Below are positions 1 through 64,000 of a stretch of 64,000 nt of DNA, piece after piece. Numbering within the stretch: the stretch's first letter is position 1; each line of letters starts with the position of its first letter. The stretch is from positions 2,770,001-2,834,000 of the forward strand of contig NZ_PEEX01000001.1 in NCBI RefSeq assembly GCF_002754245.1, given 5' to 3'. Source of the stretch: Chryseobacterium sp. 52 (GTDB lineage: Bacteria > Bacteroidota > Bacteroidia > Flavobacteriales > Weeksellaceae). The notes under the pieces are model-generated. The model had not been told where the DNA came from, ran no database searches, and was given only the letters and a program-made list of their open reading frames with translations. Made by a program: the position numbers and the translations under genes.

Positions 1-1
1 C

Positions 2-91
2 TTTACTGATTATAGTAATCTACTTATCGAGGATATATTTAATCCGCGAAAATCAGGAAGTCTGATGACCGGTTTTCATTGCAGAAGTTAA
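2..91 (+). CDS. C-terminal end of a gene entering from the left (partial)
   Basis: From base 2 a frame stays open for 29 codons and ends at TAA 89-91. The residues (…IEDIFNPRKSGSL…) look protein-like rather than random, and no gene on the other strand explains the stretch. The start lies outside the window, so no function can be given. It would be convergent with the next gene on the minus strand. It could equally be a chance open frame of this length. Confidence 0.35.
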   Translation, partial: FTDYSNLLIEDIFNPRKSGSLMTGFHCRS

Positions 92-158
92 AAAACCATA
101 GCCCTGTTAATTAAAAATTTAATGAATGGAAAAAACTTTTAATCATATAATATATTCC

Positions 159-1280
159 TTATTTTGGCTGTTGTTGTGTCACACAGTGTACCATTCCACC
201 ATTCGCAAATAAATTACGGCAATCAATTCCAACCACTTTTTTATCAGGATATAACTGTTGGATCATCTGGTTGGCCACCGCGTCGTTCGGATCGTTGTAA
301 TTCGGTACCAGTACCCGATTATTAGCAATATAATAATTGATGTAAGATGCCCGTCCGACATTTTTTCCATAAGTGGTCACTACTTCATTTTTCGTCAAAG
401 GAATCTTGACAAACTGATAAGCACTCCCATTTTTCCCTGTAGCACTGTATAATTTATCAATATCACCATCCGGAACCTGCCAATAAGCCAGATCATTAGA
501 ATTCATAGTGATGATAGTGGATGAATTGGCAAATCTGGCAAATCCATCAATATGCATGTCCGTGATGTCAAGGCCCGCTTTTCCATTCAGCCAGATAAAT
601 TTGGTAACTCCTAAATTCTTGGTAAATATTGCTTCTGCCTGCTGTTGGGTCATCCCGGGATTTCTATTCGTATTAAGAATGGAACTTTTGCAAGCCATTA
701 ATACTCCATTTCCGTCAATCTCAACACTTCCCCCTTCATTGATCATTGCTGTGTTGAGGTTTATTTTTGGAATATTAGTGTCTGCTGCAATTTTAGAAGG
801 AATTGCATTACAGTTGTTATAGGCTGCTTTATTCCCCCAACCATTAAATCCCCAATCCTGAATAAATAACTGTCCATTATTATCTTTTACATAAATGGGT
901 CCATTGTCTCTTACCCAAAAGTCATCCGTTGGATAAAGCTTAAAATTTACATTATTCAGCGACACTCCGGCAGTGTTCAATAATCTCACAATGCGTTGCT
1001 GTTCCGCATTGTCATATGCAATGATATGAACCTTCTCACTTTGTACAAGTTCTTTGGTCATTGCCACCCAGGTGGCATCCAGTCGATTGCGATAGGTAAC
1101 ACCGTATTGATACTCATGGGGCCATTGAAGCCAGGTTCCTTCGTGTGGGGCTGATTCTTCGGGCATTTTGTAAACAACAGCATTCGTGCTGGGAGTCTCT
1201 GGAGTTTCTGTTAAATCTCCACTAGTGCAGGAGAATAAGACAACAGGTAATAACAGGAGAGTGATTTTCTTTTTTAGCAT
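159..1280 (-). CDS. Agmatine deiminase / peptidyl-arginine deiminase family lipoprotein
   Basis: The 373-aa product begins MLKKKITLLLLP and has a lipobox-like LFSCTSG, so it is probably a lipid-anchored, exported protein. The fold is the guanidine-modifying (GME) superfamily: PEESAPHEGTWLQWP near the mature N-terminus, WVRDNGP, NEGGSVEIDG and DITDMHIDGFARF in the middle, and the catalytic cysteine in GGMVHCVTQQQP at the C-terminus. Agmatine deiminases convert agmatine to N-carbamoylputrescine; exported relatives such as the Porphyromonas enzyme act on peptidyl-arginine. The signal sequence makes an extracytoplasmic substrate more likely, but that is inference. A longer start at 1304 would lie inside the TAATTTTG promoter box, so 1280 is preferred. 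The gene stands alone. Confidence 0.88.
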   Translation of the reverse strand: MLKKKITLLLLPVVLFSCTSGDLTETPETPSTNAVVYKMPEESAPHEGTWLQWPHEYQYGVTYRNRLDATWVAMTKELVQSEKVHIIAYDNAEQQRIVRLLNTAGVSLNNVNFKLYPTDDFWVRDNGPIYVKDNNGQLFIQDWGFNGWGNKAAYNNCNAIPSKIAADTNIPKINLNTAMINEGGSVEIDGNGVLMACKSSILNTNRNPGMTQQQAEAIFTKNLGVTKFIWLNGKAGLDITDMHIDGFARFANSSTIITMNSNDLAYWQVPDGDIDKLYSATGKNGSAYQFVKIPLTKNEVVTTYGKNVGRASYINYYIANNRVLVPNYNDPNDAVANQMIQQLYPDKKVVGIDCRNLFANGGMVHCVTQQQPK

Positions 1281-1301
1281 AATTAATCTATTTTGATGGG
1301 A

Positions 1302-1309
1302 CAAAATTA
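1302..1309 (-). promoter_or_regulatory. Bacteroidota-type -7 box for the deiminase gene
   Basis: Read on the minus strand this is TAATTTTG, an exact TAnnTTTG match. It sits about 20 nt upstream of the ATG at 1280, which fits a short leader and excludes the longer start at 1304. Confidence 0.6.
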
Positions 1310-1348
1310 GATCGATAAATACTTTTAGACTTGTCCGGAATTGACAAC

Positions 1349-2179
1349 TTATTTCAGAGGTAATAAAATATAGGTCAGTTGCTCTTCCTGATTATCTGTA
1401 GTATCTATATGCTTCTCATATTTTTCTATGATGGGGGTATGTGAAAATTCAAGGCCGGAATCAAAAATCCAGCGGGAATAAATTTTCGTATAGGTTTCAT
1501 CTATAGTTTCATAGCCGCCTGTATGAGTAAAACGGGCATATTTGCCCCCAAATATCGCTTTTGAAGGGAGCTTCTTATTTTTTGCCTGAATACTGGCACA
1601 TGCATCATATCGGCAGTTGATTTCGGGTTTAATCAATGGTTCATCAGCAATAACACCAAAATATTCTGTACCTGAAACAGGAAATTCATTTTGCATCAGC
1701 CTTTTCCAGAGCCATTCAATTTCCTCATTATTGTAATCGGTTTGAATACTCTGATAATAGATCTCCATTGGCTGAAGGTATACAATTTCGGGGATAAGCA
1801 ATATATCGGATGTTATCGGAACCAGATCAGGTTCAGACAGAAGCATTTCCCTGCTTAATTTCGCTGCTTTGGGTGAAATGCCAAAATGCTGTTTAAAAGC
1901 TTTTGAAAAAGAAGCGATATTCGCAAATCCCACTTCAAGTCCTATGGAGGTCAGGCTTTCTTTACTGTAAAGAATCAGTTTATAGGCATTTTCTACTTTC
2001 AGCCTTTGTTGAAAAGAACCTATTGTCTCTCCACAGCTGTACTTAAAAATACGCTGTATATTTCTGTAAGAATAATTTGATACGTCTTCCAAATCCTTTA
2101 CAGAGATTGGCTCATCATAATTTTTTTCGATGAAATTGATGACCCTGTAAATGCAATTCAGCTGGTCCTCCATAAACAA
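1349..2179 (-). CDS. AraC-type regulator with C-terminal GyrI-like effector domain
   Basis: 276 aa. The N-terminal ~105 residues form the double helix-turn-helix of the AraC family (VGFANIASFSKAFKQHFGISP is the second helix pair). Residues ~120-276 resemble the GyrI-like/AraC_E_bind effector module, with the ending YFGVIADEP…GGKYARFTHTGGYETIDETY that is typical of small-molecule-binding SOUL/GyrI folds. This order (HTH first, sensor last) is that of Rob/SoxS-like multidrug regulators. It lies between the deiminase and the peptide genes, in the same orientation as both; no target is evident. The start MFMEDQLN could also be the second Met. Confidence 0.85.
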   Translation of the reverse strand: MFMEDQLNCIYRVINFIEKNYDEPISVKDLEDVSNYSYRNIQRIFKYSCGETIGSFQQRLKVENAYKLILYSKESLTSIGLEVGFANIASFSKAFKQHFGISPKAAKLSREMLLSEPDLVPITSDILLIPEIVYLQPMEIYYQSIQTDYNNEEIEWLWKRLMQNEFPVSGTEYFGVIADEPLIKPEINCRYDACASIQAKNKKLPSKAIFGGKYARFTHTGGYETIDETYTKIYSRWIFDSGLEFSHTPIIEKYEKHIDTTDNQEEQLTYILLPLK

Positions 2180-2417
2180 AGATATTTTCAGATGAAAGCT
2201 ACTTAAAATAAATTATAAATAAAAAAATAAAAAAGGATTTCAAAATTATTTTGGCTGAGCAAAGACATATGAAATTTGAAAAGGTAAAAATAGTCTATTT
2301 CTGCTTGCGGCTATTTTAATAAATTTTATCATTGATTAAAGAAAATCAAACCCATTGATCTGGAAACGCTAAAAGAGGGATGAGCTACTCGAATTTGTCC
2401 CTTTTTCCACAAAAAAA

Positions 2418-2440
2418 CCTTAGAGTTTTTGGTTCTAAGG
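2418..2440 (-). terminator. Terminator hairpin downstream of the GG-leader peptide genes
   Basis: CCTTAGA pairs with TCTAAGG around a short loop. The stem is flanked by an A-run at 2411-2417 (a U-run for minus-strand transcription) and by T-rich sequence on the other side, so it may work in both directions. Confidence 0.6.
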
Positions 2441-2489
2441 CTTTTCTTTTTGAAGAATGAGTATTCGTTGTGTAGAATACACGATCTGA

Positions 2490-2636
2490 TTAACTTAATA
2501 TGTCACATGGTGCTACACAAAATATCCAGGGACATCTTTTTATTCCCGGAGGTGGGCAACATGCTTCGGAGCAACTTACTGCTCCACCATTGATAGTCTT
2601 CAACTGATCTCTTGAAATTTTCTTATAATTTTTCAT
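2490..2636 (-). CDS. Bacteriocin-like peptide with double-glycine leader (48 aa)
   Basis: A 48-codon gene starting MKNYKKISRDQLKTINGG. The first 18 residues match the double-glycine leader pattern seen in flavobacterial bacteriocin-like peptides: basic start, conserved L/I, then GG. Cleavage after GG would leave a 30-residue Cys- and Pro-rich peptide with six cysteines (AVSCSEACCPPPG…C…C…C). Such leaders are normally removed and exported by C39-peptidase ABC transporters; none is encoded in this window. The second copy begins 29 nt upstream (2665-2808). Likely co-transcribed and ended by the hairpin at 2418-2440. The mature activity is unknown. Confidence 0.75.
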   Translation of the reverse strand: MKNYKKISRDQLKTINGGAVSCSEACCPPPGIKRCPWIFCVAPCDILS

Positions 2637-2664
2637 AATAAAGTAATTAGGTTACAATTAAAAT

Positions 2665-2808
2665 TTAAGGCTGGTTTCCGCCGCCACATCCGTCATATGG
2701 CATACACTGCCATTTTCCATTGATTAAGCAAATCTGGCCACCAGGGCAGTTAATTCCCCCTTTAATAGCCTTCATTTCCTGTCTTTTGATTTTTTTTAAA
2801 TTTTTCAT
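2665..2808 (-). CDS. Bacteriocin-like peptide with double-glycine leader (47 aa)
   Basis: A 47-codon gene starting MKNLKKIKRQEMKAIKGG, the same leader family as the neighbour at 2490-2636 (identical MKN.KKI.R frame and GG position). The predicted mature part of 29 residues has four cysteines and ends in a Gly-rich tail (YDGCGGGNQP). The leaders are conserved while the mature parts differ completely apart from cysteines, as expected for a diversifying secreted-peptide family. No transporter or immunity gene is adjacent. Confidence 0.75.
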   Translation of the reverse strand: MKNLKKIKRQEMKAIKGGINCPGGQICLINGKWQCMPYDGCGGGNQP

Positions 2809-2988
2809 AAGAATTAGGTTTGGTTGTATCCGAAATTAATAAATTTTCATTAAATGAAGTAAAATTATTATTAAAATGTTTATATTCAATGAAATTGCCT
2901 GTATAATTATGATAGGTGAGGTTGAAATTGAGAAAAGTGTTTTAATTCATCAATTTAATTGCTTTGTATAACTGCTAAAAAATACAAT

Positions 2989-3357
2989 ATGGATGCAAAA
3001 TTTGAAGCAGGAATTAATATTGCCATAAAAATTCCAAAAAATAAATATGAAAAAACGGTTGCTTTTTACAAGGATATTTTGAAACTGGATGTCGAAGAAA
3101 AGCCGATTACCAATCCTACTGTTTCCCGAACCCACGAAGTAAAATTCGGGAACAATGTGATATGGTTAGATTGTGTGGACAATTATACCCATTCCGAAAC
3201 CTGGTTACAACTTACCGTTCCCAACGTAGAAGAAGCGACAAAATATTTACAATCGAGCGGAGTGGAAACCTGTGACGAAATTGAGGAGCTTCCTGAAAAT
3301 ATGCACTGGATTACTGACCCGGCAGGTACGGTTTTCAATATACAGCAAACGCCATAA
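2989..3357 (+). CDS. VOC (glyoxalase/bleomycin-resistance) superfamily protein
   Basis: 122 aa from the ATG at 2989; an upstream TTG at 2959 is in frame but adds residues unlike the family. The pattern INIAIKIPKNKYEKTVAFYKDILKLDV…NNVIWLDCVDNY…VEEATKYLQSSGVE…MHWITDPAGTVFNIQQ is one βαβββ repeat pair of the VOC fold. Members bind a metal and act as dioxygenases, isomerases or drug-binding proteins; the substrate here cannot be told. The expected metal ligands are not fully evident (the usual N-terminal His is replaced within INIAIKI). Single gene. Confidence 0.8.
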   Translation: MDAKFEAGINIAIKIPKNKYEKTVAFYKDILKLDVEEKPITNPTVSRTHEVKFGNNVIWLDCVDNYTHSETWLQLTVPNVEEATKYLQSSGVETCDEIEELPENMHWITDPAGTVFNIQQTP

Positions 3358-3859
3358 CAAATAATGATATAGGAGAAATCACCGGTAACGAAGTTTATAA
3401 GGCTTTTATTATGTGAATGGTTCTCAGTTATTCAGGATTATTAAGTAATGTTGAAAGAATGGGTGTGCTTGCTTATAGTTCCTCTGTCTGCAGAAAGAAT
3501 ATCTTAAAAGCGTAAGACTTATGAAGGCTTCAATTTTAAAAATTGAGGCCTTTTCTTTTTGTAAAATAGTAATCAGTAACTTCAGAAATTCACAACTTTT
3601 GTGGCATGTAATTAAACTTTTGTGGCAGCTTATAAAAATAGGGAAAACACTCAATGGTTTAGAGGTTTTCCCTCTTTTGCCTTCTCTTTATTATTATGAC
3701 ATTTGATAGGAGAACGAATAGGAACGGTACATTTCTAAAATAGGTAAATAGAAAATTTCAAGACTTGAGATCCTTTTAGAATTTTCAGAGATCATCAGAA
3801 ATGATTGTTCCAATTTAAAACTTCTAACCTTCTTTTATCAAACTTAAAAATTAAATACC
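3358..3859. other. Gene-free stretch with two terminator-like hairpins
   Basis: 502 bases without a convincing gene; open frames here cross the hairpins and have no protein-like character. Hairpin 1 is at 3524-3550 (AAGGCTTCAATTTT against AAAATTGAGGCCTT, followed by TTTTCTTTTT). Hairpin 2 is at 3641-3672 (GGGAAAAC against GTTTTCCC, then TCTTTT). Both point to the plus strand, so a short plus-strand transcript between 3360 and 3672 is possible. No TAnnTTTG box was identified with confidence in front of the next gene. Confidence 0.5.
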
Positions 3860-6682
3860 ATGTCAGAATTATTACGAATTTTTACAACGAGAGCTGTTGA
3901 AATGCTAAGTCCCAGCAACATCAAATCTTTCGGTATAGAGTCACACCCCGTAAACTATCAGTCCGATAGGTTCAAGAGTTGGCAGCTGCTGTGCAGAGAA
4001 AATAATGTAAGTATGCTCAACGGAGAAATGCTGCAATTTCTAAAAGGCAAAGATTCTATAAAAAAAATAGATGATCTGGGTAAAGAATGGACCAAGGCCA
4101 TTACAGATTTCCGTTCAGTGGGAAATCAACTTGATAAGAATAAAGCGTATCAGATCATTAAAGAAGCAAGACTGGATACAGTATTTAACAAAGAAAAAAA
4201 TCTTTATTTTTTACAGAGAACAGCCGTTTCAGATACGATTCTTTGCTTATTACAACTTAAAAATTTAAGTCATCCTTCCAACATGGACTATCTTTCTGTC
4301 CTTACAGTGATGACCTTTGTGGAAAAATGTTATGACCTTGATATGAAGCTTCCGGATCATGATATTCTGAAGTATTTTGACAAGCAGATTTTAACTCCTT
4401 CCTGTTTTTCAAAACTTGATCTTTGCAATACAGGAATACGAGCCACAGAATTTCCTTTTTTGGGAGAGACGGGTGCCCTCACCGAGGCTAAAATCCCAGG
4501 CTGTATCAATGAAAAATGTATATGTAAAGTCAATGATGCCTGTGTTCCGCAAAGTAAATGCTGTGCTAAACCCAGAATTGATGTTGTTGATTTAATGCTT
4601 GTTAAAGACTATACAAAATCTTATCTGGCCGGAGATTTATCATATATAAAAAATATTCTGGAAGGAGAAGAACTGGCCACTAAACACAGACGTCTGGAAA
4701 GAACGGAAGAACTTATTGAAACGGAAGAAGAAATAAAACAGTTTGAAGAAAAATATTTACAAACTGAAGATAAAGCTTCTCTTCAAAAAGAAACTGAAAA
4801 TATTGTAAAACAGGACTCTGCTTTTGAGGCCGGAGTTACCGCTAATGCAGATTGGGGAACATATAAAATACAGGCAGATTCCAAGTATAACAATAACCAA
4901 TCCAAATCACTGACCAACAAAGAGATCGTTAATTCCTCTAAAGAAATTGTTGACCGGGCAACCAAGCAGGTGGAAGAGAAAGTGAGAAAGTTAGTTTCTA
5001 CTAAAAGAATTTTTGAGACGGAAGAAATCAATGAGCACAGCTTCAATAATGTAAACGGGACTAATATTTCAGGACAGTACTTATATGTCAATAAATTGTC
5101 AAGGGCACAGGTCTATAATTATGGAAGAAAAGCCGTAATCGACTTAGTGCTGCCTGAACCCGCAGCTTTATATAAAAGGCTTTTTGAAACCAAATTTCAG
5201 GGAACCGTTCCTGTAAAACCAACTGACATTGATATCAAACCAGACATAATTACCCCGGAAAACTATAAGACGCTGATTTCGAAGTATGGCATTAAAGATG
5301 CCCCTAATCCGCCGGATTTTTTCACAGAAATTGTGGTAGCCCTGGAAGGAGAACCAGGTGATCCAAAAGGGAAAAAAAAGTCCGGCTCATGGACGTCCAG
5401 TTTTCCCTGTCCTGTTCCCGCGAATTATGCAGCAATAAGCATGCATGTTGTTAATATCCGCCTAAATTATAATGAAGGTGGCGGTGTATCTATTAATGCA
5501 AGTCTTGGACCCAATGGCGACAGCATGTGGCATCAGGACGGCGGGTTAAATAACCTTGGAAATACAGTTCCTTTACCAGCGATTGAAGGGAATCAAATGG
5601 TCAATGTACATGCCTGGGATGTCACTAATTTTAAATGGGATCTGATTGTAAAATGCAAGCTGAAAGACGAGTTTAAACAGCAGTGGCAAATGTCAGTTTT
5701 TGCAAAAATAACAGAGGTTTATGATAAAGCAATGGAAAAATATAATAAAGAATTTGCTGAATATCAAAAGAATAAAGAAGCCTTTGATCTGAAGGAGGAA
5801 GACCTGAAAAAAGAGCGGTATAATAAGAATCCGTTTATTAACAGAGAAACTGAAAAATCAGAATTGAAAAGAATGGTCATCAGCTATATATCATGCCAGT
5901 TTTTTGATCAGTTTGATGCGATGAAAAACAGGGTAGAGCCCTGTGGCTATCCTGAAATGAATATCAGAGAGGCAGAACAGCAGGGGAAATTTATACAGTT
6001 TTTTGAACAGGCTTTCAACTGGAATTTAATCACGTATATTTTCTATCCTTACTTTTGGGGCAAGAAATGCAGCTGGTCAGAGAAATTGAAAGAGGAGTCC
6101 AACGACTTAATTTTTAAGAAATTTCTGGAAGCAGGAAGCTGCAGGGTTCTGGTTCCCATAAGAGATGGCTATTTTGATTATGTTTCTTACTTTATTTCTT
6201 CAGGGGAAATCTGGGGGGGTGCCGGTATGCCTCCTCTGCCTAACGATCCGCATTATGTATCTGTTGCTCAGGAAATAAAAGAACAAAAAGAAAACTTTTA
6301 TTCAGACAGAGAGGGGGCACTGAGCGTTGTGAATGCTTCCAATACAGTAATATTGAGTAACACCGATCATTATTGGGATTATGCAATGCCGGGCGTAAGT
6401 ACTTTAAAAATCAATGCCGACATTGACCGGGAAATAATAATAGACTGCAAGGTATATAGAATCGTAAGTATTGCGGAAGATATATCGGTATCTACCCATA
6501 CTTCATGGATTATTACGATTGAAAGAAATTATGAAGGTGCTACTGCTTCTAACCTTAAATGGTCTACAGGCGCAGTGTTCATCGGAGCTCCCTGGGAATT
6601 TGTAACACCAACTACTTTAACTTTCTTACGGGATAAGTCTAAATGTCTTCCCAGCTATCCCTTAAAAAACTGTTTAGAATAA
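3860..6682 (+). CDS. Large protein of unknown function (940 aa), first gene of a two-gene unit
   Basis: I cannot assign a function. The protein has no signal peptide or membrane segment. Residues ~215-235 hold a cluster of six cysteines (CINEKCICKVNDAC…KCC), a possible metal site or disulfide knot. Residues ~245-400 are highly charged and helical (coiled-coil-like; KHRRLERTEELIETEEEI), then RAQVYNYGRKAVIDLVLPEPAALY at ~410-435. From memory, that central block resembles large uncharacterised proteins of scattered bacteria with a charged helical region followed by a YG…PEPA motif; this was not checked. Residues ~530-620 look beta-rich and Gly-rich (NEGGGVSINASLGPNG). Residues ~640-690 are again helical. 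The start ATG at 3860 is the first in frame after stops. The next gene follows 4 nt later. Confidence 0.8.
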   Translation: MSELLRIFTTRAVEMLSPSNIKSFGIESHPVNYQSDRFKSWQLLCRENNVSMLNGEMLQFLKGKDSIKKIDDLGKEWTKAITDFRSVGNQLDKNKAYQIIKEARLDTVFNKEKNLYFLQRTAVSDTILCLLQLKNLSHPSNMDYLSVLTVMTFVEKCYDLDMKLPDHDILKYFDKQILTPSCFSKLDLCNTGIRATEFPFLGETGALTEAKIPGCINEKCICKVNDACVPQSKCCAKPRIDVVDLMLVKDYTKSYLAGDLSYIKNILEGEELATKHRRLERTEELIETEEEIKQFEEKYLQTEDKASLQKETENIVKQDSAFEAGVTANADWGTYKIQADSKYNNNQSKSLTNKEIVNSSKEIVDRATKQVEEKVRKLVSTKRIFETEEINEHSFNNVNGTNISGQYLYVNKLSRAQVYNYGRKAVIDLVLPEPAALYKRLFETKFQGTVPVKPTDIDIKPDIITPENYKTLISKYGIKDAPNPPDFFTEIVVALEGEPGDPKGKKKSGSWTSSFPCPVPANYAAISMHVVNIRLNYNEGGGVSINASLGPNGDSMWHQDGGLNNLGNTVPLPAIEGNQMVNVHAWDVTNFKWDLIVKCKLKDEFKQQWQMSVFAKITEVYDKAMEKYNKEFAEYQKNKEAFDLKEEDLKKERYNKNPFINRETEKSELKRMVISYISCQFFDQFDAMKNRVEPCGYPEMNIREAEQQGKFIQFFEQAFNWNLITYIFYPYFWGKKCSWSEKLKEESNDLIFKKFLEAGSCRVLVPIRDGYFDYVSYFISSGEIWGGAGMPPLPNDPHYVSVAQEIKEQKENFYSDREGALSVVNASNTVILSNTDHYWDYAMPGVSTLKINADIDREIIIDCKVYRIVSIAEDISVSTHTSWIITIERNYEGATASNLKWSTGAVFIGAPWEFVTPTTLTFLRDKSKCLPSYPLKNCLE

Positions 6683-6686
6683 TAGG

Positions 6687-7682
6687 ATGGGTTACGAAAC
6701 ATTTTCAAATCCAAAGGGAGGGTATTCAGAGCCGGCAGTAAATGCTGTTCCCACCTATCAGGTAACTCCCCAGCAGAAACCCATAGCTCTTCCTCCAAAA
6801 GGGAAAGCAGGAGAATTTACCGAGAAAAATGTATATGAAGGAGTAGGTAAATTTCATGGAAATCATTTCAGAGGATATTTCAGTTATATATCTGATCCTT
6901 CTGAAAATCAGATTAAAGAAATGAATAAACACTTTTTTGAAAATTTCTGTTCTATATTTTCACTTTCAAACCTTTCAAAAGCAACTACAGGGAAATATAA
7001 ATTTAAATCGAAAGAAACTGTTGAGTTTCAATTAGGAGGAACCATTAAAGTTTTTAAAAATATTCCGCAATTAGATTTTTTGGGCGGGATCATCCATAGC
7101 GATTGGGTTTCGATTGAAAAAGCTGCGGACGATTTTAGTTTTTATGGTTCCACATTAAAACGGGAGTGGATAGAAAAACCTGAATATGATTTGTTTTTAA
7201 ATTTAGGCAAGGTAGCAGCATCTTTAAAAATCATTGATAAAATTAAAGCTTTTGAGATGGTAAAGGATATTATTGAAGTGAACCAATATCATTTTTTAGC
7301 AGGCAGAAGGTCATGGGCCATTGGATTTGACCATTCTGTAAAGTTATGGTATATTGAAACCGTCGCATTTGAAAGAAATTCGGCCTGTGAATATAGCCTG
7401 CTGGATAAGTATGGAAATTTAAGACAGATGATAATAGATCTTTGGGTGAATCAAATCAATAACTATTTCCGGGTTTTAAAAAATACAACAGGGGTAATCG
7501 CTCAAATTACAGGTTTTCCTGCAAAAGTGAATGGCAAAGTAATTAATGAATATGCTGATTACGGCTACAGCAAAAATGTTCTGTACAAAATTGTTGAAGA
7601 AAAAACAGCTTCCGTATTACTGAAGACTCCATGGTACTCAAAATGTTTACAACGACATCCGGGCTTAACTAAAGGTCTGTAA
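6687..7682 (+). CDS. Protein of unknown function (331 aa), second gene of the unit
   Basis: Starts 4 nt after the stop of the 940-aa gene, so the two are almost surely co-transcribed and translationally linked. No signal peptide or membrane segment. The N-terminal ~45 residues are Pro/Gly-rich and probably disordered (NPKGGYSEPAVNAVPTYQVT). The remainder is mixed alpha/beta with aromatic motifs (RRSWAIGFDHSVKLWYIETVAF, IIDLWVNQINNYFRVL). I do not recognise the family. A partner or substrate of the upstream protein is a reasonable guess from spacing alone. A strong terminator follows at 7788-7818. Confidence 0.8.
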   Translation: MGYETFSNPKGGYSEPAVNAVPTYQVTPQQKPIALPPKGKAGEFTEKNVYEGVGKFHGNHFRGYFSYISDPSENQIKEMNKHFFENFCSIFSLSNLSKATTGKYKFKSKETVEFQLGGTIKVFKNIPQLDFLGGIIHSDWVSIEKAADDFSFYGSTLKREWIEKPEYDLFLNLGKVAASLKIIDKIKAFEMVKDIIEVNQYHFLAGRRSWAIGFDHSVKLWYIETVAFERNSACEYSLLDKYGNLRQMIIDLWVNQINNYFRVLKNTTGVIAQITGFPAKVNGKVINEYADYGYSKNVLYKIVEEKTASVLLKTPWYSKCLQRHPGLTKGL

Positions 7683-7787
7683 AATGATACAGGTTATATT
7701 ATAGATTGAGCATACCTGCGGGAGATTTAAACCCCTATCTCAGCTGGAAAGTAAAAGTAAAACTCAAGAAGTCCTTAAAACATTATT

Positions 7788-7818
7788 AAAACCTGCAATT
7801 GATGAAATTGCAGGTTTT
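7788..7818 (+). terminator. Strong terminator of the unknown two-gene unit
   Basis: AACCTGCAATT pairs with AATTGCAGGTT across a 5-nt loop, followed by a run of T. It closes the 3860-7682 transcript. Confidence 0.75.
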
Positions 7819-7941
7819 TTGTTTCGTGACGAAAGCTTCTTTTAAAGAAAATATATCCCCGCCTGTTTTTATAAAAAAAGATGCCTGTCAATTTTTAAAC
7901 CCTGAGGCAGAGAATAAATGATCAATTGACCACACACTCAA

Positions 7942-8925
7942 CTATTTGTTTTTTAAAAGACTGGGAATGGTTCCGTACTTTCTTTTAAATGCTGCCGAAA
8001 AATGTCTTGGATTTTTGTACCCAATCTCTTCAGATATCTCACTGATGTTCATTTCACTTTCAAGAAGCATTTTTTTTGCCTGCTCCATTTTGGTGTCGTT
8101 CCAGAAATTGAAAACTGTGGTCCCGAAGATCTCTTTAAATCCTTTTTTAAGCGTAAATTCATTGGTTCCTACCTGATGGGCAAGATCTATTAAAGAACAG
8201 GTATTATTAAGATTATTGATGATATAATCCCTTACTGCATATATTTTTTCTTCATCTTTCCTTAATAGGGAAGATCTTGCTGATTGATTTCCAATACACT
8301 GTTCAAGCTGCAGAAGCATAAGCTCACTGACCTTGGCTTCAAGATAGATCCTTTTAAAAACTCCTTTTCTGTCACAATATATAATGTCATTGAGGATCTG
8401 ATACATTTCCAGGCTGATCCTGCTGTGATCCTGATTCATAAGACAGGAATACTTTTTATCAATCGCAGTTCTGAATGTGTTGAACAGTTCAGAATCCTCA
8501 GGAAGGAATTTTTTGAAAAATTCAGGAGAAAGATTAATTTCCAGAATCTGCATGTCATGACCTTCAAATTCCATCTTACCCTGCATGTGATGAGCATAAA
8601 TAATATTCTGCTGATAACTTTCAAAGCTCACCTTTTTTTGAAAATTTTCAGAGATGGCAGAACTTTTACCTTGCATTGAAAAATGCATTTCTACACTGTC
8701 GAAATCACTTTCAAAATAGAGCATAAGCTTATTGGTTAAGGAAACGCTGCCAAAACCAATATGAACACTTCCAAAACATACTTCATGATAAAAACCACTT
8801 CCATAAGGAGGTTTCAGATAAGTGGTGCATTCTTTTATTTCACCGTGATCCTGAAAAAAAGCTTCCGGATAACTTCTCTCTACCAGCGTTCTTTCTGTCT
8901 TTTCATCGTAAAGGCGTAATGTCAT
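7942..8925 (-). CDS. AraC-family regulator, PchR-like
   Basis: 327 aa. The C-terminal ~100 residues are a canonical AraC DNA-binding domain (LIDLAHQVGTNEFTLKKGFKEIFGTTVFNFW, then ISEISEEIGYKNPRHFSAAFKRKYG). The N-terminal ~220 residues lack a clear cupin signature and resemble the sensor part of PchR-type regulators, which bind siderophores or other small ligands. It is divergent from the membrane-protein gene at 9138 with a 212-bp shared upstream region, so that gene is the obvious candidate target. Confidence 0.85.
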   Translation of the reverse strand: MTLRLYDEKTERTLVERSYPEAFFQDHGEIKECTTYLKPPYGSGFYHEVCFGSVHIGFGSVSLTNKLMLYFESDFDSVEMHFSMQGKSSAISENFQKKVSFESYQQNIIYAHHMQGKMEFEGHDMQILEINLSPEFFKKFLPEDSELFNTFRTAIDKKYSCLMNQDHSRISLEMYQILNDIIYCDRKGVFKRIYLEAKVSELMLLQLEQCIGNQSARSSLLRKDEEKIYAVRDYIINNLNNTCSLIDLAHQVGTNEFTLKKGFKEIFGTTVFNFWNDTKMEQAKKMLLESEMNISEISEEIGYKNPRHFSAAFKRKYGTIPSLLKNK

Positions 8926-9137
8926 TTTTTTTCGTTTAGTGAGAATCTCCTTTTCACGGACTTTTTATTCCGTTTCGCATACCCGAAGACTTTAGTTTAG
9001 GAGTTACTTTTGTACAAATATAACAATTGTTTAGAATCATTCTTAATAACTAAGCTTGTTTTTACCAAGGTTATTTCTGTGAATTCCAAAAATTAAATAA
9101 AAAGACAACCCTAAACATTTAAAACATAGAAAGAAAA

Positions 9138-9866
9138 ATGAAATATTCAAACAAAATAAACTGGGCTTTTGCGTCGGCAATACTTGTGTCATTATGTTGG
9201 TTAATCGGTGATATTTTTGTTGCCGGATTTGATCCTGATCCGGGTGATTATCCTTTGTTTTCAAAAGACTATGCCGGTCAGGCAGATGTCGTATTTGCAA
9301 CCCTGATGCTGGAAGGATCTACGCCCAGACTGATGTTTGGAGCATTGATAGGAGCGTTAACAGGTCCGTTGTTGTTGCCAGCAACCTGGCTGGTCTATCA
9401 GTTTTTCACAGACAGGAAAAAGTGGTATGCAGTCTTGACTTACTGGATTTTGCTCGCAGGTGCAGTGCTGTCTCCTTTGGGCCATGCCGGCTTTTTTTAT
9501 GTCGGAGAAATTTATAAAGCAGTTTATCATACGGACCCTATTGCCCATCCTTATCTTTTAGAAACCGGAAGAGGTTTTATGAAAATGCTGAATATTGCAT
9601 GGGGAGCTGCCATCGGTGTTTTAGCTGTGGGCTGGATCACCTTTGCAGTCTGTATTATTTTAAAGAAAACACTACTTCCACGATGGATGGCTATTCTGAC
9701 CCCAATTGTCCTGACTTTGCTTATTATTCCTCTGAAAAACGTATTGCCTCTGCCATATTCCGGTTGGGTAGGAGGAGCCATATTCAATATTGCCTATCTT
9801 ATATTTTTCAGTTCGTTACTGTTCTTCTTCAGAAAGAAACTTTTTGCAGAGGAAAGCAATAATTAG
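9138..9866 (+). CDS. Multi-pass inner-membrane protein of unknown function
   Basis: 242 aa with about six hydrophobic segments: residues ~10-30, ~60-90 (GALIGALTGPLLLPATWLVYQFF), ~98-120, ~148-175, ~180-205 and ~212-232. The acidic loop GFDPDPGDYPLFSKDY after the first segment and PLGHAGFFYVGEIYK between segments are distinctive but I cannot tie them to a named family with confidence. It is divergently placed from the AraC regulator at 7942-8925, which probably controls it. Ends before the hairpin at 9983-10011. Confidence 0.8.
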   Translation: MKYSNKINWAFASAILVSLCWLIGDIFVAGFDPDPGDYPLFSKDYAGQADVVFATLMLEGSTPRLMFGALIGALTGPLLLPATWLVYQFFTDRKKWYAVLTYWILLAGAVLSPLGHAGFFYVGEIYKAVYHTDPIAHPYLLETGRGFMKMLNIAWGAAIGVLAVGWITFAVCIILKKTLLPRWMAILTPIVLTLLIIPLKNVLPLPYSGWVGGAIFNIAYLIFFSSLLFFFRKKLFAEESNN

Positions 9867-9982
9867 ATCCAATGTATCATCCTATCCGGATAGGAATTCG
9901 AACGAATGGGAATGAAAGAGCAATCAATGCATTTTGATCGTTAATACATTAATCTTGTTAGAAGCATAGAAATATGCTGATG

Positions 9983-10011
9983 AATCCTGTGATTGTTAAA
10001 ATTGCAGGATT
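9983..10011 (+). terminator. Terminator-like hairpin
   Basis: AATCCTG pairs with CAGGATT, followed by TTTTT. It lies between the convergent membrane-protein gene and the AraC gene that ends at 10080. Confidence 0.5.
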
Positions 10012-10079
10012 TTTGGTTGAACCAATTGTTGAGGTTTTCAAAAAAAATCTGATTATTTCTAAAGCGAAAGCATTTTCAG

Positions 10080-10904
10080 TTATCTGTTTCTGTACGCTTT
10101 AAGACTTGATCCTTTATGTCGTTTGAAAAATTTATTGATGTGACTTTCATCGGCAAACCCAAATTCATCTGCTATTTCGTGAACCCTTTTATCACTAAAC
10201 TGCAACCGGTGTTCTATCAACCGGATCCGGTAAGATGAGATATACTGTTGTACAGATTCATTGCAGTGTTTACGGAAATAACTGCCGAGATATGTGGCAG
10301 ACAATCCAAATTTTGCTGCGATTACAGCAATCTTTAAAAATTCGGGCTGACGTATATGCTCCTGTATATAATCCAGTATTTGCAATAACCTGAGATCTGC
10401 GTTGGGCGAGATATTGTGAGGTTTAATAACCGCGATATTTCCGGCAGTGATAACGATAATGGCATTGACCAGATGCCTTACAAGATCTTCGCTATACACA
10501 GTTGGATGTTCTGTAGACTGTTGTAGACTGTGAATCAGTGAAGCAACCATCTGTCTGTCTTCATTATTCACAAGTACAGAACCTGACAAATGAGAGGCAT
10601 GATACAAAAGACATTCTATATGGTCTATACTTTTCCATTGGTATTCCCTGATGTAGCTTTCACCGAATCGAATAACCATAAACTCGCAGGTACCTTCCAA
10701 ATCAAACTCGTGACGGTCGTTAGGGGTGATCAGAAATAAATCTCCCGGACCATAGGGAAACTGATTTCCATTGACAGTATGATTCCCGGTTCCGGAAATA
10801 ACATACACCATTTCAAAAAAATTAAATTGCCGCTCACGTAAAGGGCATTCGTCTACTTTTTCATAAAATACTTCCAGTGATTGATGGATATTTTCCCTTG
10901 CCAT
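10080..10904 (-). CDS. AraC-family regulator with N-terminal cupin
   Basis: 274 aa. Residues ~1-100 form a cupin sensor (GTGNHTVNGNQFPYGPGDLFLITPNDRHEF). Residues ~175-274 are the AraC HTH pair (FGLSATYLGSYFRKHC…, VHEIADEFGFADESHINKFFKRHKG). It is clearly paralogous to the regulator at 29757-30599: both share …LIEHRL…SDKR…EIADE.GF.DESH.NKFFK. It is divergent from the oxidoreductase-esterase-quinone reductase operon starting at 10992 and probably regulates it. Confidence 0.88.
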   Translation of the reverse strand: MARENIHQSLEVFYEKVDECPLRERQFNFFEMVYVISGTGNHTVNGNQFPYGPGDLFLITPNDRHEFDLEGTCEFMVIRFGESYIREYQWKSIDHIECLLYHASHLSGSVLVNNEDRQMVASLIHSLQQSTEHPTVYSEDLVRHLVNAIIVITAGNIAVIKPHNISPNADLRLLQILDYIQEHIRQPEFLKIAVIAAKFGLSATYLGSYFRKHCNESVQQYISSYRIRLIEHRLQFSDKRVHEIADEFGFADESHINKFFKRHKGSSLKAYRNR

Positions 10905-10991
10905 GCTGCAAAGATACCTAAACAGGCTTTAATTGTACCTGTTTTTGTTCTTTTTACCGGTCTATTTTTGCTGAATAATATCAATAGTAGT

Positions 10992-11939
10992 ATGAGAGCA
11001 ATCGTATTGGAAAAGTTTGGAGGGGTAGAAAACCTGATCTATAAAGACATTGAAAAACCTGAAATAGGGAAATATGAAGTCCTCATTAAGGTAAAAGCTT
11101 TGAGTATTAATCCGGTAGATGCTAAGGTTCGCAGCCGGCAGGCTCCGTTGGCAGAAGATCTGGTGAAATTTGATCCCTTGATTTTAGGTTGGGATATTTC
11201 CGGAGAGGTGAAAGAAATCGGAAGCGGGGTGACTAATTTTCAAATCGGAGATGAGGTATTTGGGATGGTCAACTTCGTTGGACACGGCAAAGCGTATGCT
11301 GAATATGTGGCTGCTCCGGCTGATCATATCACACTAAAATCTAAAAATATAAGCCATGAAGAGGCCGCCGCCAGTACATTAGCTGCACTGACAGCCTGGC
11401 AGGCATTCCATAGTTATGGCAAGCTGAGACCTTCAGATAGAGTATTAATCCATGCAGCAGCAGGAGGTGTGGGGCATTTCGCCGTACAGATCGCAAAATA
11501 TATCGGAGCGCATGTTACCAGTACATCATCATCCGTAAATCGGGATTTTGTAATGCAGCTTGGGGCAGATGTACATATCGACTACCAAACCACCCATTTC
11601 GAAGAAGTACTCTCTGATATCGATTTTGTACTGGAATCTGTAGGAGAGAAGAACTTTCAGAAATCAGTACAGGTATTAAAACCATTCGGAACCATTGTCA
11701 CATTGCCTTCCGGGCATACAAAAGAGGATGAATGCAAAGCTCAGGAAAAATACCTGCACGCCTGTTATTTTATGTCTGTCTATTCAAATGGGGATGATAT
11801 GAGGCAAATTGCTTCCTTATTGGAAAAAGGAATTTTGAAACCTTACATTTCTCATCTATTTGAATTTGACGAAATGGCGAAAGCCCATTTACAGATCGAA
11901 ACAGGGCGCACCGCCGGTAAAGTCGTAGTAAAATTTTAA
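10992..11939 (+). CDS. NADP-dependent medium-chain oxidoreductase (quinone oxidoreductase type)
   Basis: 315 aa from the ATG at 10992 (MRAIVLEKFGG…). An in-frame start at 10881 would overlap the divergent AraC gene and add a hydrophobic stretch foreign to the family. GroES-like N-terminal domain with INPVDAKVR, then a Rossmann domain with HAAAGGVGHFAVQIAKYIGA. The catalytic-zinc and structural-zinc cysteines of alcohol dehydrogenases are absent, which fits zeta-crystallin-like quinone or enone reductases. First gene of a three-gene operon with an esterase (12 nt gap) and a flavodoxin-fold reductase. Confidence 0.88.
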   Translation: MRAIVLEKFGGVENLIYKDIEKPEIGKYEVLIKVKALSINPVDAKVRSRQAPLAEDLVKFDPLILGWDISGEVKEIGSGVTNFQIGDEVFGMVNFVGHGKAYAEYVAAPADHITLKSKNISHEEAAASTLAALTAWQAFHSYGKLRPSDRVLIHAAAGGVGHFAVQIAKYIGAHVTSTSSSVNRDFVMQLGADVHIDYQTTHFEEVLSDIDFVLESVGEKNFQKSVQVLKPFGTIVTLPSGHTKEDECKAQEKYLHACYFMSVYSNGDDMRQIASLLEKGILKPYISHLFEFDEMAKAHLQIETGRTAGKVVVKF

Positions 11940-11951
11940 AACAGAGCATAC

Positions 11952-12917
11952 ATGAAAGATATAATGAACAATATAGATGCAGAGCTTTGGAAAGCTGTTC
12001 GCGAGAGTCCTTTTAACAGAATAGATTACGAGAATCTGTTGGCACACGATCCTGCAAAAATCAGGAAAGAGGAAATGGACTTATTTTTAAAAGAAAAACC
12101 TGTGGATATTCCGCAACATCTTGATGTAGAGGATATCTGGATTCCATCTTCTCATGCATCAGGAAAAATAAGATTGAGAATGTACAGACCAAAAGGAAAA
12201 AAAGACTTACCCGTTTTACTGTACTTTCATGGAGGAGCCTTTATATATGGCACACCCGAACAATATGATTTTATATTCTTCCGGCTGGCTTTAGATGCTG
12301 AGATGATTATTCTTTCTGTAGATTACCGGCTGGCTCCTGAATATCAATTCCCTGCGGGGATGGAAGACGGCTGTGATGCTTTGCTGTGGCTGGCTGCCAA
12401 TGCAGAGCAGATAGGAGGAGATAAGAATAATATGATGATTGGGGGAAGTAGTGCCGGGGCAACAATTGCAGCATCCGTTACCCATTGGGCGAGAGACAGA
12501 AAAGAGGTGGAAATCCGACATCAGTATATGCTGTATCCTCCCATGAGCCATCTTTTGGAAACTTCGTCTATGCGTGAGCTGGAACATGCGCCTCAGCAAA
12601 CCAAAAGAGCAGCAGAATGGATGTGGAAACATTATTTACAGAATGGCATGATGTATCCGCCAAAATACGCAGTGCCTTTATTGGAAGATAATTTCAAAGA
12701 TTTACCGAACGCCACCATTATTGTGTGTGAGCTGGATCCGTTAAAAGATGAAGGGAAAATGTATGCCCAAAAGCTACAGGAAGCAGGTGTTTTCGTGAAT
12801 GTATTTGAAATAGCGGGAGCTGTACATTGTTTTGACTTTTTTCCCTGTTCATTATCTGATACTTTTTATGAACAGCAAGTTCAACTATTCAGACATATTT
12901 TAGATCAAAAGAAATGA
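11952..12917 (+). CDS. Alpha/beta hydrolase of the HSL (carboxylesterase/lipase) family
   Basis: 321 aa, cytoplasmic. The oxyanion motif YFHGGAFIYG (HGG type) is followed by VDYRLAPEYQFPAG and the nucleophile in GGSSAGA. The acid is likely Asp in ELDPLKDEG, and the base His in GAVHCFDFF. These are the hallmarks of hormone-sensitive-lipase-type esterases acting on short acyl esters. It lies in the middle of an operon whose two other genes are quinone/enone reductases, suggesting breakdown or detoxification of an aromatic or unsaturated ester. Confidence 0.88.
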   Translation: MKDIMNNIDAELWKAVRESPFNRIDYENLLAHDPAKIRKEEMDLFLKEKPVDIPQHLDVEDIWIPSSHASGKIRLRMYRPKGKKDLPVLLYFHGGAFIYGTPEQYDFIFFRLALDAEMIILSVDYRLAPEYQFPAGMEDGCDALLWLAANAEQIGGDKNNMMIGGSSAGATIAASVTHWARDRKEVEIRHQYMLYPPMSHLLETSSMRELEHAPQQTKRAAEWMWKHYLQNGMMYPPKYAVPLLEDNFKDLPNATIIVCELDPLKDEGKMYAQKLQEAGVFVNVFEIAGAVHCFDFFPCSLSDTFYEQQVQLFRHILDQKK

Positions 12918-13492
12918 AAAAGATAGTAATTGTCAATGGACATCCGGACAAAGAAAGTTTTAATACCGGTATTGCCCATTCCTATATAGAATCTGCACGG
13001 GATGCAGGTGCAGAAGTACGGTATATTGCCATTGGAGAACTGGATTTCAATCCTAATTTAAAGTTTGGGTACAGGCAGAGAACGGAACTGGAACCCGACC
13101 TTGTAAAAGCATTGGAAGATCTCTATTGGAGCGAACATCAGGTTTGGATACATCCTATGTGGTGGCTGGGTATGCCTGCCATTATGAAAGGCTTTTTTGA
13201 CCGGGTTTTTCTTCCGGGGATTACTTTTAAAAGTGAAAACGGAGTGAGCGAAGGATTATTAAAGGGAAAAACAGGGAGAATCATTACAACAGCAGGAGAT
13301 TTGTCCTTAGATGTTTATGAAGATCGGTATACATCAAGCGGGCTCGTCCAGCTGCAAAAAGGTATTTTGGAATACTGTGGAATATCTTCTGTTCAAAGTA
13401 GTTTTATAGGACCTTTGTATGAGTTAGATCAAGAGGATAGAGTACGGTGGATAGATCAGATAAGAGGCTTTGCAGTGTCAGATTCCGTATAA
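12914..13492 (+). CDS. NAD(P)H-dependent flavin quinone reductase (NQO/KefF/MdaB type)
   Basis: 192 aa, flavodoxin-like fold: KIVIVNGHPDKESFNTGIAH binds the FMN/FAD phosphate, and HQVWIHPMWWLGMPAIMKGFFDRVFLPG is the family signature. Start ATG overlaps the esterase stop by 4 nt (ATGA), so translation is coupled. Such enzymes carry out two-electron reduction of quinones, avoiding semiquinone radicals. The operon ends at the terminator 13587-13618. Confidence 0.9.
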   Translation: MKKIVIVNGHPDKESFNTGIAHSYIESARDAGAEVRYIAIGELDFNPNLKFGYRQRTELEPDLVKALEDLYWSEHQVWIHPMWWLGMPAIMKGFFDRVFLPGITFKSENGVSEGLLKGKTGRIITTAGDLSLDVYEDRYTSSGLVQLQKGILEYCGISSVQSSFIGPLYELDQEDRVRWIDQIRGFAVSDSV

Positions 13493-13586
13493 CAAAGGAA
13501 TGAAAATTCCGGGAAAAATAATTTTCAATTGATGATCCTGCCTAAGAACATCAAATCGGGTCGCAGACATTGACTGTGGAGGAAAA

Positions 13587-13618
13587 AATAGCCTGTAGTT
13601 TTAAAATTACAGGCTATT
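13587..13618 (+). terminator. Strong terminator after the quinone-reductase operon
   Basis: AATAGCCTGTA pairs with TACAGGCTATT, followed by TTTATTTTT. Palindromic enough to act on both strands. Confidence 0.75.
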
Positions 13619-13744
13619 TTTATTTTTAAACGTTTATCTTGAAAATAAACAAAAGTTGCTTGCTGTATATTTTATATATAAAGTACAATTTAATTCTCTG
13701 GTTTTTATCACGTTTTTACTTCTGTATAAAGAAAAAAATTACTT

Positions 13745-13752
13745 TAACTTTG
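13745..13752 (+). promoter_or_regulatory. TAnnTTTG promoter box of the kinase-regulator operon
   Basis: TAACTTTG matches the Bacteroidota -7 consensus. It leaves a leader of about 110 nt before the ATG at 13868. Within the leader, AACGGTATAC (13760-13769) and GTATATCGTT (13799-13808) form an inverted repeat with one mismatch, which could be an operator or an RNA stem. Confidence 0.55.
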
Positions 13753-13867
13753 TAAAACGAACGGTATACATCAGTTACTGAGTTTTTTTGGTGACAACGT
13801 ATATCGTTTAAAACTAATACCCAACAGACTTAATAATCAGAAAATTAATTTAGCTGATACAATAGAT

Positions 13868-15595
13868 ATGAAATATAAATTCTTAAATTTTAAATTGAGG
13901 AAAATTGTTCATTACTCATTAATCGCATGTATTTTATTAATACAGGTCATTATAGCTGTATTTTTTTATAATGAATTTGTCAATGAAAAGAAGCTGAATT
14001 TTATTAAAAATCAATTAGAAGAAAGTAAGGCTTTAGGTGGTTTAACTGATGATTCAAGAAGAAATTTCATAGATGCCCAAAATTACTTTCAGAAGTATAT
14101 CGTGAGTCAGGATGACAAAGATCTTCAACTTTATTTTCAATCTCTTAGAAAGCTTAAAGGTAATTTTGATAAAATAGGGGAGTATGAAAGCATAAGCCCA
14201 AGATTAAAAAGCAGTTTGGCGCAGCAGAAAAAAGATACGCTGGGCGTTACAAGGCTGAAAACACTGATAGATTCTGCTTATCAGTTTTCTAAAAATCCCC
14301 CTGCAAAGGTTGAGGATACCCCCTATGAGCTGAAAAAGTACAAGAATAACTTTGAAAATATGAACATTCAGACCCATACCTATTCTGATACCATTAAAAA
14401 GAAAGGTTTTATGGGGCGCTTGAAAGATGCCATTTCCGGAAAAGTAGAAGTTCAGAAAGAAAATACCGTTATTACTTTAACCAACAATAAAACGTTAGAT
14501 ATTTCCAACGTAAAATCAGAAATGGATAATGCCATAAAATCTATGGATAAACATTATTCGGATGAGGTGAAAAAAGTTCAGTTAAATGCAGCCAAAAGCC
14601 AGCGGGATAACCTGCATTTTTACAACAATTTCAGTAAATTACTGGTGTATAGCAACGGGTTGATCAGTGTTTATGAAAAAGCCATTAAAGACTTTAAATC
14701 AGAATTAGAAAAAGAATATAATAAACAGAGTTCAGATAACAATAAAATCAGAACCTATCTGGTACTGGGATTAATGATTTTAATGTTCATTGTATCAGTT
14801 CTGATCATGTATTTGACAAGAATGGCATTCATCTACGAATCCAAGCTTAATGCGGCCAATGATGAAATTAAAAGGAATCTTAATTTCAAAAACAGAATAC
14901 TTGGAATGCTGAGCCACGAATTAATGTCACCATTAAAAATCATCAATATTTTTATCGATAAGATCAACAGAACGACAAAGGATGAAACGACAAAAGACTA
15001 TCTTAAGTCCATCAAGTTTACCAACAGTACTTTGCTCATACAGTCAAATCAAATCTTAGATTATACAAAAAATCAGGAGGCTGAAAAGAAACTTATAAAA
15101 ACAGTCTTTAATCTTAAAGATGAAATTCATTCTATTGTGACAGCGATCACGCCTTATATAGAAACCAGAAATAATAAGTTTGTGGTAACAGACAGAATAC
15201 CCGCAGATATGGTTGTAAATTCTGATAATATAAAAATGAATCAGATCTTTATGAACATCTTGGGAAATGCCAATAAATTTACAGAAAACGGACAAATTGA
15301 TCTTGTCATGGCAACCGAACAGAAAGGAGAAAATGTGGTTTCTCTGATCGCAACAGTCAGTGATACAGGAGTAGGAATATCTGATTCTGATCTGGAGAAA
15401 ATCTTTGAACCCTATTACCAAGGCTTGATGTCTGACAAAATGGATAACTTTGGGGCCGGATTAGGACTGAGTCTGTGTAAAGAAATCATAGAACTTTTTG
15501 ATGGCGGTATAGCTGTTTCAAGCAAGCTTCATAAAGGGACAAAAGTAACATTCAGTATTAATTTAAATATCAGTAATAATGGGGGAGCCAATTGA
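13868..15595 (+). CDS. Membrane sensor histidine kinase
   Basis: 575 aa. A first membrane segment at ~15-35 and a second at ~295-318 enclose a ~260-residue charged, helical extracytoplasmic sensor of no recognised family. The cytoplasmic part has a HisKA dimerisation helix with the phospho-accepting His in MLSHELMSPLK (~residue 349), then a HATPase_c domain with N-box (NILGNANKFTENG), G1 box (VSDTGVGISDSDLEKIFEPYYQ) and G2 box (GAGLGLSLCKEI). Its last 17 nt overlap the response-regulator gene, so the two form a two-component pair. Signal unknown. Confidence 0.93.
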   Translation: MKYKFLNFKLRKIVHYSLIACILLIQVIIAVFFYNEFVNEKKLNFIKNQLEESKALGGLTDDSRRNFIDAQNYFQKYIVSQDDKDLQLYFQSLRKLKGNFDKIGEYESISPRLKSSLAQQKKDTLGVTRLKTLIDSAYQFSKNPPAKVEDTPYELKKYKNNFENMNIQTHTYSDTIKKKGFMGRLKDAISGKVEVQKENTVITLTNNKTLDISNVKSEMDNAIKSMDKHYSDEVKKVQLNAAKSQRDNLHFYNNFSKLLVYSNGLISVYEKAIKDFKSELEKEYNKQSSDNNKIRTYLVLGLMILMFIVSVLIMYLTRMAFIYESKLNAANDEIKRNLNFKNRILGMLSHELMSPLKIINIFIDKINRTTKDETTKDYLKSIKFTNSTLLIQSNQILDYTKNQEAEKKLIKTVFNLKDEIHSIVTAITPYIETRNNKFVVTDRIPADMVVNSDNIKMNQIFMNILGNANKFTENGQIDLVMATEQKGENVVSLIATVSDTGVGISDSDLEKIFEPYYQGLMSDKMDNFGAGLGLSLCKEIIELFDGGIAVSSKLHKGTKVTFSINLNISNNGGAN

Positions 15596-16232
15596 AAATA
15601 AAGAAATTGTATTCCTTTTGGCAGACGATCATAGTATTGTAAGGCAGGGAATGGAAATTCTGATAGATGAAATTGTTCCAAATGCTAAAGTCTACCACAC
15701 TTCATCTTTACAACAGGTTGTGGAACTCGTGAAATCAAAGGACATAGAAATAGCAATTATTGATGCTCATTTTCCGGACGGGAACAGTCTGCATATTCTG
15801 CCAGAGATGAAAAGTGCAAATCCCAATATTAAAATTTTGGTCTTTACAGGACTTGAAGAAGATTTGCATGTTCTCAAATTCATAAAAGCAGGCGCCAACG
15901 GCTATCTGAGTAAATTAAGTGAAGAAGAAGAAGTAAGACTGGCAATCTCGGAGATGGTAAGCAAAGGAGAATATCTTTCTGCCCTTTCCCGGAAATTGCT
16001 GATACAGTTTGTTCACAATCCGGATTTAATGAATCCTCTTAGCCGTCTGACAAACAGAGAGCTGCAGATTGCAGAAATGTATGCAGAAGGTCTTGGGAAC
16101 CTGGAAATTGCCAATCATCTGGATATCAAACAGAATACAGTCAGTACAATCAAAAAAAATATCTTTGACAAATTGAAGATTGAAAACCTTGTTGAACTGA
16201 TCGACCTCATTAAAACCCACCATAACATCTAG
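15579..16232 (+). CDS. LuxR/NarL-type response regulator
   Basis: 217 aa. Receiver domain ~1-125 with the acidic pair in LLADDHSIVRQG and the phosphorylated Asp in AIIDAHFPDG; the helical linker then leads to the HTH_LUXR domain ~150-217 (LTNRELQIAEMYAEGLGNLEIANHLDIKQNTVSTIKKNIF). Overlaps the 3' end of the histidine-kinase gene. No terminator is obvious directly after it; the next recognised signals belong to the repeated RNA unit from 16283 on. Confidence 0.92.
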   Translation: MGEPIENKEIVFLLADDHSIVRQGMEILIDEIVPNAKVYHTSSLQQVVELVKSKDIEIAIIDAHFPDGNSLHILPEMKSANPNIKILVFTGLEEDLHVLKFIKAGANGYLSKLSEEEEVRLAISEMVSKGEYLSALSRKLLIQFVHNPDLMNPLSRLTNRELQIAEMYAEGLGNLEIANHLDIKQNTVSTIKKNIFDKLKIENLVELIDLIKTHHNI

Positions 16233-16300
16233 GTTTTCCGAAGTTCACCCGTTCGTTCTTTACGGGATAAACCATTATATCGATAAACATCTAGGTTTTT

Positions 16301-16316
16301 ATCGATATATATCGAT
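16301..16316. promoter_or_regulatory. Perfect 16-bp palindrome upstream of the first RNA unit
   Basis: ATCGATATATATCGAT is its own reverse complement. It ends 35 nt before the TACTTTG box at 16351 and recurs in the identical position of the second copy (16785-16800), while sequence just downstream of it varies. A dimeric DNA-binding protein site is the simplest reading. Confidence 0.55.
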
Positions 16317-16350
16317 GCCAATTGTAGAATGTTTTATTCTGCAATGTTGT

Positions 16351-16645
16351 TACTTTGCACCAGAAATAAAAACCAAATGAATCCCGCAAATGAATTGAAA
16401 ATGCTTCTTAGCTTTTGATTCGTTGTAAACTGAAAAAAGAGGGGAGCTGTAAAAGTAACACAAGTATAGCTGTCTGAAACTAAGTGATGAAATTAATATA
16501 AGTGTATGCGTAACCCCGGCCGGACTTTTCGAAAGCCACTCTTGAAAAAACACAAATTATTATAGAAAAGTTAAATGGGTTGGTCGGTTATGAGTACAGG
16601 AAAAAAAAGAGGTTGTCCAAAAGGGACAGCCTCTTTTTTGTCTTT
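16351..16645 (+). ncRNA. Putative small RNA, copy 1 (promoter to terminator)
   Basis: The TAnnTTTG box TACTTTG starts at 16351; the hairpin GAGGTTGTCC/GGACAGCCTC followed by a T-run ends near 16640. A transcript of roughly 280 nt would result. The only conserved open frame is a 13-codon mini-ORF (16377-16418; MNPANELKMLLSF) close to the expected 5' end. The rest has no conserved reading frame because indels between copies break every long frame. It could be a regulatory RNA with a leader peptide, or a degenerate mobile fragment. Confidence 0.55.
16605..16638 (+). terminator. Terminator of RNA copy 1
   Basis: GAGGTTGTCC and GGACAGCCTC form a 10-bp stem with one G-U pair, extended by A-U pairs, followed by TTTTTT. 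The opposite strand also has a T-run, so it can serve both directions. Confidence 0.75.
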
Positions 16646-16784
16646 AGGAGTCACGCTGTATTTCGGAAAAATTATTACGGTTTAAGAACGAAAGGAAGGA
16701 ATGTTTGAATCTTATTTGATAGCCCCAAATCTCTGAGTACCGATCCTGTAATCCAATCTTCTGAGGATAAAACTCTATGCTTTT

Positions 16785-16800
16785 ATCGATATATATCGAT
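16785..16800. promoter_or_regulatory. Perfect 16-bp palindrome upstream of the second RNA unit
   Basis: Identical ATCGATATATATCGAT, placed 35 nt before the TACTTTG box at 16835, exactly as in copy 1. Confidence 0.55.
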
Positions 16801-16834
16801 GCCAATTGTAGAACATCTTATTCTGCAATGTTGT

Positions 16835-17124
16835 TACTTTGTACCAGAAATAAAAACCAAATGAACACCGCAATTGAATTGAAAATGCTTTTTAGCTTTT
16901 GATTCATTGCAAACTGAAAAAAGAGGGTAGCTGTAAAAGTAACACAAGTATAGCTGCCTGAAAACTAAGTGATGAAATTAATATAAGTGTATGTATAACC
17001 TGGCCAAATTTTTCGAAAAGGGACTCTTAAAAAAACACGAATTACGATAGATAAGTTAAATAGGTTGGCAGGTTATTCAGTACAGAAAAAAGGGGTTGTC
17101 CAAAAGGTCAGCCTCTTTTTTGTC
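16835..17124 (+). ncRNA. Putative small RNA, copy 2 (promoter to terminator)
   Basis: TACTTTG box at 16835, mini-ORF 16861-16902 (MNTAIELKMLFSF; same length and stop as copy 1), terminator hairpin 17091-17122. The mini-ORF keeps ELKML.SF in both copies. The terminator stem has one mismatch that copy 1 lacks, but keeps the T-run. Confidence 0.55.
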
Positions 17125-17197
17125 TTTAGGAATCTCTGAATACGGATTTTGTCATTCCTATTCTGCCATTTCTGCCAATGGTTTAAACCTTCTTGCC

Positions 17198-18514
17198 TTA
17201 TTGCAGAAACCACATCTCGAAAGAACTGCCCTCTTCCTGTGCATGGTAGATAAGATATCCCCGATGGGCTTCCATAATGCTTTTGGAAAGGGTTAAGCCA
17301 ATTCCGGAACCTCCGTTTCTTGTGGTAAAAAACGGCAGAAATATTTTACTTTTAATTTCATCGGTAATCCCTGAGCCATTGTCTGTTAATGTTAAAATAA
17401 CCCGGTTGTTATGGGACTTTATAGATGTTTTAATGATCTTTTCTTCCTTTTCAGAGACGGCAAATATAGCGTTGAGATAGAGATTGATAAGGCTTCGTTC
17501 AATCATTTTAAGATCCGCGGAAACAAAATGTTCTTCCAAATCTAAAACCACCTGAATATGATTCTTTTCAAATTCATGTTTTAAAAAATCAACCGCAGAC
17601 TCTGTAATTTTTTTCAGAGAAACACTTTTAAGAATCGGTTTGGGGAGTTCGGCCACCTGGCGGTAATTGTCAACGAAATTGAGAAGCTGTTTTGATTTTG
17701 AAGTGATAATCATCAGGCTTTCTTTCATTTCTTCCTGATCTTCCTTATTGATGGTGTCTTGATTACTAATGTATTCCAGATTCTGGATAAGACTGTTGAC
17801 CGGAGTTAATGTATTTAAAAGCTCGTGAGAAATAACTTTCATGAGGTTGTTCCAGGCCAGTTTTTCTTTTTGTTCAATGATTTTCTGAACAGATTCTAAA
17901 GTGATAACGTAAAAACTGTGCTGAACATTTTTCACCTGTTTTGTTCTCATAGAAAAAGACTGTTTCGCATTTTGACGGATAGAAATATCAAGAAATTCCT
18001 GCCAGCTTTCATAATTTGTCTCCTCAATAATTCTATAAAATTCAGGAATTTTAGTGGCGTACAGCTTCCATGAATTATATTTTGGGATTTCCAGTATATT
18101 CAGGAAGGTAGGATTCACATAAAATACTTTCCACTCCTTATCGGTCTCAGATAAAATCATCAGACCGATGTCCATTTGATCTAAAATACTTTCATACAGT
18201 AGTTTATAGGAAGATAAAGAAAGGTGTTCATTTTTACTCTGGTAATATAATTGTACACTGCTGCTCATGAGTTCAGCGCCATTTTCTTTTGGAAATAGTG
18301 AAAAATCTTTTTTGATGATGGCTTGAATAATTTTTTCCGTTTTTGCAATTTGAGATAAAAATGAGGAATTGGCTAAAAGGATTAAAATAACAATCAGGGT
18401 AGAAAAAAGAAGCACATTAATCCATTTTTCTATTAAGAAGAAATGATAGGATAATATTCCACAGACGATAGCCAACGAAATGTAAGTCAACGAGATGTAA
18501 TTATGTTTACCCAT
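17198..18514 (-). CDS. NtrB-like sensor histidine kinase
   Basis: 438 aa. Two membrane segments at ~7-27 and ~33-52 with almost no periplasmic loop, so the signal is sensed in the membrane or cytoplasm. A PAS-like region spans ~105-215, then HisKA with the phospho-His in VISHELLNTLTPVNSL, and HATPase_c with LTDNGSGITDEIKSKIFLPFFTTRNGGSGIGLTLSK. The TTRxGGSGIGL signature is typical of NtrB/AtoS-type kinases that pair with sigma-54 activators. It lies 22 nt downstream of the NtrC-like regulator, in the same operon. Confidence 0.92.
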   Translation of the reverse strand: MGKHNYISLTYISLAIVCGILSYHFFLIEKWINVLLFSTLIVILILLANSSFLSQIAKTEKIIQAIIKKDFSLFPKENGAELMSSSVQLYYQSKNEHLSLSSYKLLYESILDQMDIGLMILSETDKEWKVFYVNPTFLNILEIPKYNSWKLYATKIPEFYRIIEETNYESWQEFLDISIRQNAKQSFSMRTKQVKNVQHSFYVITLESVQKIIEQKEKLAWNNLMKVISHELLNTLTPVNSLIQNLEYISNQDTINKEDQEEMKESLMIITSKSKQLLNFVDNYRQVAELPKPILKSVSLKKITESAVDFLKHEFEKNHIQVVLDLEEHFVSADLKMIERSLINLYLNAIFAVSEKEEKIIKTSIKSHNNRVILTLTDNGSGITDEIKSKIFLPFFTTRNGGSGIGLTLSKSIMEAHRGYLIYHAQEEGSSFEMWFLQ

Positions 18515-18536
18515 TAAAATCTAAATATATATTCAA

Positions 18537-19880
18537 TTATAACCCGAATTTTTCCATTCTTCTGTATAAAGCGGCTCTTGAGAGCCCCAGGTCTTCAGAA
18601 GCCAAAGATATGTTGCCCTGATGTTTTTTCAGTGCTTTTTTAATGAGCATTTCTTCCATCTCTTCAATATTAAGATTGGTGATTGTATTTTCCTGTTCTT
18701 CCAGTTGGGGCATCAACAGCTGAAGATTTTTGTCATTGGATAAAATTACACTTCGTTCTATGCAATGGTCCAGTTCACGGATATTTCCGGGCCACGGATA
18801 ATTTTTGAGCTGAGATAATAAGCTTTCAGATAACTCTAAATCCGGCTTATGGTATTTCTGTTTGTAGCGGTCTAAGAAATAAGTAGCCAGAATCTCTATG
18901 TCTTCCTGCCTTTCTCTTAAAGCGGGAATATTAATTTCCACCGTGTTAATTCTGTAATATAAATCCTGGCGAAAACGGTTCTCCGCCACAGCTTTTTTCA
19001 GGTTCTCATTAGTCGCAAAAATAAAGCGTACATCCAATATCCTTTCTTTTGTCTCACCAATTCTGGAGAGTTTTTTGTTTTGGATCAGGCTAAGCAGTTT
19101 AGTCTGGAGCTGAAGTGGAAGATTGCCTATTTCATCCAGAAAAACAGTTCCGTTCTGGGTGTTTTCTATTTTTCCGGCATAATCCTCATGGGCATCTGTA
19201 AATGCTCCCTTTTTATATCCGAATAATTCAGCTTCAAAAAGATTCTCAGAAATACTTCCCAGATCAATATGCACAAAAGGTTCATTTTTTCTGTCAGACT
19301 GTTCATGAATAGATTCCGCCAAAACATATTTTCCCGTTCCGTTTTCACCCAAAAGAAGAATATTGGCATCCGTAGGAGAGACCTTTTTTATTTGATCAAG
19401 AATTTCCTGCATTTTAAGCGAATGACTGTCCAGCCGGTACTGATTGCTTTTCTGATTGATGTTCTCCCATTGACTCAGCTTTTTATTTTTTCGTGAAATA
19501 TCCACGGCAAGATTTACAGAGGCGTACAGTTTTTCGTTATTCCAGGGTTTGAGGATAAAATCAGACGCTCCCTTTTTTAAACCTTCAATAGCCAATTCCA
19601 CTTCACCATAAGCCGTCATCAGAATGATAGGAAGCTGTGGTTCAAGTGTTTTTATTTCATTCATCCAGTACAGGCCATCCTGACCATTTTCAAATCCTTT
19701 CCGGAAATTCATATCCAAAACAACAGCATCGATCTGGTGTTCAAGGATAAATTTCAGAATTTTTGTGGGATGGCTAAGGCAGCTTACCTCCGAGAAAAAT
19801 TTCTTGAGCCAGACCCTTGCAGAAAATAAAATATCTTCATTATCATCTACAATCAATATATGAGCTTCTTTTTTACGCAT
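18537..19880 (-). CDS. Sigma-54-dependent response regulator (NtrC family)
   Basis: 447 aa with all three domains. Receiver ~1-120 (LIVDDNEDILFSARVWL; phospho-Asp in AVVLDMNF). AAA+ ~150-380 with Walker A GENGTGKYVLAESIH, the sigma-54 contact loop GYKKGAFTDA, Walker B NGTVFLDEIGNL and the arginine-finger region RFRQDLYYRINTVEINIPALRER. Fis-type HTH at the C-terminus (NISLASEDLGLSRAALYRRMEKFG). It is divergent from the exporter operon, whose upstream region contains tandem dyads (19938-19974) and a sigma-54-like promoter (20038-20054). Confidence 0.95.
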   Translation of the reverse strand: MRKKEAHILIVDDNEDILFSARVWLKKFFSEVSCLSHPTKILKFILEHQIDAVVLDMNFRKGFENGQDGLYWMNEIKTLEPQLPIILMTAYGEVELAIEGLKKGASDFILKPWNNEKLYASVNLAVDISRKNKKLSQWENINQKSNQYRLDSHSLKMQEILDQIKKVSPTDANILLLGENGTGKYVLAESIHEQSDRKNEPFVHIDLGSISENLFEAELFGYKKGAFTDAHEDYAGKIENTQNGTVFLDEIGNLPLQLQTKLLSLIQNKKLSRIGETKERILDVRFIFATNENLKKAVAENRFRQDLYYRINTVEINIPALRERQEDIEILATYFLDRYKQKYHKPDLELSESLLSQLKNYPWPGNIRELDHCIERSVILSNDKNLQLLMPQLEEQENTITNLNIEEMEEMLIKKALKKHQGNISLASEDLGLSRAALYRRMEKFGL

Positions 19881-19937
19881 ATTATTTTTAAAAAATTAAT
19901 TAATCAGAGAACTCCTTACACAAAATTAATGCTTAAG

Positions 19938-19974
19938 TGTTCATTATCGCACAAAAAGTGTCCGATAATGAACA
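19938..19974. promoter_or_regulatory. Tandem activator-binding dyads (UAS) for the NtrC-like regulator
   Basis: Two 16-bp sites, TGTTCATTATCGCACA (19938-19953) and TGTCCGATAATGAACA (19959-19974), are near reverse complements of each other and each is an imperfect TGT-N10-ACA dyad. Their centres are 21 bp apart, two helical turns, as expected for NtrC-type oligomers. They lie 64 bp upstream of the -24/-12 element. Confidence 0.7.
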
Positions 19975-20037
19975 GTTTTTATAAACAGGTTTAAAGCTTT
20001 ATTTCAGATTATCAAAGACTTACGGACTTATAAATCT

Positions 20038-20054
20038 CTGGCATCTGGATTGTG
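20038..20054 (+). promoter_or_regulatory. Sigma-54 (-24/-12) promoter of the exporter operon
   Basis: CTGGCATCTGGATTGTG aligns with YTGGCACGrNNNTTGCW: the -24 GG and TTG elements are present at the right spacing, with the -12 GC changed to GT. It is 33 nt upstream of the adaptor start codon and downstream of the tandem dyads. Confidence 0.65.
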
Positions 20055-20086
20055 TAATTAACTGTAAGCAAACGAGTTATCTTAAT

Positions 20087-21334
20087 ATGGATACGAAAAT
20101 AGTAAAAAAGAAATCTAAATTGAAAATTGTTTTAGTCGGATTGATGATAATAGTGGCAGGATCACTGTTCAGTCTGTATTTTGTTAAACAGAAAAAGACG
20201 TATAATGTTTCAGCGGAAGAAATTCAGATGGAAGAAGTTACCCGTGGAAAATTTGAAGATATGCTGATGCTTACTGCGCAGACACAATCTTTAAATTCCT
20301 CTCTGGTGAATGTTTTGGAAGGCGGTGCCATAAAAGAAATATTTGCCGAAGATGGACAGATTCTAACGAAAGGGCAGCCCATTGCACAAGTGTACAACCC
20401 CAATACAGAATTTAATTACCTGAATCAGGAAACGGGAATCATGCAGCAGATCAGCCAGATGAGAAGTACCCTGCTTGAACTTAAAAATCAGGAATTTATT
20501 CAGGACAAAGAATTATTACAGTCCCAGAATGATTATAATACGGCTTTACAATCGTTTAATTTGCAGAAACGTCTTTATGATGCCGAAATCGGGAAAAAGA
20601 CAGATTATGATATCAGTCTTCAGAATCTAAATTACCAGAAACAACGAAAATCAATCGTAGAAAAAGGATCTTTTAATGAAAAAAAATCCCGAAACTCACA
20701 AATGTCTGCCGTCAATTCCTCTATCGGTCAAATGGAAAGAAGCCTTCAGATTCTGCATTCCAATAAAAACAATTTCCTGATCATGGCTCCGGCTTCAGGA
20801 AGACTGTCATCATTTAATGTTTCAATCGGTGAAAATCTGACAACAGGGCAGAGCATTGGTAAAATAGATTTGATGGATGGCTATAAATTAGTGGCCAAAG
20901 TAGATGAATACTACATCAATAAACTTCAAAACGGAATCAAAGGAAGTCTGGATAATGATGGTAAACAATACAATGTGATCATCACTAAAATTTTACCGGA
21001 AGTAAAAGACGGACAGTTTTCTGTAGAACTTAACTTTACAGATGTAAAACCACAAAACCTTAAAATAGGGATGACCTTTGGGGTTAAACTGAAACTTTCC
21101 GCAGATACGCAGAGCGTCATGGTTCCTAAAGGTAATTTCTATAAAGATACCAACGGAAAATGGATCTTCGTGGTAAAAGGAAATAAAGCAGAAAAAAGAA
21201 ACATTGTTTTGGGGCGTGAAAATCCTTTATTTTACGAAGTAGTTTCAGGATTGAAAAGCGGGGAAACAGTGATTACATCTGACTATTCAGATATTAAAAA
21301 ATACGAAATCCTTGAGATTAAAAATAAAAAATAA
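20087..21334 (+). CDS. HlyD/MacA-type periplasmic adaptor of an ABC exporter
   Basis: 415 aa. One N-terminal membrane anchor (~15-33), a barrel-sandwich half at ~60-110 (VLEGGAIKEIFAEDGQILTKGQPIAQVYN), a long helical hairpin ~115-235, and the second lipoyl half with ASGRLSSFNVSIGENLTTGQSIGKI, followed by beta-barrel and membrane-proximal domains. Links the inner-membrane ABC permease to a TolC-like channel. First gene of a four-gene operon behind the sigma-54 promoter. Confidence 0.9.
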   Translation: MDTKIVKKKSKLKIVLVGLMIIVAGSLFSLYFVKQKKTYNVSAEEIQMEEVTRGKFEDMLMLTAQTQSLNSSLVNVLEGGAIKEIFAEDGQILTKGQPIAQVYNPNTEFNYLNQETGIMQQISQMRSTLLELKNQEFIQDKELLQSQNDYNTALQSFNLQKRLYDAEIGKKTDYDISLQNLNYQKQRKSIVEKGSFNEKKSRNSQMSAVNSSIGQMERSLQILHSNKNNFLIMAPASGRLSSFNVSIGENLTTGQSIGKIDLMDGYKLVAKVDEYYINKLQNGIKGSLDNDGKQYNVIITKILPEVKDGQFSVELNFTDVKPQNLKIGMTFGVKLKLSADTQSVMVPKGNFYKDTNGKWIFVVKGNKAEKRNIVLGRENPLFYEVVSGLKSGETVITSDYSDIKKYEILEIKNKK

Positions 21335-21363
21335 TTAACCTTCACATTTAAATAAGAATCAAA

Positions 21364-22086
21364 ATGATCAATGTTCAGAATCTTTCTAAAATCTATAAAA
21401 CTGAAGACGTACAGACCAATGCTTTGAATAACATCAGTCTTCATATCAAAGAAGGGGAGTTTGTAGCTATAATGGGGCCTTCAGGCTGCGGAAAATCTAC
21501 ATTTCTTAATATTCTTGGCTTGCTGGATGATGCCTCTACAGGGTCTTACAAATTTGCAGAAGTGGAAACTGTAAAAGCTGGCGAAAAAAAGAAATCTGCT
21601 ATCCGAAAGAAAAATATAGGCTTCATTTTCCAGAATTTTAATCTGATAGATGAGCTTAGTGTCTATGAAAATATAGAATTACCATTAATTTATAACGGAA
21701 TTTCCTCTTCTGAAAGGAAAAGAAGGGTAGAGGAAATTATGGAGCAAATCAATATAGGTCACCGTGCCAATCATTATCCACAACAGCTTTCGGGAGGTCA
21801 GCAGCAGAGAGCAGCCGTTGCAAGAGCCCTGGTAACAAAACCTCAATTGATTCTTGCCGATGAACCTACAGGAAATCTTGACAGTTCCAATGGAAATGAA
21901 GTCATGAATCTCCTGGCAGAACTTCACAGAGAAGGTTCCACCATTGTAATGGTAACGCACTCTTCCTACGACGCAGGCTTTGCTTCCAGAATTGTCAATA
22001 TGAAGGACGGTGAAATATTTAACGAAGAACATGCTTCCCAAAGAAGAGATGTTTTCGAAAAAGCGGATGCTCAGGAAATCCGGTAG
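21364..22086 (+). CDS. ABC transporter ATPase (MacB/LolD type)
   Basis: 240 aa. Walker A GPSGCGKST, Q-loop GFIFQNFNLIDELSVYENI, signature LSGGQQQRAAVARAL, Walker B LILADEPTGNLDS, and H-switch VMVTHSS: complete and canonical. The family powers FtsX-like mechanotransmission permeases exporting antibiotics, peptides or lipoproteins. It follows the adaptor by 29 nt. Confidence 0.95.
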   Translation: MINVQNLSKIYKTEDVQTNALNNISLHIKEGEFVAIMGPSGCGKSTFLNILGLLDDASTGSYKFAEVETVKAGEKKKSAIRKKNIGFIFQNFNLIDELSVYENIELPLIYNGISSSERKRRVEEIMEQINIGHRANHYPQQLSGGQQQRAAVARALVTKPQLILADEPTGNLDSSNGNEVMNLLAELHREGSTIVMVTHSSYDAGFASRIVNMKDGEIFNEEHASQRRDVFEKADAQEIR

Positions 22087-22221
22087 TTAGATCATTTTTT
22101 TTAACTCATTATATTGTCAAAAACTAGTAACCGTGGAAGCTCAGCTTCTTTGATGTCAGGTGTATTTTCGACCTGAACAGGGTTGGAAATATATCTTCAT
22201 CACTTACAAAATTATACTACC
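22087..22221 (+). other. Structured spacer between ATPase and permease
   Basis: 135 nt inside the operon. It contains GAAGCTCAGCTTC (22136-22148, hairpin of GAAGC/GCTTC) and TCAGGT…ACCTGA (22156-22175). Bases 22121-22147 match a 27-nt motif also present at 45426-45452 and 50113-50139. An in-frame upstream start at 22183 exists but lies within this spacer; the permease start at 22222 fits the family better. Confidence 0.5.
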
Positions 22222-24636
22222 ATGCTAAATAACTGGCTTAAAATAGCTTTTATCAATTATAAAAAAAACTGGTTGTCTACTGCAATCAATTTATTTGGAC
22301 TTACGGTTGGTCTTACCGGCTTTATGTTGATTCTATTACACTGGAATGATGAAGAATCATTTGAAAAATGGAATCCTGTAAAAGATCAGATCTACTATTT
22401 TCAGACCTTTCATAAAAAAGAGAATTCTTACGGGAATAATATCTCTGTTCCAATGGCAAGACGTGCCAAAGATGTGATTCCGGGCGTAGAGGATTATGTT
22501 TTGTTCAACGGTTCCGGAATAGGACTTAAAATGACCACCAAGCTCAAAACAGTCTATCAGCAGGAAGGAATGACGGCTACGGAAAGCTTTTTTAAGTTCT
22601 TTCCCTTTAAGCTGGTGTCCGGAACCTATAAAAATGCTTTGAAAGGAGAAGGTGTTATTGCGTTGTCAACGACTGCTGCTAAAAACCTGTTTGGGACAAT
22701 AAATGCTGCCGGAGAGAGTGTGAAATTTGACGGCAAAAACTATGTGGTAACGGCTGTTTATGAGTTGCCAAAAGAAAACAGCCAGATTAAACCGGAATTT
22801 ATCATCAACCCGGTAGAACAGATTAAAGATGATGAAAAGAATTGGGGAAATTTCAATTATGGTTGCTTTTTTATGATTAAAAAAGGCGCAGATCCTACTG
22901 TAATACGACAGAAATTTATAACAGAAATTTTTGAATACAGAGCAAAACTGGACAAGGATTCTTCCGGAATGACCCCTCAGCAATATCTTGACCTGTATGG
23001 TCCGACAGATAGTGTGCTGACTCCTATCGATCAGATAAAACTTCACGCAAAAGCATCTTGGTTTGGATCGCCTGATTTTAAAACCATTATGATATTATTT
23101 ACCCTTTCTGTTTTAATTGTTGTTTTATCAGCTATTAACTTCATTAATCTGAAAACGGCACAGGCTTCTCAAAGAGCAAAGGAAATTGGAGTAAGAAAAG
23201 CGATTGGCAGCACAAGATCCAATCTTATTGTTCAGTTTTTGCTGGAAACGTTTGTCATTTGCATCGCTTCCTATCTGCTTTCACTGGCTTTAACAGAGCT
23301 TCTTTTACCAGGCTTCAACAAGTTTTTTGATAAGGATATGAAGATGAATGACTGGCATATCTACTTTTATTCCTTTGTAATGGTGGTAATGGTAACCTTG
23401 ATTTCCGGATTGATTCCGGCCATGTATCTGTCCAATTTCAAAGCGATAGAAACCCTGAAAGGAAATTTTGCAAGAAGCAAACACGGCATTTGGCTGAGAA
23501 ACGGAATCCTGACTTTACAGCTGATTATTTCATCATTCTTCATTATTGGCGGGCTGATCGTGAATCAACAGGTGAAACATATGATGGACAAAGATCTTGG
23601 CTACAGCGGGAAACAGATTTTGATAGTCAACTTCAATGATTCTAATCCAAAGCCATGGCTGAAATATGAAAGACTTAAAACAGAGATGAGCAAAATTCAG
23701 GGAGTGGCTGAAGTTTCTTATGGAGAGATTGTTCCCGGAAGCAACAGATCCAGCAGCTCAAATGTTGATTTTATGGACAAAAGTATTCAGGCTCAGCACG
23801 GATCTATGGATTACAATTACCTGCAGTTTATGAATGTTAAACTTAAAAAAGGCCGTTGGCTGGATCCTAATCTTACTTCTGATACCATCAATACTGCTTT
23901 GGTTAATGAGGCTTTTGTGAAAAAATTAGGCTGGAAAGATGATGAAGCTTTAAAGAATGAGATACGCCCGGGATTTGATAGCAAAAAATATCATATTGTA
24001 GGTATCGTAAAAGACTTTAATATCAGAAGTTTGAGATCGCAAATAGAACCCATTGTGTTTTTTCATTATAAGGAAACAGCCTGGAAAAGAATGAATGTCT
24101 ATAATATTCAGCTTAAAATAAAACCTGATGATATTGACGGAACGGTAAAAAGAATTAAGAAATACTGGTCAGGATCAGTAGAACCGGGATATCCTGTTGA
24201 ACATTTTTTTGTTGATCAGAAATTTGCCAAAACTTTTGAGAAATACAAAAAACAGCAAACCCTTTTCACCATTCTGAATGCCATGGTATTGATGGTGGCA
24301 TTGTTAGGTCTGTTTGCTTTATCTTCATTAATGATTGAACAGAAACTGAAAGATGTAGCGATTAAAAAGACATTAGGTGCTTCAGACGGAATTTTAATCA
24401 TGGGACTGACGAAACAATTCCTTTGGATTACACTCACTGCTGTTCTTATAAGCATTCCGATCAGTTATTATCTGATGAACGAATGGCTGAAAGACTTTGC
24501 TTACCGAATTGATATGCCGGTTTGGCCATTCATTATAAGTCTTCTTACTCTGCTAGTTTTAACATTCGCTGTCGTGAGTATTAAAGCCTATAAAGCGACA
24601 AAAGTAAGCCTTGTGAAGTATCTTAAATATGAATGA
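22222..24636 (+). CDS. FtsX/MacB-like ABC exporter permease
   Basis: 804 aa from MLNNWLKIAFINYKKNWLS. Topology is the duplicated form common in Bacteroidota: membrane segment ~20-40, large periplasmic MacB_PCD domain, three-segment FtsX domain ~285-410 (RAKEIGVRKAIGSTRSNLIVQFLLE), another membrane segment ~425-450, a second periplasmic domain, and a C-terminal FtsX domain ~690-800 (LKDVAIKKTLGASDGILIMGLTKQFL). The KEIGVRKAIGS/KDVAIKKTLGA motifs mark the two cytoplasmic coupling helices. Works with the ATPase at 21364. Confidence 0.92.
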   Translation: MLNNWLKIAFINYKKNWLSTAINLFGLTVGLTGFMLILLHWNDEESFEKWNPVKDQIYYFQTFHKKENSYGNNISVPMARRAKDVIPGVEDYVLFNGSGIGLKMTTKLKTVYQQEGMTATESFFKFFPFKLVSGTYKNALKGEGVIALSTTAAKNLFGTINAAGESVKFDGKNYVVTAVYELPKENSQIKPEFIINPVEQIKDDEKNWGNFNYGCFFMIKKGADPTVIRQKFITEIFEYRAKLDKDSSGMTPQQYLDLYGPTDSVLTPIDQIKLHAKASWFGSPDFKTIMILFTLSVLIVVLSAINFINLKTAQASQRAKEIGVRKAIGSTRSNLIVQFLLETFVICIASYLLSLALTELLLPGFNKFFDKDMKMNDWHIYFYSFVMVVMVTLISGLIPAMYLSNFKAIETLKGNFARSKHGIWLRNGILTLQLIISSFFIIGGLIVNQQVKHMMDKDLGYSGKQILIVNFNDSNPKPWLKYERLKTEMSKIQGVAEVSYGEIVPGSNRSSSSNVDFMDKSIQAQHGSMDYNYLQFMNVKLKKGRWLDPNLTSDTINTALVNEAFVKKLGWKDDEALKNEIRPGFDSKKYHIVGIVKDFNIRSLRSQIEPIVFFHYKETAWKRMNVYNIQLKIKPDDIDGTVKRIKKYWSGSVEPGYPVEHFFVDQKFAKTFEKYKKQQTLFTILNAMVLMVALLGLFALSSLMIEQKLKDVAIKKTLGASDGILIMGLTKQFLWITLTAVLISIPISYYLMNEWLKDFAYRIDMPVWPFIISLLTLLVLTFAVVSIKAYKATKVSLVKYLKYE

Positions 24637-24690
24637 TATTCATTCTGAGTACTTATTTTTCTTTAAAATATATTTAAATTAATCTTTTAC

Positions 24691-25989
24691 ATGAAAAATT
24701 TTATTTTCATATTTTTTGTCGGGCTATTTCCTGCACAGCAATCCTGGAATCTTCAGCAGTGTCTGGATTATGCTGCAGCCAATCATCCGCTGGTGAAACA
24801 GGCAACAATAAACATCAAAAAAAATGATCATCAGATTGCAGCCTCGAAAGGAATGTTATTGCCTTCCGTAGAGGCTGGAGTGGATCATAGCTATAGTTTT
24901 GGATCCTCAATTAATCAGTCCAGTAACCAGAGAGAAGTACTTAATACACAATACGATCAGCTGAAAGCTCAGGCCAATATTGAACTTTTCAACTGGAGGA
25001 ATTATGTGAATATTTCCCTGTCAAAACTCAACAAAGAAACCAGCTCCTACAGGCTTAAAAAGGCTCAGAATGAAGTGAAAATGAATGTCATTCAAACCTT
25101 TTTTATCTACCAAAACAGTAAAAGCTGGCTCGATGTATTGGAAACTCAGATTTCAGGAATTGAAGAACAGATTAAGCGGACGGAAAAAGAAGTGGAAATA
25201 GGAAGCCGCTCAAAAAGTGATATTTATGACATAAAAGCCAATTTAGGGACGTTGCAGGAACAGTGGGTAACTGCAAAAAATCAACGCGATCTGGCAAAAA
25301 TTAATCTTCTTAACGCTTTAGCCGTTACTCAGGACTCTGTAGATTTTGTGATGAATAATGAGGTGGCTTTAGCGGAAGAAGATTTTGACCATTCTGATTT
25401 TACCAAAAGGTTATTGGAAAATAATCCTGCATATCAGACCGTTCTTGCAGAAATCAAAGCTCAGGAAAAAAGTGTAAGTCTTGCAGGTTCCGCTTATTTA
25501 CCCACCCTGAACGGAAGCTATAGCTGGTCTACTTTTTACAATCAGTTTTTAAATAAAGACAATGTTTCCACTGTCAGTTTTTCAGACCAGTTTACCCAAA
25601 ACAAAAACCAATCTGTTTCTTTTGGACTTAATATTCCGGTTTTTAATAAGTTTCAGGTCAAAAACAACGTAGAAATTGCCAAATTGAATGTGATCAATTC
25701 TACTTATGATAAAGAATTGATTGTTAATAACCTTACCCAAAGCATCAATTCCATAAAAGCCCAGTTTTTAAATGCTCAGGAAAAGTACGGCCTTTTAGAA
25801 TCTAATTTTGAAAATCAGAAACAGTCTTTTCTGAAATCAGAAGAAAAATACAAAGAAGGCCTTATGGATGCATATACCTTCTTTGTAGTGAGAAATAACT
25901 GGCTTCAGGCCAATTATAACCTGATCAGCAGTAAAAATGATGTCATCCAGCAGACTGAATTGCTGAAAGTACTGAAGACCGGATTATAA
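24691..25989 (+). CDS. TolC-like outer-membrane efflux protein
   Basis: 432 aa with an N-terminal signal peptide (MKNFIFIFFVGLFPAQQ). Two OEP repeats: LQQCLDYAAANHPLVKQA at the start and the repeat's second half from ~ENNPAYQTVLAEIKAQEKSVSLAGSAYLPTL. Long alpha-helical segments match TolC barrels. Last gene of the exporter operon; completes an inner membrane-periplasm-outer membrane path. Confidence 0.92.
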   Translation: MKNFIFIFFVGLFPAQQSWNLQQCLDYAAANHPLVKQATINIKKNDHQIAASKGMLLPSVEAGVDHSYSFGSSINQSSNQREVLNTQYDQLKAQANIELFNWRNYVNISLSKLNKETSSYRLKKAQNEVKMNVIQTFFIYQNSKSWLDVLETQISGIEEQIKRTEKEVEIGSRSKSDIYDIKANLGTLQEQWVTAKNQRDLAKINLLNALAVTQDSVDFVMNNEVALAEEDFDHSDFTKRLLENNPAYQTVLAEIKAQEKSVSLAGSAYLPTLNGSYSWSTFYNQFLNKDNVSTVSFSDQFTQNKNQSVSFGLNIPVFNKFQVKNNVEIAKLNVINSTYDKELIVNNLTQSINSIKAQFLNAQEKYGLLESNFENQKQSFLKSEEKYKEGLMDAYTFFVVRNNWLQANYNLISSKNDVIQQTELLKVLKTGL

Positions 25990-26028
25990 GCATAAGTCCT
26001 GATAAACAGTATTTAACCTGTTTTGCCC

Positions 26029-26340
26029 TTATTCAGTATCCGAAACCTTGGCAAGCTCAATCAGCTGTATAGGTTCACTCATCAGTGCATCCATATTTGC
26101 AGCAAAATTCTTAAAATGAATAGTCTGGGCATGGAACTCGAATGCTGCTTGATCTTTAAAAGCTTCATGCATATAAAAGGTGCCGTTATTATTTTTATCC
26201 TCAAAAAGAATGTAATAAAGGCATCCCGGCTCGCTGCGTGTAGGATTTATAAGTTGTAACAGGGCTTCTTTTAATGCAGTTCTTTGTCCTTCTTTAGCTT
26301 TTAGAACTGCTGTTGATGTAAATGTATTGTCGGTCATCAT
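26029..26340 (-). CDS. Antibiotic-biosynthesis-monooxygenase-domain protein (quinol monooxygenase-like)
   Basis: 103 aa, a single ABM ferredoxin-like domain: STAVLKAKEGQRTALKEALLQLI…SEPGCLYYILFEDKNNNGTFYMHEAFKDQAAFEFHAQTIHF. Relatives such as YgiN oxidise quinols without cofactor; others degrade haem or act on polyketides. The family's E…H pattern (FEFHAQTIHFKNF) is present. It is last in a minus-strand run with two beta-propeller proteins and acetolactate decarboxylase. Confidence 0.85.
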   Translation of the reverse strand: MMTDNTFTSTAVLKAKEGQRTALKEALLQLINPTRSEPGCLYYILFEDKNNNGTFYMHEAFKDQAAFEFHAQTIHFKNFAANMDALMSEPIQLIELAKVSDTE

Positions 26341-26366
26341 AATTTGGGGTATAATTTTTTTAAGTT

Positions 26367-27383
26367 TTAAAATGTAATGCCTTTAACCAGGTAGTCAGTT
26401 TGTGTCTTGTCACCATTTAATAATTTTCCCAAGTAGGAGGTCAGAATATAGGTGATTCCATTATCAGCGGTATAGGCAGCGGTAGGGAATTCGGTTTTAC
26501 CGATCATAACCTCTTTGGTTTTGGATGCTGTAGCCCATCCATTCGTACTGGACAGCATATGTACTTTTCCGTCAGCCAGGCCATTTTCTACCACAATGAG
26601 ATTGTTTCCGCTCCATTCCAGGCCGTCTGGTGCTTTAAAAGCATTGCCCAGTCCTGTGATTTCTGTAACACTGCCATTAGAAATATTAATTTTAAATAAT
26701 TTGTTAGCCTGAGTATGTGCTGCAATGAGATAGCCATCTTTATGATAAACAATTCCGTTAAGCCCAAAAGAACCTGCAGGAGCAGAAAAAGCAGTGTTAT
26801 TCACAAAAACTGAAGCATTGTATTCTTTATCAATTTTGTAAATAACCGGTGAGAAAGAATCTGTAATGTAAATATTTCCGTTGGTATCTACCGTAATATC
26901 ATTGGGAAATGCACCTCCGGTGGTCAACGGTTTTAAATCGATGCCTTTGATGATTGAACCCGTTTTGGCATTATAAATCCCGGCATATGCTACTTTTCCG
27001 GCTGTACTTCCGTTGGCACCACTTTTTTCTGAAGCACCGGCATCGCCACTGGCGACAATAATCCGGTCATTGGCCTCATCGGTAAATACTCCCAAAGCTG
27101 CAATAAGGGCTGCATCATTCACTAAAGGAGAAAATGTTTTACCATCCGTGCTCAGGGTGTAGACAAGGCCTTTATTAAAAGAACTGATAACGAAGCGGTT
27201 ATTTTTAGTGTCAAAATCAATTCCTTCGGGATAGGCACCTGCAGACTGTAAAGAATAGTTTTCAAGAAGAGGAGCCGTTTGTGTATTAGAATCGTTGTCT
27301 TTATCGCTGCTGCATGATGAAAGAGTTAATATCATTGCTGCAACGAACAGCGAACAGTTCAGTGAATTTATTTTTTTGTTCAT
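26367..27383 (-). CDS. SMP-30/gluconolactonase-like beta-propeller lipoprotein
   Basis: 338 aa. Lipobox ILTLSSCSSDKD places it on a membrane outside the cytoplasm. The rest reads as a six-bladed NHL/SMP-30 propeller: YPEGIDFDTKNNRFVISSF, GAFPNDITVDTNGNIYITDSFSPVIYKID, LNGIVYHKDGYLIAAHT, APDGLEWSGNNLIVVENG. Such propellers hydrolyse lactones or bind ligands. Lies 27 nt upstream of the ABM gene and 54 nt downstream of the cupin-propeller gene. Confidence 0.82.
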   Translation of the reverse strand: MNKKINSLNCSLFVAAMILTLSSCSSDKDNDSNTQTAPLLENYSLQSAGAYPEGIDFDTKNNRFVISSFNKGLVYTLSTDGKTFSPLVNDAALIAALGVFTDEANDRIIVASGDAGASEKSGANGSTAGKVAYAGIYNAKTGSIIKGIDLKPLTTGGAFPNDITVDTNGNIYITDSFSPVIYKIDKEYNASVFVNNTAFSAPAGSFGLNGIVYHKDGYLIAAHTQANKLFKINISNGSVTEITGLGNAFKAPDGLEWSGNNLIVVENGLADGKVHMLSSTNGWATASKTKEVMIGKTEFPTAAYTADNGITYILTSYLGKLLNGDKTQTDYLVKGITF

Positions 27384-27436
27384 ATTGTTTGTCTTATTTT
27401 GGTTTATAATAATTGTGAGGGGAGGGCCTGGAGCTT

Positions 27437-28837
27437 TTACAGTTTGATCCTGTAAATAAAATAAGGCGGTTTTCCATTATCTTTTTCTCCCGAAAATGCA
27501 GTCGTAGTATCCAACTGATTCACCGAAATATATAGATACCCGTCTTCAGAAACGGCTACATTGTCAGGCCATTTTAGTTTCGGATCTTTAACGAACTCGC
27601 TTAATTGCCCTTGAGAATTCAGTTTACTGATGCTGTGTCCACCGAGATTTGTAATATAATGGTTGCCGTATTTATCCGTAGCCGCACCGTCACTTATCGG
27701 TTTTTCACCAAACTTTTTAATTGCATCACTGATGGTGGTATGATCTGCATTTTCCCGGAAAAGTTTAGCAGGTACCTGATACCAGGAAGTTCCGTTCATT
27801 GATCCAAAAAAGACTGTTTCTCTGTCATCAGAAAGCGTAATAGGATTAATTCCTACACGGGAAGGTTTTCCTCCAAAATCAATCACTTTTCCGTCAATGA
27901 TCATATCTGCATCCTCAGATTGTAAAGCCTCATGACCACTGAATCTTCTCGCTTTCTTAGTCTTAAGATTTAAAGCAATAATGCCCGGATTGGCAATGTC
28001 AGCGAGGTAAGCCCAGCCATTTTTTTCGTCAATGGCTACATCCTGAACAAAACTTCCTTTTGGAGCTATATCTGCGGGCAGTTCAAATTTTTCTGTCACT
28101 TTATTTTTCTTTAAATCAATACACCAGAGACGGGTTTTTCCCAGTTCTAAGCCCATATCAATCATCCACAGGCGGTTTGTTTTATCTACTGTTATCCCCA
28201 AAGGTGTATCAAACTTATTATCAGCTGACTTTCCGCCGTTTTTTTGCAATCCTGCAGATGGAAAAGGAACAGGTTGTCCGTTGATAATTTCTACCAGCTG
28301 CTCTTTAGGCGATGCTAAAGGATGAATGGTTGCAAATACTCGTCCCTCGCGGCTTACAGCCACATTCCCAGGTCTCACATCGTTAAACTGAGCTACTACT
28401 TCAAGCGGGTTTCCCTGTTGCTGAAGATAAGATGCTGTTCCGTCTGTCCAGTCTTTACGGACAGGGGTGAAAAAATCGAGGTCTTCGGTACCGTCTTCCA
28501 GACAGAAAAATTCATGCGTGATACCTGCAGGAATAATCAGGACACCACCGGCTTTTACAACATACTCTTTATTGTTCATGAGTACTTTTACACTGCCTTT
28601 TGTGATATAGGTAACCTGTTCGTTGGGATGCTGATGGGGTGGCACATGAGCTCCTTTATCCATTTTCCAGAGTGCAAAAGTACTTTCTGATCCGGAAACC
28701 CATTTGCGTTGCAGGCTTTTTCCTACCTGTTCCCAGGTTCCTTTGCTAAAATCGGTCTGCATTACTTTTTGCTGGGCAGTAATCAGACTGAAGGAGAAAA
28801 CTGCTAATGATAAAAGAATTGACTTTCTGTTTTTCAT
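27437..28837 (-). CDS. Exported cupin plus SMP-30-like propeller fusion
   Basis: 466 aa from MKNRKSILLSLAVFSFSLITAQ, a clean Sec signal; the 28-residue longer start at 28921 overlaps the upstream gene and has no signal character. Residues ~35-115 are a cupin (KGAHVPPHQHPNEQVTYITKGSV… with HxH…E and a later H in ITHEFF). Residues ~140-466 are a propeller of the major-royal-jelly/SMP-30 kind (TPLGITVDKTNRLWMIDMG, DGAATDKYGNHYITNLGGHSISKL, WPDNVAVSEDGYLYISVNQL). The combination suggests an extracytoplasmic lactone- or sugar-acid-processing enzyme; substrate unknown. Confidence 0.82.
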   Translation of the reverse strand: MKNRKSILLSLAVFSFSLITAQQKVMQTDFSKGTWEQVGKSLQRKWVSGSESTFALWKMDKGAHVPPHQHPNEQVTYITKGSVKVLMNNKEYVVKAGGVLIIPAGITHEFFCLEDGTEDLDFFTPVRKDWTDGTASYLQQQGNPLEVVAQFNDVRPGNVAVSREGRVFATIHPLASPKEQLVEIINGQPVPFPSAGLQKNGGKSADNKFDTPLGITVDKTNRLWMIDMGLELGKTRLWCIDLKKNKVTEKFELPADIAPKGSFVQDVAIDEKNGWAYLADIANPGIIALNLKTKKARRFSGHEALQSEDADMIIDGKVIDFGGKPSRVGINPITLSDDRETVFFGSMNGTSWYQVPAKLFRENADHTTISDAIKKFGEKPISDGAATDKYGNHYITNLGGHSISKLNSQGQLSEFVKDPKLKWPDNVAVSEDGYLYISVNQLDTTTAFSGEKDNGKPPYFIYRIKL

Positions 28838-28868
28838 TGTATGAATCATGTATATTTTTTGAATTAAT

Positions 28869-29642
28869 TTAATACTGTGCATTTGCTTCGGAGGATTTCC
28901 AGCTTCGTTCATAACCTTCATTATTGCCGTCCGGTAATAGGACTTCGTAGGTGTTTTTCTCGTCCAGCTGGACGGTAACTTCAGAATCAGAAAATATGCC
29001 TTCTATTAAATGCCCGCCCGCAGTTTTATCATCTGATAGAAAATGGAAATGAAACGGAGAAAGATCCAGACCTCCTGCATAAGGAGGATTGTAAAAACCA
29101 ACTATGGTTCCTTTATTATTCTGTTTCTTATACAGAGGCCGGGTTTTCATAAAAGAAGCAATCCCCGTTGTATCCTTTTCATCCACTTTTACAGCTCCGC
29201 CTAAAGTGATGCTGCTGAAAGAAATTTCTATTTTTATGGCATAAAACCGATTTCGGGAAGGTAAAAGCTTTAATAATTTCTGCTGAAGATCTGCAAACGT
29301 TTTTATGCCTTTCAGGACAACAGATTTGTCTTTTTTGAAAAAAGTAAATGAACCGAAAGGAACTTTTCTTTCCGGGGCTGCCACTTCAACAGATCCATCG
29401 GTAGCAATGCGGTAAATGGTACCATCGAGTGCTATAAGTTCACCATCCAGAAAATTATAAGTACCCAGTCCCAGATCGCCTTTTTGTTTTAACTCCTTTA
29501 CGGTGATATCGCCGGTGTATACTCCGTTTCTCATAGCATCCATGGAAGAGTAGTGAAAGATTTTATCGTCGTTCTGCTGTTGTGCATTCAATGAAACGGA
29601 TAAAAAAGTGAGTAATGAAATACTTAATACTAATTTTTTCAT
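28869..29642 (-). CDS. budA: Acetolactate decarboxylase with signal peptide
   Basis: 257 aa. Residues 1-20 are a Sec signal (MKKLVLSISLLTFLSVSLNAQ). The family landmarks follow: GDLGLGTYNFLDGELIALDGTIYR, and the zinc-binding cluster FHFHFLSDDKTAGGHL (HxH…H), then a conserved Arg/Glu-rich end. The enzyme decarboxylates acetolactate to acetoin. Export is unusual for a step of cytoplasmic metabolism but known for some Bacillus enzymes. First gene of the four-gene minus-strand run ending at 26029, divergent from an AraC regulator. Confidence 0.92.
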   Translation of the reverse strand: MKKLVLSISLLTFLSVSLNAQQQNDDKIFHYSSMDAMRNGVYTGDITVKELKQKGDLGLGTYNFLDGELIALDGTIYRIATDGSVEVAAPERKVPFGSFTFFKKDKSVVLKGIKTFADLQQKLLKLLPSRNRFYAIKIEISFSSITLGGAVKVDEKDTTGIASFMKTRPLYKKQNNKGTIVGFYNPPYAGGLDLSPFHFHFLSDDKTAGGHLIEGIFSDSEVTVQLDEKNTYEVLLPDGNNEGYERSWKSSEANAQY

Positions 29643-29756
29643 AAATGATAACTTATATTTGATAAAGCAAAATTATACTGATTTTAAGCAAATTACTGGT
29701 ATATTATTTCTATGTTTTTGTATATTTTTGCTACAGTAAATAAAACATGATTGTAT

Positions 29757-30599
29757 ATGAATCGGGATGTACTCTACCAGCCTTACAGTATTCACTTTGA
29801 AACACTGGATGTTTTTCCTGAGAAGGAAAGCAGGAAGAATTTTTTTGAACTTGTTTTTATTTTATCGGGAACAGGTCGCCATTGTATCAATAAGCACAGC
29901 TTTTCATATTACAATAACCATATGTTTCTGCTGACTCCCCAGGACTGCAGCCAGTTCTGGATAGACAGTACGACAAGGTTTTTCTTTTTACAGTTCAGCA
30001 ATATCTATTTAAAAGACAGCAGCATTTCAAAAGAGAATATTCAGCGGCTGGAATTTATTATGGAAAATGCCAATCATAAACCGGGCTGTATTTTAAAAAA
30101 CCAGAGCGACAAAACACTGATTCGCCCTATTGTAGAAGCACTCATCCGGGAAGCTGTGAATAAAGATGTTTATCACAGCGATATTACTGCTCAGCTGGTG
30201 AATACCCTTATTGTATTAGTGGCCCGTAATATTGCCAAATACCTGCCTCAGAAAATAGATGAAACCTCAGAATCACGGATCATCAATATCCTGAATTACA
30301 TTCAAAGCAATATCTATGAGCCGGAAATGATCCGGACGGAAAGTATCAGTAAAGCTTTTGGCTTTTCAGAGAATTATCTTGGGAAATATTTCAAAAAACA
30401 TAGCGGTGAAACCCTGCAGTCTTACGTTAATAACTATAAAACCACTTTAATAGAGCACCGCCTGAAACACAGCGACAAACGCATCACCGAAATAGCGGAT
30501 GAGCTTGGTTTTACTGACGAAAGTCACCTAAATAAATTTTTCAAAGCACAGCGCGGCAAAAGCCCCAAAGCTTTTAGATTGGAGTTTCTGCAGCACTGA
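29757..30599 (+). CDS. AraC-family regulator with N-terminal cupin
   Basis: 280 aa from the ATG at 29757 (a TTG two codons earlier is possible). Cupin-like N-terminus (GTGRHCINKHSFSYYNNHMFLLTPQDCSQFW) and AraC HTH pair at the C-terminus (FGFSENYLGKYFKKHSGETLQSYV…, ITEIADELGFTDESHLNKFFKAQRGKSPKAF). It is a paralogue of the regulator at 10080-10904. Divergent from the acetolactate decarboxylase operon, which it likely controls; the 114-bp gap holds both promoters. Confidence 0.88.
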   Translation: MNRDVLYQPYSIHFETLDVFPEKESRKNFFELVFILSGTGRHCINKHSFSYYNNHMFLLTPQDCSQFWIDSTTRFFFLQFSNIYLKDSSISKENIQRLEFIMENANHKPGCILKNQSDKTLIRPIVEALIREAVNKDVYHSDITAQLVNTLIVLVARNIAKYLPQKIDETSESRIINILNYIQSNIYEPEMIRTESISKAFGFSENYLGKYFKKHSGETLQSYVNNYKTTLIEHRLKHSDKRITEIADELGFTDESHLNKFFKAQRGKSPKAFRLEFLQH

Positions 30600-30625
30600 A
30601 AATATATTTTATCAGCGGAAGCCTG

Positions 30626-30641
30626 ATTCTGAATTCAGAAT
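30626..30641. repeat. Perfect 16-bp palindrome between convergent genes
   Basis: ATTCTGAATTCAGAAT reads the same on both strands. It lies between the stop codons of the AraC gene and the ene-reductase gene and could be a weak bidirectional stop, though no T-run follows. Confidence 0.35.
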
Positions 30642-30682
30642 ATTTGATAACGCAGCTATTTGGCTATGAAAAGATTTCCTGC

Positions 30683-31786
30683 TTATTTTGAAAATGCATA
30701 GTCTGTATATCCTCTTTTGTCTCCACCGCCAAATAATGTGTGCGGGTCTGAAATTTCATTAAGATCTGCATTTCGTTTGACTTTTGCAGGATAATCAGGA
30801 TTGGTTAAAAATTTTCTTCCAAAGCCGATAAGATCTGCCCATCCGTTTTGTAATAATTCTTCTCCCTCCTCAGGGGTCTTATTCCCGGTAGCAATGATGG
30901 TATTCTGAAATTTCTGTCTTAAGGTTTCTCTAAATGCAGCAGGAATGACAGGGGCATCGTCCCAGTCTGCTTCACACAAATGAAGGTAAGCTATATCCTG
31001 TTCGCTTAACTTTTCTGTAGCAAGCATGATGGTATCAAGGATTTCCGGATCTTCCATATCTTTAAATTTAATAAACGGCGATAGTCTTACCCCTGTTTTT
31101 TCTTTACCGATCGCGTTGATAACAGCCTGGGTGATTTCTATAAGCAGTTTGATACGGTTTTCTTTACTGCCACCATACTGATCGGTTCTTTTATTGCTGT
31201 TCGTTCGTAAAAACTGGTCTATCAGATATCCGTTGGCTCCATGAATTTCCACTCCGTCAAAGCCAGCTTTGATCGCATTAACGGCTCCCTGTTCGAATTC
31301 TTTAATCACATTTTCTATATCCGAACTGTTCATTTCTCTGGGCTGTTCCACGGGTATAAATGTAGCGTCTCCATTCGGGGCACCGTCAAAAATATAGACA
31401 TTGGTATTGGCAGCTGTAAGCGGAGAGGGAGCAATAGGCTGTAATCCGTTAACTCTGGAAGATGACACTCTGCCGACATGCCAAAGCTGTAAAAATATTT
31501 TACCACCTTCTCTGTGTACTGCATCCGTTACAAGCTTCCACCCTTCAATCTGTTCAGGGGAGTGGATTCCGGGAGTTTTGGCGTAGCCCATTCCCTGTAA
31601 GGAAACCTGTGTAGCTTCGGTAACAATTAATCCGGCAGAAGCACGCTGTGCATAATATTCAGCCATTAGCGGATTGGGTATATTTCCCGGCTCAGAGGCA
31701 CGGCTTCTTGTCATTGGGGCCATCAGAAAACAATTCTTAAGCTCTATAGAATTCAGATAATAAGGTTCGAAAATTTTTGTAATCAT
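30683..31786 (-). CDS. Old Yellow Enzyme family alkene (ene) reductase
   Basis: 367 aa from MITKIFEPYYLNSIELKNCFLMAPMTRSRA. FMN-dependent TIM barrel: LQLWHVGRVS, EFEQGAVNAIKAGFDGVEIHGANGYLIDQFLR (the catalytic His/Asn pair as HGAN), DQYGGSKENR, and GFGRKFLTNPDYPAKVK. It reduces activated C=C bonds and often nitro-compounds using NADPH. The longer start at 31819 lies inside an AACTTTG promoter-like box and is rejected. Transcribed alone. Confidence 0.94.
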   Translation of the reverse strand: MITKIFEPYYLNSIELKNCFLMAPMTRSRASEPGNIPNPLMAEYYAQRASAGLIVTEATQVSLQGMGYAKTPGIHSPEQIEGWKLVTDAVHREGGKIFLQLWHVGRVSSSRVNGLQPIAPSPLTAANTNVYIFDGAPNGDATFIPVEQPREMNSSDIENVIKEFEQGAVNAIKAGFDGVEIHGANGYLIDQFLRTNSNKRTDQYGGSKENRIKLLIEITQAVINAIGKEKTGVRLSPFIKFKDMEDPEILDTIMLATEKLSEQDIAYLHLCEADWDDAPVIPAAFRETLRQKFQNTIIATGNKTPEEGEELLQNGWADLIGFGRKFLTNPDYPAKVKRNADLNEISDPHTLFGGGDKRGYTDYAFSK

Positions 31787-32042
31787 AATATTTTTTATTT
31801 GATAATATTGATGGGACAAAGTTGCGGTTAAATGAATCTCAGGCTGTTGTAAAAAAATATGACATTTTTGTAAAAATCCATTCCCGTGAAACTGATTTTT
31901 AATGTTAAATATTGTAATTGTATTCGGGGTCTTTTTTTATTTGAATACGTACTGTGCTGTATTTAAAGACGATAAAAAATTCTGTAAAATAAAGGGTTGC
32001 CGGGGCTGCCGGACATTTGAAATAATTACATAATTTCGCGGA
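31787..32042. other. Divergent promoter region
   Basis: 256 bp between the ene reductase (minus) and nuclease (plus). Minus-strand GCAACTTTG near 31814-31824 and plus-strand TAATTTCG at 32031-32038, 5 nt before the nuclease ATG, resemble the -7 box. An AT-rich 31910-31980 stretch has no coding character. Confidence 0.4.
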
Positions 32043-32597
32043 ATGAGAATATTTCTATTTGCATTATTATGCTTTCCTCTTTCATTTTTCTCACAGACGG
32101 CGGCAAAAGTAGTTGGGATTTCAGACGGAGACACTATTACGGTTTTATTAGACGGAAATGTACAGAAGAAACTTCGGCTGGCTGAAGTAGACTGTCCTGA
32201 AAACCGGCAGCCGTTTGGAAAAAATGCCAAGAAGTTTACATCGGATCAGGTTTTTGCCAGACAGATTGTGTTTACAGAGACCAATAAAGACCGCTATGGA
32301 CGTTCGGTAGCGAAAGTATACTACGATAATGGAAAGTATCTTTCTGCTGAAATTATAAAAGCCGGATATGGATGGTGGTATTATGCTTATTCCAAAGATG
32401 CTGATTTGGGGGAAATGCAGGAAACGGCAAAAACTAAGAAACTGGGATTATGGCAGGATAAAAAGGCTGTTTCACCATGGGATTTCCGTAAAGAACAGCG
32501 GGAAAATGCCAAAAGAAAACGCCTTCAAAAGCAATTGGAGCAACAGGCAGGGAAGGACCAGAACCCATCTGATTCCGGAAAGGCTAAAGTCATATAA
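32043..32597 (+). CDS. Exported thermonuclease-like nuclease
   Basis: 184 aa with a signal peptide (MRIFLFALLCFPLSFFSQ). Staphylococcal-nuclease fold: VVGISDGDTITVLLDG (metal Asp), KLRLAEVDCPENRQPFG (catalytic Arg and acidic residues) and ETNKDRYGRSVAKVY (second catalytic Arg), then AGYGWWYYAYSKD. All key residues appear intact. The C-terminal ~30 residues are a Lys/Gln-rich basic tail (RKRLQKQLEQQ). Degrades DNA/RNA outside the cytoplasm. Terminator at 32603. Confidence 0.92.
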   Translation: MRIFLFALLCFPLSFFSQTAAKVVGISDGDTITVLLDGNVQKKLRLAEVDCPENRQPFGKNAKKFTSDQVFARQIVFTETNKDRYGRSVAKVYYDNGKYLSAEIIKAGYGWWYYAYSKDADLGEMQETAKTKKLGLWQDKKAVSPWDFRKEQRENAKRKRLQKQLEQQAGKDQNPSDSGKAKVI

Positions 32598-32602
32598 AAA
32601 CA

Positions 32603-32630
32603 AAACCGCTGCAAAAGGATGCAGCGGTTT
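32603..32630 (+). terminator. Bidirectional terminator between convergent genes
   Basis: AAACCGCTGC pairs with GCAGCGGTTT over an 8-nt loop, A-rich before and T-rich after. It serves the nuclease and the convergent small gene ending at 32652. Confidence 0.8.
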
Positions 32631-32651
32631 CTTTATAATAAGCATGATAAA

Positions 32652-33068
32652 CTAAGACTCTGCCTTCAATAGCCCAAAACTGGAAGCTGCAGGTTCCTTC
32701 CCAAAAAGACATGAAAAGATATTCTGAAATTCATGGATATACCTGCATTTAATGGAATTACCATATATTTTCAATCCCTCCAGAATTTTTTTTGAACTTA
32801 AATCAATGTCATATTTGATAAACGTTTCAGGTCTTTCATAACGAATTCTCTGCTCTGAGCTGTACGTTCTTAAAAAACCAAATTTTTCAAGCCATTCCTC
32901 TGTGATCTGGATTGGTTTGATAGAGTCTGCCGGAACTGAAATACTATGGAGGTCAGTTTCAATTTTTACAAAATACTCATGGTTTGCCCCGTGAAATATT
33001 TCAGTGATGGTATAAATCTGGTTTTTATATTCAACTAAGTTTTTAATTTTGAGATCTGCTGCGTTCAT
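32652..33068 (-). CDS. Small hypothetical protein of a phage-associated Bacteroidota family
   Basis: 138 aa. N-terminus MNAADLKIKNLVEYKNQIYTI resembles an SH3-like barrel, then PIQITEEWLEKFGF and a C-terminal YIHEFQNIFSCLFGKEP. This order (short barrel, 'ITEEWLxKFGF', 'HELQN' end) is familiar from small proteins of Bacteroidota prophages and integrative elements; function unknown. No phage genes are next to it, so it may be a domesticated remnant. Call from memory of the pattern only. Confidence 0.65.
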   Translation of the reverse strand: MNAADLKIKNLVEYKNQIYTITEIFHGANHEYFVKIETDLHSISVPADSIKPIQITEEWLEKFGFLRTYSSEQRIRYERPETFIKYDIDLSSKKILEGLKIYGNSIKCRYIHEFQNIFSCLFGKEPAASSFGLLKAES

Positions 33069-33272
33069 AATATTGTGAGTTTAGAAAGGTGTGTGTTAGG
33101 ATATTTAATTGCAAATATTATGCCCTGCATTATAGTAAACGCCTTGTGTTTTTGAATATTATGTTAATTTTTTCTATGTGTAATTAATTATATGTTAAAA
33201 TATTACGGTTTTTTCTTAAAAACGACAGATAATAAAAATATGATGTGGTATCTGTGTGGTACGTAAAATTTA

Positions 33273-34475
33273 TTAAAGAACTTTCGTATTGTCAAAATCC
33301 CTGTTTTTCGCAGCAAGTGCAAACGAAATTCCAACAGAAAAAAGGAGCACCACTATAAAAATATTCCAGGAAAATGCATGAAGAATATATCCTGTACCAC
33401 TTCCCAGAATACTGGAACCGAAGTAATAAAAAAGCCAGTAAATAGACGTTGCCGAGGATTTCCCCTGTTTAGCATGCAGTGCAGTCATCTGGCTGGCCAT
33501 AGTATGAGCTGCAAAAAAGGATAATGTAAATAATCCCAGACCGAAAATCACTACATAAATATGCTCAGACAACAGAAGGGCAGTTCCGGAAAGCATGAAA
33601 AGAACAGAACCTTTCAGGATAAGATTACGGCTGAATCTTTTTGAAAGTCTGCTTGTGATCATGGTACCCAATACTCCAAACACATACATTAAAAATATAA
33701 AAGCGATTACAAAATGGCTTAAAGAAAAAGGCCGGGCTTCCAATCTGAATGAAAGATAATTATACACACTGACGAAAGTACCCATCAGCAGAGCAGCAAT
33801 AAAGTATAGCCTCAGCATATAAGAGTCGTTGAAAAAACGCCTCATCTGCTTTATTTTTAAAGAATAATCTGTTTTCTGTGGATTGAAAAATTTAGATTCA
33901 GGAAATAGCTTCCAGAAGATAAGGCCCAATATCAGGCTTTCTATTCCTATGATGAGAACAGCATTCCGCCATCCGAATTCTCCGGCTAAAATAGTCGCGA
34001 ATATCCTTCCGCTCATTCCTCCGATGGTATTGCCGCTGAGATACATACTGATGGCAAGACCTACAACGGAAATGTTGACTTCCTCAGTAAGATAGGCAAG
34101 CGCAACGGCAGAAACTCCGGATACCACGAACCCTTTTAAAACTCCTGCTGCAATAAGCATGCTGAGGTTGGGGATCCACGCTGAAATTATTGTAATCACC
34201 GCTGATGAAACCAATGAGAAGGTCATCAGATTCTTCCGGGAATAGCTGTCAGCCTTAAACGCAAAAAACAGGAGGCCAAGAGCCATTCCTATAGTAGAGG
34301 AAGACACCAAAAGAGAGCTGTCCCCGGCAGTGGTTTTGAAATATTCTGCGACGGTAGGAAGCATTGGCTGAAAAAGATAAAGCTGCGCAAATACAGAAAG
34401 TCCCGAAAAGAAAATACAAAGTTTTATATATCGGAAACGCCGGCTCCCTTTTTCTGCTTTTTCAGATAGATCCAT
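33273..34475 (-). CDS. Major facilitator superfamily transporter (YnfM-like)
   Basis: 400 aa, twelve hydrophobic segments. N-terminal FSGLSVFAQLYLFQPMLPTVAEYF and the A-loop DSYSRKNLM match the drug/proton antiporter set resembling YnfM. Short basic ends are cytosolic. Likely exports a small compound; substrate not predictable. Stands alone between two intergenic spaces. Confidence 0.88.
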   Translation of the reverse strand: MDLSEKAEKGSRRFRYIKLCIFFSGLSVFAQLYLFQPMLPTVAEYFKTTAGDSSLLVSSSTIGMALGLLFFAFKADSYSRKNLMTFSLVSSAVITIISAWIPNLSMLIAAGVLKGFVVSGVSAVALAYLTEEVNISVVGLAISMYLSGNTIGGMSGRIFATILAGEFGWRNAVLIIGIESLILGLIFWKLFPESKFFNPQKTDYSLKIKQMRRFFNDSYMLRLYFIAALLMGTFVSVYNYLSFRLEARPFSLSHFVIAFIFLMYVFGVLGTMITSRLSKRFSRNLILKGSVLFMLSGTALLLSEHIYVVIFGLGLFTLSFFAAHTMASQMTALHAKQGKSSATSIYWLFYYFGSSILGSGTGYILHAFSWNIFIVVLLFSVGISFALAAKNRDFDNTKVL

Positions 34476-34736
34476 GATTTATTATGATTAAAAACGCTGT
34501 GGTTTTTACAGAAATTAAAGTCCTGCAAAGTTCAGGATATTTTTTCAGATCTGAAAACACTTTGGTCAATAAGGCTTATTGGTAAAACCGATTATTGTTG
34601 CGTTCTTCCGATACTCCTTTTGCGGAGAGTAGGACAGTATAAAATCTCCTGAAATAAACCGATACGGCATGAATACCAGAACCGGAGGCTTATTTTGATA
34701 TTCCGGTCCCAATTTTAAAAAAGAGACCGTTATATT

Positions 34737-35348
34737 TTAATGCATCATTTCGTGGACCTTGATAAGCTCTGCAATATTGTTGATATTCAGCTTTTTGAAG
34801 ATTCTTTTTTTATAAGTACTTACCGTAGACATCTGAATTTCCAGTTTATTGCCTATTTCAAGATTTCCGTTTCCGCTGGCAAGCATTTTGAAAATCTCAT
34901 ATTCCCGTGAAGAAAGCTTCTCTGCGGGATTGCTTTTTTTATTCTGGATAATAAGTCCGATCAGTTCACCCGGATAGTAATATCCTTTCTCTATAACAGA
35001 TCTTACGGCTTCTCTTATTTCCTCTTCACTGCTCTGTTTATTGAGGTAGCCTTCAGCCCCTTCTCTGATGTACTGGATAGCTACATCTTTATTGTATCCT
35101 GAAAACACAAGAATCTTTAAACTTTCCTGTATACTTTTAAGTTCAGTGATCATTTTTTTATACTTTGTCCCCGGCATATCAATATCCAGGAGAAGCAGAT
35201 CATAAGGATGGGCGGCCAGTTGTTCTTTTACCTGATCATAATTTTCTGCAAAATTTATTTTAAGTTTTGGGAAAGCGGACTCTAGCACTAAAGCAGTTCC
35301 TGCTCTTACTACATAGTGGTCATCAGCGATTAAGATTCTTTCATTCAT
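34737..35348 (-). CDS. LuxR/NarL-type response regulator
   Basis: 203 aa. Receiver with ILIADDHYVVRAG and phospho-Asp in LLLLDIDMPGTKYK; HTH_LUXR at ~140-203 (LSSREYEIFKMLASGNGNLEIGNKLEIQMSTVSTYKKRIFKKLNI). No intact histidine kinase is adjacent: the stretch just upstream (35412-35888) looks like a decayed kinase remnant, so this may be an orphan regulator. Confidence 0.92.
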   Translation of the reverse strand: MNERILIADDHYVVRAGTALVLESAFPKLKINFAENYDQVKEQLAAHPYDLLLLDIDMPGTKYKKMITELKSIQESLKILVFSGYNKDVAIQYIREGAEGYLNKQSSEEEIREAVRSVIEKGYYYPGELIGLIIQNKKSNPAEKLSSREYEIFKMLASGNGNLEIGNKLEIQMSTVSTYKKRIFKKLNINNIAELIKVHEMMH

Positions 35349-35411
35349 ATAAATTGACTTTAATAAGAGTTATTTCAACGATAGTTCATGGGGTAAGGTT
35401 GGATCTAAAAT

Positions 35412-35888
35412 TCATTTTGGCAGATGATGATCATATGCAGCCTTCAGACCTATCCTTTCATAAAAAGGGTTTTTAAGCTCTGGATTGTTAAATAGGCTCA
35501 GAGAGTCATTAATCTTTTTTGTAGATATTCCCGTTCCTTTATCGGCGGTTATTATAGTTAGTTTTTGATTATTTTTTATGATATTAAGTGCGGTCATTCT
35601 GTCACATTTAGTTTTCACGGTATTGTCTGGAATTGCATGACGTACAAAAGACAAAATACCTTCATTAATGTTATTGAATACACCACTTTTGGACATATCA
35701 GTAAAGGATGTCATTCTTTCTCTTGCAATTTCGGTAAAATTACAGGTAAAGGCATGACAATTACAGACAAAGGTCTTTTTGCGGCTTTGCAGAATCCCTT
35801 TGTCAATAGTATATCCTATGGAAATATAATGCAGATTGTAAATGTTCGGAAACAGACTTACAAAAAGCAATGTCCAGGCTTTCATCAA
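35412..35888 (-). pseudogene. Decayed histidine-kinase remnant
   Basis: A 158-codon frame with recognisable but damaged kinase features: IARERMTSFTDMSKSGVFNN resembles the dimerisation helix with the phospho-His lost, HAIPDNTVKTKCDRMT resembles an N-box, and NQKLTIITADKGTGIS resembles the G1 box (normally DNGxGI). The G2 box (GxGLGL) and the membrane sensor are missing; the 3' end IGLKAAYDHHLPK is the likely relic of GLxxI. It lies directly upstream of, and in the same direction as, the response regulator at 34737. Alternatively an unrelated small protein; the multiple weak matches favour a remnant. Confidence 0.5.
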
Positions 35889-36220
35889 TACATATATGAT
35901 CTATGCTTTCCGCTTGATTAGTGCGGAAATTTATTAATAATAGTCATTGTACAAGCCGAAGTTTTTTTAGTGTTTGGAATAATTGGGTACAATTTTTTTT
36001 CATTACATATTTCTACGTTTTGTGTCTTGTAGTTAAAGTGATTTTATCCAAGCTGTAAAAATAGCGATTTTATGTACATAAATTATCATAATGCGAAATA
36101 TTTGATGCGAATTTTATCTGCAGAAATAATGATTACGAATGTCATTTTTTGTAAGAAAACTTCTATGTTTAGTGAAATTTTATTCTACAGCTTTTGTTTC
36201 GGTATCATTTTGAGGAGCCT
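35889..36220. other. AT-rich stretch without a gene
   Basis: 332 bp, strongly AT-rich, no open frame of protein-like character on either strand and no strong hairpin. It probably contains upstream signals for the kinase remnant and for the short transcript at 36221. Confidence 0.4.
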
Positions 36221-36400
36221 TACCTTTGAGCCGTAATTTTGGATAAATTAATGATCTTATTATTAAGTATAAACGGTCAGCAGATGAATTCTAAAAACAC
36301 AGATGCAGAGGCTGAATGATTTGTTCCCACATTTGATTTTAGCCTTTGACAGAAATAATTACTTATTCAAATAAAAACCTCCCTAAAAAAGGGAGGTGAA
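36221..36400 (+). ncRNA. Possible short transcript with a 22-codon ORF
   Basis: Two TAnnTTTG boxes (TACCTTTG at 36221 and TAATTTTG at 36234) precede a terminator hairpin ACCTCCC/GGGAGGT at 36377-36397. Between them is an ORF of 22 codons, 36251-36319 (starts MILLLSINGQQ). A transcript of about 150 nt could be an mRNA for this peptide or a regulatory RNA. The hairpin also serves the minus-strand gene that ends at 36437 only if read from the other side. Confidence 0.35.
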
Positions 36401-36436
36401 TAAAAATTGACTGTATATTGAATAAAAACTCAATCG

Positions 36437-37084
36437 CTACTTGTTGGTTTCAAGCCATTTTAGCCTGCGTTGGTCAGGAAGGTGCTTTACTTTAAAGCCT
36501 TCAAAAACTGCAGTAAAGCCGTTTCCATCCGGGCATGCGGCCATCAAACCTACCATTACCGGAGTATTGTCCTGAAGATAGGCATTGCGCATCATCGTGT
36601 AATTTTTATCATCAAAAGAATAAAATACTTCCACAGCATCAAGCCTCCGTACTGCTTTTATCCAGACGGCAGACGGTATTTTGTCTAGGGTAATGACGCT
36701 CCAGTCGCTTGTCCCGTGGGTAACGACGGTGCTGAGGTTATACTTTCCATCCACGAATTCGATGCCGGCCTTTATATAATTCTCTTTGTCCGTTCTCAGC
36801 ATCAATCCCATTTGGTCAAATCGGGCTTTGTAGTTTCCGCTGATCTTTACTTTCGCCTCAAATTCTCCCCCATAGGTTGTGTAATAAAAAGGAGCATCAT
36901 CTACGGTGAAACCATAATGGGAAATTCTCCAGTAATCACTTTGTGGAGTCACAAACATGGATAAACTGTTATTTTTGATCTCCCATTTCTCAGGTTCATT
37001 GAACCAGTTCATCTTTTCCAATGTTTGTGCAAAGCTCTTCTGCATCAGGAAAAGAGTACAAAAACTTAAAACCAATCTCTTCAT
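36437..37084 (-). CDS. DUF1349 (concanavalin-like) exported protein
   Basis: 215 aa with signal peptide (MKRLVLSFCTLFLMQKSFAQ). LEKMNWFNEPEKWEIKNNSLSMFVTPQSDYWRISHYG, YYTTYGGEFEAKVKISG…FDQMGLMLRTDKENYIKAGIEFVDG and FEGFKVKHLPD follow the DUF1349 jelly-roll pattern, a family related to carbohydrate-binding concanavalin folds. It is divergent from the LuxR-type regulator at 37166. Role unknown, probably sugar-related in the periplasm. Confidence 0.88.
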   Translation of the reverse strand: MKRLVLSFCTLFLMQKSFAQTLEKMNWFNEPEKWEIKNNSLSMFVTPQSDYWRISHYGFTVDDAPFYYTTYGGEFEAKVKISGNYKARFDQMGLMLRTDKENYIKAGIEFVDGKYNLSTVVTHGTSDWSVITLDKIPSAVWIKAVRRLDAVEVFYSFDDKNYTMMRNAYLQDNTPVMVGLMAACPDGNGFTAVFEGFKVKHLPDQRRLKWLETNK

Positions 37085-37165
37085 TCTCTTAGCTGGGCGT
37101 AAATTATTATTTTAGCAAAAGTATAATTAAACCCATATTCCGCCAATACTGATAAATAACCATTT

Positions 37166-37909
37166 ATGGAAATCATAGAAAAACTGAACAGCAGACTCCT
37201 GGACAAAACGGCCGAAAAATGCCAGCTGGATCTGGAGGTGTATAAACAGAGAGCATTGGTGTATACGCAGATGGAAGGTGCTATATCAGTCTTAAGCGAT
37301 ATGCAGGCTGATAAAAGCTATGTGTACAAATCTAAAGCGGCACTGGAATTAGGACTGAATATGGAAGAAAGTTCAACGGTGATCGACTCTATCTGGGAAG
37401 AAGAGATTATTAAAAAGATACATCCGGACGACCGGCTCAAAAAATACATCCATGAGCTCAGGTTTCATGAACTGATGGATTCTCTGGATGCAGAAGTCCG
37501 GGCAGACTATTCTGTGCTCTCAAAGATCAGGATGAAAGATAAAGATAACGAGTACAGGCTGGTAAAACACCGTATGTTTTATATGTATTCTCCCAATAAC
37601 GGAAAGCTGAGATTTGCACTCTGTCTTTACAATATTGCACTGGATCAGACACTTCCTTCGGTTTCGGATTTTATGATCATCAATACAACCAAGGGGGAGG
37701 TTATCGTGAAAGACAAGCTGGATTATCAAAATATTCTTTCCAGAAGAGAACTGGAAGTATTGAAGTACGTGGGTGAGGGCTATGCCAGCAAACAAATAGC
37801 CGGACTTCTTTCCATAAGCATCAATACGGTAAGCAGACACCGTCAAAATATTCTTGAAAAACTGAAAGTGAAGAATTCCGTACAGGCATTTAAAGATAGT
37901 TTTTATTAG
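37166..37909 (+). CDS. LuxR-type transcriptional regulator with PAS-like N-terminus
   Basis: 247 aa. No receiver domain; residues ~40-170 have a PAS-like alpha/beta pattern (NMEESSTVIDSIWEEEIIKKIHPDDRLKKYIHEL…DNEYRLVKHRMFYMYSPNNGKLRFALCLYNI; the HPDD motif is common in PAS folds). HTH_LUXR at ~188-247 (LSRRELEVLKYVGEGYASKQIAGLLSISINTVSRHRQNILEKL). Ligand unknown. An 81-bp gap separates it from the DUF1349 gene. Confidence 0.9.
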   Translation: MEIIEKLNSRLLDKTAEKCQLDLEVYKQRALVYTQMEGAISVLSDMQADKSYVYKSKAALELGLNMEESSTVIDSIWEEEIIKKIHPDDRLKKYIHELRFHELMDSLDAEVRADYSVLSKIRMKDKDNEYRLVKHRMFYMYSPNNGKLRFALCLYNIALDQTLPSVSDFMIINTTKGEVIVKDKLDYQNILSRRELEVLKYVGEGYASKQIAGLLSISINTVSRHRQNILEKLKVKNSVQAFKDSFY

Positions 37910-38018
37910 ATAGAAGTTGGGTTTTTATGACAAATCCGAAAAGCTCACCATGTTTTTTTTATTCTTATCTTTAATTTTATAGATTAAATTTTTTCTATAA
38001 ACAAATGATGATAACGTA

Positions 38019-38375
38019 ATGAAAAGAAGTGAAGAGATCACCATTCAGTATTTTGATTTTCTTGAAAAGCATATTCAGGATGTGCTTTCCGGAACCGTTC
38101 CGGAATTTATGGAACTGAATGAAATAGCCAGGCAGCTTGCTGTATCCCACAAGCACCTTACAGATACTGTAAAAAAAGAGAAAGGGCAGCATCCCTGTTA
38201 TTTTTATGATGAGAAAATCATCCGTGAAGCCAAAGTGATGATTAAAGATTCAGACCAGTCAATCGCAGAGATTGCGAGAGTATTTACCTATGATCCGTCC
38301 AATTTTTCCAAATTCTTTAAAAAAATAACAGGGATTACGCCGGGAGAGTTCAGAAAGAGTAACAAAGTAAAATGA
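38019..38375 (+). CDS. Stand-alone AraC HTH protein
   Basis: 118 aa consisting only of the AraC DNA-binding module: ELNEIARQLAVSHKHLTDTVKKEKGQHPCYFY and SIAEIARVFTYDPSNFSKFFKKITGITPGEF. No sensor domain. Starts 110 nt after the LuxR-type gene, in the same direction. Comparable short AraC proteins act as simple activators. Confidence 0.85.
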   Translation: MKRSEEITIQYFDFLEKHIQDVLSGTVPEFMELNEIARQLAVSHKHLTDTVKKEKGQHPCYFYDEKIIREAKVMIKDSDQSIAEIARVFTYDPSNFSKFFKKITGITPGEFRKSNKVK

Positions 38376-38735
38376 CAAAAATCCTACTGGAATTTTTACA
38401 TAAACAAAATAAAAATAGAGAATAAAAGTCTTTTTAAAGAAGTTGAGTTCCCGTAAATTTTTACCCTGAAATAGATGAGTAAAAAATAATATTTTAGAAA
38501 TGAGGCAATTGTGAAAGCATTTGTCTTTTTTTTGTGATTTGTTTATGAATAGTGATTTATTGTTGTCTTTTTTTTGTTAAATTTAGGTTCACTAAAAAAC
38601 TAATTAACTCTTAAAACTTACAATAGGTCCAATGATAAGATAAAGTAATTTGATTGTCAGATCATAAGGTAAAATATCTTATTTGATGTATAATATTTAA
38701 TATAAGACATAAATTTTACAAGCTTTAAATAATTA
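38376..38735. other. Gene-free AT-rich stretch
   Basis: About 360 bp without a protein-like frame. Contains T-runs and a 'TGTTGTC' but no strong hairpin. The downstream gene has its own promoter at 38736. Confidence 0.4.
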
Positions 38736-38743
38736 TATATTTG
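38736..38743 (+). promoter_or_regulatory. TAnnTTTG box of the oxoamine-synthase gene
   Basis: TATATTTG, about 42 nt upstream of the ATG at 38785. Confidence 0.6.
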
Positions 38744-38784
38744 TTTCTTCAAACAACTAACATTAACAACTAACAACATTAAGG

Positions 38785-40041
38785 ATGAGTATCGATTTTA
38801 CAACAGCAACTTTTAAAGATTTTGAGAATATTCCGGATTATGATATTCTTCAAAGAGCAGAAATCTTTAGCGATTTTCTAGATTACATGAAATCTAACGG
38901 GCGTTTACACTACAGACTGAAAAACACTTCGGGAACCAATGCAACATTGAATGTGAAAATTGCAGAACAAAGCAGAGAATACGTAAGTTTTGTATCCAGC
39001 GATTATTTAGGATTTACACAGCATCCGAAAGTAAAACAGGCGGCTATTGAAGGGATAGAAAAATATGGAACAGGCACAGGAGCCACACCGCTTATCGGAG
39101 GATATTTTGACTATCATGACAGATTAGAGAAAAGAATTGCAGAATTCTTTGGAAGACACGGTGATGAGGCGGTGGTTTTTACGACCGGATATACGGCAAA
39201 CAGTGCAATGCTTCAGTGTCTGATGAAACAGGAAGATCTGGCTATTTTAGACATGGCAGTTCATGCCAGCGTACACGAAGGATGTGCTTATACCAATAAA
39301 AAAACGTTTCAACACAATAATTTGGAACATTTGGAACACATTTTGAAGACATCAGAGAATCAGTACCGTACGAAACTCGTTGTAATCGATGGTGTGTATT
39401 CCCAGGATGGGGATATTTCGCACACCAGAGAGATCTATGACCTTGTTAAGAAATATAATGCTTTCCTAATGGTGGACGATGTCCATGGTATAGGAGTATT
39501 GGGAGAAAGGGGGAGAGGAACCTTGGAGCAGACAGAATTGCTTAACAAAGTGGACATTATGACAGGAACTTTCAGTAAAACCTTTGGGAATCTGGGAGGA
39601 TACGTTATTGCAGATAAAAAAATCGCAACTTTCCTTAAATTCCAGTCACGTCAACAGATTTTTTCAGCTACAGCGCCACCTTCTTCAGCAGGGGTGATTA
39701 AAGCTATTGATTTAATAGATGAAGAACCAATCTGGAGAGAAAAACTTTGGAATAATATCAACTATTTCAAAAAAGGGCTTGATGATCTTGGACTTGACAC
39801 GGGAATTACCTGTTCAGCCATTGTTCCTGTGAAAATTGGAGATCCTCATATAACAGGTGACGTAGGAAGATTACTGATGGAAAACGGAATTTATACAAAC
39901 CCTATCATATATCCGGCTGTATCCAGAAAAGATGCACGTATCAGGATGAGTGTTACGGCCAGACATGAGAAGGAGCATTTGGATAAAACTTTAAATATAT
40001 TTGAAGATATCAATACAAAATTGCATATTGCAAAAAAATAA
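38785..40041 (+). CDS. PLP-dependent alpha-oxoamine synthase (serine palmitoyl- / cysteate acyl-transferase type)
   Basis: 418 aa. Motifs of the KBL/AONS/SPT family: YVSFVSSDYLGFTQHPKV, GTGTGATPLIGGYFDYHDRLE, the PLP-stacking VHASVHEG, DDVHGIGVLGERGRG and the PLP-lysine in GTFSKTFGNLGGYVIA. The family condenses an amino acid with an acyl-CoA or acyl-ACP. In Bacteroidota, members make sphingolipid (serine) or sulfonolipid (cysteate) bases; Chryseobacterium is known for sulfonolipids. The long N-terminal extension before the SSDYLG motif fits SPT-like enzymes better than glycine C-acetyltransferase. Which substrate is used cannot be told from the sequence. Followed 6 nt later by a TetR regulator. 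Confidence 0.85.
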   Translation: MSIDFTTATFKDFENIPDYDILQRAEIFSDFLDYMKSNGRLHYRLKNTSGTNATLNVKIAEQSREYVSFVSSDYLGFTQHPKVKQAAIEGIEKYGTGTGATPLIGGYFDYHDRLEKRIAEFFGRHGDEAVVFTTGYTANSAMLQCLMKQEDLAILDMAVHASVHEGCAYTNKKTFQHNNLEHLEHILKTSENQYRTKLVVIDGVYSQDGDISHTREIYDLVKKYNAFLMVDDVHGIGVLGERGRGTLEQTELLNKVDIMTGTFSKTFGNLGGYVIADKKIATFLKFQSRQQIFSATAPPSSAGVIKAIDLIDEEPIWREKLWNNINYFKKGLDDLGLDTGITCSAIVPVKIGDPHITGDVGRLLMENGIYTNPIIYPAVSRKDARIRMSVTARHEKEHLDKTLNIFEDINTKLHIAKK

Positions 40042-40047
40042 TAAATT

Positions 40048-40677
40048 ATGCCCAGAAAAGTAGTGCAAGGTCCCATCAGGGATAAAGAAAAAACCAAACA
40101 AAAACTGCTCGCCGCAGTAGGTAAAATCCTTAGAGTAAAAGGTTATTCAGGATTAAAAGTAAGCAAGATTGCAGCGGTAGCCGGTTTTGATAAAAAACTT
40201 ATCTACGAATATTTCGGTAGTACGGATAAGTTGATCGATGAATATATCAGATCTCAGGACTATTGGAGCAGAATAAACCAGGATTCAGTAGAAGTAGATC
40301 TTTCAGACGGAGGAAAAGAACTCTGTAAGAAAGCGGTGCTTAATCAGTTCGAAAGCTTTAAGAAAAACAAAGAACTTCAGAAGATTATTCTTTGGGAACT
40401 TTCTGAAAGCAAGCCAATCCTTAGAAAATTGGTAGAGCAGAGAGAAGAAGCCGGAGAAGTTCTGTTTGAGAATATTATCGATCCTTATTTTGGTGACCAG
40501 GCATTAAGAACAAGGGCAATTATGGCTTTGCTTGTTTCAGGAGCTTATTATCTTAATCTTTATACAGGATACAATGCCAGCAAATTTTGCGGGGTGGATC
40601 TGAAAAGCGAAGAAGGAAGAAAAGCTATTGAAGAAGCTATTGTAGAGCTAATTGACTTATCTTATGTAAAAAAATAA
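40048..40677 (+). CDS. TetR-family regulator
   Basis: 209 aa. N-terminal HTH ~15-65 (KQKLLAAVGKILRVKGYSGLKVSKIAAVAGFDKKLIYEYFGSTDKLIDEYI). The C-terminal ligand domain is hydrophobic helices (ALLVSGAYYLNLYTGYN). Starts 6 nt after the oxoamine synthase, so it is probably its autoregulator or senses a lipid or acyl-CoA; that is inference from position. Confidence 0.88.
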   Translation: MPRKVVQGPIRDKEKTKQKLLAAVGKILRVKGYSGLKVSKIAAVAGFDKKLIYEYFGSTDKLIDEYIRSQDYWSRINQDSVEVDLSDGGKELCKKAVLNQFESFKKNKELQKIILWELSESKPILRKLVEQREEAGEVLFENIIDPYFGDQALRTRAIMALLVSGAYYLNLYTGYNASKFCGVDLKSEEGRKAIEEAIVELIDLSYVKK

Positions 40678-40763
40678 TGATTAAAAGTTTTCTTATTTTA
40701 CCGAAAATAAATTTTTGTTGATAATTTGAAAACTTTTAATTTTCAGATTAAAACTATATTTCT

Positions 40764-40771
40764 TATTTTTG
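40764..40771 (+). promoter_or_regulatory. TAnnTTTG box of dnaX
   Basis: TATTTTTG ends 4 nt before the dnaX ATG. The start site would therefore fall at or next to the ATG, suggesting a leaderless or near-leaderless mRNA. Confidence 0.55.
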
Positions 40772-40775
40772 ACCA

Positions 40776-41861
40776 ATGGAAAATTTTATCGTATCTGCAA
40801 GAAAATATCGCCCCCAGCAGTTTGACACTGTAGTCGGGCAATCTCATATTACGGATACGCTGGAACACGCAATTGGAGAAAATCAGCTGGCTCAGGCCTT
40901 ACTTTTCTGCGGTCCCAGAGGTGTAGGTAAAACTACATGTGCCAGAATTCTGGCCAGAAAGATCAACGAAAAGGATGGCTCGGTGTCAGAAGACGGCTTC
41001 GCCTACAACATCTATGAACTGGATGCGGCGTCCAACAATTCCGTGGATGATATCAGGGAACTGATAGATCAGGTCCGCTTTGCGCCTCAGGTAGGTAAAT
41101 ATAAAGTATATATTATCGATGAGGTGCACATGCTGTCTTCGGCAGCTTTCAATGCTTTCCTGAAAACATTGGAAGAACCGCCTGCCCATGCTATCTTTAT
41201 TTTGGCAACTACAGAGAAGCATAAAATCATTCCTACCATATTATCCAGATGTCAGATCTATGATTTCAAGAGAATCACCATTGAAGATATTCAGGGACAT
41301 TTAAAAGGAATTGCTCAAAAGGAGAGTATTCAATATGAAGATGATGCTCTGTACCTGATTGCCCAGAAGGCAGATGGTGCCTTAAGAGACGCACTTTCCA
41401 TTTTTGACAGGCTTTCTACCTTTTCCCAGAAAAATATTACTCTGGCCAAAGCAGCAGAAGTCCTGAATATTCTGGATTATGATCAATATCTTAATATAGT
41501 AGACCTGGCCAAAGAAAACAAGATTCCTGAAGTACTTTTTGCTTTTAATGAAATTGTTAAAAAAGGCTTTGATCCCCATATCTTTATCGCAGGCCTAGGA
41601 AATCATTTCAGAGACCTGATGATGGCCCAGAATGCCCGGACCATAGAACTTATTGAGGTCGGGGAAAGGACCAAAGTAAAATTTGTTGAGCAAAGCCAGA
41701 AATGGAATGCCCAGCAACTGATTGACGCCGTCGAGATCTGCAACCATGCGGATATCAATTATAAGAACTCCAAGAACCCACGACTTACAGTAGAAATTGC
41801 ATTGATGCAGCTGTCTTCCCTGACAGCTAATTTAGGCGATACTAAAAAAAAAAATTCTTAA
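40776..41861 (+). CDS. dnaX: DNA polymerase III gamma/tau subunit, first frame (gamma-like)
   Basis: 361 aa. Clamp-loader ATPase: YRPQQFDTVVGQSHITDTLEHAI, Walker A GPRGVGKTT, ELDAASNNSVDDIRELIDQVRFAP, Walker B YIIDEVHMLS, SRC motif LSRCQIYDF, sensor 2 KADGALRDALSIFDR, and the domain-III helical part to ~350. The zinc-binding cysteines of E. coli DnaX are absent, as is usual in Bacteroidota. The frame ends …GDTKKKNS-stop just after an 11-A run (41844-41854). The rest of the protein continues in the -1 frame (to 42472), so either slippage produces both short and long forms or one A is missing from the sequence. Confidence 0.93.
   Translation: MENFIVSARKYRPQQFDTVVGQSHITDTLEHAIGENQLAQALLFCGPRGVGKTTCARILARKINEKDGSVSEDGFAYNIYELDAASNNSVDDIRELIDQVRFAPQVGKYKVYIIDEVHMLSSAAFNAFLKTLEEPPAHAIFILATTEKHKIIPTILSRCQIYDFKRITIEDIQGHLKGIAQKESIQYEDDALYLIAQKADGALRDALSIFDRLSTFSQKNITLAKAAEVLNILDYDQYLNIVDLAKENKIPEVLFAFNEIVKKGFDPHIFIAGLGNHFRDLMMAQNARTIELIEVGERTKVKFVEQSQKWNAQQLIDAVEICNHADINYKNSKNPRLTVEIALMQLSSLTANLGDTKKKNS
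41844..41854 (+). promoter_or_regulatory. dnaX: A11 slippery run in dnaX (frameshift site)
   Basis: Eleven consecutive A. Frame 0 stops two codons later (TAA 41859). A net -1 shift (equivalently 12 A) reads on through FLILAPFLSEKQEVKIPVK into the long second frame; a net loss of one A (10 A) hits TGA after about ten codons. E. coli and Thermus dnaX make gamma and tau by ribosomal frameshift or transcriptional slippage at A-runs. Confidence 0.7.
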
Positions 41862-42472
41862 TACTAGCTCCGTTTCTCAGTGAAAAACAGGAAGTGAAGA
41901 TTCCTGTAAAAGCGCCGGAGAAGAAAGACGTAAAAGAAGAACAGCCAGCCCAGACTGAAATCATTCAGGAAGCTGCTGTAAAAACTACAAAACCTCTGTC
42001 AAGACAAGGCGTATCTTCAGGTTTTAGCATCAATTCTTTTCTGAATAAAGAAGAGAAAGGAGCGACAGAAGAAACTACGATAGCTGTAAAAACAGAAAAT
42101 CTTCCCAAAAACCATTTTACGGAAACAGACCTGCAGATGGAATGGAAACTTATGCTGAAGCAACTGCAGACCAGAAGTAGTTTTATCTTTAATGCGGTGA
42201 AAGCATTTAAACTCCTCAAATCCGGGGAGAATACCATCAAAGTTTTATATCCTTCAGATTCTGCCAAAGTAGAATTTGATAAAATCGCCGGAGAATTTTT
42301 TAATCATTTCAAAACAAAGGTTCATAACCATGCTATTGAAATAGATTACCAGCGGGACTTCGATAATCTCAAAATCGAGGTGGTTACCAAAAGAAAAATA
42401 TTCGAAAAATTTATCGAGAAAAACCCACTATTGAAAGATCTTGACGATTTAATGAAGTTTGATTTGACATAA
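41846..42472 (+). CDS. dnaX: DnaX C-terminal (tau-specific) part in the -1 frame
   Basis: About 208 codons open from the A-run; the first standard start is GTG at 41894, but the residues before it already read as protein. A disordered, Lys/Glu/Pro-rich linker (IPVKAPEKKDVKEEQPAQTE) is followed by the tau-type globular end from ~FTETDLQMEWKLMLKQLQTRSSFIFNAVKAFKLLKSGENTIKVLYPSDSAKVEFDKI. This is the usual tail of flavobacterial DnaX, so it belongs to the upstream gene and is not a separate protein. In tau this part contacts polymerase and helicase. Confidence 0.85.
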   Translation, partial: KKKFLILAPFLSEKQEVKIPVKAPEKKDVKEEQPAQTEIIQEAAVKTTKPLSRQGVSSGFSINSFLNKEEKGATEETTIAVKTENLPKNHFTETDLQMEWKLMLKQLQTRSSFIFNAVKAFKLLKSGENTIKVLYPSDSAKVEFDKIAGEFFNHFKTKVHNHAIEIDYQRDFDNLKIEVVTKRKIFEKFIEKNPLLKDLDDLMKFDLT

Positions 42473-42521
42473 CTTATTTTGTATTTATCACAATTTTTTT
42501 TTGTCAGAGTAAGTTTTTTTA

Positions 42522-42529
42522 TATCTTTG
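42522..42529 (+). promoter_or_regulatory. Promoter upstream of the DAHP-synthase leader
   Basis: TATCTTTG (-7 box) with TTG at 42501-42503 placed 18 bp upstream as a -33 element. It gives a leader of about 370 nt before the ATG at 42908, or drives the small frame at 42553. Confidence 0.55.
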
Positions 42530-42552
42530 TCAAAGATTTTTGCAAAAAATAA

Positions 42553-42744
42553 CTTTTTGACAAAAACAAATTAGATTTAAAAGCTAAACAAACAGAAGTT
42601 TCAGAACTCAAGTGGAAAAATTATTACTCCCATATCTGTCTCATTTTGCACCCGCTAATTATTTTAGCGGTTATTTTAGTTTTTCTGCTTTCTATTATAG
42701 AAATTTCAGAACGTATTATCGATTTTATTGGTACTGCTAACTGA
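42553..42744 (+). other. 63-codon frame with one membrane segment, no standard start
   Basis: Reads …ELKWKNYYSHICLILHPL then LIILAVILVFLLSIIEI, a well-formed single transmembrane helix with flanking charges, ending IGTAN-stop. No ATG, GTG or early TTG precedes the helix in frame (in-frame stop at 42550). It starts about 20 nt after the promoter box. It may be a small membrane protein with a non-standard start, a frame damaged by an indel, or a chance frame. Confidence 0.35.
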
Positions 42745-42762
42745 ATTTCTTTCCAAAAAATA

Positions 42763-42792
42763 CAGGAGAATTAAAGTCCTTTTATTTTCCTG
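42763..42792 (+). terminator. Hairpin in the DAHP-synthase leader
   Basis: CAGGAGAA pairs with TTTTCCTG (one G-T). It follows the 42553-42744 frame; the T-run after it is weak, so it may end the upstream transcript or act as an attenuator. Confidence 0.35.
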
Positions 42793-42907
42793 ATTCCTTT
42801 AAAAACCCTTTGAACGGCATTTTTTGAAAAGATTTATAAAGTAAATTTTATAATGAAAGGACTATTGCTGTTAATTTTAAAAATATAAAAACAATAAATT
42901 TAAGAAT

Positions 42908-43990
42908 ATGAATTTAATAGATGTAAAAAACGAGTGGATCAATGAGCTTTCACAGCCATTAATGATCGCAGGACCATGTAGTGCGGAAAGTGAAGCTCAG
43001 ATGCTTGAAACTGCAAGAAGAATAAGAGAAACCAACGCTCAGGTATCTATTTTCCGTGCAGGAATCTGGAAACCGCGTACCAAACCTAATGGTTTTGAAG
43101 GAGTAGGAGTAATCGGTCTGAACTGGTTGAAAAAAGTAAAAGAAGAGTACGGATTCAAGACAGCTACGGAAGTAGCGAATGCTCACCACGTATTTGCAGC
43201 TTTAGAAGCAGATGTAGATGTTCTTTGGATTGGAGCACGTTCTACGGTAAACCCGTTTACGGTTCAGGAAATTGCAATGGCTTTAAGAGGAACAGATAAG
43301 CCTGTATTCGTGAAAAACCCTGTAAACCCGGATCTTGCTTTATGGATTGGTGCTTTAGAAAGGCTTTTAGGACAGGATATTAAAAATCTGGGTGTAATTC
43401 ACAGAGGGTTTTCAACATACCAGAAAACAAAATACAGAAATAACCCGAACTGGCAGATTGCCCTTGATTTCAAAAGCCAGTTTCCAAATATTCCTATGCT
43501 GATAGACCCTTCGCACATCTGCGGAAACAGAACAGGTCTTGCAGATATTACTCAGGAAGCACTCAACGTAGGGTACCAGGGAGCAATCATTGAAACGCAC
43601 TCTAATCCTGATGAAGCCTGGAGCGATGCTTCACAGCAAATTACCCCTGAAGTATTGGCAGAACTGATCGGAAACTTAAAAGTAAGAAACTCAGGTCTTG
43701 CAGGTTTTGATAATGAAATGGGAAGACACAGAACCCTGATCTCTGATCTGGATTTCCAATTGATCGAACTTCTTTCTCAAAGAATGAAAATCTCAGAAAA
43801 AATTGGGAAACTTAAAAAAGAGAACGATATTGCGATCTTCCAGCCGGAAAGATGGAAAGTAATCACAGAATACGCAACACAGAAAGCTAAGGAAACAGGA
43901 ATGTCTCAGGAATTTATTGAGAAAGTTTTCAAAGCAATTCACGAAGAATCTATTGAAGTACAGAACAGTATTATGATCGATAGACAATAA
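42908..43990 (+). CDS. Bifunctional DAHP synthase / chorismate mutase (type II AroQ)
   Basis: 360 aa. Residues ~1-260 are KdsA-type DAHP synthase (MIAGPCSAESEAQMLETARRI, RAGIWKPRTKPNGFEGVG, DPSHICGNR, IETHSNPDEAWSDA). Residues ~275-360 are an AroQ chorismate-mutase helix domain (DLDFQLIELLSQRMKISEKIGKLKKENDIAIFQPERWKVI). The fusion order synthase-mutase is the Bacteroidota form; it catalyses the first step of the shikimate pathway and chorismate to prephenate. Its long leader may host regulation. Confidence 0.95.
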   Translation: MNLIDVKNEWINELSQPLMIAGPCSAESEAQMLETARRIRETNAQVSIFRAGIWKPRTKPNGFEGVGVIGLNWLKKVKEEYGFKTATEVANAHHVFAALEADVDVLWIGARSTVNPFTVQEIAMALRGTDKPVFVKNPVNPDLALWIGALERLLGQDIKNLGVIHRGFSTYQKTKYRNNPNWQIALDFKSQFPNIPMLIDPSHICGNRTGLADITQEALNVGYQGAIIETHSNPDEAWSDASQQITPEVLAELIGNLKVRNSGLAGFDNEMGRHRTLISDLDFQLIELLSQRMKISEKIGKLKKENDIAIFQPERWKVITEYATQKAKETGMSQEFIEKVFKAIHEESIEVQNSIMIDRQ

Positions 43991-44008
43991 GTGAAAGATA
44001 ATAAGTAA

Positions 44009-44062
44009 TAGGGCTTAGGAAATAGGGAAGAGTTTACTCAGACCCCCAAATCCTAAGCCCTA
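44009..44062 (+). repeat. Inverted repeat between DAHP synthase and rsgA
   Basis: TAGGGCTTAGGA (44009-44020) and TCCTAAGCCCTA (44051-44062) are exact reverse complements separated by 30 nt. It could end the upstream transcript or be a flavobacterial interspersed palindrome; no T-run follows directly. Confidence 0.6.
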
Positions 44063-44068
44063 ATTGCG

Positions 44069-44076
44069 TATATTTG
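44069..44076 (+). promoter_or_regulatory. TAnnTTTG box of rsgA
   Basis: TATATTTG, 14 nt before the ATG at 44091. An upstream in-frame start at 44064 would precede the box, so 44091 is the start. Confidence 0.65.
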
Positions 44077-44090
44077 TAGCCAATTATCAT

Positions 44091-45017
44091 ATGAAAGGAA
44101 AAATCATTAAATCTACAGGCAGCTGGTACCAGGTCATGGAATTCGGAACAGATACAGTTTTCGAGGCCAGAATCAGGGGTAAATTCAAACTCATCAAGAC
44201 AAGACTCACCAATCCGCTTGCTGTAGGAGATTTTGTGGAATTTCAGTTAGAGCAGGATGATGTCGCATGGATCACTAAAATTGAGCCCCGTACGAATTAC
44301 CTGATCAGAAAATCCGTCAACCTTTCAAAAGAAGCCCATATCATTGCGTCCAACATCGATCTCGCCTGTTTTATCTTTACATTGAAACATCCGGAAACTT
44401 CACTCGGATTCCTGGATCGGTTCCTGGCATGCTGTGAAGCTTACAATATTACCCCCTTAATTTTATTCAATAAAATTGACGTTCTGAACGAAGAGGAAAT
44501 AGAGCTGGTGAAGGATATAGAATTCCTGTATCAGGAAATAGGCTATGATACTTTGGAAATTTCATCCTATTCTAAACTGAATTTTGATCAGCTTGAAGAA
44601 CTTCTCAAAGATAAAACCTCAGTGTTTTTCGGACACTCAGGATGCGGAAAATCTACATTGGTTAATGCATTGCAGCCAGGATTAAATTTAAAAACTTCAG
44701 AAATTTCAGATTCTCACCTGAAAGGAAAACATACCACAACCTTTGCTCAGATGCACTTCTGGGATTTTGGCGGTAATGTTATTGATACACCCGGCGTACG
44801 TGAATTTGCCATGATAGACATTGAAAAAGAAGAAGTACAGCATTATTTCCCTGAGATATTCAAAAAAAGAAAAGAATGCAAGTTTCACAACTGTCTTCAT
44901 ATCAATGAACCTAAGTGTGCCGTTCTCACTTCCCTTGAAACCGGAGAAATTCAGTATTCCCGCTATGCGAACTATATAAAATTGATGGAAGAGGCTGAAG
45001 AAGCTGCCCAGAAATAG
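44091..45017 (+). CDS. rsgA: Ribosome small-subunit-dependent GTPase RsgA
   Basis: 308 aa. N-terminal OB fold (MKGKIIKSTGSWYQVMEF…NPLAVGDFVEFQLEQ), then a circularly permuted GTPase with G4 NKIDVL, G1 GHSGCGKSTLVNAL and G3 DTPGVREF, and a C-terminal zinc site CKFHNCLHINEPKCAV. Assists 30S maturation. Start chosen from the promoter position and the family N-terminus. Confidence 0.95.
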   Translation: MKGKIIKSTGSWYQVMEFGTDTVFEARIRGKFKLIKTRLTNPLAVGDFVEFQLEQDDVAWITKIEPRTNYLIRKSVNLSKEAHIIASNIDLACFIFTLKHPETSLGFLDRFLACCEAYNITPLILFNKIDVLNEEEIELVKDIEFLYQEIGYDTLEISSYSKLNFDQLEELLKDKTSVFFGHSGCGKSTLVNALQPGLNLKTSEISDSHLKGKHTTTFAQMHFWDFGGNVIDTPGVREFAMIDIEKEEVQHYFPEIFKKRKECKFHNCLHINEPKCAVLTSLETGEIQYSRYANYIKLMEEAEEAAQK

Positions 45018-45425
45018 AAATATACCCGTTTTAAAATCAGATTTATTGTAAACGTACAAAAAATGTCTGCAGGCACATAAGATGTTCTGTAGGATATCGC
45101 TGTTTTAAATTAAATAAGATGTACGATTTAAACTTTGCTCATGATTTAATTTTTTATTTCATGGTCGACCTTGTTTTTAAAACGGCTCATTTTTCTAATA
45201 ACTCCACTTTTTGTCTTCAATATTCTTACCCAATTTGACTTTTATTTCAAATTTCTATTCTGTTCAAAAGAAAGATGAAAATAATATTAAAAAATTAATA
45301 TTATTTCATTGATTGAATTAGAAGCAATAATGTATTAATATGGTTTTAATCGGTTTTTAAAATTGTCAAATCCGCAACATATTGTTCAATTTTATGCAAA
45401 TAAAAACCCAGCCGAAGCTGGGTAA
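45018..45425. other. Gene-free AT-rich stretch with a hairpin
   Basis: No convincing gene. At its end, ACCCAGC/GCTGGGT (45406-45423) is a tight hairpin with a CGAA loop, immediately followed by the 27-nt shared motif at 45426. Confidence 0.45.
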
Positions 45426-45437
45426 AAACTAATAACC

Positions 45438-45551
45438 ATGAAAACTCAAATTAAACATGAGAATCGTAATATAATTAACAATTACTGTGCCAAACTTTTT
45501 TCTCCGTTTCTTAATAAAAGTTATTTTTATGTTAAAAAAAAATTAAAATAA
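45438..45551 (+). CDS. Possible 37-aa basic peptide
   Basis: ATG at 45438 ([11 protein letters not shown]…) to TAA at 45549-45551; Lys-rich end. The start codon sits inside the 27-nt motif that recurs at 22121 and 50113, where the codon is GTG or ATA and the frames are short. Either a small gene or part of a conserved RNA motif. Ends 20 nt before the ndk promoter. Confidence 0.35.
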
Positions 45552-45570
45552 AAATCAAAGATATTTTTTG

Positions 45571-45578
45571 TAATTTTG
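45571..45578 (+). promoter_or_regulatory. TAnnTTTG box of ndk
   Basis: TAATTTTG, 23 nt before the ATG at 45602. Confidence 0.65.
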
Positions 45579-45601
45579 CGGCATTAAAAAAATATACATT
45601 T

Positions 45602-46018
45602 ATGTCTAACATTACATTCACTATGATTAAGCCTGATGCAGTAGCAGACGGACATATCGGTGCTATATTAGGGAAGATCGCAGAAGGAGGTTTTAAGATC
45701 AAAGCTTTAAAATTAACTCAGCTTACTGTAGCTGATGCTAAAAAATTCTATGAAGTTCACGCTGAAAGACCATTTTACGGTGAGTTAGTAGAATTCATGA
45801 GCTCAGGTCCTATCGTAGCTGCAGTTTTAGAAAAAGACAATGCAGTAGAAGACTTCAGAACATTAATCGGTTCTACTAATCCTGCAGATGCTGCAGAAGG
45901 GACAATCAGAAAAATGTTTGCAAGAAGCATTGGAGAAAATGCAGTTCACGGTTCAGATTCTGACGAGAACGCTCTTATCGAGGCTCAATTCCATTTTTCA
46001 GGAAGAGAGATTTTCTAA
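45602..46018 (+). CDS. ndk: Nucleoside diphosphate kinase
   Basis: 138 aa, usual length. [19 protein letters not shown], the substrate loop, and the active-site His region [20 protein letters not shown] (H in VHGSD) are intact. Transfers phosphate from ATP to NDPs. Single gene with its own promoter and terminator. Confidence 0.97.
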
Positions 46019-46040
46019 GAAAACAACCTCAAAAAATATA

Positions 46041-46064
46041 AAATCCAGAGAATTTCTCTGGATT
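46041..46064 (+). terminator. Terminator of ndk
   Basis: AAATCCAGAGA and TCTCTGGATTT form an 11-bp stem, then T8. Confidence 0.8.
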
Positions 46065-46096
46065 TTTTTTATGCCAAAATGTCAGGAAGTGCCTGA

Positions 46097-47941
46097 TTAT
46101 AAATTGTTTTCGATTGCGCTTACCTTTTCTCTGTAAAGTTCTAAAGGCTTGTCAAGCAGTATGGCAACGACAGTCATATTTTTGTCAAGCTTTTCTTTTG
46201 GAACATCAATGTATACAATTCCCGGGGTATCACTCCAGTAAAGTTTATTGTATACTTTATGACTGATAATAGACCCTTCACCTACAATACGGATTCTTGC
46301 AATTCCATTTTTTATTCCTTTCAATGCTACAGGACCGGTAGGAATTCCTTCTACAAAAAGATAAACCGTCTGTCTGTCTTTGGAAAGTGCACTCATCCCC
46401 GCGTAATGTCCTTCAGGTAAACCTTTTCCTGTATCATAAAGTGCTTCGGCATGTTTGCTGATCCATTGCAGAGTTTCAGGGTTTGTTTTTGATGTGTGTT
46501 GAATCTTTATTTCCTGTCCATCATCTGTAAGTCCTGAATGATAGAAAAGCGCATTGCCATTATGCATATTCTCTGCAATATCATACGCTGCCATTTTAGG
46601 GCTTTTATTTTCAAGGATTTCAGTAAGAGCAGAGGAGTCTTTGTCAGAATTTTTAAGCAAAACAGGAGGTTCTTTGAATGTCATCTTTACCGTAGTAACA
46701 TCCTGGTCGAATTTCACATCAGACAGATCAATGGTCATTGTATTGTTTTGATTAAAACTGAAATTCAATTGGCTGTTTTCTTCACCTACAATTTTCACAG
46801 CATCCGGTTTGCTGGCGAGACCGTAAATCTTTACAAAATCTTTTTGCTCTTCCAGATAAAGAAATATTGATTGTTTTGTTTCTGAAACAGACGATTTTCC
46901 TTTGTAGTTTTCAAATGGTATTCCATGAGAAGTACCATAAATAGCTTCTTTGTTTTTTGATGTCCATCTTCCCAGATTTTTTAAGACTTGAATTTGTTTT
47001 TCAGGAATTGTCCCGTCGGCTTTAGGTCCGATATTAAGAAGAAGGTTTCCTCCCATGCTGATGACGTCTGTCAGCGTTCTGACCATCATATTGGGCGTTT
47101 TATAATGATCATCATAAGGTTGGTATCCCCAGGAATTATTCATGGTATAGCAAAGTTCCCAATATTCATTCTGTGGTCTTACAACAGGAATTCCCTGCTC
47201 AGGAGTGTCATAGTCACCGTGGTCATTAAGTCTTGAATTGATGATGATATCCGGGTTTTTCTTTTTGAGAATACTTAAAGTCTGTGGAGCATTCCATTCT
47301 GCTGAACTGTGTTCCCAATCGCCGTCAAACCACAAAAGATCCGGATTGTATTGTGAGGAAAGTTCACTTAGCTGGGCTTGATAATAATGAACGAATTGTT
47401 GCCATCGTTTCGGATCATTTTTAATCTCATACCGTTTTTTTGTGCGGGTATTGATATCGTAATAAGGGTGGCTCCAGTCAGGAAGAGAAAAATAGAGTCC
47501 GGTTTTAAGGCCTGATTTTTTCAGACTGTTGATGAAAGGAGTCAGAACATCCTTTTTAGCCAGAGAATGAGCGGGAATCGTGATTGCTTTTTCTGCTTTT
47601 GAATTCCATAGTGAAATACCGTCATGATGTTTAGTGGTAATTACTGCGTATTGGGCGCCGGATTCTTTGATAAGTTTAGCCCATTCGTCTGGTTTATATT
47701 GTGAAGCTGAAAACCCATCCAGTTGCTTCATATAATTTTCATGATTGATGTAGTTGTTGAAGAAGGACCATGATTCAGAGATTCCATCTACAGAATAAAT
47801 TCCCCAGTGAATGAAAATACCTAGTTTGGCATTTTTAAACCATTCCATTTTTCTATTGTCTAAAGGCTTTGTCTGAGCATTAATGCTGTATGATGAAACT
47901 GCTAATCCTAAGAAAAAGGCTTTAAAAAACCTGTTTTTCAT
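46097..47941 (-). CDS. Alpha-L-fucosidase (GH29), exported
   Basis: 614 aa with signal peptide (MKNRFFKAFFLGLAVSSYSINAQ). GH29 barrel: WFKNAKLGIFIHWGIYSVDG, GAQYAVITTKHHDGISLW, and the nucleophile region DLLWFDGDWEHSSAEW. A C-terminal beta region follows (~450-614) that is longer than in minimal fucosidases and may be a carbohydrate-binding or accessory fold. It releases alpha-L-fucose from glycans in the periplasm or outside. Single gene. Confidence 0.92.
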   Translation of the reverse strand: MKNRFFKAFFLGLAVSSYSINAQTKPLDNRKMEWFKNAKLGIFIHWGIYSVDGISESWSFFNNYINHENYMKQLDGFSASQYKPDEWAKLIKESGAQYAVITTKHHDGISLWNSKAEKAITIPAHSLAKKDVLTPFINSLKKSGLKTGLYFSLPDWSHPYYDINTRTKKRYEIKNDPKRWQQFVHYYQAQLSELSSQYNPDLLWFDGDWEHSSAEWNAPQTLSILKKKNPDIIINSRLNDHGDYDTPEQGIPVVRPQNEYWELCYTMNNSWGYQPYDDHYKTPNMMVRTLTDVISMGGNLLLNIGPKADGTIPEKQIQVLKNLGRWTSKNKEAIYGTSHGIPFENYKGKSSVSETKQSIFLYLEEQKDFVKIYGLASKPDAVKIVGEENSQLNFSFNQNNTMTIDLSDVKFDQDVTTVKMTFKEPPVLLKNSDKDSSALTEILENKSPKMAAYDIAENMHNGNALFYHSGLTDDGQEIKIQHTSKTNPETLQWISKHAEALYDTGKGLPEGHYAGMSALSKDRQTVYLFVEGIPTGPVALKGIKNGIARIRIVGEGSIISHKVYNKLYWSDTPGIVYIDVPKEKLDKNMTVVAILLDKPLELYREKVSAIENNL

Positions 47942-48133
47942 TTTCTTTTTTAATTTAATGTTAAATATAAATAAAGAAGATCTATTTTTTTGAGATAGTC
48001 ATCCTTAATCTGGCTTTTATATTAAAAAAAATAACGCTGATCTTTAAAATTCAAAATATTCTAACGTAAAATATTGTATTTTTAACATAATCATAAATGG
48101 AATACTTATTGTAAGTTTCATTAAAAATAGAAT

Positions 48134-48355
48134 ATGAAAATTCCAGCATTAGTAATGGCCAGTTTAATGGCTGTAAGTGTATCTGCACAAACAACGAAAC
48201 CTGTGAAAAAGGTGAATAAACCGGTAAGTAAAATAAAAAAGGCGGAATCTCCGAAGCCAATAAAAACAGCAGAAACAAAGCATGTTCCAAATGTTTCAAA
48301 GAAAGATTCTGTTCTTAAGTACGGTGGAGGCTGTCCAGCCTGCGGGATGGGGTAA
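48134..48355 (+). CDS. Exported 73-aa peptide ending in CPACGMG; probable MNIO substrate
   Basis: Residues 1-19 are a Sec signal (MKIPALVMASLMAVSVSAQ). Residues 20-60 are Lys/Pro/Thr-rich and likely unstructured. The end GGGCPACGMG carries the only two cysteines (67 and 70). It is followed 3 nt later by a DUF692/MNIO enzyme, and this pairing is the known layout of RiPP and bufferin-type systems in which the iron enzyme modifies cysteines of a small peptide. The extreme C-terminal position of the Cys motif suggests it is the modified core. Product unknown; no leader-cleaving or partner (DUF2063) gene is adjacent. Confidence 0.8.
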   Translation: MKIPALVMASLMAVSVSAQTTKPVKKVNKPVSKIKKAESPKPIKTAETKHVPNVSKKDSVLKYGGGCPACGMG

Positions 48356-48358
48356 TTT

Positions 48359-49453
48359 ATGAAAAAGCCGTTATTGGGTTTATCAATGATGCCGGAAGCA
48401 GACTTTGTTTCCGCAATACTTCCCATTTTGCAAAATAATGCTGTGGAGGTATTGGAATGGTCTTTTGATACCTTTTATGATTTGGAAGAACCGGAATGGC
48501 TTTCCGGGCTTCTTGACTTTTATGCAGAAAACAACAGGCTTTTGGGGCATGGTGTTTACTATTCTCTTTTTGATGCCAGATGGACTGTAAGGCAGGATGA
48601 ATGGTTAAAGAAATTAAAAAAAGAAGTCAACCAAAGAAAATACAATCATATTACCGAACATTTCGGTTTTATGAATACTGAAAATTTTCATCAGGGAGTT
48701 CCGTTGCCGGTTCCGCTCGTTTCCAAAACCCTGCAAATTGGAAAAGACAGACTCAGGAGGCTTCAGGATGCTGTGGAAATACCTGTTGGTGTAGAAAATC
48801 TTGCTTTTTCGTTTTCTGTAGATGATGTGAAGGAGCAGGGTGAGTTTCTGAACAGGCTTGTAGAAGATATTGACGGTTTTCTTATCCTGGATCTCCATAA
48901 TATCTATTGTCAGTCCTGTAATTTTGAGATAGATATGCAGGAAATTATCAGATGGTATCCCTTGGAAAAGGTAAAAGAGATTCATTTGTCAGGCGGAAGC
49001 TGGCAGGAGAGCGCTTATGGTAAAAAGCCTGTAAGAAGAGATACCCATGATGACCGGATTCCTGAGGAAATATTGAATATACTTCCGGGAGTTTTATCCC
49101 AGTGTCATCATCTTGAATATACTATTATTGAAAGGCTGGGGCATACATTAAAGACAGAGGAAGAAAAGCAGACTTTCCTGGATGATTTTAAACAGGTTAA
49201 AGAAATTATTGAAACTTCGGAATGTTTTACTGGAGAGGAAAAGAAATGGAATAAAACGGAAGAAGTATATTCAGAGCCTGTGGAAGATCACTTGTTGTAT
49301 GATGAGCAGACGAAACTGACAAAGCTTCTGTTTGACAGCAATGGAGTAGCGTCTGTTAAAGAGCAGGAGTTTCATTATTTCAAACCGGAAAACTGGGATG
49401 AGGAAATGATCACTACAGCACAGCAGATCATCAGAAAATGGAATCCTTACTAG
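48359..49453 (+). CDS. DUF692 / multinuclear non-heme iron oxidase (MNIO) with extra C-terminal domain
   Basis: 364 aa. Metal-ligand motifs of the TIM-barrel MNIO family are present: TEHFGF (E100-H101), VENL (E146-N147), DLHN (D178-N181), IHLSGG (H209), DTHDDRIP (D228-H230) and E259. MNIOs such as MbnB and TglH use two or three irons and O2 to remodel peptide cysteines. The core ends near residue 290; ~75 residues follow (charged, ending in IIRKWNPY) and may bind the peptide in place of a separate partner. Start 3 nt after the peptide gene. No signal peptide, so modification would take place before export. Confidence 0.88.
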   Translation: MKKPLLGLSMMPEADFVSAILPILQNNAVEVLEWSFDTFYDLEEPEWLSGLLDFYAENNRLLGHGVYYSLFDARWTVRQDEWLKKLKKEVNQRKYNHITEHFGFMNTENFHQGVPLPVPLVSKTLQIGKDRLRRLQDAVEIPVGVENLAFSFSVDDVKEQGEFLNRLVEDIDGFLILDLHNIYCQSCNFEIDMQEIIRWYPLEKVKEIHLSGGSWQESAYGKKPVRRDTHDDRIPEEILNILPGVLSQCHHLEYTIIERLGHTLKTEEEKQTFLDDFKQVKEIIETSECFTGEEKKWNKTEEVYSEPVEDHLLYDEQTKLTKLLFDSNGVASVKEQEFHYFKPENWDEEMITTAQQIIRKWNPY

Positions 49454-49484
49454 GATTTTTGCGATATATCACAAATCAAAATAT

Positions 49485-49982
49485 ATGAAAATGACAACGG
49501 TATTTTTACTCATTACTGCCGTGCTTACGGCTTTGATCGCCGGGCTTTTCTATGCCTACTCGTGCTCTGTTGTTCTGGGACTGGGAAAACTTTCGGATTC
49601 GGAATATCTGAAAGCTATGCAGAGTATTAACCGCGAGATCCTTAATCCTGTATTTTTTATGAGTTTTATGGGGACTGCAATACTGCTTCCTGTGACTACT
49701 TTCTTATTTCGGGGAGAGCAGCCTGTTTTTCTTTTTCTTCTGTTGGCATCTGCAGCTTATCTGATAGGGGTGTTCGGGGTAACAGTAGCCGGGAATGTAC
49801 CTTTGAATGACATGCTGGACAAGTTTGACATTAATGGGGCAACGATAGAAGGAATTAAGCAAATGCGAGAACGTTTTGAAGACAGATGGAATCTTCTGAA
49901 TAATATCAGGACTGTATTTTCTGTTGTCAGTATCGGTTTGGTAGTCTGTGCATGTATTTGGAGCAGGGAGATGACACGTTAA
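49485..49982 (+). CDS. DUF1772-family membrane protein
   Basis: 165 aa with four hydrophobic segments (~5-27, ~55-75, ~80-105, ~138-158) and the family pattern NVPLNDMLDKFDINGAT…RFEDRWNLLNNIRTVFSVVSI. DUF1772 is related to anthrone-oxygenase-like proteins, function mostly unknown. It begins 31 nt after the MNIO gene and may be in the same transcript, but its link to the peptide system is uncertain. Confidence 0.8.
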   Translation: MKMTTVFLLITAVLTALIAGLFYAYSCSVVLGLGKLSDSEYLKAMQSINREILNPVFFMSFMGTAILLPVTTFLFRGEQPVFLFLLLASAAYLIGVFGVTVAGNVPLNDMLDKFDINGATIEGIKQMRERFEDRWNLLNNIRTVFSVVSIGLVVCACIWSREMTR

Positions 49983-50299
49983 TTTTACAGACTGCGTATA
50001 AATACTTAATGGTAAATTCAGTATTTATACGGATGCATCATATATGCTTTTATTAGGACTTTTACATCAGCAATAGCACAAGGAATCTTAAGCATTAAAG
50101 TCTTACGACTGAAAACTAATAACCATAAAAGCTCAAATTCCGCAAGAAGAAAGGCAGCTCCCCAAGTGCTGCCTTTTTATATTGCTACAGTATGGTATTC
50201 TGAAAATAAAGGATAATGACTGACCGAAAAACAGTGCTTTTCCTGTAACCTTTCTACCGGTTTATTTTAATCTTTGCTACATAATTAAAATCAAAACCA
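49983..50299. other. Intergenic stretch with a hairpin and shared motif
   Basis: 317 bp. Bases 50113-50139 match the 27-nt motif also found at 22121 and 45426. A terminator AAGGCAGC/GCTGCCTT at 50151-50175 with a T-run follows 12 nt after it. No gene-like frame. Confidence 0.55.
50151..50178 (+). terminator. Terminator hairpin
   Basis: AAGGCAGC and GCTGCCTT, loop of 9, then TTTT. It probably ends the transcript containing the DUF1772 gene or a short RNA starting near 50110. Confidence 0.65.
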
Positions 50300-50929
50300 A
50301 TGAAACGTTTAGAAAATTTTTTCGGATTGAGATCATTATCTCTAAAAAGCTTATGTCTGTTACTAACTCTATTTGCTGTGTTTTCTATAGCAAGCTGCAG
50401 TAAAGACGATGATGAGCCAGTGCCAACGCCAATCGTATATGCGGTAGAAAACCCATTAGATAAATACCATGAAAATGCGGGATTTACAGCAACTACCAAC
50501 TTTATAAATGCCGGTGATTATGAATTCGGACTGGCATTTTCTCCTAATGTGAAAGGAAGAATAAGTGCAATCAATGTAAAATTACCTGAGGTTAATGCAA
50601 ATTTAAAAGTAACCATCTGGGATTATACCACCAAAGAAATAGTAAGAACGGAGATTGTGAATGTCTCATCTTCAAATACAATGATCAGTAAAAATATCGC
50701 TGAAATTATGTTGGAAAAGGATAGAAAATATCTGATAACAATGAATTCAAATGACTGGTACAAGAAAAATAAACCGGATAATACAAATACCGTATATCCT
50801 ATTACAGCCGGAAATATCAAATTTTTAGAGTATAGATGGGGAGGCGGTGCCACTCAGGTATACCCTGCCAATGTTTCTTTGAATTATAATGGGGGAGATC
50901 TGAGTTTCAATTTTCAACAAATGGACTAA
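50300..50929 (+). CDS. Lipoprotein of unknown function with a DUF4082-like beta domain
   Basis: 209 aa. Lipobox SIASCSKDDDEP follows an N-terminal hydrophobic segment at ~18-33; the SCSKDDD end is the flavobacterial surface-lipoprotein type. The rest (~60-205) is a beta-sandwich-like pattern: YEFGLAFSPNVKGRISAINVKLPE…KVTIWDYTTKEIVRTEIVNV, which resembles DUF4082, though I am not certain. Terminator at 50971. Confidence 0.75.
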   Translation: MKRLENFFGLRSLSLKSLCLLLTLFAVFSIASCSKDDDEPVPTPIVYAVENPLDKYHENAGFTATTNFINAGDYEFGLAFSPNVKGRISAINVKLPEVNANLKVTIWDYTTKEIVRTEIVNVSSSNTMISKNIAEIMLEKDRKYLITMNSNDWYKKNKPDNTNTVYPITAGNIKFLEYRWGGGATQVYPANVSLNYNGGDLSFNFQQMD

Positions 50930-50970
50930 TAATCATTAATATAAACTCAAGTTATCAATTGAGGAAAACA

Positions 50971-50998
50971 GAGAGGCGGCTTTATAAAGCCGCCTCTC
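50971..50998 (+). terminator. Bidirectional terminator before rpe
   Basis: GAGAGGCGGCTTTA pairs with TAAAGCCGCCTCTC; a perfect 14-bp stem. Ends both the lipoprotein gene and the convergent rpe. Confidence 0.8.
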
Positions 50999-51018
50999 TT
51001 ATGATAAACTTAATACAA

Positions 51019-51669
51019 TTAGATTTTTAAAAGCTCAATTGTTCTTTCCGGGCTTTCTGCAGAGAAAACTGCATTTCCGGCAACAAGAACATCTGCTCCT
51101 GCTTCGAATAATTTGGAAGCATTTTCAAGGTTAACGCCACCGTCAATTTCAATCAAGGCTGTTGAGTTATTGCTTAAGATAAGATCTTTCGTCTCGGCAA
51201 TCTTTTTGTAGGTGTTTTCAATGAACTTTTGTCCCCCGAATCCTGGGTTTACACTCATTAAAAGGACAAGATCTACATCAGCAATAATATCTTCAAGCAT
51301 CAGCACCGGAGTGGAAGGATTCAGAACAACACCCGCTTTTGCGCCTCTGCTTTGGATATGATGAATGGTTCTGTGAAGATGGGTACACGCTTCATAATGT
51401 ATAGAAATCAGATCTGCACCATGATTGATGAATTCATCCACATACTTGTCAGGTTCTACGATCATCAGGTGAACGTCTACAAATTTCTTAGCATGTTGCT
51501 GTACGGTTTTCATGACAGGAAAGCCAAATGAAATGTTGGGTACAAATCTCCCATCCATCACATCGATATGAAGCCAGTCTGCCTGGGAGTTGTTCAGCAT
51601 TTCAATGTCTCTTTGCAGATTCCCAAAGTCTGCGGATAAAAGGGAAGGAGCAATAAGCTTCGTTTTCAT
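51019..51669 (-). CDS. rpe: Ribulose-phosphate 3-epimerase
   Basis: 216 aa TIM barrel: IAPSLLSADFGNL, DWLHIDVMDGRFVPNISFG, VDVHLMIVEP, LLMSVNPGFGGQKFI and ALIEIDGGVN, all with the metal and catalytic residues. Interconverts ribulose-5-P and xylulose-5-P. An inverted-repeat region separates it from the M42 peptidase. Confidence 0.97.
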   Translation of the reverse strand: MKTKLIAPSLLSADFGNLQRDIEMLNNSQADWLHIDVMDGRFVPNISFGFPVMKTVQQHAKKFVDVHLMIVEPDKYVDEFINHGADLISIHYEACTHLHRTIHHIQSRGAKAGVVLNPSTPVLMLEDIIADVDLVLLMSVNPGFGGQKFIENTYKKIAETKDLILSNNSTALIEIDGGVNLENASKLFEAGADVLVAGNAVFSAESPERTIELLKI

Positions 51670-51691
51670 TTTTACTTTTATATTAGATATT

Positions 51692-51791
51692 TAGAGTCAA
51701 GAATCAAGAGTCAAGAAGTGAACTGTCGGATAATTTAGTTGATCTTCTGTTTGTAAAAGTCTTGAATCTTGTGTCTTGTATCTTGTTTCTC
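51692..51791. repeat. Imperfect inverted repeat of TCTTGxA-type heptamers
   Basis: Left arm 51692-51717 reads as several AGAxTCAAGA units, right arm 51757-51791 as TCTTGAATCTTGTGTCTTG and more. They pair imperfectly over a ~40-nt loop. This looks like the short interspersed palindromes of flavobacterial chromosomes and may fold as RNA at the 5' end of rpe. Confidence 0.6.
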
Positions 51792-52865
51792 TTAATGATA
51801 CTTCAGTTTCATCTCCGGTTTGATCTTCAGAAGTGTCTCGTAGATCAGTTTGATTACGTTACCTACGTCTTCTTTAGAAACCATTTCTACCGTTGTATGC
51901 ATGTAGCGCAAAGGTAGGGAAATTAATGCACTCGGTACGCCGCCATTGGAGTGGGCGAATGCATCAGTGTCTGTTCCTGTAGCTCTGCTTGCTGCAGCTC
52001 TTTGATAAGGGATTTTTTTAGTTTTTGCAGTGTCTATGATCAGTTCTCTGATTGTATGATGAATGCTTGGAGCAAAGAAAACTACAGGTCCGTCACCACA
52101 TTTCTGATCACCCTCTTTCTTCTTTTCAATCATTGGAGTTGTGGTGTCATGGGTAACATCTGTTACAATGGCGATATTGGGTTTGATGGTGTCAGCAATC
52201 ATATCGGCACCATATAAACCTACTTCTTCCTGTACAGAATTCGTGATATACAACCCGAAAGGAATTGTTTTTTTATTTTCTTTTAAAAGTCTTGCTACTT
52301 CCGCGATCATAAAGCCTCCGATTCTGTTATCTAATGCTCTGCAGACAAAATATCGGTCATTCATTTCAAAGAATTCATCCGGGTAGGTGATCATGCATCC
52401 TACATAAATTCCCATTTCCTCAACTTCTTTCTTTGAAATAGCCCCGCAGTCGATGAATATATTCTCAATTTTCGGAGTAGGTTCATTCTGATTGGTTCTG
52501 GTATGAATGGCTGGCCATCCGAATACCCCTTTTACAATTCCGTTTTCACCATGAATATGAACAACTTTTGAAGGAGCAATAGTCTGATCTGAACCTCCGT
52601 TTCTGATTACATAAATCAATCCGTCATCCGTGATGTAATTAACGTACCATGAGATTTCATCAGCATGAGCTTCAATCACTACTTTAAATTCCGCCTCCGG
52701 ATTAATTATGCCATAGCAGGTTCCATAATGATCTACTTCTATTTTGTCTACGTAAGGTCTGATGTAGTCCATCCAGATCTCCTGTCCCTTGTGTTCGTAA
52801 CCTGTTGGAGAAGAGATGTTTAAATATTTCTCTAAAAATTTCAAAGATTTCTTTTCAAATTTCAT
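51792..52865 (-). CDS. M42-family metallo-aminopeptidase
   Basis: 357 aa from MKFEKKSLKFLEKYLNISSPTGYE; a 49-codon upstream extension overlaps the divergent gene and is dropped. Di-metal ligands: VIEAHADEISWYV (H-x-D), DDRYFV…RALDNRIGG (Asp bridge), QEEVGLYGAD (Glu pair) and VTDVTHDTTTP, SRATGTDTDAFAHSNGG. Deblocking or glutamyl aminopeptidase activity is typical, cytoplasmic. Divergent from the DUF4294 gene. Confidence 0.92.
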   Translation of the reverse strand: MKFEKKSLKFLEKYLNISSPTGYEHKGQEIWMDYIRPYVDKIEVDHYGTCYGIINPEAEFKVVIEAHADEISWYVNYITDDGLIYVIRNGGSDQTIAPSKVVHIHGENGIVKGVFGWPAIHTRTNQNEPTPKIENIFIDCGAISKKEVEEMGIYVGCMITYPDEFFEMNDRYFVCRALDNRIGGFMIAEVARLLKENKKTIPFGLYITNSVQEEVGLYGADMIADTIKPNIAIVTDVTHDTTTPMIEKKKEGDQKCGDGPVVFFAPSIHHTIRELIIDTAKTKKIPYQRAAASRATGTDTDAFAHSNGGVPSALISLPLRYMHTTVEMVSKEDVGNVIKLIYETLLKIKPEMKLKYH

Positions 52866-52916
52866 AAAAAGGAATGATTTTTGCGTGTAATTTTTGTTAT
52901 TATAAGTGTAAAAATA

Positions 52917-53621
52917 ATGAATTTTAGTAAGATTGTCTGTCTTTTTATCTTCTTTTTTGGAGTCAGTGTTTTTGGTCAGAAGGATTCTATCGTTGCAAAA
53001 CCCCTCAATCAATATCCTGCTGAATCTTTAAAAACAGATGAGTTCGGTAATAAATATTATTATGACGAGCGTCAGAAGATGAAGGTTTATGAAATTAACG
53101 GCGAGCCTGTAGTAGTGCTGGATGAGCTGGTTCTGGTAAATAAACCCAGGTTTAATAACCAGTTGGATAAAAATTACTACTATTTCCTTAATAAAAAGCT
53201 GAACAGAGTCTATCCGCTGTTTGTCACTGCACTTCAGCAGTACAGGGATATTCAGACTGATATGACAGATATGGACAGCAAAGCCAAAAGGAAGTTTGTC
53301 AAAGAAAGACAGAATATGCTTGCTGATCAGTATGAAAAACAGCTGAGAGATCTTACAACAACAGAAGGGCAGGTTTTTGCCAAGCTGATGAACAGAGCAA
53401 CCGGGAAAAACGTCTATGAGATCATTAAAGAAATGAGAGGGGGATGGAGTGCTTTCTGGTGGAATGTAAAAGGGAAGATGGCGGATATTGATCTGAAAGA
53501 CCAATACAACCCACACAAGAACAGAACAGATGAGTTTATAGAATCTTTGCTTCAATCCAATTGGAATTCCGGCTATTTACAGCCTTATCCAGGAGCTTCC
53601 GATTTTAAAGCCCGAAAATAA
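52917..53621 (+). CDS. DUF4294-family exported protein
   Basis: 234 aa from MNFSKIVCLFIFFFGVSVFGQ (signal). VYEINGEPVVVLDELVLVNKPRF, KNYYYFLNKKLNRVYPLFVTALQQYRDIQTDMTDMDSK, LMNRATGKNVYEIIKEMRGGWSAFWWN are the DUF4294 signature. Widespread single gene in flavobacteria, function unknown; often next to the M42 peptidase, as here. Upstream start at 52881 rejected because it overlaps the neighbour's promoter. Confidence 0.88.
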   Translation: MNFSKIVCLFIFFFGVSVFGQKDSIVAKPLNQYPAESLKTDEFGNKYYYDERQKMKVYEINGEPVVVLDELVLVNKPRFNNQLDKNYYYFLNKKLNRVYPLFVTALQQYRDIQTDMTDMDSKAKRKFVKERQNMLADQYEKQLRDLTTTEGQVFAKLMNRATGKNVYEIIKEMRGGWSAFWWNVKGKMADIDLKDQYNPHKNRTDEFIESLLQSNWNSGYLQPYPGASDFKARK

Positions 53622-53626
53622 ATATA

Positions 53627-53655
53627 AAATTCCTGTAATTAATTTACAGGAATTT
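53627..53655 (+). terminator. Bidirectional terminator
   Basis: AAATTCCTGTAA pairs with TTACAGGAATTT, then TTCTTTT. Overlaps the stop of the convergent NUDIX gene. Confidence 0.75.
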
Positions 53656-54060
53656 TTCTTTTAATTTATCGAAGACAATTCTATCTATAGGAAGAGGAAA
53701 AGGATTATCCGGTCTGTCGATATCCATCCATTCTGTTTTTTCAATACATGGATCAAGGATAAGGAAATCTTCCTCGGTAGTAATGTTTACTATATAATAT
53801 ATGGTAAGCAACTGTTCGTTTTCTCTGAAGCGCGAAACCAGGAAGTCTTCCTGTGTATAAAAATGTTCCACAATCTCTATCTTTACATTCAGCTCTTCAT
53901 CAAATTCGCGGTGAAGACATTCCAGAAGCCCTTCACCGAATTCCAGACCTCCTCCGGGAAATTTTATTAAGGGTTCGCCGGCATACTCTTCAAACAGAGT
54001 CAGTACCTTTTTATCTTTTACAGCACACGCATATACCCTGATGTTGATTTTATCAATCAT
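53644..54060 (-). CDS. NUDIX hydrolase
   Basis: 138 aa. The Nudix box GGGLEFGEGLLECLHREFDEELNVKI is complete (G…REFDEEL). Hydrolyses nucleoside diphosphates linked to X; substrate unknown. The rest is a short beta-barrel. Confidence 0.9.
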   Translation of the reverse strand: MIDKINIRVYACAVKDKKVLTLFEEYAGEPLIKFPGGGLEFGEGLLECLHREFDEELNVKIEIVEHFYTQEDFLVSRFRENEQLLTIYYIVNITTEEDFLILDPCIEKTEWMDIDRPDNPFPLPIDRIVFDKLKEKFL

Positions 54061-54162
54061 ATATAATATTTTGTATAGCTAAAATAAGGAAATAAGTGGA
54101 AAAGGCAAAAACCTAACTGGCTTTTAATGATCAGTTGATTGTCCTTTTCAGGTTTCTAATAT

Positions 54163-54846
54163 TTACTCACTTTCCTGTTTAACAGCATTAATCATTTCTC
54201 TCTTTCCGGGAGGACCCTGCTTTTTCTCTACTTTAAAATGAAGCTCCTGAAGAATCCGCCTAACGCTACCTTTAGAAGAGTAGGTTGTTAATAATCCGTT
54301 AACGGACATTTTGTCGGAAACCATTTCAAATAGCGGTTTTTCCCATAAGTCAGGTTGTACTCTTGCTCCGAAGCAGTCGTAATAAACAAGGTTGATTTTT
54401 GGTAAGTCTATGGTTTTCAGGTCAAAAAAGTCGCATTCAATCTTTTTTAAGTTAAAGCCTGTAACGATTTCAGACGATTTCCCCCAGTCTGCCTGATGAA
54501 TTTTCTGATAAATATTTTTAAATTCTGGGTTATCAAAATGCTCAAAGTAGGCCAGATCATTAATTTCAGATTCATTTATGGGGTATTTTTCAAGCGAAAA
54601 ATAGTTGATGACATGATTTTTGTCAGTTTTTAAATATTCATTAATTGTCACCAAAACATTCAAACCTGTTCCAAAACCGAGTTCTAAAATATTAATTTCA
54701 CAATCATTAAGTTGATTTAATCCATTTTTAATAAACACATGTTCTGCTTCCTGGAGCGCCCCATGATGAGAATGGTAGTTTTCATTTAAATCATTGATAA
54801 ACAATGTTTTACTTCCGTCGTTTGTGGTCTTAATCTCTCTTTTCAA
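54163..54846 (-). CDS. mnmD: tRNA 5-methylaminomethyl-2-thiouridine methyltransferase, MnmD-type
   Basis: 227 aa, methyltransferase half only (the bifunctional MnmC of E. coli has an oxidase as well). NDLNENYHSHHGALQEAEHVFIKNGL, ILELGFGTGLNVLVTI (SAM site) and VYYDCFGARVQPDLWEKPLFE. Performs the last methylation at tRNA U34 wobble position. Confidence 0.9.
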   Translation of the reverse strand: MKREIKTTNDGSKTLFINDLNENYHSHHGALQEAEHVFIKNGLNQLNDCEINILELGFGTGLNVLVTINEYLKTDKNHVINYFSLEKYPINESEINDLAYFEHFDNPEFKNIYQKIHQADWGKSSEIVTGFNLKKIECDFFDLKTIDLPKINLVYYDCFGARVQPDLWEKPLFEMVSDKMSVNGLLTTYSSKGSVRRILQELHFKVEKKQGPPGKREMINAVKQESE

Positions 54847-54898
54847 GCTATTTTTTTGTCAAATTTACTCCAAAATTTTTATATTTAGAAAATTATGT

Positions 54899-54906
54899 TA
54901 AATTTG
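54899..54906 (+). promoter_or_regulatory. TAnnTTTG box of ilvE
   Basis: TAAATTTG, 25 nt before the ATG at 54932. Confidence 0.6.
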
Positions 54907-54931
54907 TAGAACATCGTAAAAATTTTTAAAA

Positions 54932-56005
54932 ATGATAATTCAAAAAACTGAAAACTCCAGACTTTCGGAATTCGATCCGAACAATTTTTCATTTGGAAGT
55001 ACTTTTATTGACCATATGGTGATATGTGAGTATGAAAATGGAAAATGGGGTGATGTAAAATTGGTTCCTTATGGTCCTATACCATTTACACCAGCCATGA
55101 TGGGTGTAAACTACGGACAAGCTTGTTTTGAAGGTATGAAAGCTTATAAAGACAAAGACGGGCAGGTTTTCCTTTTCAGGCCAGAAAAGAATTTTGAGCG
55201 TATCAACAAATCAGCGACTCGTCTGGCTATGCCTGAAGTAACTGAGGAAATGTTTTTAGACGGATTAAAAGCATTGGTGGACGTAGACAGAAACTGGATT
55301 CCACAGGGGGAAGGAATGTCATTATATATAAGACCATTGATTTTTGCTACGGAGGAAGCTTTGAAAGCAAGAGTTGCCAATAAATATATGTTTGCTATCG
55401 TTGCTACACCAGCGAAAAGTTATTATTCAGAACCGGTTTCTGTAAAAATTTCAGATCATTATTCAAGAGCTGCCAACGGAGGAGTAGGTTCAGCAAAAGC
55501 AGCAGGTAACTATGCCGCTTCTTTCTATCCTACACAGCTTGCTATCGAAGAAGGATACGAGCAGATTATCTGGACGGATGATGCTACTCACGAATATTTT
55601 GAAGAAAGTGGAACAATGAACGTATTCGTAAGAATTAACGATACGATCTATACGCCACCTACCTCTGAAAAAATCCTTGACGGAGTAACAAGAGACAGCT
55701 TCATCCAACTTGCCAAGAAAAGAGGAATTGAAGTAAAAATAGAGCCTGTAGCAGTGAAAACTGTTGTGGAAGCTCAGAAAAACGGAACGTTGAAAGAAGT
55801 TTGGGGAGTAGGAACAGCAGTAGTAACTACTGTATTCCAGGCTTTAGGATATGAGGGCGTAAAACTTGAACTTCCAAGATTGTCAGATGAGGAAAGCTAT
55901 GCAGCTATCCTTAAAAAAGACCTGACAGATCTTCAGAACAATCTGAGTGAAGATTCTTTCGGATGGAGAGTAGTTGTTGAAAAAGACGTTTTGGAAACTG
56001 TTTAA
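54932..56005 (+). CDS. ilvE: Branched-chain amino acid aminotransferase
   Basis: 357 aa, fold-type IV PLP enzyme: YGQACFEGMKAYKDKDGQVFLFRPEKNFERINKSA, GSAKAAGNYAASF (PLP-Lys region), EYFEESGTMNVFVRI, and GVTRDSFIQLAKKRG. Last step of Leu/Ile/Val synthesis. Single gene. Confidence 0.95.
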   Translation: MIIQKTENSRLSEFDPNNFSFGSTFIDHMVICEYENGKWGDVKLVPYGPIPFTPAMMGVNYGQACFEGMKAYKDKDGQVFLFRPEKNFERINKSATRLAMPEVTEEMFLDGLKALVDVDRNWIPQGEGMSLYIRPLIFATEEALKARVANKYMFAIVATPAKSYYSEPVSVKISDHYSRAANGGVGSAKAAGNYAASFYPTQLAIEEGYEQIIWTDDATHEYFEESGTMNVFVRINDTIYTPPTSEKILDGVTRDSFIQLAKKRGIEVKIEPVAVKTVVEAQKNGTLKEVWGVGTAVVTTVFQALGYEGVKLELPRLSDEESYAAILKKDLTDLQNNLSEDSFGWRVVVEKDVLETV

Positions 56006-56032
56006 TTTAAACATTATTTGATTCAATAATAG

Positions 56033-56059
56033 AACCGGCAGAAATTTATTCTGCCGGTT
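56033..56059 (+). terminator. Terminator of ilvE
   Basis: AACCGGCAG pairs with CTGCCGGTT, then T7. Confidence 0.8.
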
Positions 56060-56110
56060 TTTTTATTTTCTCGCGAAATATTGGTAATTTTTCAGAAAAT
56101 TTAGAATAGT

Positions 56111-57388
56111 ATGCAATTTGTAAAGTTCAGATTACCTCTTGGTCTGCTTTCTCTGATCAGCGTTTTAGCTGTTTCATCATGTAGTAAGGATGATGATGTA
56201 GAGCAGGCGGGAAATGATGCAGCCACAATAACGGTAGAAAATGTGATTGAAAGTAAGGCTCTCACCCAGTCCGGGACTTTCCAGAATGCAGGATCGTCGC
56301 CTCTCATTAATCCGGGAGAAACGGCGTCTTTTACATTTTATGCAGGAAAAGGGCAGGCGATAAGCTTTGCTGCCATGTATGGAAATAGCTATGATCTTTT
56401 TTTTGCTCCCGCCAATCCGGGGATAAAACTATATCAGGATAACGGAGACCCGGTAACCGGAAATGTGTCTTCACAGATCAGGCTCTGGGATAACGGAACA
56501 CGTATCAATCAAACTACTGGTCCTCTTGTTCCTCCGGGTGTAGCAGAAAACCCTGTAAAGAATGTTTCTGAAATTGCATTAGGTGTTCCTGCTTCACAAC
56601 TGCTGAAAGCTGAACTGACTCATGAAGGAGGAACCAAGTTCACTTTAAAATTAACCAATACTTCCGGTGGTACAGCCAATGAAACACCTATCAGCGCAGG
56701 GGTATGGGCCGTTTCACAGAGTTCAGGATCGGTACTTTTAAAAGAAGATCCTATCTTTAGTCCGGGAAAACCATCAGCCAACGGACTGACAGATCTCGCT
56801 GAAACCGGAAAAACAACAACTTTAACCCAGTATCTTACCGGCATTACAGGCCCAAATTCTCCTTTTTCACCTGTTTTGGTGGTTGTATACAGTGGTAATG
56901 ATAATCCCATTTTTAAAACAGGGGAAAATGACCGCGGACAGGGATTAAAAGAACTTGCTCAACAGGGGAATGCAGATATTCTGGCCAATTTTCTTAAAAC
57001 TCAATCAGGCGTAAAACAGGTATATGTGCTTAAAGATCCGGTAACAAATAGCTTACAGCCCAGAATAAACGGAAACAACGGTGGTAAAGCTTCACAGGCT
57101 ATCTCTGCACGTAAAGGAGACCGTATTGCGATTGCAACGATGTACGGACAGTCCAATGACTGGTTTGCAGCGACTACCAATAATGGGGTAGATGCCGGAA
57201 CAAGAGGTGATATTTCCTCAATTATGGGTCTCTTTGACAATGGAACTCTGGAGAGTTCTTTTCCGGGAGCACATATCGGATCTAAGCCGGCGCAGGCTGA
57301 AAGCCAGCCGGTACAGCAACTTGCTAATCCTAATCAGTTCAATACGCTTCCTTCACTGCCACAGATGATCAAAGTAACGATTCAGTAG
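56111..57388 (+). CDS. Spondin-domain lipoprotein, two repeats
   Basis: 425 aa with lipobox AVSSCSKDDD. Two Spondin_N-like units: residues ~40-200 (ISFAAMYGNSYDLFFAP…IRLWDNGTRIN) and ~215-420 (IAIATMYGQSNDWFAATTNNG…MGLFDNGTLESS). The MYGxSxD and DNGT pattern repeats in each. Eukaryotic spondin domains mediate adhesion; bacterial copies are of unknown function and sit on the surface. Terminator at 57412. Confidence 0.88.
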   Translation: MQFVKFRLPLGLLSLISVLAVSSCSKDDDVEQAGNDAATITVENVIESKALTQSGTFQNAGSSPLINPGETASFTFYAGKGQAISFAAMYGNSYDLFFAPANPGIKLYQDNGDPVTGNVSSQIRLWDNGTRINQTTGPLVPPGVAENPVKNVSEIALGVPASQLLKAELTHEGGTKFTLKLTNTSGGTANETPISAGVWAVSQSSGSVLLKEDPIFSPGKPSANGLTDLAETGKTTTLTQYLTGITGPNSPFSPVLVVVYSGNDNPIFKTGENDRGQGLKELAQQGNADILANFLKTQSGVKQVYVLKDPVTNSLQPRINGNNGGKASQAISARKGDRIAIATMYGQSNDWFAATTNNGVDAGTRGDISSIMGLFDNGTLESSFPGAHIGSKPAQAESQPVQQLANPNQFNTLPSLPQMIKVTIQ

Positions 57389-57411
57389 TATTTTTAATAT
57401 AAATAAATATA

Positions 57412-57437
57412 AAATCACCTCGTCACGGGGTGATTTT
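57412..57437 (+). terminator. Terminator of the spondin gene
   Basis: AAATCACC pairs with GGTGATTT, then TTTGTTTTT. Confidence 0.7.
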
Positions 57438-57526
57438 TGTTTTTATATAAATACAATGACAATAGATTTTACAGGTTAATTTTAGCCCATAAAAAAGGTT
57501 TTGTCTATAAGAAATGGAGCTCATTT

Positions 57527-57640
57527 TTTTAACCACAAAAGTCACAAAAGTTTTTGAACACTTAAGTTAAAATTAATGCGTGGTAAAAGAGCACTTAAGT
57601 TCTTTGAAAATCTTTGATTTTCATCTTACGTGAACACTTT
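57527..57640. repeat. Flavobacterial-type intergenic repeat
   Basis: Contains two copies of CACTTAAGTT (57560s and 57590s) plus AACCACAAAAGTCACAAAAG and a hairpin GAAAATC/GATTTTC. This layout resembles an interspersed repeat I associate with Chryseobacterium intergenic DNA; recognised from memory. The open frame over 57614-57814 has no gene-like character. Confidence 0.45.
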
Positions 57641-57866
57641 ATTTTCAGGATTGTAAAGCTTTTGAAACTGATGTTTTGTGAAGTGCTGGGAATCCATCAA
57701 ATCTTTTGTAACTTTTTTAATAAAAGCGCTGTTGCATCTGAAAAATATGCGGAAATTATTTTCCTCTTGCATTATTTATTTCCTCATCTTTTTATAATAA
57801 TAGAAATTTATTAAAGGTACTGGCTAGATATTATGTAATACGACAGGTTCTGTCGCTGCTGCATGA

Positions 57867-57874
57867 TACTTTTG
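57867..57874 (+). promoter_or_regulatory. TAnnTTTG box of the JAMM-like lipoprotein gene
   Basis: TACTTTTG. Leaves a ~175-nt leader, with an 8-codon ATG…TAA mini-ORF near 57912, before the start at 58055. Confidence 0.5.
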
Positions 57875-58054
57875 TGTGACAAAGCAACCGGAACAACTTT
57901 AAACAAATTATTATGAAAACATCTAACCGCTCCGGGTAAAAGCTACCTGTAAAATCAAAGTCCATAGGATAAATTTCTTGAGCTTTATTTAACATCACCT
58001 CAGCGTGATATTCAAAGTTTAATTATATTTAACGCCTAAAAAAACAAACAAACA

Positions 58055-59650
58055 ATGAGAAAAAAAATATTATTCAGGTATTCCCTGATAGTGTTTATAT
58101 TGGCATTATTCAATTCCTGCCGAACAGAAGATGAACTGAATAGCCAAAAAAGAGAAACAGGGAACATACAGTACGGAATATCTAAACAAGTTTTCTTAGA
58201 ATCGAAATTTAGTACAATCCTCAATTCAGGAAAAATAAATAATGCTAAAGGATCAACGAGCGGTCTTTCCGCAGAAGAACTTTCTGAAAGGCTTGATCTG
58301 GAAAAAGCTCACATATCTTTGTATGAAGGGGAAGAAATACTTCATGCTCCGGTAAGAGTTTTTGGGACCTATAAAAGATCTTTACTTTCTATAAGTAGAA
58401 ATCAGAGCTCACAGGTTTATCTCCTTACTTATCCTGATCCTTCCGATTACAAACTTTTCTACATTACGAATCTTAAAAATGAACTTCTGAAAGAAGTGAG
58501 AATAGGTGATGATGGTAAAGAAATTGTACTGGGAAGTCTAAATAAATCATCTGTTGCGGCAAAGGGCGGAGATGCATGTACAGAGACTATTTATGTAAGC
58601 TGCAGCTCAGGCCAGCATAGCTATGCATCAGGAAATGCAGGACAGTGTGAATTCTGGCACAATCTTTCAGCAGGAACCCCACCTACACTCTTTACGGTTA
58701 ATACTTCCTGTGGAGAAACACCTTCTCCCGGCGGTGGAGGTGGTGGAGATCCAATTACAAATCCGGGAGGTCCCAGGGGTGGGGGAACTTCTCCTGTAGG
58801 GGGTGGTGGACCCCCTAAACATAACTTTACTCCATCAGATTGTGTACAGGGTATTGACTGTTCAAACTGTAATCTTCCAGGAGATACAAATAATGATTGT
58901 GTCCTTAGCTATGATGAAGTGCAGGCTCTATATAACCCTTGTGTAAAAGCCAGTCAGGCTAATGCGAAGGCTAAAATTATTCTTGAACAAACTAAAATTA
59001 AAAATAAAACTACCGAAGCCACTGCAACTTTGTCAACAGATACGGTAGAAAAAGGATTCAACTTTGGAACCGACGCTACAGGAGCCTATACGGCAGGAAA
59101 TGTAAAAACAGGGATTAATAATTCGAATATTCAGTTACCACCTACTGATCCTGATTTTACTGTGACAGGGAGTGTACATACCCATAATTCAATCGGTTTT
59201 GATTCTTTCTCCCCAGCGGATCTGTATGCATTTCATACCGCAAATAACGTTAATGCAAATTTCAGCACTATATTTGTATTTGGGTCAACCGGAGCAGTAT
59301 ATAATCTGTCTATTACTGATCTTCCAAAATTTCAGGAGTTTTTAGCTAATTATCCTATTGCTATTTATTTAAATACAACCAATGGAGATTGGAAGAATGG
59401 CAGTTCTATTAGGGTAGATATAGAAAATGTTATACAAAAGTTTGTAGATCAGGGAAAAACATGGGATGAAGCTTATGCTCTGGCCAACGCTTTTGTTTTA
59501 AACAAATATAATATGGGAGTGGCTATAGCAAAGAGACAATCCAACGGAACCTTTAAAACTTTATTTGTGGAAGAAAAGAAAAACTCTTTTGATCCGGAAA
59601 AAACAAATTATGAACAAACTGATAACTGTAATTTAAAAAGAAACTTATGA
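58055..59650 (+). CDS. Secreted lipoprotein with EF-hand-like loop and JAMM-like C-terminal domain
   Basis: 531 aa. Lipoprotein signal (LALFNSCRTEDE). Mid-part has a Gly/Pro-rich low-complexity stretch (GGGGGGD, GGPRGGGTSPVGGGGPP) near ~225-255, then a calcium-loop-like GDTNNDCVLSYDEV near ~275. C-terminal ~150 residues resemble a JAB1/MPN metalloprotease: GSVHTHNSIGFDSFSPADLYAF has HxH…S..D close to the JAMM HxHx(7)Sx2D, one residue longer. Similar domains end many Bacteroidota surface toxin-like proteins. Whether it is an enzyme is unproven. The next gene overlaps its stop by 4 nt. Confidence 0.75.
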   Translation: MRKKILFRYSLIVFILALFNSCRTEDELNSQKRETGNIQYGISKQVFLESKFSTILNSGKINNAKGSTSGLSAEELSERLDLEKAHISLYEGEEILHAPVRVFGTYKRSLLSISRNQSSQVYLLTYPDPSDYKLFYITNLKNELLKEVRIGDDGKEIVLGSLNKSSVAAKGGDACTETIYVSCSSGQHSYASGNAGQCEFWHNLSAGTPPTLFTVNTSCGETPSPGGGGGGDPITNPGGPRGGGTSPVGGGGPPKHNFTPSDCVQGIDCSNCNLPGDTNNDCVLSYDEVQALYNPCVKASQANAKAKIILEQTKIKNKTTEATATLSTDTVEKGFNFGTDATGAYTAGNVKTGINNSNIQLPPTDPDFTVTGSVHTHNSIGFDSFSPADLYAFHTANNVNANFSTIFVFGSTGAVYNLSITDLPKFQEFLANYPIAIYLNTTNGDWKNGSSIRVDIENVIQKFVDQGKTWDEAYALANAFVLNKYNMGVAIAKRQSNGTFKTLFVEEKKNSFDPEKTNYEQTDNCNLKRNL

Positions 59651-60057
59651 AAAAATTATTAAAAATTATTCCTGTATTTATTTTAATCATAGTGAGTAAT
59701 AAAGCTTATGCACAATTAGATACATTAAATTATTTAAAACAATTTGAAGCAAATAAAGCGCAGTATATAGGACAGTCTTTTTCTAAGCTCCTTCAAGATA
59801 TGACACAAATACAGCCGAAAACAGTATGGTTTGATTATAATATCGAGAATAAGACAATTGTCAAAGGTTCAATTTTTAAATTTTGTGAAAAAGAATATGG
59901 TTTTAAAAATGCGATTGCTATGAAAATTACTTGGGAAACGGGGATTCCTTCTTATGATGTAAAGTACTATTATAATAAGAACCATTTTTATTTTACGGAT
60001 GAAGAAAGATTATTTTATGGAAATAAAATAGTAAAAGACATTATGGTTTACAGGTGA
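59647..60057 (+). CDS. Small exported protein, partner of the JAMM-like lipoprotein
   Basis: 136 aa with signal peptide (…VSNKAYAQ). The remainder is short beta/alpha with no recognised motif (FWETGIPSYDVKYYYNKNHFYF-like). The ATGA overlap with the 531-aa gene indicates translational coupling, so a partner, chaperone or immunity-type role is plausible but unproven. Confidence 0.75.
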   Translation: MKKLLKIIPVFILIIVSNKAYAQLDTLNYLKQFEANKAQYIGQSFSKLLQDMTQIQPKTVWFDYNIENKTIVKGSIFKFCEKEYGFKNAIAMKITWETGIPSYDVKYYYNKNHFYFTDEERLFYGNKIVKDIMVYR

Positions 60058-60499
60058 TATACTAGTTAGTAATTTACCATATTATTTAGCTCCTGCAATT
60101 CTTGTAGAAGTTTTTACTTCAGATAAGATAGGGTATTTAATTTTTAGTGTAACAAAGTTTATTAATAGAATCATCCTTTTTTTTATTATAAAGCTCCACT
60201 TTCAGTATTTTAATATCTTTGAAAGAATGAGGTGTTTAAATTGAAGTTCAAGAAAGTAAAAACATATCTAAAATAAAATATAGATTAATAAATTTTTTAA
60301 CTACATTAAAATGAATAGTTTAAACATTGTTTGTGTAATACCAAAGATAGAGAAAGATCATAAGTACTATTTAATAGGCTTTTAAATCTTTTACATTCCC
60401 TGTAAACAGAAATCAACAGAAATCTTCATCATGATCTGCTAAATTTTTTAAAACCTATTGAAGAATATTTCCCCGAAATGCGTATTTTCGCAAAAGTTT
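60058..60499. other. AT-rich stretch without a gene
   Basis: 442 bp, mostly A and T, no protein-like frame or strong hairpin. The FKBP start at 60500 is preferred over 60458; the upstream extension lacks signal character. Confidence 0.4.
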
Positions 60500-61012
60500 A
60501 TGAAAAAAATACTCTTCATATCAGCGGTAAGTCTGTTAAGCTGCAACCGCAGCGCACCCACGGCACATCCTCCGGTTGGCGGAGTATTGAGCCAGAAAGA
60601 TCTGGATGTTTCCAAGGAAAGGATGAGGAATCTGAATACGATAGAAAGAGGTCAGATTCAGGACTGGATCAGCGGGCAGCCTGTGAAATACTATCCTACA
60701 CAGCTTAATTACTGGGTTACTGTTGAAGGTTTTGATAAGAGAACAAGAAGGGCGGATGATACACCGATTTCTTATTCTTATGATCTTTACGATTTTGATG
60801 AGACCAAGATCTATGACAAACCTTTTGAAAGAAGAGAGGCCAGATTCGGGCATTTTGATGAACTGAAAGCGGTAGAGAATGCTTTGCGTTTTATGCATGA
60901 TGGAGAAGAAGTAACGCTTTTAGTACCCTCTTCACTGGCCTACGGAACCTTTGGAGACGAAAAGAATATAGACAACGATATCCCATTAATCATAAAATTA
61001 AAAGCTCTATAA
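60500..61012 (+). CDS. FKBP-type peptidyl-prolyl isomerase lipoprotein, GldI-like
   Basis: 170 aa, lipobox VSLLSCNRS. Short FKBP-like fold at ~65-168 (YWVTVEGFDKRTRRADDTPISYSYDLYDFDETKIYD…VTLLVPSSLAYGTFGDEKNIDNDIPLIIKLKAL). Similar lipoproteins (GldI) serve gliding and type-9 secretion folding in flavobacteria. Starts 2 nt before the cyclophilin-FKBP gene, same operon. Confidence 0.85.
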   Translation: MKKILFISAVSLLSCNRSAPTAHPPVGGVLSQKDLDVSKERMRNLNTIERGQIQDWISGQPVKYYPTQLNYWVTVEGFDKRTRRADDTPISYSYDLYDFDETKIYDKPFERREARFGHFDELKAVENALRFMHDGEEVTLLVPSSLAYGTFGDEKNIDNDIPLIIKLKAL

Positions 61013-61014
61013 TA

Positions 61015-62133
61015 ATGAAATTGTTTAACAAGAATATAATTCTGGCAGCGGCAAGTATCTCGCTGATGAGTTGTACCCCAATCTATAAAAAAATGAACGT
61101 AGACAAAGAAACTTACGAAGGTCTTAATGACGGACTTTATGCAAACCTTCAGACTTCTAAAGGAAACCTGATTGTGAAGTTCGAAGACAAAAAAGCACCA
61201 GTAACTGTAGCCAATTTTATCGGTCTTGCAGAAGGGAAAATAGATAACAAAGCGAAGGCTAAAGGAGTTCCTTTTTATGACGGAACTATTTTCCACAGAG
61301 TGATCAAAGATTTCATGATCCAGGGAGGTGATCCTCAGGGAACTGGAATGGGAGATCCGGGATATAAATTCGAGGACGAGAAAAACGACCTTAAGCATAC
61401 AGAAAAAGGAACACTTTCTATGGCGAATTCTGGTCCTAATACCAATGGTTCTCAGTTCTTCATCACTGAAGTAGCTACGCCTTGGTTAGACGGAAGACAT
61501 ACGATCTTTGGAAAAGTTGTAAAAGGTAATGATGTAATTGATGCCATCGCTAATGTAGAGAAAGGAGCTCAGGACAAGCCTAAAACAGATATCGTTTTAG
61601 AAAAGGTTTCTGTTTTTGGAAAAGGTGATGCATACAAAAACTACGATGCAGCAAAAACTTTTACAGAAGGAAAAGCTAAAATCGCAGAAAACAATAAAGC
61701 TTACATCGCTAAAGAAGAAGCTGACAAAAAGAAAAAAGAAGAGGAGTTCAAAGCAAACCAGGATAAAATGGTTGAAGACCTTAAAGCTGGAATGCAGAAA
61801 ACTGAATCCGGATTATACTACAAGATTACAAAAACAGTAGCAGGAGCAAAAGCCCCTAAATCTGGTGACAATGTATCTGTACACTATGCAGGTAAATTAA
61901 TCGACGGTACAGAATTCGATTCTTCATTCAAAAGAAACGAGCCAATTGACATTCCAATCGGAATGGGAAGAGTAATCAAAGGATGGGATGAAGGTATCCT
62001 ATTGCTTAAAGAAGGTGAAACTGCTACATTATTAATCCCACCAGCAATGGCTTACGGAGAAAGAGGAGCAGGAGGAGTTATCCCACCAAACGCCTGGTTG
62101 ATTTTCGATGTTGAGCTTGTGAAAGTACAGTAA
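61015..62133 (+). CDS. Cyclophilin-FKBP fusion peptidyl-prolyl isomerase lipoprotein
   Basis: 372 aa, lipobox ISLMSCTPI. Residues ~35-200 are cyclophilin (FHRVIKDFMIQGGDPQGTGMGDPGYKFEDE, GTLSMANSGPNTNGSQFFI, LDGRHTIFGKV). A Lys-rich helical linker ~205-255 leads to an FKBP domain at ~265-372 (SGDNVSVHYAGKLIDGTEFDSSFKRNEPIDIPIGMGRVIKGWDEG). Both PPIase active sites look intact. Periplasmic/outer-membrane folding; forms a unit with the GldI-like gene. Confidence 0.92.
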   Translation: MKLFNKNIILAAASISLMSCTPIYKKMNVDKETYEGLNDGLYANLQTSKGNLIVKFEDKKAPVTVANFIGLAEGKIDNKAKAKGVPFYDGTIFHRVIKDFMIQGGDPQGTGMGDPGYKFEDEKNDLKHTEKGTLSMANSGPNTNGSQFFITEVATPWLDGRHTIFGKVVKGNDVIDAIANVEKGAQDKPKTDIVLEKVSVFGKGDAYKNYDAAKTFTEGKAKIAENNKAYIAKEEADKKKKEEEFKANQDKMVEDLKAGMQKTESGLYYKITKTVAGAKAPKSGDNVSVHYAGKLIDGTEFDSSFKRNEPIDIPIGMGRVIKGWDEGILLLKEGETATLLIPPAMAYGERGAGGVIPPNAWLIFDVELVKVQ

Positions 62134-62153
62134 TTGATATTTTAAGATATTGA

Positions 62154-62175
62154 AAGCCGTCCGTGAGGACGGCTT
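62154..62175 (+). terminator. Terminator of the PPIase operon
   Basis: AAGCCGTCC pairs with GGACGGCTT over a GTGA tetraloop, then T6. Confidence 0.8.
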
Positions 62176-62427
62176 TTTTTGTTCTTTTTTTTGATTTAAA
62201 TATTGAAATTACCGTATAAATACGGATTTCTGTAAGGTTCTATAAATGTATATTTATAAATTAGAATTGAATTATTTATATTTTAAAATAAAAATGGATT
62301 CAGAGAATATGAAGAGCACACAGAATTTATTAAAACAATGTTTTGAAAATAAAAGTATATTTTAATAATTTTAGATCTACAGTAATTAAAAATTAAATAC
62401 AAAAAACAATTGATATAATGATGAAGG

Positions 62428-63129
62428 ATGTTTTTTAAAAAAAATAAGTTAGTTATGAGTGATAATTTATTGAAAAATGCTGAAAAAACCGTACGGAATA
62501 TACTTATAATAGTTATAGTTTATATTCTCATTATTTTTGCACTATATTTTGGACTTTCTACGGATAATATTGACAAGTGGGGGCAATTTGGAGATTTTTT
62601 AGGTGGTGTTATAAATTCATTTTTATCGATAATTAATTTAATTGTATTAATCTTTATAACAATTAAAATTGTAAATATTGAAGAAAATAGGAATTTGGAC
62701 TCTTTAGCTAAAGGTGTGAGGCCTTTACCCATCTTAGAGATTACCATTGGTATTGATGAATTAAAAATTAATCTTTGTAACATTGGATTGGGACCTTTAT
62801 TAATAAAAGATTTGCAAATAACTTCTAGGGGGATGAAATATACCAATTTTAAGGATATGTTGGATAAGTTTCCACATTCTAAAAGACTTAAATATTTGGC
62901 TTCTAAAAAACAAACAATAAGACGTGAGAATTGCTCTGAACTTTTACAAATTAAAGTAGAACAAGACAAAACGTCAAATTTATATGACCAACAAATAGAT
63001 AGTTTGAACAGAATAAAGGAAGAATTAAGTAGTTATAAAATAATATTAAAATATACTGACATTTACGAGAATGAAATGCCAATATATGAAGATAGCCTTG
63101 AAGATATTGTTATGAACTGTAAGCAATAG
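62428..63129 (+). CDS. Two-segment membrane protein, Abi-like N-terminus
   Basis: 233 aa (or 224 from ATG 62455). Two membrane segments at ~25-48 and ~62-88 with GQFGDFLGGVINSFLSIINLIVLIFIT, a two-helix module seen at the N-terminus of putative abortive-infection and other signalling proteins. Residues ~100-230 are a soluble part without recognised motif. Function unknown; stands alone in AT-rich sequence. Confidence 0.65.
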   Translation: MFFKKNKLVMSDNLLKNAEKTVRNILIIVIVYILIIFALYFGLSTDNIDKWGQFGDFLGGVINSFLSIINLIVLIFITIKIVNIEENRNLDSLAKGVRPLPILEITIGIDELKINLCNIGLGPLLIKDLQITSRGMKYTNFKDMLDKFPHSKRLKYLASKKQTIRRENCSELLQIKVEQDKTSNLYDQQIDSLNRIKEELSSYKIILKYTDIYENEMPIYEDSLEDIVMNCKQ

Positions 63130-63168
63130 GCTAAGATAAAATTCCCTACTTTCGTGTAAAATTCCCAC

Positions 63169-64000
63169 ATGAAAAAAATCCTCTACACCCTCCTCATACT
63201 CTCCACGGCCACTTTTTCCGCCCAAGGCAAGAAATTCTTCAAAAGCGGAGAAGTACAATTGCAAAATCCGGTAGAGAAGATTAATTTGAAATTTGCCAAT
63301 GATCTGCCTTTTGTGCAGGTGAGCATTAACGGTAAATCATATAATTTTCTATTTGATACAGGCGCACCTACGGTAATTTCTACTGCGGTATATACTGAGC
63401 TGGGATTAGAGGAAAAGCATAAAAGCAAGGTAAAGGATTCACAGAAGAATAAACATGAACAGATTTTTACCATTCTGCCGGAAATGACTGTTGATAAAGC
63501 CGTTTTCAAAGATGTAGGAGCAATTGTAATGGATTTCAGTGTTTCTGAACTCAGCTGTTTCAGGATTGATGGAATTTTGGGAGCCAACCAGATGGCAAAA
63601 CTATTCTGGAAAGTCAATTATTCAGAAAATTCAATGGAAGTCTCAAAAGATCTGACACAATTTAACCTCACGGATTATGATGTGGTGATTCCTTTCAGCC
63701 CAAGACCACAGAAAACGCCTATTGTAGAAACCAATCTGCAGGGCAAAAAAATAGAACTCACCTTCGATACCGGTTTTTCCGGAAGGATAAAGATCACAGA
63801 CAACGCCTATAATGCTCAAAAAGCATTAAAGAGTATAGAAGTCTATGGAACGAGTTCTGTCGGCGCGTACGGGGCTGGAAAGCCTGCGCCGGGCTATATT
63901 TTCAGGACGGCAGCTCTGCCATTGGGAAACAGAAGTTTTTCAAATGAAATCATTGCTACCGGAAATGCCAGCCTGATCGGAAACGATTTCTTTAAAAACT
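63169..64000 (+). CDS. Exported aspartyl protease of retropepsin type (partial, runs off window)
   Basis: 277 codons visible. Signal peptide MKKILYTLLILSTATFSAQG. Two aspartyl-protease halves: FLFDTGAPTVIS and LTFDTGFSG, the first with the DTGA active-site triplet, so a single-chain enzyme like bacterial retropepsin-type proteases. The 3' end lies outside the window. Upstream TACTTTCG near 63148 may be its promoter. Confidence 0.9.
   Translation, partial: MKKILYTLLILSTATFSAQGKKFFKSGEVQLQNPVEKINLKFANDLPFVQVSINGKSYNFLFDTGAPTVISTAVYTELGLEEKHKSKVKDSQKNKHEQIFTILPEMTVDKAVFKDVGAIVMDFSVSELSCFRIDGILGANQMAKLFWKVNYSENSMEVSKDLTQFNLTDYDVVIPFSPRPQKTPIVETNLQGKKIELTFDTGFSGRIKITDNAYNAQKALKSIEVYGTSSVGAYGAGKPAPGYIFRTAALPLGNRSFSNEIIATGNASLIGNDFFKN

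Follow-up and report, generated by a model that had tools for sequence, protein, structure and literature searches.

Genome comparison suggests that chrAH is separable from chrI, rpe and an M42 peptidase gene in the chryseobasin locus of Chryseobacterium sp. 52

The window analyzed here is a stretch of 64,000 nucleotides from contig NZ_PEEX01000001.1 of Chryseobacterium sp. 52 (positions 2,770,001 to 2,834,000). It harbors an ordinary copy of the published chryseobasin gene cluster, which is already known. The features of the locus are the following, with positions counted from the first letter of the window.

48098..48114, + strand: TGGAATACTTATTGTAA, a conserved promoter-like element about 20 nt before chrA that looks like a sigma-54 -24/-12 site
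48134..48355, + strand: chrA, chryseobasin precursor peptide, 73 aa (NCBIfam NF050124, 106 bits, cut-off 50)
48134..48187, + strand: putative Sec signal, ChrA residues 1-18, with a probable signal peptidase I cut after VSA (read by eye)
48332..48352, + strand: CPACGMG tail, ChrA residues 67-73, the substrate motif (exact tail in 68 of 75 chrA genes of the genus)
48359..49453, + strand: chrH, MNIO chryseobasin maturase, 364 aa (NCBIfam NF050165, 703.5 bits, cut-off 600, residues 3-364)
48509..49141, + strand: MNIO barrel domain, ChrH residues 51-261 (PF05114, 114.3 bits)
49157..49450, + strand: C-terminal helical region of ChrH, residues 267-364 (AlphaFold2 model)
49485..49982, + strand: chrI, DUF1772-type membrane protein, 165 aa (NF050162, 319.5 bits, cut-off 275; PF08592)
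51019..51669, - strand: rpe ('ChrE' of the 2023 paper; PF00834), probably outside the pathway
51792..52865, - strand: M42 peptidase gene ('ChrP' of the 2023 paper; PF05343), probably outside the pathway; the start is an internal ATG picked by resemblance to relatives

ChrA, ChrH and ChrI each score above the curated NCBIfam cut-off of their chryseobasin family. In the Pfam scan PF05114 (MbnB_TglH_ChrH) matched ChrH and PF08592 matched ChrI, and ChrA was without any Pfam family. A sequence-only reading had described two open reading frames 3 nt apart, the first encoding a 73-residue peptide whose only two cysteines lie in a terminal CPACGMG, and both descriptions were borne out. Its statement that no partner gene is adjacent was wrong, as chrI starts 31 nt after chrH. 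An alpha-L-fucosidase-like gene (46097-47941, - strand) adjoins the cluster; it was matched in 57 of 74 chrH loci, in 6 of the 21 loci that lack chrH and in all 11 of the further chrI-only loci. A putative lipoprotein gene (50300-50929, + strand) lies between chrI and rpe and is present in 15 of 74 chrH loci; NCBIfam and Pfam scans gave no family above cut-off for its product.

The N-terminus of ChrA is a hydrophobic stretch which, judged by eye, ends in VSA|Q, and a type I Sec signal (SPI) is reported for ChrA from SignalP in passages of a 2025 preprint (PMC12636315). The whole peptide contains 14 lysine and arginine residues and three aspartate and glutamate residues. Among 75 loci of the genus (74 fetched loci and the window), 73 have an intact reading frame with a C-x-x-C-G tail: 68 end in CPACGMG (window included), two in CVACGMG, two in CPACGLG and one in CPACGKG. 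The two altered chrA genes belong to loci L137 and L146 (genomes G068 and G077). The chrA of L137 has an in-frame stop inside the linker, and in that of L146 the tail reads CPAYGMG, its second cysteine replaced by tyrosine; chrH adjoins in both. Each of the 74 other loci has a chrA-like gene immediately upstream of chrH, these two altered copies counted, and 56 of the 73 parsed loci have a gap of 3 nt between the genes. This gene order, together with the 106 bits to NF050124, shows that the peptide reading frame is not a chance one. The ChrA of locus L145, encoded beside the ChrH labelled JM1, is likely the experimentally studied orthologue, since its length of 69 aa, its cysteines at positions 63 and 66, its four methionines and its 11-residue LysC tail fit the published peptide (PMC10214503). 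Window ChrA is identical to it in 50 of 69 aligned residues.

Window ChrH is 81% identical to the protein labelled Chryseobacterium sp. JM1 ChrH. It contains the MNIO residues E100-H101, E146-N147, D178, N181, H209, D228 and H230 listed by the sequence-only reading, plus H64, H180 and E258, and all twelve are invariant in an alignment of 53 sequences. An AlphaFold2 model built from 53 sequences (mean pLDDT 88.6, pTM 0.89) consists of a barrel followed by C-terminal helices at residues 267-286, 311-326, 330-334 and 348-361. In a Foldseek search with this model, TglH (8hi7, E 1.9e-14), MbnB (7dz9, E 3.9e-12) and a DUF692 structure ranked first. The model gains nothing over the published one. The extra C-terminal residues pointed out earlier are real, yet they are not unusual: passages of the 2025 preprint report a C-terminal helical bundle across the whole ChrH family (PMC12636315). 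A novel C-terminal domain was thus rejected, the best Foldseek matches of the whole model being MNIO barrels.

The chemistry of the orthologous system is in print. According to the passages cited here from Ayikpoe et al. 2023, the CPACGMG tail is closed by ChrH to a macrocycle that contains a hydantoin and an S-methyl group, and the reaction uses SAM (PMC10214503). The modified orthologue product is 10 Da heavier; it contains an S-methyl thioaminal that is unreactive to NEM, and no thiooxazole or oxazolone. The product, SAM as the methyl donor and iron in the enzyme were established experimentally, and the O2 steps are a proposed mechanism (PMC10214503). For the relative DybH, a C-terminal CPACGMG is described as sufficient for recognition in the text of the 2025 preprint (PMC12636315). 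The earlier expectation that an MNIO rebuilds cysteines in a peptide bound for export was right.

Orthology, co-occurrence and gene order are established for the window locus, and by orthology the window copy would carry out the same reaction. ChrA would be made with its Sec signal and CPACGMG tail. ChrH, a multi-iron MNIO with C-terminal helices, would act in the cytoplasm, where it would carry out a four-electron oxidation of the second tail cysteine; the macrocycle would be closed by the first tail cysteine, the backbone would become a hydantoin (imidazolidinedione) and the thiol would be methylated from SAM. The modified ChrA would then be exported through Sec and cut by signal peptidase I, and the cut at VSA|Q, a predicted site, would leave about 55 residues, a lysine-rich peptide whose tail is capped. 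Modification probably precedes export, because ChrH lacks a signal as judged by eye and the tail lies at the end of ChrA opposite the Sec signal. Taken as a whole, the locus is almost certainly a chryseobasin locus, with the published tail chemistry as its predicted reaction, probably ahead of Sec export. Compared with the published ChrA-ChrH-ChrI cluster (Ayikpoe et al. 2023, PMC10214503), it shows the same three-gene order, the CPACGMG tail and the nearby rpe and M42 genes; as far as the cited passages allow a comparison, only sequence divergence sets it apart, window ChrA having 73 aa versus 69 aa in L145.

The sequence-only reading had suggested metal binding in the periplasm as a possible role. 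On this view the modified tail would chelate a periplasmic metal such as copper, as in the bufferin, oxazolin and methanobactin systems. These share the enzyme superfamily with ChrH, and the window peptide is likewise exported and has two cysteines; moreover, 6 of 148 genomes of the genus have, at other loci, oxazolin-like clusters whose precursors contain GKCG repeats. However, ChrH scores far below the cut-offs of the respective models (BufB 95.5 bits, cut-off 310; HvfB 84.3, cut-off 360; MbnB 24.7, cut-off 325), and the locus has neither an EGKCG precursor nor a BufC-type partner, the partner being ChrI. No copper family was found by Pfam among seven scanned proteins of the cluster and its neighbors, and the published product, in the passages cited, is the NEM-unreactive one without thiooxazole or oxazolone (PMC10214503). 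Metal binding was rejected as the best account and is highly improbable, leaving that part of the reading unsupported. TglH and MbnB share the barrel fold with ChrH and have other partner proteins and products; the C-terminal helical domain is reported as absent from both in the cited part of the preprint (PMC12636315). A second, unrelated MNIO system was seen in at least six of the 148 genus genomes (L117-L122; G003, G009, G108, G023, G030 and G132), the count covering genomes that weakly match the ChrH model. It comprises a GKCG/EGKCG-repeat precursor, an MNIO of 276-279 aa, and BufC/HvfC-like and DoxX-like proteins, which were named by eye; in G009 this cluster sits between rpe and the M42 gene.

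Closer to the window system are the Dyb/Chs/Hym-type RiPPs (Chen et al. 2025 preprint, PMC12636315), which, in the cited passages, likewise have a CPxCGxG tail and a ChrH-type MNIO with C-terminal helices. Their precursors are reported to have a lipobox cysteine and to yield a -4 Da product without methylation (PMC12636315), whereas the window peptide is without a third cysteine. No ChrI match was found in 80 fetched Dyb-type loci within the reach of about 1.5 kb on each side. The 53-sequence alignment was composed of 24 rows from the ChrH search (the window and 23 others, a few of them metagenome proteins), taken as methylating, and 29 Dyb/Chs/Hym-type rows from a second search, taken as non-methylating and 38-43% identical to window ChrH; all rows were hand-picked from 240 listed proteins. 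Between the groups, 19 positions differ while being conserved within each (>=95% and >=85%). Among them are M10-M11 versus C-N, N106-T107 versus T-G and R259, beside E258, versus Q, as well as W297, F341 and N362 in the C-terminal region. As candidate methylation determinants these positions are a lead only, confounded by ancestry and with the product assumed from the clade. A ChrH-type enzyme was also observed at locus L171 (G319), where no obvious CPxCGxG precursor was present among reading frames of >=60 aa in the 4-kb locus.

Of 148 genomes of the genus, 75 have a ChrH and 76 a ChrA that passes the respective cut-off. All 75 genomes with ChrH also have ChrA over cut-off, one chrA having the in-frame stop and one lacking the second tail cysteine, so the co-conservation of peptide and enzyme on which the sequence-only reading had staked itself was found. 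The additional ChrA genome, G063, is 75% complete with frame-broken genes and was kept out of the 75 and out of the 21 chrH-lacking loci described below. Its chr region (L123, G063:C1:336000-346500) is frame-broken including the M42 and fucosidase genes, which probably reflects sequencing errors and not decay. All 25 over-cut-off ChrH hits in 197 genomes of the family, and all three in 395 genomes of the phylum, belong to the genus of the window, with the NF050165 cut-off being strict and the published ChrH subfamily wider. The chryseobasin trait is dispensable, since two of the 75 chrA genes are naturally altered and 73 of the 148 genomes are without over-cut-off ChrH.

ChrI, which shows hydrophobic segments by Kyte-Doolittle analysis and owes its DUF1772 name here to the 2023 paper (PMC10214503), has been described in two conflicting ways. 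It was needed in the co-expression of the 2023 paper, as passages of it state (PMC10214503), which would make it an obligatory subunit of ChrH; its presence over cut-off in 67 of the 75 chrH genomes (the copy of G070 carries an internal stop) agrees with this. Contrary to that paper, ChrH modified ChrA in E. coli to the +10 Da product without ChrI according to the cited part of the 2025 preprint (PMC12636315), and another 2025 paper notes, citing a review, that ChrI was reported as dispensable (PMC12452194). The description of the window system as self-contained thus fits the preprint and disagrees with the 2023 paper. Genome comparison also speaks against an obligatory subunit. Eight of the 75 chrH genomes (G035, G075, G090, G091, G103, G105, G106 and G115) are without ChrI at cut-off, the absence in G090 being uncertain as its locus ends at a contig edge. 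ChrI is also over cut-off in 14 genomes without ChrH (81 of 148 in total, with the same division when counted by locus), and chrI occupies one and the same site in all 14, namely in 3 of the 21 chrH-lacking loci and in each of 11 further ones. There it is kept with few amino-acid changes: the median pN/pS is 0.21 (91 pairs) versus 0.16 in full clusters (2145 pairs), rough ratios of uncorrected proportions at a median pS near 0.7. In a rough tree of ndk, rpe and M42 sequences (100 loci), the chrI-only genomes are spread across several branches and the five placeable chrI-lacking chrH genomes stand in four places, a pattern as repeated loss or gain would give. It is therefore unlikely that ChrI is an obligatory subunit. 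In L083, the locus of G070, the stop lies at about residue 70 of chrI beside chrA and chrH, which is a further sign that chrI can be lost.

The 2023 paper also counts ChrE and ChrP to the cluster: after the action of ChrHI, the ChrP protease would free the tail and the ChrE epimerase would tailor it, and the final structure of chryseobasin is said, in the passages cited, to await reconstitution with both (PMC10214503). Besides having been proposed by its authors, this five-gene pathway agrees with the neighborhood of the genes, as 71 of the 74 chrH loci fetched have rpe and the M42 gene downstream on the other strand. L157, a contig edge, departs from this, and so do the chrAH loci L095 and L155, in which neither gene was found within 5 kb downstream. 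Both genes are convergent with the cluster, and in the window genome rpe is the only PF00834 match and the M42 gene the only PF05343 match of the Pfam search. Furthermore, all 21 sampled loci from chrH-lacking genomes retain the order ndk - rpe - M42, and the M42 proteins of these genomes are 93-97% identical to that of the window. This sample is non-random: 22 of the 73 genomes without over-cut-off ChrH were taken, namely the first 18 listed without a match (the less complete G021 and G039 were passed over) and G003, G009, G108 and G063, the last then being set aside. In one of the chrH-lacking loci, L097, another MNIO cluster lies between rpe and the M42 gene. Given the opposite strand, the sole copies detected by Pfam and the place kept without chrH, ChrE and ChrP are probably housekeeping bystanders and not pathway members, and a pathway of five genes is quite improbable. 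The bystander view was not met in the published passages surveyed.

Of 74 relatives, 69 have the block TGG-N8-TTG at 19-27 nt upstream of chrA. Beyond these search letters, the rest of TGGAA...TT.TTG.AA agrees in 68 or 69 of the 69, and two of the five loci missing the block have CGG for TGG. The block was absent within 250 nt before chrI in the chrI-only loci (0 of 14), and was present within 150 nt before only 1 of 79 Dyb-type precursors, for which the longest reading frame was taken as precursor in 79 of 80 loci, so that some upstream stretches may be misplaced. The block has the spacing of sigma-54 promoters, in whose consensus TGG-N8-TTG[CT] the distance between the two parts is fixed. 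The window genome also encodes an rpoN domain. A looser sigma-54 pattern was not enriched genome-wide (20 matches versus 27 in a reversed control), and none of the other 19 matches lies within 50 nt of the start of a reading frame of >=90 aa, the nearest being 53 nt away (L203). Within the window, a search allowing up to three mismatches gave one match, the chrA site with none, versus a mean of 0.55 in shuffled sequence. As this match alone is not beyond chance, the case for the element rests on its conservation, and its resemblance to the consensus makes it a candidate sigma-54-like promoter.

The value of the locus as a discovery is low, as motif, enzyme, partner and chemistry are in print, yet it has some bearing on what chryseobasin is. 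What is new, on a small scale, is that genome comparison sets chrAH apart from chrI, chrE and chrP, along with the conserved upstream element. The real unit may be chrA-chrH only, situated mostly at a fixed site between ndk and rpe and equipped with a dedicated, conserved sigma-54-like promoter, with ChrE and ChrP as bystanders and ChrI as a separable membrane protein with a role of its own; we hold this combined reading tentatively, at a little less than an even chance. If the two-gene reading is true, the mature product would be the entire basic peptide left after signal cleavage, capped tail included, and not a small excised compound. The gene order argues that a ChrE/ChrP step may not exist, and the exported, signal-cleaved peptide is worth seeking directly. 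The conserved upstream element offers a handle on when the peptide is made.
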